Shown: positions 1-34,595 of the stretch, piece after piece
How the letters are laid out: each line of letters begins with the position of its first letter
How positions within the stretch are numbered: the stretch's first letter is position 1
Source of the DNA: Flavobacteriaceae bacterium
GTDB lineage: Bacteria; Bacteroidota; Bacteroidia; UKL13-3
Length of the DNA: 34,595 nucleotides
Direction: 5' to 3'
Assembly: GCA_025363675.1 (NCBI GenBank)
Contig: JANYDJ010000159.1
Location: 1 to 34,595 of the forward strand
The notes under the pieces: model-generated
Told to the model about the DNA's origin: nothing
Databases searched by the model: none
Seen by the model: the letters and a program-made list of their open reading frames with translations, nothing else
Position numbers and translations under genes: made by a program

Positions 1-120
1 AACTTCTATATAATCTTCTTTTACCTCAACATGCCCAAGTTCATGCGATAACACAATTTCAAAATGTGCCAATAATTCCTTTGGAAAAATCAAGGCCAAT
101 GTCTCTTTCTCTAGTCCCAT
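1..120 (-). CDS. Partial CDS (3' end outside window), HExxH metalloprotease-like fragment
   Basis: Manual reverse-strand translation from ATG at 120..118: MGLEKETLALIFPKELLAHFEIVLSHELGHVEVKEDYIEV...; HELGH zinc motif; runs off the left edge. The frame is open to about 190 without an earlier ATG. Confidence 0.45.
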   Translation of the reverse strand, partial: MGLEKETLALIFPKELLAHFEIVLSHELGHVEVKEDYIEV

Positions 121-380
121 TTTTTGGAAGCGAAAATTAAGGCTTTTTTTATTCTCTCCCGTTAAAATTAATGTGATCCCATATAGTAATCATTATCTAT
201 TTATAAAATAATATATTTACAAAACGGACAAGCCCATAAATGCTTGCATTTATCCCCTCTCAAACTGGAGTGGGGTGATGAGCGTAGTATCGTGTAGGCG
301 AAGTAAATATTTTGCTTTGCCAAAATCCTTTAAACGCCTTAAATTGCAGCACTTTTATAACAACCCAAACAAAACAGAAA

Positions 381-1262
381 ATGAGCGTATTAGTAAATAA
401 AAATTCCAAAGTAATTGTTCAAGGATTCACCGGAGGCGAAGGAACTTTCCATGCCACACAAATGATTGAGTATGGCACCCAAGTAGTGGGTGGCGTAACA
501 CCTGGCAAGGGCGGGACCACACATTTGGACAAACCTGTATTCAACACCGTGGCCGATGCAGTAACTCAAACAGGTGCAAATGTTTCTATCATATTTGTGC
601 CCCCAGCTTTTGCTGCCGATGCTATAATGGAAGCGGCCGAAGCAGGTATTAAAGTAATAGTTTGTATTACAGAAGGTATCCCTACCCAAGATATGATAAC
701 TGCAAAAAATTATTTAACAGGAAAAGATTGCAGACTAATCGGACCTAACTGCCCTGGAGTAATTACACCCGAAGAAGCAAAAGTTGGTATTATGCCTGGT
801 TTTGTATTTAAGAAAGGCAACATAGGTATTGTTTCAAAATCGGGAACATTAACTTATGAAGCAGCTGACCAAATAGTAAAACAAGGTATGGGAATTAGTA
901 CTGCTATAGGAATTGGTGGAGACCCCGTGATAGGAACCACTACCAAAGAAGCTGTGCAAATGCTAATGGAAGACCCAGAAACAGAAGGCATAGTAATGAT
1001 AGGCGAGATTGGCGGAACTATGGAAGCCGATGCAGCACGCTGGATAAAAGCCCACGGAACAAAACCTGTTGTAGGTTTTATTGCCGGGCAAACAGCTCCT
1101 GCGGGTCGCAGAATGGGACATGCTGGAGCCATAGTAGGCGGGGCAGATGATACTGCTGCTGCCAAAATGAAAATAATGGCCGAGTGTGGAATTAATGTAG
1201 TGGAATCGCCCGCCAATATTGGCGTAATGATGACCAAAGCACTTGCAACTATTTCAGCATAA
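381..1262 (+). CDS. sucD: Succinyl-CoA synthetase (ADP-forming) alpha subunit
   Basis: [64 protein letters not shown] motifs; ORF track start 312 corrected to ATG 381. Confidence 0.96.
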
Positions 1263-1299
1263 TATACGTTTCTAATTATAATAACAATCCTAATATATA

Positions 1300-2085
1300 A
1301 TGTACAATAATCTATTAACAGAAGTAAGTGAAGGCATACTTACAATCACCATTAACCGTGAATCGAAACTTAATGCCTTAACCATAGAAACTATCCGCGA
1401 AATATATGATGCTATTAAAACTGCCGAGTCGAATGATGAAGTAGCTGGTATTATACTAACTGGTGCTGGCCCAAAAGCCTTTGTTGCTGGTGCAGATATT
1501 TCAGAATTTGCTAACTTTACTGTAGAGCAAGGAACTAAAATGGCACAAAATGGACATAAGGTTTTTAATGCCATTGAAAACTGTTCAAAGCCTGTTGTTG
1601 CTGCGGTTAATGGATTTGCTTTAGGAGGTGGTTGCGAACTAGCGATGGCTTGCCATATAAGAGTTGCTGCTGAGAATGCCAAGTTTGGTCAGCCTGAAGT
1701 TAACTTAGGAATTATACCCGGCTATGCGGGTACACAACGCTTGGCTCAATTGGTAGGCAAAGGCAAAGCATTAGAATTATTGATGACTGCCGATGTAATA
1801 GGTGCTGCCGAAGCCAAAGAGTTAGGTTTGGTAAACCATGTGGTTCCTGCCGATCAACTTCTCGCTAAATGCAATGAAATATTGGACAAAATAAAAAGCA
1901 AATCGCCCATGGCTATTGCCAAAGTGATTGACTGCGTAAATACCCAATACCATAAAGACAAACCTGGTTTTGATAGAGAAGTAGAACTTTTCGGACAATG
2001 TTTTTCTACTGATGATTTTAAAGAAGGTACCACTGCATTTATGGAAAAACGCAAACCTTCTTTTGGTAAATTGCTGTCAGTGTAA
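1300..2085 (+). CDS. Enoyl-CoA hydratase/isomerase (crotonase) family protein
   Basis: GAGPKAFVAGADISE, VNGFALGGGCELAMACHIRVAAENAKFGQPEVNLGIIPGYAGTQRL crotonase signature. Confidence 0.95.
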   Translation: MYNNLLTEVSEGILTITINRESKLNALTIETIREIYDAIKTAESNDEVAGIILTGAGPKAFVAGADISEFANFTVEQGTKMAQNGHKVFNAIENCSKPVVAAVNGFALGGGCELAMACHIRVAAENAKFGQPEVNLGIIPGYAGTQRLAQLVGKGKALELLMTADVIGAAEAKELGLVNHVVPADQLLAKCNEILDKIKSKSPMAIAKVIDCVNTQYHKDKPGFDREVELFGQCFSTDDFKEGTTAFMEKRKPSFGKLLSV

Positions 2086-2090
2086 GCTAA

Positions 2091-2173
2091 TGTCAGTCTG
2101 AGTTTATCGAAGACGGTGTTTTGAAAGTATACTCTTCTTTATTTGCCTACCCTTCGATAAACTCAGGGTGACA
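2091..2173. repeat. Imperfect inverted repeat / REP-like hairpin
   Basis: Arms TGTCAGTCTGAGTTTATCGAAG (2091-2112) and CTTCGATAAACTCAGGGTGACA (2152-2173), 20/22 complementary. Confidence 0.8.
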
Positions 2174-2197
2174 AATAAAACTTAGGATGACAAACCC

Positions 2198-3214
2198 ATG
2201 AAGCTGCGAATACTATTATATCCTTTTTCTATTATATATTATATAATAACTGCTACCCGCAATAGGTTATTTGATTGGGGAATACTGAAGCAGAAACAAT
2301 ATGATATTCCTATTATAGGTGTTGGTAATTTGAGTACCGGTGGGACAGGAAAAACTCCGCATGTAGCTTATATAGCTCAACTTTTGCAGAAACAGAATTT
2401 AAAAGTAGCTGTGCTGAGTCGGGGTTATGGACGCAAAACGAGAGGATATATATTGGCCAATACCAACCATACTGCTTATGATATAGGTGATGAACCATTT
2501 GAATTATATCATAAGAATTTAATGGTAGCCGTTTGCGAAAACAGAAGAGAAGGAATCGAGAAATTACAGGAAACTGTTCAGCCAAATATTATATTATTGG
2601 ATGATAATTTTCAGCACCGATATGTGAAACCAAGTTTACAAATACTACTGACAAGTTATAATGATTTCTTTTACGATGATTATATATTACCTGCTGGTAA
2701 TTTGCGTGAAAGTAGAAATGGTGTTAACAGGGCAGATATTATTATAGTGAGCAAATGCCCAGCAAATTTATCGGAAGAATCTAAATCGAAAATCCAATCA
2801 AAAATATATAATTATTCAAAAGCAACTGTATTTTTCAGTTCATATAAGTACGATGAATTATATAGTTTGAATAATACTTCTGCTAACAATATAAAAGATG
2901 TGATATTATTAACCGGCTTGGCCAATACCGATTATTTAAAATCGTATATTGAACAACATTATAATATTGTTGAGCATCTAAATTATCCCGATCATTATAT
3001 ATACAAAACTGAGGATATAACAGAATGGCAGCAGAAATATAAAAATGATTTTGAGGGTGGGGCTGTTATTATAACTACTGTTAAGGATGCAGCAAGATTG
3101 GATGCTTTGGATTCAATTGACAAGCTGCCAATAATGGTTTTGCCTGTTGAGGTAGATTTTGGGGTGGGTAATGATAACTTTGAACAGTTGCTATTGGGTA
3201 ATCGCTCTTCGTAG
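2198..3214 (+). CDS. lpxK: Tetraacyldisaccharide 4'-kinase
   Basis: IPIIGVGNLSTGGTGKTPHVAYIAQLL...VAVLSRGYGRKTRGY...DDNFQHRYVKPSLQILL; LpxK family. Confidence 0.93.
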   Translation: MKLRILLYPFSIIYYIITATRNRLFDWGILKQKQYDIPIIGVGNLSTGGTGKTPHVAYIAQLLQKQNLKVAVLSRGYGRKTRGYILANTNHTAYDIGDEPFELYHKNLMVAVCENRREGIEKLQETVQPNIILLDDNFQHRYVKPSLQILLTSYNDFFYDDYILPAGNLRESRNGVNRADIIIVSKCPANLSEESKSKIQSKIYNYSKATVFFSSYKYDELYSLNNTSANNIKDVILLTGLANTDYLKSYIEQHYNIVEHLNYPDHYIYKTEDITEWQQKYKNDFEGGAVIITTVKDAARLDALDSIDKLPIMVLPVEVDFGVGNDNFEQLLLGNRSS

Positions 3215-3655
3215 ATTTAGGTATCCAAAAGAATATTTCACTATGTGGTGCAACCATTTCTCTCTTTTTAGGGGCATTTAACATATAACAGAAGAAAATT
3301 AAAATAATTTGGGGAGTATTAAATCCGTTTTATATTGCACACCTACTTATGCTCCTTATCCGACACTAATCTATCCATGTAATTAATTATATTTGCAATT
3401 ATGAAATATTACTTATTATTGTCATTGTTATATCTTTTTCCGCTAGCTATTTCTGGAAGAAAAAATTTGGAAAAATTTTTCAATTTTATAGCAATGGCGT
3501 ATTAGTAGGCATGTCTCTAACACTATGGATAACCAATAATCTAAATATATTTTGGGGAAGTCTATCTCTTGCTAGTTTTATATATAACATTTATACAATG
3601 AATAAATATATAAAAAAATACCCAGAAGCAAAACTTAGTTAGGTTTACTAAACAT

Positions 3656-3690
3656 AAAAGCAGCGTTCCCCAAAAAGGCACGCTGCTTTT
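3656..3690 (-). terminator. Rho-independent terminator (possibly bidirectional)
   Basis: Perfect 10-bp stem AAAAGCAGCG...CGCTGCTTTT just 3' of the HIT gene. Confidence 0.75.
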
Positions 3691-3693
3691 ATA

Positions 3694-4086
3694 TTACAAA
3701 CATTCCCTAATCTTCCTCGCCACTTCAGCTAATTCCTCATGACTTGGATTCAACTTAGGTCGGGTAAAATTCAAATCATCAGCAGTATCAATAGGTACTA
3801 AATGCAGGTGTGTATGGGGTACTTCTAAACCAATTACCGCTACGCCTACTTTTTTACACGGTACTACTTTCTGTATAGCTTTGGCAATAGGTTTGGCAAA
3901 TAACATTAAAGCGGATATGGCACCATCGCCCATATCAAATATATAATCAACTTCTTGTTTTGGAACTACTAAAACGTGACCTTCACGCAAGGGCATAATA
4001 TCTAAAAATGCAAAAAACCGATCATCTTCAGCTATTTTGTGGCAGGGAATTTCACCTTGTATAATTTTAGTAAATATGGATGCCAT
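3694..4086 (-). CDS. HIT family protein
   Basis: ASIFTKIIQGEIPCHKIAEDD...GHVLVVPKQEVDYIFD...GLEVPHTHLHLVPI; HxHxH histidine-triad region. Confidence 0.95.
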   Translation of the reverse strand: MASIFTKIIQGEIPCHKIAEDDRFFAFLDIMPLREGHVLVVPKQEVDYIFDMGDGAISALMLFAKPIAKAIQKVVPCKKVGVAVIGLEVPHTHLHLVPIDTADDLNFTRPKLNPSHEELAEVARKIRECL

Positions 4087-4094
4087 ATATAATA

Positions 4095-4565
4095 TTATAT
4101 ACTAATTTCTAGTACTTCCATTTTAATCACTCCGGCTGGTACTGTAATGTCTATAACATCGCCCACCTTTTTACCCATAAGCCCAGTTGCTATTGGAGAT
4201 TTAACAGAGATGCGGCCTGTGCTTATATCAGCTTCTTTTTCTGATACCAATTGGTATTGTACGGTATTACCTGTTTTGTGATTTTTAACTTTCACTTTGC
4301 ATAGTACCATTACTTTACTGGTATCCATTTTATCTTCATCTAGCAAACGAGCATTACCCAATAGTTTTTCCATTTGCGATATCTTAGCTTCCATTAGCCC
4401 CTGGGCTTCTTTGGCTGCATCGTATTCTGCATTTTCACTTAGGTCACCTTTATCTCTGGCTTCTGCAATCTGGGCCGATATTTTGGGTCTTTCTACAGTT
4501 TTTAGCTGTGTTAATTCCTTTTTCAAATTCTCTAATCCTTCTTTTGTAAAATATTGTACTTCCAT
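4095..4565 (-). CDS. greA: Transcription elongation factor GreA
   Basis: YFTKEGLENLKKELTQLKTVERPKISAQIAEARDKGDLSENAEYDAAKEAQG...GRISVKSPIATGLMGKKVGDVIDITVPAG. Confidence 0.97.
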   Translation of the reverse strand: MEVQYFTKEGLENLKKELTQLKTVERPKISAQIAEARDKGDLSENAEYDAAKEAQGLMEAKISQMEKLLGNARLLDEDKMDTSKVMVLCKVKVKNHKTGNTVQYQLVSEKEADISTGRISVKSPIATGLMGKKVGDVIDITVPAGVIKMEVLEISI

Positions 4566-4604
4566 AATATTTGGTATTTATTGTTGCTAGTGATATTTAA
4601 AAAC

Positions 4605-4638
4605 AAACGTCCCGACCCTAAAAAGAGTCGGAACGTTT
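4605..4638 (-). terminator. Terminator hairpin after the PorV-like gene
   Basis: AAACGTCCCGAC ... GTCGGAACGTTT stem on the 3' side of the 4679..5776 (-) CDS. Confidence 0.6.
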
Positions 4639-4678
4639 ATGATATATAATGATATTTTTTTGCTCTCTATTTTCCTAA

Positions 4679-5776
4679 TCAATCATTGTCTTTACCGCCC
4701 AAATCAATCCTTACGCCAAAGGTGTGCATATTGCCAAATGGCTTGGTTTGCTTAAACGAATAATCAAGTGCAAAGCTAGATTTATTTTTTCCAAAAGGCA
4801 ACTCTAAAGTGAAACCTGCATGAAAACCAGTGTATGCAGTATTACGTGCATCGCTACTAAAAATCCCTTGCTGATATAACATTCCTGTGCGAAGCATAAA
4901 GAAGGTTTTATATGCATATTCCAAACCCATAGCCCCCGTATTGTCTTGATAAGAATGCGAGGTGAAATTTCCTGCCAAAGTAAGTCTGTTAAAATATACT
5001 TCAGTTCCTTTATCTAATCGAAAATCGTAGCTCATGCCAAAATTTACTATGGAAGGCATACCATCCTTTGCTGAGCGTTGTTGCAATGTGGAACTATACG
5101 ATTTGGATGGGTCTTGTGCACGAATACTCATTCCATCGCCTGCGTATGAAATATCAGGACCAATATTCTTAACGGAGATACCGAGTTTAAAATCATTTCC
5201 TTTTAGTCTTCTAATTTCCTCATTGGTGTGGGTAGCTGTTCGATATTGAACACCTGCATCGAGTGTCATTGTAGATCCTGCAACTTCGGCAGTTCCTTCG
5301 CTTAAAAAACGTACCAACATGCCTCCATATATTTTCTCTGAGAATTTTTTTGCATACGACATTGCCAAATTAGTAAATTGCACGTTAAAGGTTCCCAAAC
5401 CTTCGGGCTGTTGCTCGGTAGTACGTTGTATATCGCCCGAATTAATGTTCATAAGCGAAAGTCCGATTACTCCACCGTTTTTACCTATAACCTGCGACAA
5501 TCCAAAGTTATTTATACTAATGCCTGCCAAATAGCGGGTATGAGAAAAAACAAGCTCGGTTTGCTTGGTTTGTGCAAGCCCGGCTACATTTATCCATGTA
5601 GCTTCTATGCCCTGCACATTGGCTGTATTTACGTTAGCCCAGCCATTACTTCTAGCCCAAGGATTAATAAGTAATTGCTCCCCTCCGTTGGTACCTCTTC
5701 GGTCAGGATTTCCTGCAAATACTTGACCCGATATCACTAGGGCCAAAATTGCTGTTATATATTTCATATAGTTCAT
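4679..5776 (-). CDS. PorV/PorQ family outer-membrane protein (T9SS-associated)
   Basis: Signal peptide; LLINPWARSNGWANVNTANVQGIEATWINVAGLAQTKQTELVFSHTRYLAGISINNFGLSQ; PorV/UPF0164-like beta-barrel pattern. Confidence 0.8.
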   Translation of the reverse strand: MNYMKYITAILALVISGQVFAGNPDRRGTNGGEQLLINPWARSNGWANVNTANVQGIEATWINVAGLAQTKQTELVFSHTRYLAGISINNFGLSQVIGKNGGVIGLSLMNINSGDIQRTTEQQPEGLGTFNVQFTNLAMSYAKKFSEKIYGGMLVRFLSEGTAEVAGSTMTLDAGVQYRTATHTNEEIRRLKGNDFKLGISVKNIGPDISYAGDGMSIRAQDPSKSYSSTLQQRSAKDGMPSIVNFGMSYDFRLDKGTEVYFNRLTLAGNFTSHSYQDNTGAMGLEYAYKTFFMLRTGMLYQQGIFSSDARNTAYTGFHAGFTLELPFGKNKSSFALDYSFKQTKPFGNMHTFGVRIDLGGKDND

Positions 5777-5799
5777 TTCTGTAATGTAGTTTTTATGTT

Positions 5800-8700
5800 T
5801 TAGAAAGTATCCAAATCAACAGGTCTCATAATACCATACCATTTAACAATTTTTTCTCCCAGTTCAAAAGCATTTACATGCACTATATATAATCCACTTG
5901 CTATTGGTACCTGTGCTTGGTTTTTCATATCCCAGTCTGCATAGGTTAGGTCATCATCTTTCTTTATTTGCCTTACCAAGGTTCCGCTCAATGAGTATAT
6001 ACTTATCACACATTTGGGTGGGAGATTAATAAACTTCACCCGCGTATCTAATTGCGAATTTTCATAATTAGATGCTCCGTAATAAGGATTGGGCACCACG
6101 TTTATTTTGTCCATGGCTGCTTTGCCAAGGTCGGTGGAATGATCGACCGCAATATCATTTGTATTAAATGTATAATAAGGATAGTCGTCTGGATTTACTT
6201 TTGAAGAGGTAACATATTTCGAATAAGGTTTTGAAACACGTACACGGTAACGCATTTCGCTGGGTATATTAAGTTTCCCCCCATCATAATTTATATTATA
6301 GCCACTAACCATGTATGGCATAGTAACCCATTGCACTTGCGATGCTACTTGACGCTTGGTGTTAGCATCATCAATTTTATTAGGTGTACTTAGTATTGCT
6401 TGATATGACAATCCCTCGTCGTAAATCGGTCCTGTATAAGAGCCATACTTTACAGGTGCACAAACATATACATGGTGCATGCCGCCCCATAGCGGACCAT
6501 TAAAATTCGCCACATCAGCTGTAGGATTCCACACCATATCAGCTCCATTGTATCCTTTAAGCCAAGAATTTTCACCCATAATAATATTTAACCTTTCGCC
6601 AGTTTCTATATTAATTGCGTATCCAGGGAACCACGAACGCCCTCTATCTGTTGGGTCATACTCGGGTATATAGTTACCCGTGCTGGGGTCTTTTATAATA
6701 TTCCCAGTCCACGAAGCATGGTCTCTTATGCTCCATTTTTTTCTGTTTCCCTCAGCCAATAAAGGGTCTTCGCTCATTTCTACCACCACACATTTAGTCC
6801 ATTTAGATTTGTCGGGCGTAAGTACCAAATCTATGCTTATTAAGTTTGCCATTGAGTTTTCGGTATTGCTTGATACGCTCGACCCCTCAAATGCAGGACC
6901 ATAGGTATCTTCTCCTGTGCTGGTACTCCTTGCGGCTCTTGAACATAACTTATAAGGGGCCATTCTACCGTCACATACTTTTTCATAATTTTCAAAAGGG
7001 TCTAGTCCTTCAAGAGGGCTTCCAAATCTCGCAAAATCATAGGTGTATTTCGATTTATCATTCAAACCTCCCTGAGCATCATATCCAAAGCTTTCAGCTT
7101 TGCCATTCACACCTGCACGTATCCAATTATAATAGCCTCCCCCGTCTTGGTCTTTTACACCGCTTAACCATTTGCGTGTAGGGTCGCTAAACTCAACTGA
7201 TGATTCTATAGAGCCATAATTTTTGTCTATGCTGTCAATACCTGGTTGGTTAGGCTGTTTCATAGCTATAGAGAAACCGTATTCTTTTATTATCTGCTCA
7301 TTGAATTTTTTTAAGGTGCTCAAGCAATTTGTAACTTTCCCTGTTGTCTTGTTGGTAAGCGTCCATATAGCACTATCACGCATTACATTGGGGCTTTTAG
7401 AATATTTTGAGGTATCCTTCATATTAAACTCGAATTCAGCTTTTGGCACTTTTAATGGGTCAATTACACTAACTCTAATTGGTCCGAAACCATTAGTATA
7501 TACTGGAAAATCCATTTTACCATCTCTCAATATTTGATCAATTGAAGCCTTGGTCAACTCAAGAGAGTTTCCTCCGTTTCCTTGTCCCTGCATTCGAGTT
7601 ATCATAGGTCCGCTACCATACAGTGCATTAATTTTGGAGCCGCTACTTGTTGGGTCTGGTTTATGCGGAATACCTGTATAACGTTTCACATTTAAACGAC
7701 CTGCAAGGTACTGCTCTGGGTTTTGATTCATAGGATCATTCGTTAAATTGGCATAGGCTATCACCATAAAATGATACTGTTTAAAATTAACCAAACGTTT
7801 ATCGCCTGTTGCAAATAAATCTTCTTTTACGCTAAATGAATGAACCACACCCGCATTATTTCCAATTACTTTCGATACAAGTAAGGGCGACCCAACCACA
7901 GGATCATATACCCTATTTATTAGTTGAGTAACATTATCATTGATATCCATTTGATTGATTATCCTTGCCTTTTCTGTATTGTCCAAATCACCTGTTGTTA
8001 CACTGGCATCTTTTAATTGATAAATTTGATACCCTTGATACTTATAAATAAAACTATCCAAAGGGTTTTTAGAAAAGGGGTTGCGAATCTTGCCCACATA
8101 ACTCTCTGTTTCAACAGTATTTGTATTTTCAAGTACTACAATCAGTTCGTTGTCATATTCTTTTATGCTCAAGTCTGGGGCTCTTGGGCCATCTATTAAT
8201 TTGAAATTATTATTGAAAAGTATCTGTGCTTTATCGTCGGCATTCTTAAGTTGGGTGAGTGAACCTGTTGCTCCCCCTATACTACTGCGAGCCCAAACTG
8301 CACCTACCGTCATCTCGTTGCGGGCACCTGTTTTTAAAGTTAAAGGCCCGACACTTTGCAAAAACCTACGATCACCAGGTTGATTGCCAGCTCCCTTTTC
8401 TGTCCATCCATTATTGGTTACTGGGTCGCCGTTAAACATAAAGTTATATGGGGTTGCACCTCCGCGACCGTTGCCACCATAGGTTACGTGCTGCCCATCT
8501 TGCCATAATGCTCGTAGGTAATTATAATAGTGTAAGGGTTTTGTAGGATTTCCTATCACACTAAAATCATTATTATAATACATAAACGCATATAAGGGCA
8601 ATTCGTCACCGTTTTCATTTTTTGGTCCTCTAAACAAGTCCAAACCAACTGTGGGAGGGTTTAAGCCATAACCTAAAATACCTTCGTCATTGTCGTCACC

Positions 8701-9642
8701 ATTATAGCAATATCCTAAATTCCTATTAGTATCACAACCCACATAGTCATCGGAATAGTTGCCCAAATCAGGGTCAATCCACTGGCCGAAATAACAGTCT
8801 TTAACTGGTTCGCCATAATTGGTTATTTCAGTGGAATAAAAAGTCATATTATTTATCTCATCATTGGTAGTGAAAGCAAAAGCTGTGGTTTTAAGCTCTA
8901 GCCCAATGGGTACTCCTTGTGTTTCAGAATGTATATTACCTATATCATTATATACAAACCACAATGCTTGGTCACCTTTTACATCTGGATAATCCCCTTG
9001 TCCTGGCTGGTATCCAAAGCCTCCGCCATTTTCTATATAGGGTGCCATGTGAAATTCTTCCCCATAGCCAATATTGCCATTTCCCGGCCAATCTAAAATG
9101 GCTTTGGTAGTATTTGCACTAAAGTTTTTAAGATACAGGTCAATCTCTTCGCGGGTTACTTTATATATTTTATCATAATACTCACAACGTTCTGGTGCAA
9201 TCTTGGCAGTTGAAGTTAGAGCGTCTACAGAATCTATCGCTCCTGCAAAAAAGTCTATTCCGTTTTGGCGATAAGTCATAGCGGCAAGTTTTAAGTTGTT
9301 ACCTGCATCTACTCCTCCTATCCATAACGAACCGGCAAATATCGAATGCTTGCGTATACCATTAGGGTCTGTTACTTTTGGAATTTCATATTTTGCACTT
9401 ATCAAGTTCCACCACATATCACCACCATTTAAAATAGTAGTACGCACATTGTTAATATCCAGATCTACCTGTGCTGTCGGGGCTTTACATCCATCAGCCA
9501 TAGTGCGGAACAGATTATTATCGATATGCGACGGTGGGGTGCCCATTATTTCGCGAGCGGTAGAAGTATTTACCACAATGGCTGTGAGTATAACAGCAAG
9601 CAACCAATTACTTTTTGCAGTATATATATTTGAGATTTTCAT
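5800..9642 (-). CDS. Large secreted protein with T9SS-type C-terminal sorting domain
   Basis: 1280 aa; N-terminal signal; C-terminal INVVPNPYYGASNYENSQLDTRVKFINLPPKCVISIYSLSGTLVRQI...ASGLYIVHVNAFELGEKIVKW. Confidence 0.85.
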   Translation of the reverse strand: MKISNIYTAKSNWLLAVILTAIVVNTSTAREIMGTPPSHIDNNLFRTMADGCKAPTAQVDLDINNVRTTILNGGDMWWNLISAKYEIPKVTDPNGIRKHSIFAGSLWIGGVDAGNNLKLAAMTYRQNGIDFFAGAIDSVDALTSTAKIAPERCEYYDKIYKVTREEIDLYLKNFSANTTKAILDWPGNGNIGYGEEFHMAPYIENGGGFGYQPGQGDYPDVKGDQALWFVYNDIGNIHSETQGVPIGLELKTTAFAFTTNDEINNMTFYSTEITNYGEPVKDCYFGQWIDPDLGNYSDDYVGCDTNRNLGYCYNGDDNDEGILGYGLNPPTVGLDLFRGPKNENGDELPLYAFMYYNNDFSVIGNPTKPLHYYNYLRALWQDGQHVTYGGNGRGGATPYNFMFNGDPVTNNGWTEKGAGNQPGDRRFLQSVGPLTLKTGARNEMTVGAVWARSSIGGATGSLTQLKNADDKAQILFNNNFKLIDGPRAPDLSIKEYDNELIVVLENTNTVETESYVGKIRNPFSKNPLDSFIYKYQGYQIYQLKDASVTTGDLDNTEKARIINQMDINDNVTQLINRVYDPVVGSPLLVSKVIGNNAGVVHSFSVKEDLFATGDKRLVNFKQYHFMVIAYANLTNDPMNQNPEQYLAGRLNVKRYTGIPHKPDPTSSGSKINALYGSGPMITRMQGQGNGGNSLELTKASIDQILRDGKMDFPVYTNGFGPIRVSVIDPLKVPKAEFEFNMKDTSKYSKSPNVMRDSAIWTLTNKTTGKVTNCLSTLKKFNEQIIKEYGFSIAMKQPNQPGIDSIDKNYGSIESSVEFSDPTRKWLSGVKDQDGGGYYNWIRAGVNGKAESFGYDAQGGLNDKSKYTYDFARFGSPLEGLDPFENYEKVCDGRMAPYKLCSRAARSTSTGEDTYGPAFEGSSVSSNTENSMANLISIDLVLTPDKSKWTKCVVVEMSEDPLLAEGNRKKWSIRDHASWTGNIIKDPSTGNYIPEYDPTDRGRSWFPGYAINIETGERLNIIMGENSWLKGYNGADMVWNPTADVANFNGPLWGGMHHVYVCAPVKYGSYTGPIYDEGLSYQAILSTPNKIDDANTKRQVASQVQWVTMPYMVSGYNINYDGGKLNIPSEMRYRVRVSKPYSKYVTSSKVNPDDYPYYTFNTNDIAVDHSTDLGKAAMDKINVVPNPYYGASNYENSQLDTRVKFINLPPKCVISIYSLSGTLVRQIKKDDDLTYADWDMKNQAQVPIASGLYIVHVNAFELGEKIVKWYGIMRPVDLDTF

Positions 9643-9677
9643 AATCTTTATTCTTGGGTTTAGTGTTTTTTTTAAAA

Positions 9678-12600
9678 TTAGAAATTGTATTTAATACCTA
9701 TTCTAAACAATCGAGGTGTTAAATAATTGCCGGGGCTATTAACGCGAACATTATACATGTCAACAAATGCCTGAGATGAATTAGCACGGGTAAGTGCCTG
9801 GCGGCCTAAATCTGAAGTTAGGTAACCATCATCGCTGGCTGAGCCTGTATAGCGATAAACGCGTGTAATATTCTGCTTATTGAATAAATTATTTACCCAT
9901 AAGTATATATTAATGGCCTTAGGTGCTTTCTTTACCTCGCCTCTGCTTTTTATCAATATTGTTTTATCAATAGTTAGATCCATTAAATATCTCCATGGAT
10001 TGCGTGAGCCATTTACAGTACCTCTAATTTGTGAACGTTGTACCACACCAACCTGTCCTTCGTTTATAGGTTGTGAGTTTGAGGTATAAGGTGTGCCACT
10101 TTGGGCTTGGAAGGTTAAATTAATACCAGCATTTTGTAAAGGATATACTTTCACAGTATTCCCTTTACTGTCTTTGCTTTTATAATTAGGTCCATCATTT
10201 GGATTATAATGAAAATCGAAGATTCCTTTAATATTATGGCGGGTATCATAGTCCAATGGGAACAAAGTACGCAAATTGGGCTGGCCAGCATTAAGTAATG
10301 ATTGGCTAGAAGCGGCATTGGAACCTGTTCCATCTGCAAATTGTAACATATAATTGGCGGTAAGGTTAATATTTTTATTGGGCCCAGCGTCTCTTATTTC
10401 ATATTCAACCCTGAAACTTTTAACCGTTCCAAAATCGAGGTTGCCAAAAGTAGTATAACTAATTGGATAAGCTTGATTGTATTTGAAAAGCTGAACGAGA
10501 TCACGCATTTCGCTGTAAGAAGCAGTGAGGCTAAGGGCTGCATTGCTCGATATCTGTTGTTTAAATCCAAGCTCGTAGTCTGTTTTACGAATCGGTTTCA
10601 AAGCAGGGTTATTAATAACTTCTGTTGAACGTTGTCTTAAGAAATAATAATCATCCACAGTTGCAATCACGCCTTCTGGTGGACGTTGGGTTAACACATC
10701 ATAATTTACGAAAAACTGCGACTCATCGTTAATAGGAAACTTGAACCAGATACGTGGCATAAAATACAATTTGGGTCTGTATGCCTGAAAAGAATTAACG
10801 GTGAGTTTTTGGTTTGGATTATTATCTACCAAATAAGGTGCAATACGTCCTGATGAATTTCTACGGTCGGTTGCTAATACTGTGGGGTCATTAATTTGTA
10901 TGCCATTATCATCGTACCACTTGGTTTGATTATTATTTTGGTTGGTATTGCGATAGCCCAAAATGGTGGTTGGATTTTCAATGTCATTTACATATACCGA
11001 TGCATCATCAGCCATTTGAGAGTTTAACTGTGCTGACAATTTGCTGTTTTCTGCACGCACCTCCCTTACAGTTTTTGTAGGATATAATGAATAGGGGTCT
11101 TTTAGTACGCTTTGGTTTGCATCATAACGGTCGATGCGAAGTCCGACGCGGAAAATCAAATCTTTAAATGCAAACTTGTCTTGGATAAATGCTGATTGAT
11201 AAATGGGCTGGAAAGCTCCAATAGTACGATGTGTTGAATCATTAAAGAAATCAGCAAAACTGGGTTTGTTGCCTTTTAGTTTATTACCCAAATAATCGTA
11301 ACCAAAGTAATTAACATAGGCCGTTCCATTGTTTAATAATTCATCAGGACTAAAATAACTTAGCTTATAATGCTCAGGTCCGTACATCATCACATCTAAA
11401 TAAGAATTGGGACCAATAGGATTTCCATTATAATCTTTAGCCCCCACTTCCATTAAATGCTGGCGAAGGTTGCTTGTGAAAACACCCTCACGGCCTGGTG
11501 CTACTACTGAATTATATGATACGCTATCTTGGAAAACGCCATTTGCATCAAACGACAATAGAGGATTTGCCTTATCAAATTTAGGCTCTGATTGTGTAGC
11601 AAGCTGCCTCATAAGTGACCAAAGCTGGGCAGGGTTGGCCATACTCCAACCACGAGAAAAACGTTGCTCGTATATAATACCAAATTGTAAATCGTGTTTT
11701 TTATTAGGATCTCTTTTGCTTTGCAGGGTAATTTCACTCATGGCAAACAAGGTATATTTTTCTGTTTGCGATTTGCCATAACCCGACCCTTGGGTTCCTA
11801 CATTATTCCACATGGAGTAAACACTTGTAGGATTGTCGCCATTAAGAAGTGCCAAGTTAGCTCTAATCTGATCTAAGTTATATACATTCCTACCTAACTG
11901 CTGCTGGTATGCATAAAAGTTCTTGGTATAATTTGCCCTTATAGCATTGCGATTTTGAGCATCGGGAACAAAGTTTACTGCAGTATCATAATAGCCTGCT
12001 TGTTGGTAATAGGTACTAATTGATACTGTGGTATCATGTCCGTTAATTTGGGTTTTGAACTGATGTTTTGGGGCATTAATATTACCTCCAACTAATTCGT
12101 AATAGGGTGCACGCTTGGTGGTAAAACTGCCTATATACCCATAATCAAATACTTTATCTTTATGGGTTGCATCTAAGGTGAGGTTGTTGCCTTGCGTATA
12201 ATCAAATCTAATTTGGTAATAGGCATTGCTCACTATAGATTTACTTTCTTCTTCATCGCCTTTTTTCTTTTCAGCACTTTTTAAAGTATGGGTAAACTTA
12301 ACGTACCCTGTAGCAGTGCTTCCTGTTGAATGATTGTTTTGAGAATTATTGAACAAGGTATTGCCAAAATTATAATTAATGGCATCGCCATACGAATAGA
12401 AACCACCTAGATCTATTCTCACCTTTTTGGTGGGCTGAAATTTTAAAGCACCATTTAAATTGTAATTATAAGTAGGTGTGTTGCGGCGTGCTTGGTCATT
12501 AACCATATCATCTTTGGTAACAAAATCGGCGGCATTCATATAACCGGTATTGTTTTTTGATGGCAGCAAAGGTGTTTGTTCTATCTTTTTTAGCACATCA

Positions 12601-13490
12601 TCTTTTACATACCAATTACCTATCACGCTAGGGTTTGGGTCTTTCACATAGGTATAATTGCCTCCTAACGAGTAGCCTAAAACTACATGCTCCTTAGCCC
12701 CTTTGTTTTTATTTTTTATCCAGATAGGGCCTTGCAAAAAACCTTCAATTAAATTATAATTATACTTATCTGTTAGCTTTGAACTTACTATTTCAATTCC
12801 ACCATGTGTAACTCGCGAAGGGCCTTTGGTAGTAATATTAGTTACGCCTCCTGTAAAATCGCCGTACATTGCGGGAACACCTCCAACCAATACTTGCAAC
12901 TGCTCTATACTACCCCGTGGTACTGAATTTCCTACACGTATGCCGTCAATAAATACAGCATTACCATTGTTACGTGCTCCACCTATGTTTCCAACACCTC
13001 CGCCAAAACCTGTAGTTTTAGCGGCAAAGCCGGTTGCATCTCTGTTTCCTCCTATTCTTGAAAGGGCTTTTGCATCAAAAGTTGTAGCATTTGCTCCATC
13101 ATCTGTAATTATTTTTGTTTTAATTTTGGCCTTGGGTGCATGTATAATAACTCCCCCAATTTCCACAATTGCATCCATTACTTTATCGCCTTTGGCTATC
13201 TCACTTATTCTAACCTGCAGTGGCAAAGAATCTGTCTCGTATCCTTTCAAGTTATACACTACTAAATAATCTCCGGGTGTGAGGGGCTTAAAACTAAATC
13301 CTCCGCCAGAATTTGTATAGGTATTATCAGTATTATTACCATCCTTAAATAAGGAAATCTGCACGCCTGGCAGTGGTGCTTTAGTTTTACCATCGGTAAC
13401 GATGCCTCGCATCTCGCCATCTGAACTTTGAGCTTTGATTACGCCTGTAAATAAAAGGCAACCTAATGCTAGAATGAAAATCTTTTTCAT
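9678..13490 (-). CDS. TonB-dependent receptor with N-terminal carboxypeptidase-regulatory-like domain
   Basis: Start corrected to MKKIFILALGCLLFTGVIKAQ (ATG 13490); GIVTDGKTKAPLPGVQISLFKDG; plug GGNIGGARNNGNAVFIDGIRVG...GGVPAMYGDFTGGVTNITTKG; C-terminal RLFRIGIKYNF. Confidence 0.92.
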   Translation of the reverse strand: MKKIFILALGCLLFTGVIKAQSSDGEMRGIVTDGKTKAPLPGVQISLFKDGNNTDNTYTNSGGGFSFKPLTPGDYLVVYNLKGYETDSLPLQVRISEIAKGDKVMDAIVEIGGVIIHAPKAKIKTKIITDDGANATTFDAKALSRIGGNRDATGFAAKTTGFGGGVGNIGGARNNGNAVFIDGIRVGNSVPRGSIEQLQVLVGGVPAMYGDFTGGVTNITTKGPSRVTHGGIEIVSSKLTDKYNYNLIEGFLQGPIWIKNKNKGAKEHVVLGYSLGGNYTYVKDPNPSVIGNWYVKDDVLKKIEQTPLLPSKNNTGYMNAADFVTKDDMVNDQARRNTPTYNYNLNGALKFQPTKKVRIDLGGFYSYGDAINYNFGNTLFNNSQNNHSTGSTATGYVKFTHTLKSAEKKKGDEEESKSIVSNAYYQIRFDYTQGNNLTLDATHKDKVFDYGYIGSFTTKRAPYYELVGGNINAPKHQFKTQINGHDTTVSISTYYQQAGYYDTAVNFVPDAQNRNAIRANYTKNFYAYQQQLGRNVYNLDQIRANLALLNGDNPTSVYSMWNNVGTQGSGYGKSQTEKYTLFAMSEITLQSKRDPNKKHDLQFGIIYEQRFSRGWSMANPAQLWSLMRQLATQSEPKFDKANPLLSFDANGVFQDSVSYNSVVAPGREGVFTSNLRQHLMEVGAKDYNGNPIGPNSYLDVMMYGPEHYKLSYFSPDELLNNGTAYVNYFGYDYLGNKLKGNKPSFADFFNDSTHRTIGAFQPIYQSAFIQDKFAFKDLIFRVGLRIDRYDANQSVLKDPYSLYPTKTVREVRAENSKLSAQLNSQMADDASVYVNDIENPTTILGYRNTNQNNNQTKWYDDNGIQINDPTVLATDRRNSSGRIAPYLVDNNPNQKLTVNSFQAYRPKLYFMPRIWFKFPINDESQFFVNYDVLTQRPPEGVIATVDDYYFLRQRSTEVINNPALKPIRKTDYELGFKQQISSNAALSLTASYSEMRDLVQLFKYNQAYPISYTTFGNLDFGTVKSFRVEYEIRDAGPNKNINLTANYMLQFADGTGSNAASSQSLLNAGQPNLRTLFPLDYDTRHNIKGIFDFHYNPNDGPNYKSKDSKGNTVKVYPLQNAGINLTFQAQSGTPYTSNSQPINEGQVGVVQRSQIRGTVNGSRNPWRYLMDLTIDKTILIKSRGEVKKAPKAINIYLWVNNLFNKQNITRVYRYTGSASDDGYLTSDLGRQALTRANSSQAFVDMYNVRVNSPGNYLTPRLFRIGIKYNF

Positions 13491-13853
13491 GATCTTTTGT
13501 TTTTTCTTGTTTAATCCAATAATTGTGTCAACTGGTTCAGTATCAAAATTTATTGCCCTGCGACACAGTTTTTGGGGCAACAAATAAAAAGAATTTTTTA
13601 ACAGGTTGTAACTTCTTGGTGAAATTTCCCGTTTCGCTTCTCTTTCAAATGGTGTAACGCCCTGTTAAAAATTATGGTTGCACTTGTTTTTTTTAACCTT
13701 GGCTACAAATTGTCTAATAGCTTTTAGATATCAGTTTTTCAGCTATTTAAAATTGCATTTACTTTACAAACCCTCAGCATTTTGTCGAATTACAAATCGG
13801 TACTCGATAATTTTACTACCGATATTTTAATATTGTTGTGGAAAAATGATTGG

Positions 13854-16031
<2,178 letters not shown>

Positions 16032-16061
16032 TTATTCCCGATGGTTATGGGATGGAATTTT

Positions 16062-16502
16062 TTATTTTGTTAAGATAAAAGACACATTATAAACTTTCCT
16101 GCGTTTCTTTTGCTTATCTATTACTATTATATTAGCAAAATTTAGTGTTACAAATGGATGACTTGCCCACCGAGAAAAATCTTTGTAGCAAATCTTACTC
16201 CCTTTACAATTCCAAGATTTGTCACATAACCGTCGGCCCTCCAAAAACATATAATAAGATTCGATGACATATTTATCGCTATCGTTGCCTATCAACACAA
16301 TAGAATCGGCATTCAAAATTTCAGAAACAGACAAGGAAGCATAACTAATTTTTTTACCTAACCTAATTGTCGTCTTACCTGCAATAGAAATTGATAATTT
16401 CTCCCATGAAATATATTTGATTGTATCATCTTGGGTTTGGGCAAATGAAGAATAACCTATTATCAAAAAGAATATTACTAATAAACTTGAAAGCCTTTTC
16501 AT
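16062..16502 (-). CDS. Hypothetical exported protein
   Basis: ORF with signal peptide MKRLSSLLVIFFLIIGYSSFAQ; no family recognised. Confidence 0.6.
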   Translation of the reverse strand: MKRLSSLLVIFFLIIGYSSFAQTQDDTIKYISWEKLSISIAGKTTIRLGKKISYASLSVSEILNADSIVLIGNDSDKYVIESYYMFLEGRRLCDKSWNCKGSKICYKDFSRWASHPFVTLNFANIIVIDKQKKRRKVYNVSFILTK

Positions 16503-16520
16503 ATATACTTTGTATTAAAA

Positions 16521-16841
16521 TTACACAATTTGTAAAAGCTTCTTCAAATTATTATTCAAATATTCCATGGTGCTAGTGTCTAGCTTTCCTAGTAATCCCA
16601 AAACCAAGTCTTTATCGAGTGTTGCGAGTTTAGATAAGCGGATTAAGGATTCCTTTTTAAGCCCATTCCCTGTATTGGGCTGCAGTATAATATCTGTTTC
16701 TTCTTTCCAATTAATTTGTGTAGTTATAAACGCAACTGTTACATCCAAATTATTTGCGATTAAGATTATTGCGGGACGATTTTTGATTCCAGAAAAATCA
16801 GTAAAAGGGAAGGAAACTAGAACAATGTCTCCCTTCTTCAT
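16521..16841 (-). CDS. Type II TA toxin, PemK/MazF family
   Basis: MKKGDIVLVSFPFTDFSGIKNRPAIILIANN...VAFITTQI; 4-nt overlap with the upstream antitoxin. Confidence 0.85.
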   Translation of the reverse strand: MKKGDIVLVSFPFTDFSGIKNRPAIILIANNLDVTVAFITTQINWKEETDIILQPNTGNGLKKESLIRLSKLATLDKDLVLGLLGKLDTSTMEYLNNNLKKLLQIV

Positions 16842-17065
16842 TTGTATTTTACTTTTAAATCAGCAACAGTATAAAGGTCTTCTTCTTCGCTCAGAAATTT
16901 GTATGTTTTAGAATCACTAACTAATTTCTCAATTCCGTTTTGCAAAACGCTTTCATCATACTTTTTTAAAATATAATCAGCAAAATCGGCAATTTCACTA
17001 GCCTTGTCCTCAGGAAGTTTGGAGAGTGTTGCAATGGTTTTCTGTATTAATGCTTCGCGGGTCAT
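16838..17065 (-). CDS. Putative antitoxin of the PemK/MazF-type pair
   Basis: MTREALIQKTIATLSKLPEDKASEIADFADYILKKYDES...; ORF-track start 17080 lies inside the -7 promoter element, so ATG 17065 is preferred. Confidence 0.75.
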   Translation of the reverse strand: MTREALIQKTIATLSKLPEDKASEIADFADYILKKYDESVLQNGIEKLVSDSKTYKFLSEEEDLYTVADLKVKYK

Positions 17066-17129
17066 AGTGCAAATATACAAAATAAATCAATTTTATAAAT
17101 GTTAATTTTCTCCCAACAAAAGTCTTTAT
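17061..17129. repeat. Direct repeat copy A: divergent TA/recF promoter region
   Basis: gtcatagtgcaaatatacaaaataaatcaattttataaatgttaattttctcccaacaaaagtcttta; near-identical to 18421-18489. Confidence 0.9.
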
Positions 17130-17148
17130 ATAACATCTCCCTCTCCTG

Positions 17149-17182
17149 CATAAATTTTAAAAAACTAGTATTGGATTTTAGT
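17149..17182 (+). pseudogene. Degraded recF 5'-end remnant (copy A)
   Basis: aaattttaaaaaactagtattggattttag versus recF aattttaaaaaccatgcagaacttgtattggattttag (about 9-nt deletion), in the expected position after direct repeat A. Confidence 0.55.
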
Positions 17183-17233
17183 ACGGCATAAATTCTACGT
17201 TTTTTAGTATATTTGCTGAATAAAAAAAGAACC

Positions 17234-17431
17234 ATGAAGGCAATAGTTATAAAACCCAAAAGCCCATCTGAAATAAAATTCCTATCAGAATTGCTAAAAA
17301 AACTGGGGATTGCAGCAAACTCAATGGATATTGATGAGATAGAAGATGAAGGTTTGGCTGTTCTGATGAAAAAAGCAGACAGAAATAAAAAAGTGAGCAG
17401 AGAAGAGATAATGAAAAAACTTAAATACTGA
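17234..17431 (+). CDS. Putative antitoxin of a RelE/ParE-type pair
   Basis: MKAIVIKPKSPSEIKFLSELLKKLGIAANSMDIDEIEDEGLAVLMKKADRNKKVSREEIMKKLKY; upstream TATATTTGC -7 box at 17208-17216. Confidence 0.65.
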   Translation: MKAIVIKPKSPSEIKFLSELLKKLGIAANSMDIDEIEDEGLAVLMKKADRNKKVSREEIMKKLKY

Positions 17432-17432
17432 C

Positions 17433-17699
17433 ATGCAGGTTGAATTTCTTGAGAAATTCCATAAAGACTTAAGCAAAATAAATTTGTCTCATGTAAAAGA
17501 GTCTGTGAGAAAAACGATATTAAAAGTTGAATCCGCAAATAGTCTTTCTGAATTAACTAATCTAAAAAAACTTTCGGGTCACAAACATGCTTATCGAATA
17601 AAGATAGGAGATTATAGGATTGGTCTGTTTATTGAAAATTCAATTGTTGAGTTTGCCCGAATCGTCAATAGAAAAGATATATACAATGTTTTCCCATAA
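17433..17699 (+). CDS. Type II TA toxin, RelE/ParE family
   Basis: VEFLEKFHKDLSKI...LKKLSGHKHAYRIKIGDYRIGLFIENSIVEFARIVNRKDIYNVFP; typical RelE/ParE C-terminus (YRIRVGDYRI...RKDIY). Confidence 0.85.
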   Translation: MQVEFLEKFHKDLSKINLSHVKESVRKTILKVESANSLSELTNLKKLSGHKHAYRIKIGDYRIGLFIENSIVEFARIVNRKDIYNVFP

Positions 17700-17707
17700 A
17701 TGGAATA

Positions 17708-17805
17708 GTGCAGTACCCTGAATCCCGAATCCTGACCCCAATATGCACATCCTACACCTCAGCCTCCGCAATTTTAAAAACCATGCTGAATTTGTATTAG
17801 ATTTT
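17708..17805 (+). pseudogene. recF 5'-end remnant (copy B) including upstream region
   Basis: Encodes MHILHLSLRNFKNHAEFVLDF versus intact recF MHLKNLTLRNFKNHAELVLDF; upstream gaatcccgaatcctgaccccaatatgcac versus gaaatcccgaatcccgaccccaacatgcac; truncated after codon 21. Confidence 0.9.
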
Positions 17806-18229
17806 ATGAGTTGTGATTTGTCATGGACAAGAAATCAGTAATTTTAACTATTGCAGCCTTTTTATATTTCTTAATAACTAATAAATCTTCATCGCCAGTT
17901 AGCAAATAATCTGCTTTGCCATCTTCGCATAAAGCTAATAAGAAATTATCCTTTTTATCACGACAAATATTTGCTTTGGATTTAACAGTAATAAATTCAG
18001 CATGATTTTGAATATTGAGCAAAATACTATTCACATCATCATTGGTGAAATACTTTTTTAACCGAGGTCGTGAAACCACTTCCATAAACTCGTAAAGTAA
18101 TTCATCACTAAATATAATTTTAACTTTATTTGACTGAATAAGTTTGTCTAATTTGATATAAGTGTTGCTGATTAGAAAACTAATCCAAAGATTGGTATCT
18201 ATTACAATTCTGTCAACCTTATTTGGTAT
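17804..18229 (-). CDS. PIN-domain toxin (type II TA); start codon non-canonical or lost
   Basis: ORF-track 17804..18085 starts mid-domain. The same frame upstream encodes VDRIVIDTNLWISFLISNTYIKLDKLIQSNKVKIIFSDELLYEFMEVV..., the PIN N-terminus with the catalytic-type DTN. No in-frame ATG/GTG/TTG before the stop at 18242-18244. The 18229 boundary (in-frame ATA) is arbitrary. Confidence 0.75.
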   Translation of the reverse strand: MPNKVDRIVIDTNLWISFLISNTYIKLDKLIQSNKVKIIFSDELLYEFMEVVSRPRLKKYFTNDDVNSILLNIQNHAEFITVKSKANICRDKKDNFLLALCEDGKADYLLTGDEDLLVIKKYKKAAIVKITDFLSMTNHNS

Positions 18230-18425
18230 AGCGTTTAGTTCTTACTGCCTCAACCTCTCTAGTTATTTCATCAAGAGACAAAGTGGCTTTTTTAGAACGC
18301 AGTTTTTTTACTGCCGCTATAAAAGGATTGGATTTATTCTCAGAAATAGAGATGAGCCTCAATTCTGCCAAATCCATTAACAATTTTTTTGCTTTGGGAT
18401 TTAATATTTCAACATTGAATGTCAT
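18219..18425 (-). CDS. Putative antitoxin paired with the PIN toxin
   Basis: MTFNVEILNPKAKKLLMDLAELRLISISENKSNPFIAAVKKLRSKKATLSLDEITREVEAVRTKRYTK; immediately 5' of the PIN frame. Confidence 0.7.
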   Translation of the reverse strand: MTFNVEILNPKAKKLLMDLAELRLISISENKSNPFIAAVKKLRSKKATLSLDEITREVEAVRTKRYTK

Positions 18426-18489
18426 AGTGCAAATATACAAAATAAATCAATTTCATAAATGTTAATTTTCACTCAAACAAAAGTCTTTA
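18421..18489. repeat. Direct repeat copy B: divergent antitoxin/recF promoter region
   Basis: gtcatagtgcaaatatacaaaataaatcaatttcataaatgttaattttcactcaaacaaaagtcttta; matches 17061-17129. Confidence 0.9.
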
Positions 18490-18494
18490 CTTTG
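18485..18494 (+). promoter_or_regulatory. Candidate recF -7 promoter box
   Basis: TTTACTTTGC resembles the Bacteroidetes TAnnTTTG -7 element, about 40 nt before the recF ATG. Confidence 0.5.
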
Positions 18495-18534
18495 CAGACA
18501 CCCAGAATCCGAAATCCCGAATCCCGACCCCAAC

Positions 18535-19632
18535 ATGCACCTCAAAAACCTCACACTCCGCAATTTTAAAAACCATGCAGAACTTGTATTGGATTTTAGC
18601 GAGGGAGTAAACTGTATTACTGGGGCAAATGGCTCAGGCAAAACAAATATATTAGATGCTTTGCATTTTCTCAGTTTTACCAAAAGTTTTTTGATACATC
18701 AAGACCACCAATTGGTGCGAGATGATTGCGACTCTATGCTGCTGGATGGTGTGTATGATAACAATGGATTTGAACAAACAGTGCAGGTACTGCTAAAAAA
18801 GCCAGGTCGCAAAACATTTAAAGTAAATAATAATGCAGTGGGCAAATTGGGAAGCCACATAGGTATGTTGCCATTGGTATTGATAGCCCCACAAGATATA
18901 TGGTTACTGCAAGAAGGCAGCAGTGAACGCCGCCGCTTTATGGATATGGCTTTGTGCCAATTGGACAAGCAGTATTTGAGTAATTTGAATTTATATAATA
19001 AAGCAGTGGAGCAGCGTAACCGTTTGCTGAAGCAGACGGCAAGTGATGCTTTGCATACACTTGATGATGAACAATTAGAAAGTTTGAACAAGGTAATGAT
19101 TCCTGCAGCAGAATATATATATAATAAACGAACTGCTTTTATTAAAGAATTTGTTCCATTTGTAGTAGATAGTTATCATACTATAAGTGGAGGAACAGAG
19201 GTGGCGGGTATTATATATAACAGCAATTTGCAACAAGGGAAGCTGGGAACTTTATTGCAAAAATCAATTGAGAAAGACAAGATATTACAACGCACTTCGG
19301 TAGGAATACATAAAGATGATTTGGAATTTTCATTGAACAATTTTCCTATAAAAACACATGCATCGCAAGGCCAGCAGAAAACATTTATTATAGCTTTAAA
19401 AATGGCGGTATGTTATTATATACATTCGCAAACTAATATATATCCCATGCTTTTGCTCGACGATATATTTGAAAAGCTAGATAGCAATCGCAGCATGGCT
19501 TTTTTGCAAATGGCAGCCAATAATTATTCCGGGCAAGTAATCATTACTGATACGCATATAGAGCGATGCAAAGCGGCACTTCAATTAACAAACAAAGAAA
19601 TCTATTACATAACTTTGACCACCAATGGGTAA
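18535..19632 (+). CDS. recF: DNA replication/repair protein RecF
   Basis: MHLKNLTLRNFKNHAELVLDFSEGVNCITGANGSGKTNILDALHFLSFTKSF... Walker A; LLLDDIFEKLDSNRSMAFLQM Walker B. Confidence 0.97.
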   Translation: MHLKNLTLRNFKNHAELVLDFSEGVNCITGANGSGKTNILDALHFLSFTKSFLIHQDHQLVRDDCDSMLLDGVYDNNGFEQTVQVLLKKPGRKTFKVNNNAVGKLGSHIGMLPLVLIAPQDIWLLQEGSSERRRFMDMALCQLDKQYLSNLNLYNKAVEQRNRLLKQTASDALHTLDDEQLESLNKVMIPAAEYIYNKRTAFIKEFVPFVVDSYHTISGGTEVAGIIYNSNLQQGKLGTLLQKSIEKDKILQRTSVGIHKDDLEFSLNNFPIKTHASQGQQKTFIIALKMAVCYYIHSQTNIYPMLLLDDIFEKLDSNRSMAFLQMAANNYSGQVIITDTHIERCKAALQLTNKEIYYITLTTNG

Positions 19633-21097
19633 ACTGCACAATAATTTGGTGTTCATTACGTTTAGTCAAGTAATGGAGCTTTGCTACTCTTCATCTAAAT
19701 TATGCTTTTGTTTATGGTGTTTAATCACCTTGCCATCGCATGCCCAGGTAGTAAGTTTTAAATACCTAATAGAACAAACACCTGTTACCAAAATGCCGGT
19801 ATATAAATATAGTGCGGGCAATATTGTTAAAATTCACATGTCGTTTGCCAAAGCTGAGACTGATAGTAACTTGCGAAACAGTATCTCCTCCATCAAAAAT
19901 GGCATTATTGACCGAATAGATTTGGTATATAGCCGCTATAAACTCAATGATAGTTTTGACCAAAAAAAACTAAATACCCAACGGTTAAAAAAACTATATA
20001 GTATACTCCCTGAAGTTTTTAACAATTCCACCGCACAATGGAATATTATAGAGCAGCAAAATTGCCCCGATGAAGATGCTAGTAAATTATTATATCATGG
20101 TTTTGTTTTTTACCTCACCCCCCCTACTGAAATTATTAAGAAATATTATATTATAGATAGCGTTAAAGATTTATTGGGGGCGACAAGTGAAATTGATTTT
20201 ATAGAAAAATCTATTAAACGTGGCACCGAAAAAGTGGATGAAAAATATATCCCTTTTCGCAAAAAAGTAGTTAAAAAGAAAATTCTAGACACTACCTACT
20301 CTGGCAAATATTATCCAAATTCAAATATATTATATAAAGTTGGGGTAATGTTTAAAACACCTGGCAGTAAAGAGCGAGAAGCGGAATATGATATTAAAAC
20401 AAGATATATAAAAGATACAATTTTGGTGAAGAACGATTATCATATTGGTAAATTTAATTTTGCAATGGCTGGGTTGAGAGACAGTTCGCTGGGGCGGATA
20501 TTTGATAGAAATAAAGAATGGGGAAATATAGCGGTGGTGCAAGATGTAACTGCGAGTATGTATTCTTTTACCACCCAATTATTTGTTTGGCGACGTATGC
20601 AAGTTGATCGAGGGAAAATTAATAAATTTGTTTTTTTTAACGATGGAGACAATCATCCCGACGGGCCAATAGGCAAAAGTGGCGGCATATATTGTATAGA
20701 AAGTGATTCGATAAATTTGGTTGAAAACTATGCCTATACTGCTATGAGCAGAGGGAACGGAGGTGCGGTGCCAGAAGGAGATATAGAAGCTCTGTTAAAA
20801 GCACAAGACCAATTTCGCTCCATTAATAGTATTATATTAATTGCCGATAATTTTGCAAATGTTAGGGATATGCAATTATTATCATTGGTAAAAAAACCTG
20901 TTCATATAATTGTATGCGGTGTTACCAATAACAAAGTATTATTCGACTATGTTAAGATTGCCCAAGCAACAAATGGTTCTATACATACCTCCGAAAAAGA
21001 CTACCCCTCTCTCGCCGACTCTCTAAAAAAAGGGCCTGTTGAAATTGGCAAACTTAACTATATGATGGTAAAAGGCAAACTTACCTTAGTTAAATAA
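19625..21097 (+). CDS. Hypothetical exported protein with a von Willebrand A-like C-terminal region
   Basis: DVTASMYSF (DxTxS, MIDAS-like), VFFNDGDNH, GNGGAVPEGDIEALL, SIILIADNFANVRD; overlaps the recF end by 8 nt; an alternative start is ATG 19673. Confidence 0.65.
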   Translation: MGKLHNNLVFITFSQVMELCYSSSKLCFCLWCLITLPSHAQVVSFKYLIEQTPVTKMPVYKYSAGNIVKIHMSFAKAETDSNLRNSISSIKNGIIDRIDLVYSRYKLNDSFDQKKLNTQRLKKLYSILPEVFNNSTAQWNIIEQQNCPDEDASKLLYHGFVFYLTPPTEIIKKYYIIDSVKDLLGATSEIDFIEKSIKRGTEKVDEKYIPFRKKVVKKKILDTTYSGKYYPNSNILYKVGVMFKTPGSKEREAEYDIKTRYIKDTILVKNDYHIGKFNFAMAGLRDSSLGRIFDRNKEWGNIAVVQDVTASMYSFTTQLFVWRRMQVDRGKINKFVFFNDGDNHPDGPIGKSGGIYCIESDSINLVENYAYTAMSRGNGGAVPEGDIEALLKAQDQFRSINSIILIADNFANVRDMQLLSLVKKPVHIIVCGVTNNKVLFDYVKIAQATNGSIHTSEKDYPSLADSLKKGPVEIGKLNYMMVKGKLTLVK

Positions 21098-21104
21098 TAA
21101 TATA

Positions 21105-22205
21105 CTAACACAATTCGTAATACTTGCCAGGTATAGACCTCACCAGTGATTTCATTTCCAGATCAAGTAGTGTAAAAGTAAACGTGTGCGATTGCATTTC
21201 GAGTAGTGAGGCTAACTGGTCTATATGAAGTTTCTTATGCTGCTCCAATAGCTGAACTATACAAAGTTCATGCGGGAGCAAGTCATCAAACAACTTGGTT
21301 TGTGCTTTTGCTTGGTCAAAACCTATCACCCATTTTAAATAGTTTGCTATATCATTTGCACCATCAATCATCATGGCATGCCCATTTTTAATGAGCGAGT
21401 TACAACCCAAAGAATGTTTTGCATCGTAAGGGCCCGGCAAGGCAAATACCGGTTTTTTATATTCGCTTGCATATTCAACCGTAATCATACTCCCACCTCC
21501 TTCACCACTTTCAACCACTATCAGGGCATCGCTCAATGCTGCTACTATTCTGTTGCGTTCAGGAAAATTATTCCTATCGGGTAACTCATCTTTGGGATAC
21601 TCGGTAAGTAGGCCACCATTTTCTATCATTTTTGCCGCAGTGCTTTTATGCAATGCAGGATAAATTGTCTTTAGTCCGTTTCCCAATACACCTATAGTGG
21701 GCAAACCTTGTTTAATAGCGGCTTTGTGGGCGGCAATATCAATCCCGTATGCCAAACCACTTATAATAGTGCATCCAAATGGTTTTAGTTCAGCTACCAA
21801 CTTTTCGGTAAATCGTCTGCCATAATCTGTTGCATCTCTAGTACCAACAATACCAACAGTAAAATTGCTATTTAAACAATCGGTACCTTTATAATATAAA
21901 AACAAAGGGCTTTGGTCGTGCTTTTTTAAACGTGATGGATAATGCTCATCGGTATAAAATATCATTTGTATTTGATGCTTCTCTGCAAATGCAAACTCTT
22001 CTGCTATCCAATCGAAATCAGCAAAATTCATAATGGCACTTGCTGTAATTTCTCCAATGTTTGGAACCCTCTCTAATTGCTTTTTGGTGGCTGCAAATAT
22101 CTCCTTAGCCGAACCAAAATAACTAAATAAGGTTTTGCCTAGTATAGTTCCAACATTGGGCACAGCTGTGAGAGCAAGTCTATAATATAATTCTTCGTCT
22201 ATCAT
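21105..22205 (-). CDS. dprA: DNA-processing protein DprA/Smf
   Basis: FTVGIVGTRDATDYGRRFTEKLVAELKPFGCTIISGLAYGIDIAAHKAAI...GVLGNGLKTIYPALHK...FPERNRIVAALSDALIVVESGEGGGSMITVEYA. Confidence 0.97.
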   Translation of the reverse strand: MIDEELYYRLALTAVPNVGTILGKTLFSYFGSAKEIFAATKKQLERVPNIGEITASAIMNFADFDWIAEEFAFAEKHQIQMIFYTDEHYPSRLKKHDQSPLFLYYKGTDCLNSNFTVGIVGTRDATDYGRRFTEKLVAELKPFGCTIISGLAYGIDIAAHKAAIKQGLPTIGVLGNGLKTIYPALHKSTAAKMIENGGLLTEYPKDELPDRNNFPERNRIVAALSDALIVVESGEGGGSMITVEYASEYKKPVFALPGPYDAKHSLGCNSLIKNGHAMMIDGANDIANYLKWVIGFDQAKAQTKLFDDLLPHELCIVQLLEQHKKLHIDQLASLLEMQSHTFTFTLLDLEMKSLVRSIPGKYYELC

Positions 22206-22301
22206 AAATATTTAAGCCCGCAAAAATAAATTCAACAGCTAAGAACCTGCTGTGTTTTTAAACACAATTAATATACAACTTTATGCACCTTTTAGTAAAC
22301 A

Positions 22302-23300
22302 CTAGGCTTCCACGCCCTCATAATGGCCTGAAACTTCATCCAATATGTGCAACACAGCATCGCTGTCTCTCGCCTCCACTAAGCGATTGCGAAAGGGCTT
22401 AAAATTTTCCAGTCCTTTAAAATATGGACCATAGTGTCGTCGCATTTCCACAATTCCTTCCCAAGGGCCTTTCCACCTGATAGAAAATTCTAGATGTGTG
22501 CGGCAAGTTTCTACACGTTCAATAATACTTGGCGGATCGGGAATTATCCCTGTTTTTATATATGTTTTTATCTGATTAAATATCCATGGATTTCCAATAC
22601 TTGCTCTGCCCACCATAATACCATCAACCCCATAAGTGTTTTTATATTCAAGAGCTTTTTGTGGTGTATCGATATCCCCATTACCAAATATCGGGATTTT
22701 GATTCGCTGATTGTTTTTTATCTTCGCAATCAGTTCCCAATTTGCACTGCCTTTATACATCTGCACACGCGTACGCCCATGTATAGTAAGTGCTTGTATG
22801 CCTATATCCTGTAAGCGTTCGGCTACTTCTTCAATATTTTTCGTGCTGTCATCCCAGCCCAATCGGGTCTTTACAGTTACGGGCAAATGGGTGGCTTTCA
22901 CCATGGCCGATGTCATCTCTACCATTTTGGGTATATCACGAAGCAGGGCAGCTCCCGCTCCTTTACATGCTACATTTTTTACAGGGCAGCCATAGTTAAT
23001 GTCAACTAAATCTGGTTTGGCTTGCGTGGCAATTATGGCACATTCACGCATCGTGTCCACTTCCGATCCGAACAATTGTATCCCAATGGGCCGCTCATAT
23101 TCAAATATATCAAGTTTGTGCGTGCTCTTGGCAGCATTGCGTATCAAGCCTTCACTACTAATAAATTCGGTATACATCAAATCTGCTCCATGCTTTTTGC
23201 ACACATAGCGGAATGGGGGGTCGCTTACATCTTCCATAGGAGCTAGTAACAATGGGAATTCTCCCAATTCTATATTTGCAATTTTTACCAAAATTTTCAT
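22302..23300 (-). CDS. dusB: tRNA-dihydrouridine synthase (DusB-like)
   Basis: LLAPMEDVSDPPFRYVCKKHGADLMYTEFISSEGL...DINYGCPVKNVACKGAGAALLRDIP...TVKTRLGWDDS...IHGRTRVQMYKGSANW. Confidence 0.95.
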   Translation of the reverse strand: MKILVKIANIELGEFPLLLAPMEDVSDPPFRYVCKKHGADLMYTEFISSEGLIRNAAKSTHKLDIFEYERPIGIQLFGSEVDTMRECAIIATQAKPDLVDINYGCPVKNVACKGAGAALLRDIPKMVEMTSAMVKATHLPVTVKTRLGWDDSTKNIEEVAERLQDIGIQALTIHGRTRVQMYKGSANWELIAKIKNNQRIKIPIFGNGDIDTPQKALEYKNTYGVDGIMVGRASIGNPWIFNQIKTYIKTGIIPDPPSIIERVETCRTHLEFSIRWKGPWEGIVEMRRHYGPYFKGLENFKPFRNRLVEARDSDAVLHILDEVSGHYEGVEA

Positions 23301-23514
23301 GCAAAAATAAGCTACGATAGTATACCATAAAAGTATCTGCTTTAAATATACAACCTTATAAAAAGGGAACTAAGACCTGATAAATTAAAAGTCACAAAAT
23401 AAACAAAACTCACTGACTAAAAACATTTTACTATTTTATTTGAATTATATGCATCATATTTGCGTATTAGATTGTCTTACACTGTATAATCAAATCAAAA
23501 AAAACGACCATAAC

Positions 23515-24084
23515 ATGGTAAATGAAAAAGAAACCATAGCCCGCTGCCTCGACGGAGACAGGCAGGCACAAAAAGCTATTTACGAGCACTACTGTAGCCG
23601 AATGCTTGGCGTATGTTTTCGATATCTGAGGACTATTGAGGATGCCGAAGATGTTTTGCAAGACGCTTTTATCAAGGCTTTTTCTAATATCCATCAGTAC
23701 CGATACGATGGTTCATTTGAGGCTTGGTTACGCAAGTTGATGGTTAACACATCCTTAAACCATTTACATAAAAATCGCAGGTTAAAAGAGCAACTCGAAC
23801 TTGAATCGGTAGAATATTATATATCTGAAGATATAGAAACTGATGCCCAACTGCATGCCAAAGATATATTTGAAACCTTAAAAGCACTGCCCGATGGGTA
23901 TCGTACCGTGATAAATTTGTATTCTATTGAAGGCTATTCACATAAGGAGATTGGTGAAATGATGGGTATCAATGAAAGCACCTCGCGTTCGCAATATACA
24001 AGGGCACGTATGCTACTCGCCCGTCTATTAACGGCAAAAGGCAGAATCGCCACTTCTCACAATAATGGTAAAATTGTTTTTTGA
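23515..24084 (+). CDS. ECF-type RNA polymerase sigma factor
   Basis: AIYEHYCSRMLGVCFRYLRTIEDAEDVLQDAFIKAFSNIHQYRYDGSFEAWLRKLMVNTSLNHL...LPDGYRTVINLYSIEGYSHKEIGEMMGINESTSRSQYTRARMLL; start corrected to MVNEKE. Confidence 0.95.
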   Translation: MVNEKETIARCLDGDRQAQKAIYEHYCSRMLGVCFRYLRTIEDAEDVLQDAFIKAFSNIHQYRYDGSFEAWLRKLMVNTSLNHLHKNRRLKEQLELESVEYYISEDIETDAQLHAKDIFETLKALPDGYRTVINLYSIEGYSHKEIGEMMGINESTSRSQYTRARMLLARLLTAKGRIATSHNNGKIVF

Positions 24085-24284
24085 AACAGCTCATGCAAAA
24101 TCAAACCACTGTAGAAGAACGTGACATATTTGACCAAATGCTAAAGCAATTGGGCGAAAACCTTGATGTTACCCCTAAAGGTATAGATTGGGATAAAATA
24201 AATTTGGAGCTTATACCTTTAATGAAAAAACAAAATACGCAACCTAAACGAACCAAAGACCATGCAAGCCAACAGGCCCGATAA
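24081..24284 (+). CDS. Small hypothetical protein in the sigma-factor operon
   Basis: 4-nt overlap with the sigma-factor stop, and overlaps the next ORF; 67 aa. Confidence 0.55.
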   Translation: MKQLMQNQTTVEERDIFDQMLKQLGENLDVTPKGIDWDKINLELIPLMKKQNTQPKRTKDHASQQAR

Positions 24285-25353
24285 TTTCGACAATACACTT
24301 CGCGATGCCTCAGGTCGCAATGAGTATAAACCCAGTAAGAAGGTGTGGAAGGGAATTGCTTCACATTTTGATAGGCTGGAAAGAAAACGTAGAATTTGGC
24401 AAGGGGGTGTTTTTAGTGCTTTTATTTTGATTTGTACCTTTACCGCTTTTTATTATAATAATACTTCCGACCTTTCTATAACCCACAATTTGGCGAATAT
24501 AAAAGGAAGGGAAATTTTTGATGATTTGCTCAAACCGCAAACACGTAATGATATTTCTGCACATACAACTACAAATTTTATATATAAAAGCAACCCTTCC
24601 ACATTATTGGACGTTAACAATAACATCTCAGATAAATTAAACACCAATTATAGTTTTGAACTCCTGCAATCGATGAAACATTTTGAAATGATTCAAACTC
24701 CCGTTCTGCAAAATACTATTGAACCTATATCATATAAACCCACAGCCAAACTTTTTCCCAAATTGCCCAAAAAGCACTGGCAGCTTGGATTTAGCTTGGG
24801 CTATCTTAACAATAATCCTATTAACTACAATACAGGCATCAACAATCTCGATATAAATCTCCTTCCTTTAAAAACGCTCCAAATTGGAAGTAGTATTAGT
24901 TATAAAATGTGTTCGAGGTGGGCTTTAAGTTCAGGAATAAATATATATAAAACCGGTATCTCTTATTATTATTTAGGATCAAATTCTACAATAGCGGAAA
25001 GAAAAAATGTAGATATTTATGCGAGCAGTTTTTATGTAGCTGAAATTCCTTTATCAATTAACTATTGCGGCTCCATAAAAAAGAGTTGGGGATTGGGATA
25101 TGCTATAGGCATTGGTGCTGCCGCACAATATAAACTTCCCTCGCACTCTAACGATGGTGGTTATCATATAATGAATTATGGTAGAAATATAAATGGGCTT
25201 GTATTATTAAATGGTAAGTTTACAAAGGATACTAAAAACCTGCAATTTTCTGCTGGTACAGTATTTAGACACCAAATTTTAAATACAACCCCCAACAGCA
25301 GTTATAAACTGTTGCAAACTACTTTTGAATTAGGAATTGGCTTTAAATTATAA
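24262..25353 (+). CDS. Putative transmembrane protein with C-terminal beta-barrel-like region (anti-sigma-like architecture)
   Basis: N-terminal about 45 aa hydrophilic, single TM GGVFSAFILICTFTAFYYN, C-terminal repeated glycine/aromatic strands ending FELGIGFKL. Confidence 0.6.
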   Translation: MQANRPDNFDNTLRDASGRNEYKPSKKVWKGIASHFDRLERKRRIWQGGVFSAFILICTFTAFYYNNTSDLSITHNLANIKGREIFDDLLKPQTRNDISAHTTTNFIYKSNPSTLLDVNNNISDKLNTNYSFELLQSMKHFEMIQTPVLQNTIEPISYKPTAKLFPKLPKKHWQLGFSLGYLNNNPINYNTGINNLDINLLPLKTLQIGSSISYKMCSRWALSSGINIYKTGISYYYLGSNSTIAERKNVDIYASSFYVAEIPLSINYCGSIKKSWGLGYAIGIGAAAQYKLPSHSNDGGYHIMNYGRNINGLVLLNGKFTKDTKNLQFSAGTVFRHQILNTTPNSSYKLLQTTFELGIGFKL

Positions 25354-25364
25354 CAAATATTATT

Positions 25365-26639
25365 ATGAAAAAATTTAGCATCTTATTACTCACTATTGCC
25401 ACCCTAAGTTTTTGGGGCTGCAATAAATCTTGTATGATCACTTCTACCTACAATGTATACACACCGGTATATAAAAGTTGGGACGAAATTCGAAATTCAT
25501 TTGGCAGTGAACAACCCCAACCCCTCAAAAATATTGGCAATATGGTAATATTGGGAGACCGCCTTTACTTGGTTGAGGTGGATAAAGGAATCCATGTAAT
25601 AGACAATGCCAATGTGGGGCAACCCGTTATGCTTGCTTTTATAAAAGTGCCTGGTTGTCGCCAGCTGAGTGTGAAAGGAAATATTTTATATACTGACAGC
25701 TATATTGATATGCTTACCATAGATGCAACTTCGCCTATGCAAGCCACGCTAGTAAAACGCGATAAAGACGTATACCCTTTCCATCAATATGAGGGTGGTT
25801 TTTCAGATGACGCTACCAAAGGAGCTATTATTAGTTGGGCAGAAACACAAACCACTGTTAAAGAAGATTGTTCTAGAGCTACGCAAAATCAACGTCTAAC
25901 ACAACGAAATCAAGCCGGCCAACCTCAAACGTTTATGACAACAACAAACTCAAACACTACTGCCAGTGCAAGTGGCAATACTGTTAAAACAGAGGGCCCG
26001 CAAGCAATTAGCAGCAGTTTTAGCCGCAGTGCTTCTATAGGTAATTATATATATTCTTTGGTTAACCATCAATTATATGTATTCCATCAAACAGCGGGGC
26101 TTAAATCTAAAATAACTTTAAACAACGCCAATGTAGAAACCATACAAGCTGCTAATGGAAACTTGTTTATGGGAAGTGAAACTGGTATGTCGATATATGA
26201 TTGCAGCAGCCCTGAAAATCCTAAACAAGCTGGTAATTTTGAACATGTTAAAAGTAAAGACCCTGTGGTGGTAGAAGGTAAAAATGCATTTGTTACTACA
26301 CGTATGGATAATGGATCAGGATTTAATGAATTAAATGTGGTAGATATTTCCAATATATATTTTCCACGATCGCTTGCTAGTCAAACACTAACAGGCCCCT
26401 ATGGATTGGCCGTGAACAGCGGTAGTATCTACGTATGCGACGGTAACGGCGGATTGCGTTTGTATAAATTCCAAAACAATCTGCTTAGCAAAACCAAAGA
26501 CATTTCTACAACACCTGCTTTTGATATTGTATATTATACCAATAGTATTTTGGTAAAGGGCAATGATGGATTATATTATTATAATGCCACCCAAAAAGAC
26601 AATCCCCAATTTGCAGGTAAATTATTATTTTCAAAATAA
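25365..26639 (+). CDS. LVIVD-repeat-like lipoprotein
   Basis: Lipobox LSFWGCNKS; NMVILGDRLYLVEVDKGIHVIDNANVGQPVMLAFIKVPG, FVTTRMDNGSGFNELNVVDISNIYFPRSL. Confidence 0.7.
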   Translation: MKKFSILLLTIATLSFWGCNKSCMITSTYNVYTPVYKSWDEIRNSFGSEQPQPLKNIGNMVILGDRLYLVEVDKGIHVIDNANVGQPVMLAFIKVPGCRQLSVKGNILYTDSYIDMLTIDATSPMQATLVKRDKDVYPFHQYEGGFSDDATKGAIISWAETQTTVKEDCSRATQNQRLTQRNQAGQPQTFMTTTNSNTTASASGNTVKTEGPQAISSSFSRSASIGNYIYSLVNHQLYVFHQTAGLKSKITLNNANVETIQAANGNLFMGSETGMSIYDCSSPENPKQAGNFEHVKSKDPVVVEGKNAFVTTRMDNGSGFNELNVVDISNIYFPRSLASQTLTGPYGLAVNSGSIYVCDGNGGLRLYKFQNNLLSKTKDISTTPAFDIVYYTNSILVKGNDGLYYYNATQKDNPQFAGKLLFSK

Positions 26640-26661
26640 TTATAATCAAAACAATTTATAT

Positions 26662-26696
26662 AAAAAGGCTTGCCAAAAAAATGGTGAGCCTTTTTT
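26662..26696 (+). terminator. Rho-independent terminator
   Basis: AAAAAGGCTtgcc aaaaaaat ggtgAGCCTTTTTT. Confidence 0.75.
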
Positions 26697-26763
26697 ATTA
26701 ATTAAAATATGTTAGCAAATCTATATAATATGTTTAATAATGGCTGCTTAACTTTGCAGTATT

Positions 26764-27150
26764 ATGGCTCATAAAATTTCTGAAATCAACTTCCAAATCC
26801 ATTTGGACGAAAAGAATATACCCAGTAAAATGGAGTGGCGTGCATCTGACGCATCCGACAACCAGTGGCAAGAGAACCAAGCAGTGATGCTATCCATTTG
26901 GGACTCGCACGAACAAAATGCATTGCGTATTGACTTATGGACTAAGGATATGAAAGTGGATGAAATGAACTATTTCTTTTTCCAAACTTTAATGACCATG
27001 GCTGATACCTACCAAACAGCTACTCAAAATGAAGAGCTGGCCAGAAAGATGAAAGGCTTTGCTGAATACTTTGCTGAAAAATCGGAAGTGATTAAGGGAA
27101 TTACTGGGCAAGACGGACATGACCACAGCCACGAGGGGCATAGCCACTAA
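26764..27150 (+). CDS. gldC: Gliding motility protein GldC
   Basis: SEINFQIHLDEKNIPSKMEWRASDAS...QAVMLSIWDSHEQNALRIDLWTKDMKVDEMNYFFFQTLMTMADTYQTAT; His-rich tail. Confidence 0.92.
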   Translation: MAHKISEINFQIHLDEKNIPSKMEWRASDASDNQWQENQAVMLSIWDSHEQNALRIDLWTKDMKVDEMNYFFFQTLMTMADTYQTATQNEELARKMKGFAEYFAEKSEVIKGITGQDGHDHSHEGHSH

Positions 27151-27191
27151 GTAAAATCTATTTGCTTAGTATTACGTTCTAGAAAATAATT

Positions 27192-29024
27192 TTATTCTAC
27201 TGTTACACTCTTAGCCAAATTCCTTGGCTGATCTACATTACACTCACGCATTACGGCTATATGGTATGATAGTAATTGCAATGGAATGGTGGCTATCAGT
27301 GGCATAAATGCTTCTTCGGTATCGGGTATTTCTATTACGTAATCTGCTATACCTTTTACCACTTTATCTCCTTCGGTTACTATCGCTATTATTTTTCCTT
27401 TACGGGCTTTTACTTCTTGTATATTGCTCACTACTTTTTCGTAATGATTGCGTTGCGTTGCTATTACTACCACAGGCATTTCTTCATCAATTAAAGCAAT
27501 AGGACCATGTTTCATTTCAGCTGCTGGATAGCCTTCGGCATGTATATAACTGATCTCTTTTAATTTCAATGCTCCTTCTAATGCAACAGGGAAACCCACG
27601 CCACGCCCTAAATACAAAAAGTTATGGGCATCTTTATATATAGCTGCTAACTCCTGAATATATTTATCTGACTTTAAGGTTTTCTCTACTTTATCAGGAA
27701 TTGTTTCTAGCTCTATCAAAAGCTCACGCAAACGTTTATCGCTTAAATGGCCATTCTTATGTCCGATTGAAAGGCTCATCAATATTAAAGCTGTTACCTG
27801 GGCAGTAAATGCTTTGGTAGATGCTACACCAATTTCTGGACCTGCATGGGTATATGCTCCTGCATCGGTGGCACGAGGACTACTAGAACCTACCACATTG
27901 CATATTCCAAAAATAGTAGCTCCTTTTTCTTTGGCTAGTTCAATAGCTGCAAGTGTATCTGCAGTTTCGCCCGACTGACTTATAGCTATTACAAAATCAT
28001 CTTCATTAATAACAGGATTTCTATATCGAAACTCCGATGCATATTCTACCTCAACAGGTATTCTTGCAAATTCTTCAAACAAATACTCTCCTACCAAACC
28101 CGCATGCCAACTGGTACCGCAGCCAACTATTATAATACGTTTAATGTTTTTGAGTTTGTTCTCGTACTGGTTTATTCCAGCCATTACTATCTCACTATTA
28201 TTATGTATGCGGCCCCTAAAACTATCATGAATAGACTTAGGCTGCTCGAATATTTCTTTTAACATGAAATGTTCGTAACCTCCTTTTTCCAAATTCTCTA
28301 AGTTTATTTCTAGCTCATGTATATAAGGAGTTTTGGTAACATTGTCTATTGTTTTTACGGTAAGTCCATCGGTGCTTATTACGGCAATTTCTCCATCGTT
28401 AAGATATATCACATTTCTGGTATACTCCACAATAGGTGTGGCATCGCTGGCCATAAAGTATTCGCCTTCGCCAACGCCAACCACCAGTGGGCTACCTTTA
28501 CGTGCACCAATCAAATATTCAGGATTGGTTTTAGATATAATAACGATGGCATAAGCCCCAACAACCTGCGATAAAGCCATACGAACTGACTCTTCAAAAC
28601 CCACACCGGTATTGTTTCTAATATCTTCTATCAAATGTATCAGCACTTCGGTATCGGTATCACTTTTAAAGGTGTGGCCACGTTTTACCAAGGCTTCTTT
28701 TAGCGATGCGTAATTTTCTATGATACCGTTATGTATAATAGCCATCTCGCCACTTTGGCTCTCGTGCGGATGTGCATTTCTATCATTGGGTTCACCATGT
28801 GTGGCCCAGCGGGTGTGGCCCATACCTATGTGGGCAGTTTTATCTATTCCTTCGCAAGCCTCATCGAGGTCGGCTACTTTGCCTGCCTTCTTATATACTT
28901 CAAGTGTGCCATCGAGCAAGGCAATGCCAGCACTGTCGTAGCCACGATACTCTAGGCGTTTAAGTCCTTTTATTAAAATGGGGTAAGCCTCTCTGGGGCC
29001 AATGTATGCAACAATTCCGCACAT
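27192..29024 (-). CDS. glmS: Glutamine--fructose-6-phosphate aminotransferase
   Basis: MCGIVAYIGPREAYPILIKGLKRLEYRGYDSAGIAL...CGTSWHAGL...SQSGETADTLAAIELAKEKGA...NLAKSVTVE. Confidence 0.98.
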   Translation of the reverse strand: MCGIVAYIGPREAYPILIKGLKRLEYRGYDSAGIALLDGTLEVYKKAGKVADLDEACEGIDKTAHIGMGHTRWATHGEPNDRNAHPHESQSGEMAIIHNGIIENYASLKEALVKRGHTFKSDTDTEVLIHLIEDIRNNTGVGFEESVRMALSQVVGAYAIVIISKTNPEYLIGARKGSPLVVGVGEGEYFMASDATPIVEYTRNVIYLNDGEIAVISTDGLTVKTIDNVTKTPYIHELEINLENLEKGGYEHFMLKEIFEQPKSIHDSFRGRIHNNSEIVMAGINQYENKLKNIKRIIIVGCGTSWHAGLVGEYLFEEFARIPVEVEYASEFRYRNPVINEDDFVIAISQSGETADTLAAIELAKEKGATIFGICNVVGSSSPRATDAGAYTHAGPEIGVASTKAFTAQVTALILMSLSIGHKNGHLSDKRLRELLIELETIPDKVEKTLKSDKYIQELAAIYKDAHNFLYLGRGVGFPVALEGALKLKEISYIHAEGYPAAEMKHGPIALIDEEMPVVVIATQRNHYEKVVSNIQEVKARKGKIIAIVTEGDKVVKGIADYVIEIPDTEEAFMPLIATIPLQLLSYHIAVMRECNVDQPRNLAKSVTVE

Positions 29025-29141
29025 ATTTTTGTTGGGTTAAATGATATAATACTTAAATGAAAAATGGTTTTGTATAACCTTGCAAAATTAGGTTATAAAT
29101 GTATAACACGGTAAGGGTGTTATTCGCTGCATAATGTTTGT

Positions 29142-29278
29142 CGTCATTGCGAGAAACGATGCGTTGATTGTGTGGGTATGGGTGACGAAGCAATCTCATT
29201 GTGCGTATGCTCGGGAATTTCGAAGTGCTTGAGCATACACTCAAGGGGATTGCTTCGTCGTTCCTCCTCGCAATGACG
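29142..29278. repeat. Nested inverted repeat (REP/BIME-like)
   Basis: Outer arms CGTCATTGCGAG (29142-29153) / CTCGCAATGACG (29267-29278); inner arms GACGAAGCAATCT / GGATTGCTTCGTC plus gtatgctc / gagcatac. Confidence 0.85.
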
Positions 29279-29287
29279 TGAGAAATG

Positions 29288-29860
29288 TTAAGCAGCCTCT
29301 GCAACTACCTCCTCGACCTCGGGTACCATACGTTTTAGCAGATTTTCAATTCCTGCTTTCAGTGTCATGGTGCTGCTGGGGCAGCCGCTACACGAGCCTT
29401 TCATTACCACGGTTACTATTCCATTTTCAAAACTTTTGAAACTGATGGCACCACCATCCATTTCTACTGCTGGCTTTACGTGGTTCTCTAAAAGTTCTTT
29501 TATTTTACGCACTGAGTCACTGTCGTTATCATCAAATACGGTTTCGGTTTTGGTTACTATGGGGCGGCCTTCTTCTAACCATGCTTTTATATACTCTTTA
29601 AGAATAGGTACCACATCGGTCCATTCTATTTCGGGCTTTTTGGTAACGGTTACAAAGTTGTTCATAATAAACACACCTGCCACTGAATTAAACTCGAACA
29701 ACTTAGCTGCAAGTGGCGATTTATCAATAGCACTTTGTCTATCGGGGAAATCGGCACTGTCTAACGGGAATATCATACGATTGGCGACAAACTTCATGGT
29801 CTCGGGGTTTGGGGTGGCTTCACTATAGATTGTAACTACACTTTTTTCTTGGGTTTCCAT
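29288..29860 (-). CDS. NifU-like Fe-S scaffold protein (Nfu: N-terminal Nfu_N plus C-terminal NifU domain)
   Basis: IYSEATPNPETMKFVANRMI (Nfu_N) and KPAVEMDGGAISFKSFENGIVTVVMKGSCSGCPSSTMTLKAGIENLL (CxxC). Confidence 0.95.
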   Translation of the reverse strand: METQEKSVVTIYSEATPNPETMKFVANRMIFPLDSADFPDRQSAIDKSPLAAKLFEFNSVAGVFIMNNFVTVTKKPEIEWTDVVPILKEYIKAWLEEGRPIVTKTETVFDDNDSDSVRKIKELLENHVKPAVEMDGGAISFKSFENGIVTVVMKGSCSGCPSSTMTLKAGIENLLKRMVPEVEEVVAEAA

Positions 29861-30012
29861 CTTATTTAGAATTATTCTACAAAATTACGAATGATATAAT
29901 GAGTAACCAAAGAAATGTGAAATTGTTTTTGAGCAGTGCTGAATTATGAATTATGAATTGGCTGACGCATGATTAGCCTATGCCAAGCTCCCCTTAAAGT
30001 GTAGCTTGATTG

Positions 30013-30249
30013 GTGGTAAATGAAAGTAGTGTAGCTAATGCTGATAGTAGTGTAGCTAGTAGTGAAAGTGGTGTAGCTAATGCTGATAGTAGTGTAGCTA
30101 GTAGTGAAAGTGGTGTAGCCAATGCTGATAGTAGTGTAGCTAAGTGTGAATGTGGTGTAGCTACTAGTGAAAGTAATGTAGCTAATGCTGATAGTAGTAT
30201 AGCCAATGGTGAAAGTGATGTAGCTAATAGTGAAAGTGATGTAGCTAAT
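30013..30249. repeat. 21-bp minisatellite, about 11 units (alternating types giving a 42-bp higher-order period)
   Basis: Units GTAGCTAATGCTGATAGTAGT / GTAGCTAGTAGTGAAAGTGGT; reads VANADSS/VASSESG on + and LATLLSA/LATPLSL on -. Confidence 0.95.
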
Positions 30250-30319
30250 CGCTACTTTTATTATTTTTTAGTTTATGGATTGAGGGTTAGGTTTGCGGGA
30301 TTGGAGAAACGGAAAACTG

Positions 30320-30351
30320 CACAAAGCCAACCAGAAATGGTTGGCTTTGTG
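30320..30351. other. 14-bp perfect stem with GAAA tetraloop
   Basis: CACAAAGCCAACCA GAAA TGGTTGGCTTTGTG; not followed by a T-tract; 24 nt 5' of the first cassette core site. Confidence 0.85.
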
Positions 30352-30419
30352 TGATAGAGTTGCTCCTATAACTAAGTTACCTGCAAGCGTAGCGGACGAC
30401 ACAGCAACGACCAACGACA

Positions 30420-31100
30420 ATGAAAAAAACAATATTCATACTTGGACTTTTAGGACTGACAATTTTTGGTGGACTTTACGCTAAACGAAAATTTTACGAC
30501 CCAAAACACCGACTTGACAACGCAAGAAATGAAGTAAAAAAACTTGCTGACCAAGACGAAATAAAAAATGGCGACCTAATATTTCAAACCTCACTTTCTG
30601 GACAAAGTAAAGCCATTCAACTTGCGACAAAATCAAAATATTCACACTGCGGACTTATCTACAAAGACGGCAATGACTTCTTTGTTTTTGAGGCGGTTCA
30701 ACCTGTTAAGCGGACACCACTTGACAAATGGATTGCCCGAGGAAAAGACGGTAAGTATGTAATCAAACGACTTAAAAACGCTGACCAAGTTTTAACTTCT
30801 GCGACACTTCAGAAAATGAAGCAAGTTGGCGACAACTTTAACGGCAAAGACTACGACCTAACTTTTGAGTGGTCGGACGACAAAATTTATTGCTCAGAAC
30901 TAATTTGGAAAATCTACCAACGGGCGACAGGAATTGAAATTGGTAAACTTGAAAAACTTAGCGACTTTGACTTGACAAACGAAGCTGTTAAACAAAAAAT
31001 GAAGGAACGTTACGGGGACAAAATCCCAACAGAAGAAATTGTAATTTCACCGGCAGCAATTTTTGACAGCGAACTTTTGACAACAATAAAATCAAACTAA
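30420..31100 (+). CDS. YiiX/YebB-like permuted papain-fold (NlpC/P60-like) cysteine hydrolase
   Basis: IKNGDLIFQTSLSGQSKAIQLATKSKYSHCGLIYKDGNDFFVFEAVQPVKRTPLDKW...DDKIYCSELIWKIYQRATG; His/Glu/Cys motif order of the permuted fold; N-terminal TM. Confidence 0.85.
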   Translation: MKKTIFILGLLGLTIFGGLYAKRKFYDPKHRLDNARNEVKKLADQDEIKNGDLIFQTSLSGQSKAIQLATKSKYSHCGLIYKDGNDFFVFEAVQPVKRTPLDKWIARGKDGKYVIKRLKNADQVLTSATLQKMKQVGDNFNGKDYDLTFEWSDDKIYCSELIWKIYQRATGIEIGKLEKLSDFDLTNEAVKQKMKERYGDKIPTEEIVISPAAIFDSELLTTIKSN

Positions 31101-31474
31101 TGACAGAAGTAAAATCTAATAAATGGAGGAAATGGATTTTTCGTTTATCCATTACTTTCAATATAATTTTCGGTTTCGGTTTGTTTTTAAATTACATAAA
31201 CTCACCGACCTATAAACTTGGAGTTTTGACACAAGACGTAAATGCAGGGTTTCTCGCAGGTGACAGCACAATTTATAAAATCCCAAAAGGTATTACTGTT
31301 CGTGACGTTTCACCTCGTGGCATTGAAGCAATTGGACAATTTGAAAATAATCGCTTTGAATTAGTTTTCACAACCGACCGAGACGATTTAGTTAATTACA
31401 ATATTTCAAAGGACAATTTATTTCAGTTTGGTAATTATTATTCAGCAGACAAATCACCAGGGACAGCAAGATGA
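31100..31474 (+). CDS. Hypothetical small membrane-anchored protein
   Basis: TAATGA coupling with the upstream gene (1-nt overlap); N-terminal TM WIFRLSITFNIIFGFGLFLNYI. Confidence 0.6.
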   Translation: MTEVKSNKWRKWIFRLSITFNIIFGFGLFLNYINSPTYKLGVLTQDVNAGFLAGDSTIYKIPKGITVRDVSPRGIEAIGQFENNRFELVFTTDRDDLVNYNISKDNLFQFGNYYSADKSPGTAR

Positions 31475-31500
31475 AAACAGCAACGACAGAGAGAACGCCA

Positions 31501-31635
31501 GCAGGTAACAGCACCTACCCAAAAGGCGGGGTTTCGTGTTCCAAAGACAGCTTTGTGGTTAATCAAACATTAGTTTTTCAAATCAAGTTTTGTGGTAAAA
31601 GTCCCGCCCTTCGGGTAGCTGCAAAACGTTATGCG
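31501..31635 (+). other. attC site 1
   Basis: R'' GCAGGTAAC; stem CTACCC..GGCGGG / CCCGCCC..GGGTAG; R' GTTATGCG. Confidence 0.85.
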
Positions 31636-31709
31636 TCATTGGAGAACGCGTGTAACGAACTTTATCGCAACGAACAGAGCTAAATAAAACAATTAAAAAA
31701 TAGAACATA

Positions 31710-32147
31710 ATGAGAACCTACGGAGCATCACAAAAACTTGTTGACATACTTTTGAAAAATGGTTTTGCCGACAACACAGAAAAAGACTATCCTCAACATT
31801 TTAAAAAAATGAATGAGAAAGGTTACGACCCTGATAAAATTAAAAGACAATTTGCAAGAAATTCGCATAAGGACTACATTATATTTGATTACATAAATAT
31901 TCATCCTATGTATAATGGTAGTTGCCACGGCAATGAGAGCAGAATAACTCTTACAGAACCTGAATTAAAATCAATGATTACGTTTTATAAATTAACCCCA
32001 CAAGATAGAAATGCTTGGAGAAAGTTGTATGATTGTATTCCAGAACTTCATTTGCATTACGAAAAAGTTTGTGAACAACCAAGAATATATAAAACTCCAC
32101 TTGACAAGAGGGTAAAAGAGATATTTGAAAACATAGTTCTTGATTAA
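31710..32147 (+). CDS. Hypothetical cassette protein (145 aa)
   Basis: ORF fills cassette 2; MRTYGASQKLVDILLKNGFADNTEKDYPQHF...; no family recognised. Confidence 0.65.
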   Translation: MRTYGASQKLVDILLKNGFADNTEKDYPQHFKKMNEKGYDPDKIKRQFARNSHKDYIIFDYINIHPMYNGSCHGNESRITLTEPELKSMITFYKLTPQDRNAWRKLYDCIPELHLHYEKVCEQPRIYKTPLDKRVKEIFENIVLD

Positions 32148-32213
32148 GAATATCTAAACAAGTAAGTATAAAAAAGTAAATAAATAATTAATTAATCTTT
32201 AAAAATTAAAACA

Positions 32214-32399
32214 ATGAAAGAGCAAGAATTAGACCCAAGAGACAAAGCGGATTTAGATAATCACGCAAATCAATTAAATCCTAACAACGATGAGTATGAT
32301 GGGGACGATGATGATGACCAAGACGATGACCACGACTATGACAATGATAATCATAGTAACCAGTTAAACCCTAACAATGACGAATATCGTGGTGGTTAA
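32214..32399 (+). CDS. Small acidic protein with duplicated NHxNQLNPNNDEY motif
   Basis: DNHANQLNPNNDEYDGDDDDDQDDDHDYDNDNHSNQLNPNNDEYRGG; purine-rich upstream region. Confidence 0.6.
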   Translation: MKEQELDPRDKADLDNHANQLNPNNDEYDGDDDDDQDDDHDYDNDNHSNQLNPNNDEYRGG

Positions 32400-32458
32400 A
32401 AAAATACCTGTAAACATACCTGAAACACTTGAAAACATTGACACGAAAGAACAACGAA

Positions 32459-32556
32459 CGCATAACATTAGCTTGCCGAAAATGCCGCCAGACAGCTCTC
32501 TGCTAATTTTAAAGTGTCTGCAAGGCGGCACTTCGGCAAGCCCTGACCGTTAGCGG
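32459..32556 (+). other. attC site 2
   Basis: R'' CGCATAAC; GCTTGCCGAAAATGCCGCC / GGCGGCACTTCGGCAAGC stem; R' GTTAGCGG. Confidence 0.88.
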
Positions 32557-32630
32557 TAATTGTAACGACCGACAGTGCAAACATTAAACGAAAGAGAAAA
32601 ACAAAATAGTAATCAATAAAAAACAACATT

Positions 32631-33032
32631 ATGGCATACAAGAAAAAAGTTTTCGTTAGCTATGACTACGACAATGACAAACATTACAAGAATTTGCTTT
32701 TGGCTTGGGACTCAAACAAACTGTTTGACTTCTCTATTCACGACCATTCAGCAGACGTTTCTATTAACAGCACAAACGCAACAGCGATTAAATCTGTTCT
32801 TTCACGTTACATAAATGAAGCGACCTATTTTTTAGTTATTGTTGGTGCAAAGACACACAAAAGTGCTTGGGTAAAATGGGAAATTGAAAAAGCAGTTGAA
32901 TTGAGAAAAAGAATAATTGCAGTAAAAACAGACAGAGAAAACACTTCTCCAGACGCACTAATGGGAATTGGAGCAAGTTGGGCAATGTCTTTCACTTATG
33001 ACGCAATTACAAAAGCAATCGACAACGCATAA
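32631..33032 (+). CDS. TIR-like (MTH538/DUF1863-type; Thoeris ThsB-like) protein
   Basis: KKKVFVSYDYDNDKHYKNLLLAWDSNKLFDFSIHDHSADVSINSTNATAIKSVLSRYINEATYFLVIVGAKTHKSAWVKWEIEKAVELRKRIIAVKTDR...GIGASWAMSFTYDAITKAI. Confidence 0.88.
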   Translation: MAYKKKVFVSYDYDNDKHYKNLLLAWDSNKLFDFSIHDHSADVSINSTNATAIKSVLSRYINEATYFLVIVGAKTHKSAWVKWEIEKAVELRKRIIAVKTDRENTSPDALMGIGASWAMSFTYDAITKAIDNA

Positions 33033-33035
33033 ATT

Positions 33036-34289
33036 ATGGCGACAACAAAAACTTGCTTTGTAATTATTGGTTTTGGACCAAAACCCGACCCCGAAACGGG
33101 ACGAATTGTTGATTTGGACAAAACTTTTGAAAATTTAATTAAGCCAGTTTTTGACGACCTTAAAATAGAGTGTTTTAGAGCAAAAGAAATTCGACATTCG
33201 GGCAATATTGACGAACAAATGTATGATTGGATTTATAAAGCCGATATTGTGGTAGCAGACATTTCAACCCACAATGCAAACGCTTTATATGAACTTGGAG
33301 TTAGACATGCTCTAAGACCAAACACAACTATTGTAATTTCGGAAGACCAAACAAAATATCCTTTTGATTTAGCACATACAGTAATTTCAACCTACGAACA
33401 TTTAGGAAAAGACATTGGTGTTAGTGAAGCAAATCGCTTTAAAAAGCAACTTAAAGAAACTGTTTTAGCCGTGTTAAAAAGTAAAGCGAAAGACAGTCCT
33501 GTTTATACTTATTTGCCGAAACTTCAACCACCAAAATTTAATGATGAAGACCTAAGAGAAATTATTGTAAAAGATAGTATTCAGCCTTCGTTTTCAGAAC
33601 TAATAAACGATGCTGAAAAGGCAAAAAGCAATAATGAATTTAAGGTTGCTGGTTTATTATATGAGGTATGTTTAAAGTTCGAGCCTAATAATGTTTTCCT
33701 ACGACAACGATTAGCACTTGTAACATATAAAGGATGTAAGCCGACAATTAAAAAGGCACTTTTTGAAGCAGAAAATATTTTAAAGGAATTAAAGCCAGAA
33801 GAAACAACGGACACAGAAACACTTGGACTATCAGGAGCAATAAACAAAAGACTTTTTGAAGAAACAAAAGACGAAAAGTATCTTGATAAAGCCATTTGGT
33901 TTTATTCAAAAGGTTATCACATTGCACAAGACTATTACAACGGAATTAACTATGCTTTTTTGCTTACAACAAAAGCAACACTTCAGACAGACAAGCTTGA
34001 GGCAATTTCATATTTCAAGCAAAGTCAAAGGACACGAGAAGAAATTGTAAAATTATGTAACGATTTAATCAAACAGAAAACATTCAAAGACCGTGGCGAC
34101 CAAGAATGGATTTATCAGTCTTTAGCACAAGCATATTTGGGGCTTGACAAACAAACCGAACTGAAAACAATAATCGGTAAAATCAATAAATTATCTAAAG
34201 GACAGTTTGACCTTGACACATTTTTAGAACACAACAAAAAACTTATTGACAACATTGAACTCATACGAAAGAAGAACAACTACCGCTAA
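33036..34289 (+). CDS. TIR/nucleoside-deoxyribosyltransferase-like N-terminus plus TPR-like 'TRAFs-binding'-type C-terminus
   Basis: CFVIIGFGPKPDPETGRIVDLDKTFENLIKPVFDDLKIECFRAKEIRHSGNIDEQMYDWIYKADIVVADISTHNANALYELGVRHALRP; C-terminal ETLGLSGAINKRLFEETKDEKYLDKAIWFYSKGYHIAQDYYNGINYAFLL. Start is 3 nt after the TIR stop. Confidence 0.82.
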   Translation: MATTKTCFVIIGFGPKPDPETGRIVDLDKTFENLIKPVFDDLKIECFRAKEIRHSGNIDEQMYDWIYKADIVVADISTHNANALYELGVRHALRPNTTIVISEDQTKYPFDLAHTVISTYEHLGKDIGVSEANRFKKQLKETVLAVLKSKAKDSPVYTYLPKLQPPKFNDEDLREIIVKDSIQPSFSELINDAEKAKSNNEFKVAGLLYEVCLKFEPNNVFLRQRLALVTYKGCKPTIKKALFEAENILKELKPEETTDTETLGLSGAINKRLFEETKDEKYLDKAIWFYSKGYHIAQDYYNGINYAFLLTTKATLQTDKLEAISYFKQSQRTREEIVKLCNDLIKQKTFKDRGDQEWIYQSLAQAYLGLDKQTELKTIIGKINKLSKGQFDLDTFLEHNKKLIDNIELIRKKNNYR

Positions 34290-34417
34290 CAGCACATTTG
34301 CAATAGGCGGGGTTTCGTGCTCCGCAGACACATTTGTGGTAGCCGAAAGTTTTGTGCTCCGCATCAAGTTCAGTGGTAAAAATCCCGCCCATCGCAAATC
34401 TGCAAACCGTTAGGTGC
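34281..34417 (+). other. attC site 3
   Basis: R'' TACCGCTAAC; stem ATTTGC..GGCGGG / CCCGCCC..GCAAAT; R' GTTAGGTGC. Confidence 0.88.
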
Positions 34418-34595
34418 AAGCGTAGCGGACGACACAACAGACCTCGACAGGCAGACAATTTAACAGAAAAAGTAAACCATTTTGACGAGTGACCAAAGAC
34501 ATACAGACCATATCAAAATCGGACATCAAGTAAGCCGACACTCCTTGCCGACCCTTCTGTATTTTTTATTTTTCCCCACCGCACTTTTTTTTAAT

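Follow-up and report, generated by a model that had tools for sequence, protein, structure and literature searches.

The additional domain of the IntI integrase has served as a selection criterion in one survey of integrons (PMC2426708) and as a defining trait in two others (PMC9024848, PMC9668308). Surveys that identify integrases by this domain record hardly any in the Bacteroidetes. In the Bacteroidetes, only In0 elements had been found previously, and one complete integron is now known, from Salinibacter (PMC9024848), while the reverse-orientation integrons of the Spirochaetes have integrases that are IntI (PMC9668308). No description of the system reported here was found in the published open-access papers searched on Bacteroidota integrons or XerA-type integrases. 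XerA-type recombinases act on single dif-like sites and are not known to be associated with cassette arrays.

The window, by which is meant the whole stretch of 34,595 nucleotides that was analysed, comes from a Flavobacteriaceae genome, and its 3' end is, on sequence grounds, an integron-type mobile gene-cassette array. The block is very probably an attI-headed cassette array belonging to a Bacteroidia-wide integron-type system whose recombinase is not IntI. Like a Vibrio-type superintegron with IntI, this system combines an attI with tandem cassettes, a G^TT crossover and R''/R' complementarity within the cassette, as well as imperfect attC repeats with diverse arms, ORFs in the direction of the array and a bottom strand that folds better. 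It differs in that the Bacteroidia recombinase lacks the additional domain of about 43 aa, many members having an N-terminal domain of about 60 aa instead; in that the integrase gene lies on the cassette strand, with attI about 100 nt past its stop codon; in that attI is built as a large inverted repeat whose arms covary; and in that many attI-headed arrays have no integrase. The Spirochaetes arrangement, likened by description only, is similar in that the integrase is reversed relative to the usual divergent layout.

A preliminary description had classed the block as a chromosomal integron or CALIN. The integron-type array and the Bacteroidota host stand, but the block is more than a CALIN: its three attC sites without a nearby integrase agree with the CALIN definition (at least two attC), whereas the recognisable attI at its left end falls outside that definition and a matching recombinase is present elsewhere in the genome. 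Of the features of a strict integron, an attI heads the array, the attC sites are built as imperfect inverted repeats (R''-L''-L'-R'), and the boundaries lie at G^TT, each R'' being complementary to its own cassette's start; the Bacteroidia recombinase, in contrast, does not belong to the IntI family and lacks the additional domain near patch III. A strict integron further has a Pc promoter directed into the array, and excision and integration that its integrase catalyses on single-strand attC; Bacteroidota promoters depart from the sigma-70 consensus. We judge the system, from these sequence features, to be a new variant of integron.

Organization of the window array

The features are as follows (all on the plus strand).

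30304..30380, attI, an inverted-repeat element of about 75 nt ending in TATAACTAA followed by GTT (77 bp; crossover at 30376; covariance model R2 and PWM)
30377..31628, cassette 1 (TT...G), 1252 bp, start GTTACCTGC against R'' at 31502
30420..31100, ORF of 226 aa, Peptidase_C92 (YaeF/YiiX permuted papain-like amidase; Pfam PF05708, E 1e-30), cassette 1
31100..31474, ORF of 124 aa without a family match (Pfam, PADLOC), cassette 1
31498..31636, attC of cassette 1 (R''-L''...L'-R'), covariance model R1 110.2 bits
31629..32549, cassette 2, 921 bp, start GTTATGCGT against R'' at 32459
31710..32147, ORF of 145 aa without a family match (Pfam, PADLOC), cassette 2
32214..32399, small Asp-rich ORF of 61 aa (sequence reading), cassette 2
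32455..32557, attC of cassette 2, short form, R1 35.8 bits, E 7.9e-7, circle-form fold about -31 kcal/mol
32550..34409, cassette 3, 1860 bp, start GTTAGCGGTA against R'' at 34283
32631..33032, ORF of 133 aa, ThsB-like TIR, putatively anti-phage (Pfam ThsB_TIR E 5.5e-20; PADLOC ThsB E 6.7e-21), cassette 3
33036..34289, ORF of 417 aa, TPR-S, putatively the sensor that works with the TIR protein (Pfam TPR-S E 1.1e-21; PADLOC TIR effector E 8.9e-9), cassette 3
34279..34417, attC of cassette 3, R1 102.7 bits
34410..34595, 5' part of cassette 4, truncated at the window end (core at 34409)

Four G^TT cores, at 30376, 31628, 32549 and 34409, bound three complete cassettes with the sizes given before, and the first core is the crossover of the attI, hence no orphan. 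As had been claimed, every cassette begins with the exact reverse complement of its own R'': GTTACCTGC/GCAGGTAAC over 9 nt in cassette 1, GTTATGCGT/ACGCATAAC over 9 nt in cassette 2 (previously counted as 8), and GTTAGCGGTA/TACCGCTAAC over 10 nt in cassette 3. The 3' core of each link is the start of the next. The preliminary description considered three such independent matches very unlikely by chance. Single matches of 8-10 nt whose stem is weak do arise by chance, about 12.5 times per shuffled window (both strands), and the evidence therefore rests on the three-link chain with strong stems. Since matches of 8 nt alone are too noisy, chains and strong stems were demanded, and when the stem rule was tightened, 2 of 198 regions of real control DNA contained one link and none contained two. 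Over its first 31 nt, cassette 4 matches the beginning of cassette 1 at 90% identity. Fixation of the whole block in close relatives, which had been named as a result that would refute the array, was not seen: in two same-genus genomes (nifU 97% identical) similarity to the window ends at 29929, and no attI or attC was detected in the flanks covered (530 and about 1430 bp).

A covariance model of attI built without the window (R2) gives the window site 43.5 bits (E 1.5e-7), and its PWM score is 26.2, where the runner-up within the window reaches 9.4. The attI hairpin at 30320-30351 resembles a terminator stem. The attC model, R1, contains 44 rows, 42 of them from other genomes; its training set included two of the window's three sites but not the weakest one. 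Elsewhere in the window no R1 score exceeds 9.5 bits, and the comparison with Rfam gave no family match. The TAAC..GTT core of the cassette 1 attC is common to many genomes of the family (80-97%). Compensatory changes are present in all 18 arm pairs, and 88.8% of the cells are paired, compared with 59.9% after shuffling and 31-38% after sliding; the bottom strand is the better fold in 54 of 60 sites. R1 also finds matches outside the class, in IntI-bearing genomes of the canonical type, so this attC type is not exclusive to the Bacteroidia recombinase.

The ORFs of the window cassettes are all on the plus strand, as noted earlier. These cassettes appear to carry accessory functions, and the TIR and TPR-S pair is likely to act in phage defence.

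The array-linked recombinase

As first reported, the window contains no integrase, and none is detectable upstream of its attI. The source genome encodes a tyrosine recombinase of 345 aa on another contig (C172:51376-52410), where the order is recombinase, attI, cassette and attC and the first cassette follows the same boundary rules. Contigs C172 and C184 are linked by binning only (279 contigs, 87% complete). Five attIs were found in this genome, including that of the window and the one 3' of the recombinase; three near-identical ones lack an integrase, and each of these precedes different cassettes. The arm sequence of the window attI is unlike that of the integrase-linked attI, and the same enzyme might therefore not serve both.

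This recombinase family is common across the Bacteroidia, with a conserved attI between gene and array in dozens of loci. Array chains were detected 3' of the recombinase homologues at 38 of 52 loci with at least 2 kb downstream, compared with 2 of 198 control regions; the other 14 are chain-free under strict rules. Arrays headed by a recombinase have up to 11 cassettes and mostly begin 70-130 nt past the stop codon.

The recombinase associated with the array is, by its sequence, not IntI. The insertion specific to IntI is missing in all 100 Bacteroidia recombinases measured, in which the GKGxKDR-to-LRH spacing is 63-66 aa, compared with 107 aa in the eight IntI sequences open to automatic measurement; in the printed alignment, every IntI shows the insertion. 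TIGR02249 scores 208 bits, under its cut-off of 265. In the tree, array-linked recombinases and IntI form separate clades (100/99 and 100/100), the former monophyletic. A sister relation to IntI appeared with few outgroups (98/93), but the branching order was no longer resolved once transposon-type recombinases were added, and that relation is therefore not claimed. The best fold and sequence matches are XerA and archaeal XerC-like proteins (NF040815; PDB 4a8e, 5hxy), which are alike in catalytic-domain length and in having no IntI insertion, but the array-linked recombinases are a clade of their own. Among 32 members of the family there is no variation at the catalytic residues R204, K229, H294, R297, H320 and Y329. 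With the full model, Foldseek returned only relatives of the catalytic domain. The N-terminal domain, absent from some array-linked members, has a beta-beta-alpha-beta-beta-alpha fold with two conserved Trp; it may resemble HARP (SMARCAL1, PDB 4o66) and DUF5710, with weak scores (E 4e-4 for the Pfam family HARP in 2 of 30, 0.0096 for DUF5710 in 11 of 30; 4o66 as top Foldseek match at E 1.1, with a profile E of 0.36).

Distribution and cassette relocation

Among 28 Bacteroidia genomes, attC sites are present in all 20 with the recombinase and in 3 of 8 without it (Fisher p 5.7e-4). Sites were detected in 39 of 40 genomes searched (the source genome and relatives), with at least 52 in one complete genome, and a plasmid-borne copy of the system occurs in Chryseobacterium. 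Canonical IntI scores above cut-off in 84 of 297 sampled genomes; 83 of these are labelled only as the same phylum, and the one of the same class (G093) has no R1 attC.

One complete genome has the same cassette in two arrays (100% over 968 bp), Flavobacterium saccharophilum has a duplicate at 99.6% identity, and a cassette 93-94% identical is found in Flavobacterium, Pelobium and a Bacteroidia MAG, that is, in different arrays and families. In these relocated cassettes homology stops at the GTT core and the neighbours are new. Such exact-boundary relocation is seen in the sequences of relatives' cassettes, not those of the window; a DNA search of family genomes with whole window cassettes returned mainly attC repeats and a gene match of about 67%.

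Alternative explanations and proposed mechanism

Conserved palindromic repeats or terminators between ordinary genes, with no recombination system, would account for the attC and attI hairpins, including the terminator-like one, but hardly for an R'' that pairs with its own cassette start about 1 kb away or for the absence of the block beside nifU in same-genus relatives; the exact-boundary relocations already contradict this reading, which is scarcely credible. That host XerC/XerD or transposon-linked tyrosine recombinases move the cassettes is very improbable: both Xer proteins are present in the source genome and transposon-type recombinases have an SPLD-like C-terminus in common with the array-linked clade, but no cassette chains follow those genes, and it is the monophyletic array-linked clade that sits before attI. 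It is unlikely that the block is a canonical integron or CALIN whose IntI was lost or lies in unassembled sequence, and that the short recombinases next to arrays are incidental. The incompleteness of the source genome and the abundance of IntI, together with R1 attC sites, in other classes of the phylum would allow it; however, nearly all the IntI genomes share only the phylum, G000 yields no match to IntI at E<=1e-55, and the short recombinases lie directly before arrays in the Bacteroidia.

A more serious possibility, although not the favoured one, is that the array is dead or dying, the integrase beside the window attI having been deleted with nothing now acting. The missing upstream integrase is consistent with this, as are the attIs of a complete genome, G022, which range from those with integrase remnants of 146, 83 and 20 aa to those without any. 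The intact recombinase, the three near-identical integrase-less attIs before different cassettes and the R''/start pairs that remain exact all argue against it.

In the preferred reading, that of an array within a Bacteroidia-wide system, the recombinase of about 345 aa would recognise attC as folded single-strand hairpins, probably of the bottom strand, and would excise cassettes as circles through exchange at G^TT before inserting them at attI. No integrase adjoins the window attI, so any capture or shuffling there would use a recombinase encoded elsewhere in the genome. Tentatively, attC hairpins may be recombined without the IntI additional domain, with the HARP/DUF5710-like module recognising them in many members and one enzyme serving dispersed attI arrays in trans. 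If this is true, the integron principle would have arisen twice, or before the domain thought to define integrons.

On the preferred reading, the whole class Bacteroidia carries a system parallel to IntI integrons, one that integron surveys have largely missed because its recombinase lacks the domain thought to define integron integrases. It provides a natural test of whether that domain is required for attC recombination, a new cassette pool with phage-defence genes in it, and a clue to integron origins; the models and boundaries given here allow searches for it. HARP/DUF5710-like modules are of a kind known to bind branched single/double-strand DNA.

Cassette chain and attC sites

The three cassettes in the window form a chain in which each 3' core is also the start of the next cassette, and the four cores, the three cassette lengths and the three matches between a cassette's first bases and the reverse complement of its R'' box are all as the preliminary description gave them. 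That description held the matches to be very unlikely by chance, which is true of the three-link chain, but not of its members singly: isolated 8-10-nt matches with a weak stem occur 12.5 times per shuffled window. Because such matches are common by chance, the proof is the chain of links. Under a stricter rule, real genomic DNA used as a control (198 regions) gave only two single links and no double one, against three successive links in the window. The cassettes contain the following:

Cassette 1 (core 30376 to core 31628): a C92 amidase and one protein without assignment
Cassette 2 (core 31628 to core 32549): proteins without assignment
Cassette 3 (core 32549 to core 34409): a ThsB-like TIR protein and a TPR-S protein

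Restriction enzymes, methylases, and Septu- and Mads-like proteins recur in a set of 77 cassette proteins from relatives. Elsewhere in the window, two long adjacent ORFs (1280 and 1301 aa) occupy the minus strand at 5800-13583; a Pfam search of the first gave no match.

Across 89 non-redundant attC sites, covarying positions line up as a clean ladder that runs from +2/-6 to +20/-24 relative to the AAC and GTT boxes. When 44 sites are aligned, 18 of 18 arm pairs have compensatory changes and 88.8% of cells are paired, against 31-38% in every slid register; the 88.8% is biased upward by the partial selection of sites for arm complementarity, and the variety of pair types is the stronger argument. 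At position +5/+6 of the L arms, the pair is weak or mismatched and may correspond to extrahelical bases. Of 60 sites folded in the circle form, 54 favour the bottom strand. The three sites proposed for the window all score with a covariance model built from the sites of these arrays (110.2, 35.8 and 102.7 bits); two of them, but not the weakest, are among the 44 training rows. The model detects seven sites in the window's genome.

attI elements and the associated recombinase

The window's genome is 87% complete, with 3.53 Mb in 279 contigs. A search of it for tyrosine recombinases gives four matches: two Xer proteins, one fragment and a 345-aa protein on contig C172. Directly 3' of the stop codon of the latter, on the same strand, is a core, GTTATGGCTC, followed by a first cassette whose two genes match PADLOC PD-T4-2 A (E 1.2e-50) and PD-T4-2 B (E 1.3e-7); the attC of this cassette has the R'' box GAGCCATAAC, the exact reverse complement of that core. 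The layout of the window thus recurs beside a recombinase.

The approximately 75 nt upstream of the first core (attI) are conserved among arrays and form an inverted repeat whose arms covary from lineage to lineage. In the attI alignment (A3), the arms vary with the lineage yet remain complementary, e.g. GCGAAACAAACCTTCGC / GCGAAGGTTTGTTTCGC versus TATG...CATA types, as if they were co-evolving with the recombinase. The window attI (30304-30380) scores 43.5 bits with a model built without the window, and a weight matrix gives it 26.2, versus 9.4 at the next best place. Five attIs are found in this genome. Those of the window and of contigs C32 and C240 are near-identical to one another, and no integrase is detectable upstream of these three, the C32 search covering only 27 nt. 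In the complete genome G022, the attIs form a series, being accompanied by an intact recombinase, by remnants of its C-terminus (146, 83 and 20 aa) or by none at all. Loss of the integrase beside a retained attI is thus recurrent, and it is plausible that arrays are served in trans by a recombinase encoded elsewhere.

On contig C212 of the window's genome (L247), a strong attI (1320-1396, 55.7 bits) has an arm type other than the window's, with integrase absent upstream and one very weak attC (21 bits) downstream. Two other loci, L251 (2523-4035, genome G006) and L254 (12915-14375, genome G018), have two or three attI-like elements approximately 0.7-1.4 kb apart within one array; those of L254 adjoin attC sites, and attI may travel inside cassettes.

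Comparison with IntI

The stretch from GKGxKDR to LRH spans 63-66 aa in 100 Bacteroidia proteins, versus 107 aa in measurable IntI, and alignment to the IntI4 crystal sequence leaves a gap of about 42 aa. The missing stretch is the additional domain present in IntI, and the array-linked Bacteroidia recombinase is not IntI. This domain is used to recognise IntI (PMC2426708, PMC9024848) and has been called necessary for integron recombination (PMC9668308). In 32 members of the recombinase family, none of the six catalytic residues varies. In trees, the array-linked proteins form a single clade (100/99) that is separate from IntI (100/100); with a larger outgroup set, the branching order of this clade, IntI and transposon-type recombinases is not settled by the tree, and three relatives that bear arrays but are more distant lie outside the main clade. 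Of 297 genomes of the phylum, 84 have canonical IntI above the cut-off, and one of these 84 is from the same class.

Most members have an extra N-terminal domain of about 60 aa, predicted to be beta-beta-alpha-beta-beta-alpha. Its Pfam matches are HARP (E 4e-4, 2 of 30) and DUF5710 (E 0.0096, 11 of 30), and the SMARCAL1 HARP structure 4o66 is the second-ranked profile hit (E 0.36) and the top fold hit (E 1.1); these weak but concordant signals suggest a relationship to HARP/DUF5710. Array-linked members of 266-279 aa exist without this domain.

The window block is real and most likely works like an integron array, in which the recombinase would catalyse the exchange, probably on the bottom strand, and may serve the array in trans. 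The earlier integron-array reading therefore stands as to a real and probably integron-like array, but by the IntI criterion the block is not an integron, the recombinase having no additional domain.

Cassette movement and distribution

Sequence comparison shows relocated cassettes in relatives. Two arrays of G022 share a 968-bp cassette at 100% identity, F. saccharophilum has two copies of a 1088-bp cassette (99.6%), and a 1437-bp cassette of F. denitrificans has counterparts in Pelobium manganitolerans, which belongs to another family (93% identity), and in a Bacteroidia MAG (94%). In these cases similarity stops at, or a few nt from, the GTT core; the flanks are unrelated except for short similarity of neighbouring attC sites in F. 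saccharophilum. At the window locus, two same-genus genomes match to 29929, just past nifU, and then diverge; neither attI nor attC was found in the flanks covered (530 bp and about 1430 bp), and within that span both lack the array block beside nifU. Between nifU and attI (30021-30249), a 21-bp unit (TGAAAGTAGTGTAGCTAATGG) is repeated in tandem about 11 times; this stretch is unaligned in both relatives.

The recombinase is present in 44 of the 58 genomes searched (the window's and its relatives) and at no fewer than 556 loci in GTDB genomes; 80 retained loci are nearly all from Bacteroidota, many from Flavobacterium isolates. Among the 52 loci that extend 2 kb or more past the recombinase gene, 38 have chained cassettes; 25 loci have two or more, and the maximum is eleven. 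The first cassette mostly begins 70-130 nt (typically 95-102) past the recombinase stop, median cassette length is 968 bp, and the longest ORF runs in the array direction in 114 of 122 cassettes. Among 28 Bacteroidia genomes, attC was found in 20 of 20 with the recombinase versus 3 of 8 without (Fisher p 5.7e-4).

Another array ends on contig C215 of the window's genome (L017, 1478-2997) within about 1 kb of a downstream ferredoxin-like (NuoI-like) gene; arrays thus lie between housekeeping genes. The Flavobacterium daejeonense recombinase (L083, 10001-11041) has an in-frame stop at codon 3, reflecting either a later start or a pseudogene. The same recombinase heads an array on a plasmid of Chryseobacterium sp. 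SNU WT5 (NZ_CP041688.1). Among the cassettes of this plasmid array are an IS110 element and the reverse transcriptase of a group II intron; Crp/Fnr regulators are found at two positions.

Follow-up and report, generated by a model that had tools for sequence, protein, structure and literature searches.

A recurrent pair of ThsB-type TIR and DrHyd-TPR-S genes on an integron-type cassette, a candidate Thoeris-like immune module

The window analysed here, positions 1 to 34,595 of contig JANYDJ010000159.1 of a Flavobacteriaceae bacterium, contains a cassette with two genes on the same strand, one for a small ThsB-type TIR protein and one for a larger protein designated DrHyd-TPR-S (Table 1). Inspection of the open reading frames confirmed the two genes and the 3-nt gap between 33032 and 33036 that a first-pass annotation, made from the sequence, had given. 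We lean towards reading the pair as a two-gene, cassette-borne immune module that signals through NAD in the manner of Thoeris, with DrHyd-TPR-S substituting for SIR2-SLOG. This reading is favoured by the wide spread of the pair, its defence-type neighbours, the invariant Glu in both proteins, purifying selection, correlated divergence and the mobility of the cassette. The points counted against it are the weak NDT/DNPH1 sequence link, the low-confidence N-terminal model, the loci with a patatin or with no TIR, the SLATT loci and the conservation of the TIR.

Table 1. Features of the two-gene cassette and its ends, with positions in the window
Feature	Position	Strand	Basis
ThsB-type TIR protein, 133 aa	32631..33032	+	Pfam, PADLOC, PDB profile, ORF list
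Glu84 codon, presumed catalytic Glu of TIR, motif WVKWEIEKA	32880..32882	+	Invariance among partner TIRs
DrHyd-TPR-S protein, 417 aa	33036..34289	+	PF20308 TPR-S, PF13281
N-terminal NDT/DNPH1-like (DrHyd) domain, aa 1-150	33036..33485	+	Weak profile match, Nuc_deoxyrib_tr 0.033, model
Glu86 codon (YELG), presumed catalytic Glu of DrHyd domain	33291..33293	+	Invariant in 28 homologues
TPR-S / ASK1-type TPR region, aa 186-414	33591..34277	+	Model, ASK1 profile match, invariant residues
Mobile integron-type cassette with two genes, 1864 bp, GTTAGCGG at its 5' end, closing at the downstream attC-like crossover	32549..34412	+	blastn to L036
Upstream attC-like site, closing the preceding cassette, R' GTTAGCGG at 32549	32452..32562		Hairpin, end pairing
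Downstream attC-like site, R'' CCGCTAAC to 34290, GTTAGG at 34409	34276..34416		Complementary arms, hairpin z -2.9

The product of ORF 1 was matched by ThsB_TIR in Pfam (PF08937, 5.5e-20) and by ThsB in PADLOC (6.7e-21, with 15 ThsB models matching), which makes it a ThsB-family TIR protein, one of the two components by which Thoeris is recognised, and bears out its initial description as ThsB-like. Profile comparison with the PDB gave the ThsB chains 9b7d/6lhy at about 1.5e-10. The presumed catalytic Glu, which the first-pass annotation had proposed to look for, corresponds to Glu84, and alignment showed that this residue is unchanged across 15 diverse partner TIRs. The same approach placed Phe8 at the active-site aromatic position. 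According to a published Phe/Ala versus Tyr rule, Tyr at this position is tied to deoxy-type ThsB active sites (PMC11204291); judged by the alignment, Phe8 represents the aromatic state of NADase-type TIRs and not the Tyr of deoxy-type ThsB.

ORF 2 was matched in Pfam by TPR-S (PF20308, 1.1e-21) and, overlapping it, by MAP3K_TRAF_bd (PF13281, 1.1e-9), in agreement with the early view of its C-terminus as TPR-like. Among 28 aligned homologues, TPR-S was matched in all and MAP3K_TRAF_bd in 27, and the TPR-region residues E261, K271, Y301, G303, N305 and W358 are invariant. The N-terminus had been likened to deoxyribosyltransferases, and an NDT/DNPH1-like motif (ADIVVADISTHNANALYELG) with its own Glu86 was indeed found there, although the sequence link is weak: Nuc_deoxyrib_tr was matched in Pfam at 0.033, below threshold, and a profile of the domain gave a weak match (1.5e-3) to DNPH1/Rcl structures at the ADxVVAD...YELG motif. 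The residues K16, R48, D75, N80, N82, E86 and R90 of this domain are invariant in the 28 homologues, which come from several phyla. At the position where DNPH1/NDT enzymes have Tyr, the motif alignment placed a Phe in the DrHyd domain, and this exchange would fit a ribose substrate, for example NAD+. AlphaFold modelling of the two proteins, another suggestion of the first-pass annotation, succeeded in part. The TPR region was modelled as all-helical with pLDDT mostly 80-98, and the N-terminal domain as an alternating alpha/beta fold at low confidence, so that of the marks of a DrHyd domain the YELG-type motif and the invariant E86 are present and the Rossmannoid fold is modelled at low confidence. 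The TIR model is also of low confidence (pLDDT 65), and its fold match is supporting only.

When the whole predicted 417-aa protein was compared with the PDB, the best match was the cryo-EM structure of human ASK1 (8qgy). By sequence profile, the TPR region matched ASK1 5ulm over 199-404 (2.2e-6), the N-terminal profile touched 8qgy weakly (0.49), and a profile search of the PDB returned no solved close relative of TPR-S beyond ASK1. Parts of the ASK signalosome have been traced to bacterial conflict systems by the Burroughs/Aravind group (PMC8195603).

A scan of one genome per species yielded four close relatives of the 417-aa protein (73-96% identity), each with a 133-aa TIR immediately 5', and plasmid records contained 66 relatives. 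Reading of the plasmid surroundings showed a TIR gene 3' of DrHyd-TPR-S in Escherichia, Aeromonas, Klebsiella and Pseudomonas, 5' of it in Acinetobacter, Lactiplantibacillus and one Vibrio, and divergent from it in another Vibrio; on viral contigs, all three full-length relatives adjoin a TIR. In a non-redundant set of 24 loci (less than 90% identical, at least 180 bits), a TIR gene was found no more than 400 nt from DrHyd-TPR-S in 18, in 17 of them on the same strand, and the gene orders were TIR-first, TIR-second or divergent, with some gaps above 100 nt. The pair occurs in Bacteroidota, Gamma- and Alphaproteobacteria and lactobacilli, often on plasmids and also on viral or prophage contigs. 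E. coli plasmids provide two full copies, and one DrHyd-TPR-S gene is accompanied by several TIR genes in each of L039, L048 and L060. Across 395 genomes of the class, ThsB_TIR was located within 7 kb of 7 of the 16 strong TPR-S places with the window included and of 6 of the 15 without it, compared to a chance expectation of ~6e-4 per TPR-S place (62 ThsB matches in roughly 1.5 Gb). Chance pairing is ruled out by this co-location count together with the 18 of 24 loci, and a pair restricted to this locus by the relatives in genomes, plasmids and viral contigs. The first-pass annotation had made its proposal depend on the two genes staying neighbours elsewhere, and they do.

The evolutionary distances of the two partners are correlated (Mantel r 0.83, and 0.62 once close relatives are removed; reached by 0 and 2 of 5000 permutations, respectively). 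Host relatedness contributes to this value, and the correlation thus supports co-evolution and does not prove it. Comparison of the window with L036 gave dN/dS values of 0.075 for the TIR gene and 0.058 for the second gene, which points to strong purifying selection on both.

To judge from its ends, the pair moves as one integron-type cassette. The blastn comparison with L036, a Cytophagaceae MAG, showed that positions 4517-6377 of the latter are 90.6% identical to 32549-34412 of the window, that homology is limited to that span, and that the cassettes flanking the pair are unrelated between the two. The 15-nt arms 32549-32563 and 34276-34290 are 93% complementary. The stretch 30376-34412 consists of three successive units, each starting with GTTA and each with its own end complementary to its own start (13, 11 and 14 of 15 positions for the three cassettes, compared to 6-9 when starts and ends of different window cassettes are paired); at the upstream site, CGCATAAC at 32459-32466 pairs with the start of the preceding cassette at 31628. 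The attC-like hairpins, evaluated on four best-fitting strands, have z values of -2.9 to -5.1 against shuffles, the upstream one as DNA -4.5/-5.1. In Amniculibacterium (L038) the ends have changed jointly, with GTTACCGG/CCGGTAAC in place of GTTAGCGG/CCGCTAAC. Since the homology edges 32549 and 34412 are crossover points and the ends covary in L038, the cassette delivery assumed in the first-pass annotation holds: complementary ends with the core GTT/AAC and an exact-ended copy in a second array are what is expected of integron cassettes. L037 and L039 also carry the pair, and such ends were not found there in the sequence read or by homology. Searches of the region gave no annotated Rfam family matching the hairpins and, with ARAGORN, no tRNA.

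Copies related to the downstream attC-like site were found at 31506-31631 and on contig C215. The window contig terminates inside the array and C215 opens with another attC-like site, and C184 and C215 may be pieces of one array split in assembly; in G000, C215:1-2200 (L109) carries this second attC-like site and cassettes at the contig start. Two upstream cassettes lie within 30376-32466. One has genes at 30420-31474 for a YiiX-type permuted papain-like amidase and a small membrane protein, and the next has genes at 31710-32399 for a 145-aa unknown protein and a 61-aa repeat protein of strongly acidic composition. A 21-nt unit (TAGCTAGTAGTGAAAGTGGTG-like) is repeated some 13 times at 29979-30272, in the interval that separates the Nfu gene from the cassette array.

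In the mechanism that we propose, the ThsB-type TIR would sense infection through a presumed trigger and would make a small nucleotide signal from NAD+. This TIR-made signal would be bound by TPR-S in the second protein, and binding would switch on the DrHyd domain of the same protein, as SLOG sensing does SIR2 in ThsA. The activated domain would then cleave N-glycosidic bonds, in NAD+ or in a different nucleotide, and stop the infected cell, with NAD+ cleavage and phage protection as the predicted outcome.

The main rival, which we consider unlikely, reverses these roles: DrHyd-TPR-S would sense or scaffold, binding or making a nucleotide signal, and the small TIR, assembled and activated by it, would be the NADase that executes. 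TIR domains can be NADase effectors (PMC9503650; SpbK, PMC12847820), and the whole-protein ASK1 similarity points to scaffolding. Moreover, close relatives differ far less in the TIR than in its partner (96% compared to 78% identity to L037), which is unlike the usual phage-sensing subunit. However, Glu86 and its neighbours in the DrHyd domain are invariant in the 28 homologues, more than a pure binding fold needs, and the TIR matches ThsB, a family of signal producers, and not the families of effector TIRs.

A TIR does not accompany every DrHyd-TPR-S gene: L049, L058, L059 and L068 have no TIR neighbour, and a patatin-like lipase gene adjoins DrHyd-TPR-S instead of a TIR in L051 (3602-4831) and L090 (7072-8202), where patatin is a possible alternative executor. 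DrHyd-TPR-S is thus a hub that works mostly, not always, with a TIR. SLATT genes were seen in 9 of 32 loci, suggesting another executor in many hosts; as the stretch read has none in the other 23, SLATT is ruled out as an obligatory third component. On enterobacterial plasmids SLATT_3 and SLATT_1 form a tandem in the SLATT protein, which is encoded beside a second ThsB-type TIR; because this TIR-SLATT unit also occurs without the pair on E. coli plasmids, it is read as an independent module that frequently accompanies the pair. A SIR2-like protein is encoded in the cassette adjoining the pair in L036 (6374-7720), and a SIR2-HerA couple lies beside the pair in L038 (164-2928). Defence-type neighbours in other loci, the unannotated ones named by sequence reading, include SIR2 with HerA, SLATT, Schlafen/DUF2075-like proteins and DarT.

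The Rhizobiaceae plasmids L044, L046, L054 and L056 share a conserved block adjoining DrHyd-TPR-S, often with SLATT, that comprises genes for a TIR, a 7-cyano-7-deazaguanine synthase, an HhH DNA lyase, a TIR-TGT-like protein and a PfkB-type kinase. The C-terminal part of the L044 TIR protein matches a TGT model (PADLOC, 1.6e-20), and the viral contig L098 has parts of the same block, which looks like a distinct deazaguanine-linked TIR system.

It was also considered that the pair is a signalling core whose executor is a third protein, namely a SLATT pore, a patatin lipase, a SIR2 protein or one encoded elsewhere in this genome. The SLATT, patatin and SIR2-like neighbours just described speak for this arrangement, but we regard it as doubtful at best: the window cassette, G450 (L089), the 9.8-kb Pseudomonas plasmid pA7J1, the viral contig L096 and, within a short contig, L037 all have the pair by itself, and the TIR-SLATT unit behaves as if separate. 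An addiction cassette, in which one protein is toxic and its partner restrains it so that the array or plasmid is stabilised, is highly improbable. The tight operon on plasmids and cassettes and the toxin-antitoxin genes adjoining it on several plasmids would fit, whereas the flips in gene order, the divergent or widely spaced (>100 nt) genes, the occurrence of DrHyd-TPR-S without a TIR and the enzyme-type active sites kept in both proteins would not. A role in routine nucleotide salvage or in stress signalling without relation to phage is barely credible, for although DNPH1/NDT relatives are salvage or sanitation enzymes and L058 and L068 have a fixed chromosomal context without a TIR, the spread of the pair is patchy, borne by plasmids, cassettes and prophages, with defence-type neighbours.

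Within the favoured reading of the pair as a Thoeris-like immune module, we tentatively advance a narrower one, that DrHyd-TPR-S and ThsB make up a Thoeris type of their own, with an ASK1-type TPR receptor that detects an NAD-derived messenger from the TIR and triggers the N-glycosidase fused to it. If so, a bacterial nucleotide receptor would be the ancestor of the regulatory half of animal ASK1, and a ligand pocket may survive in the human protein. Should the ASK1-like TPR bind a TIR-made NAD derivative, the origin of the ASK1 stress kinase would be connected with NAD signalling in bacteria, and an immune pathway of two genes would be seen to travel in one cassette. The minimal 1.86-kb cassette and the two full copies on E. 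coli plasmids make a direct test easy.

Several known systems can be compared with the pair. The likeness to Thoeris lies in a small separate ThsB-family TIR protein, in a larger partner with two predicted domains, one for nucleotide cleavage and one for signal binding, and in several TIR genes per effector at some loci, as one ThsA may go with several ThsB in Thoeris. The difference is the partner, which is DrHyd-TPR-S and not a SIR2-SLOG or TM-macro ThsA. In line with the first-pass annotation, Pfam and PADLOC scans of the pair and of further proteins found neither form of ThsA, and the cassette has no ThsA gene and no SLATT gene; genome-wide STALD and SLATT_1 family searches gave no match, their controls being without signal too. 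The neighbour of the TIR gene is thus not the adjacent ThsA effector by which Thoeris is defined, and canonical Thoeris was rejected as a label, but the pair probably works like Thoeris.

With integron gene cassettes and CALIN arrays the cassette shares cassette-specific complementary ends, hairpin sites and the presence of the same cassette in two arrays. It differs in that no integrase scored above the cut-off in the draft genome (87% complete), the best tyrosine recombinase stretch reaching 119 bits compared to an IntI cut-off of 265; integrons have rarely been reported in Bacteroidetes (PMC9024848). DNPH1/Rcl and nucleoside 2-deoxyribosyltransferases share with the DrHyd domain the AD-x-VVAD ... 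YELG motif with an aligned catalytic Glu, although the similarity is weak. The regulatory half of animal ASK1 (MAP3K5) is alike in the TPR region and the whole-protein fold; the bacterial protein differs in having no kinase and no PH domain and in retaining a putative catalytic Glu.

The closest relatives are the TPR-S conflict systems. In a 2020 J Bacteriol article, Burroughs and Aravind reportedly predicted such systems, in which TPR-S ("TPR-Sensor", PF20308) with TIR, DrHyd or SLATT is said to be a sensor of an NAD signal. The pair has their features in common: the TPR-S domain, the DrHyd/TIR context with an adjacent TIR and a fused DrHyd domain that is weak by sequence, SLATT neighbours and a predicted NAD-derived signal. 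The specific pairing put forward in the first-pass annotation therefore stands as a recurrent one but is neither unique to this locus nor without precedent, the TPR-S family having already been named and predicted. The PADLOC 2023 models do not include the pair as a system of its own, and a literature search found no paper testing a TPR-S/TIR system. Compared to those systems, the form described here is a minimal two-gene one carried as an integron-type cassette in Bacteroidota, and what is new is the exact cassette mobility, the pairing counts and the whole-protein match to ASK1.
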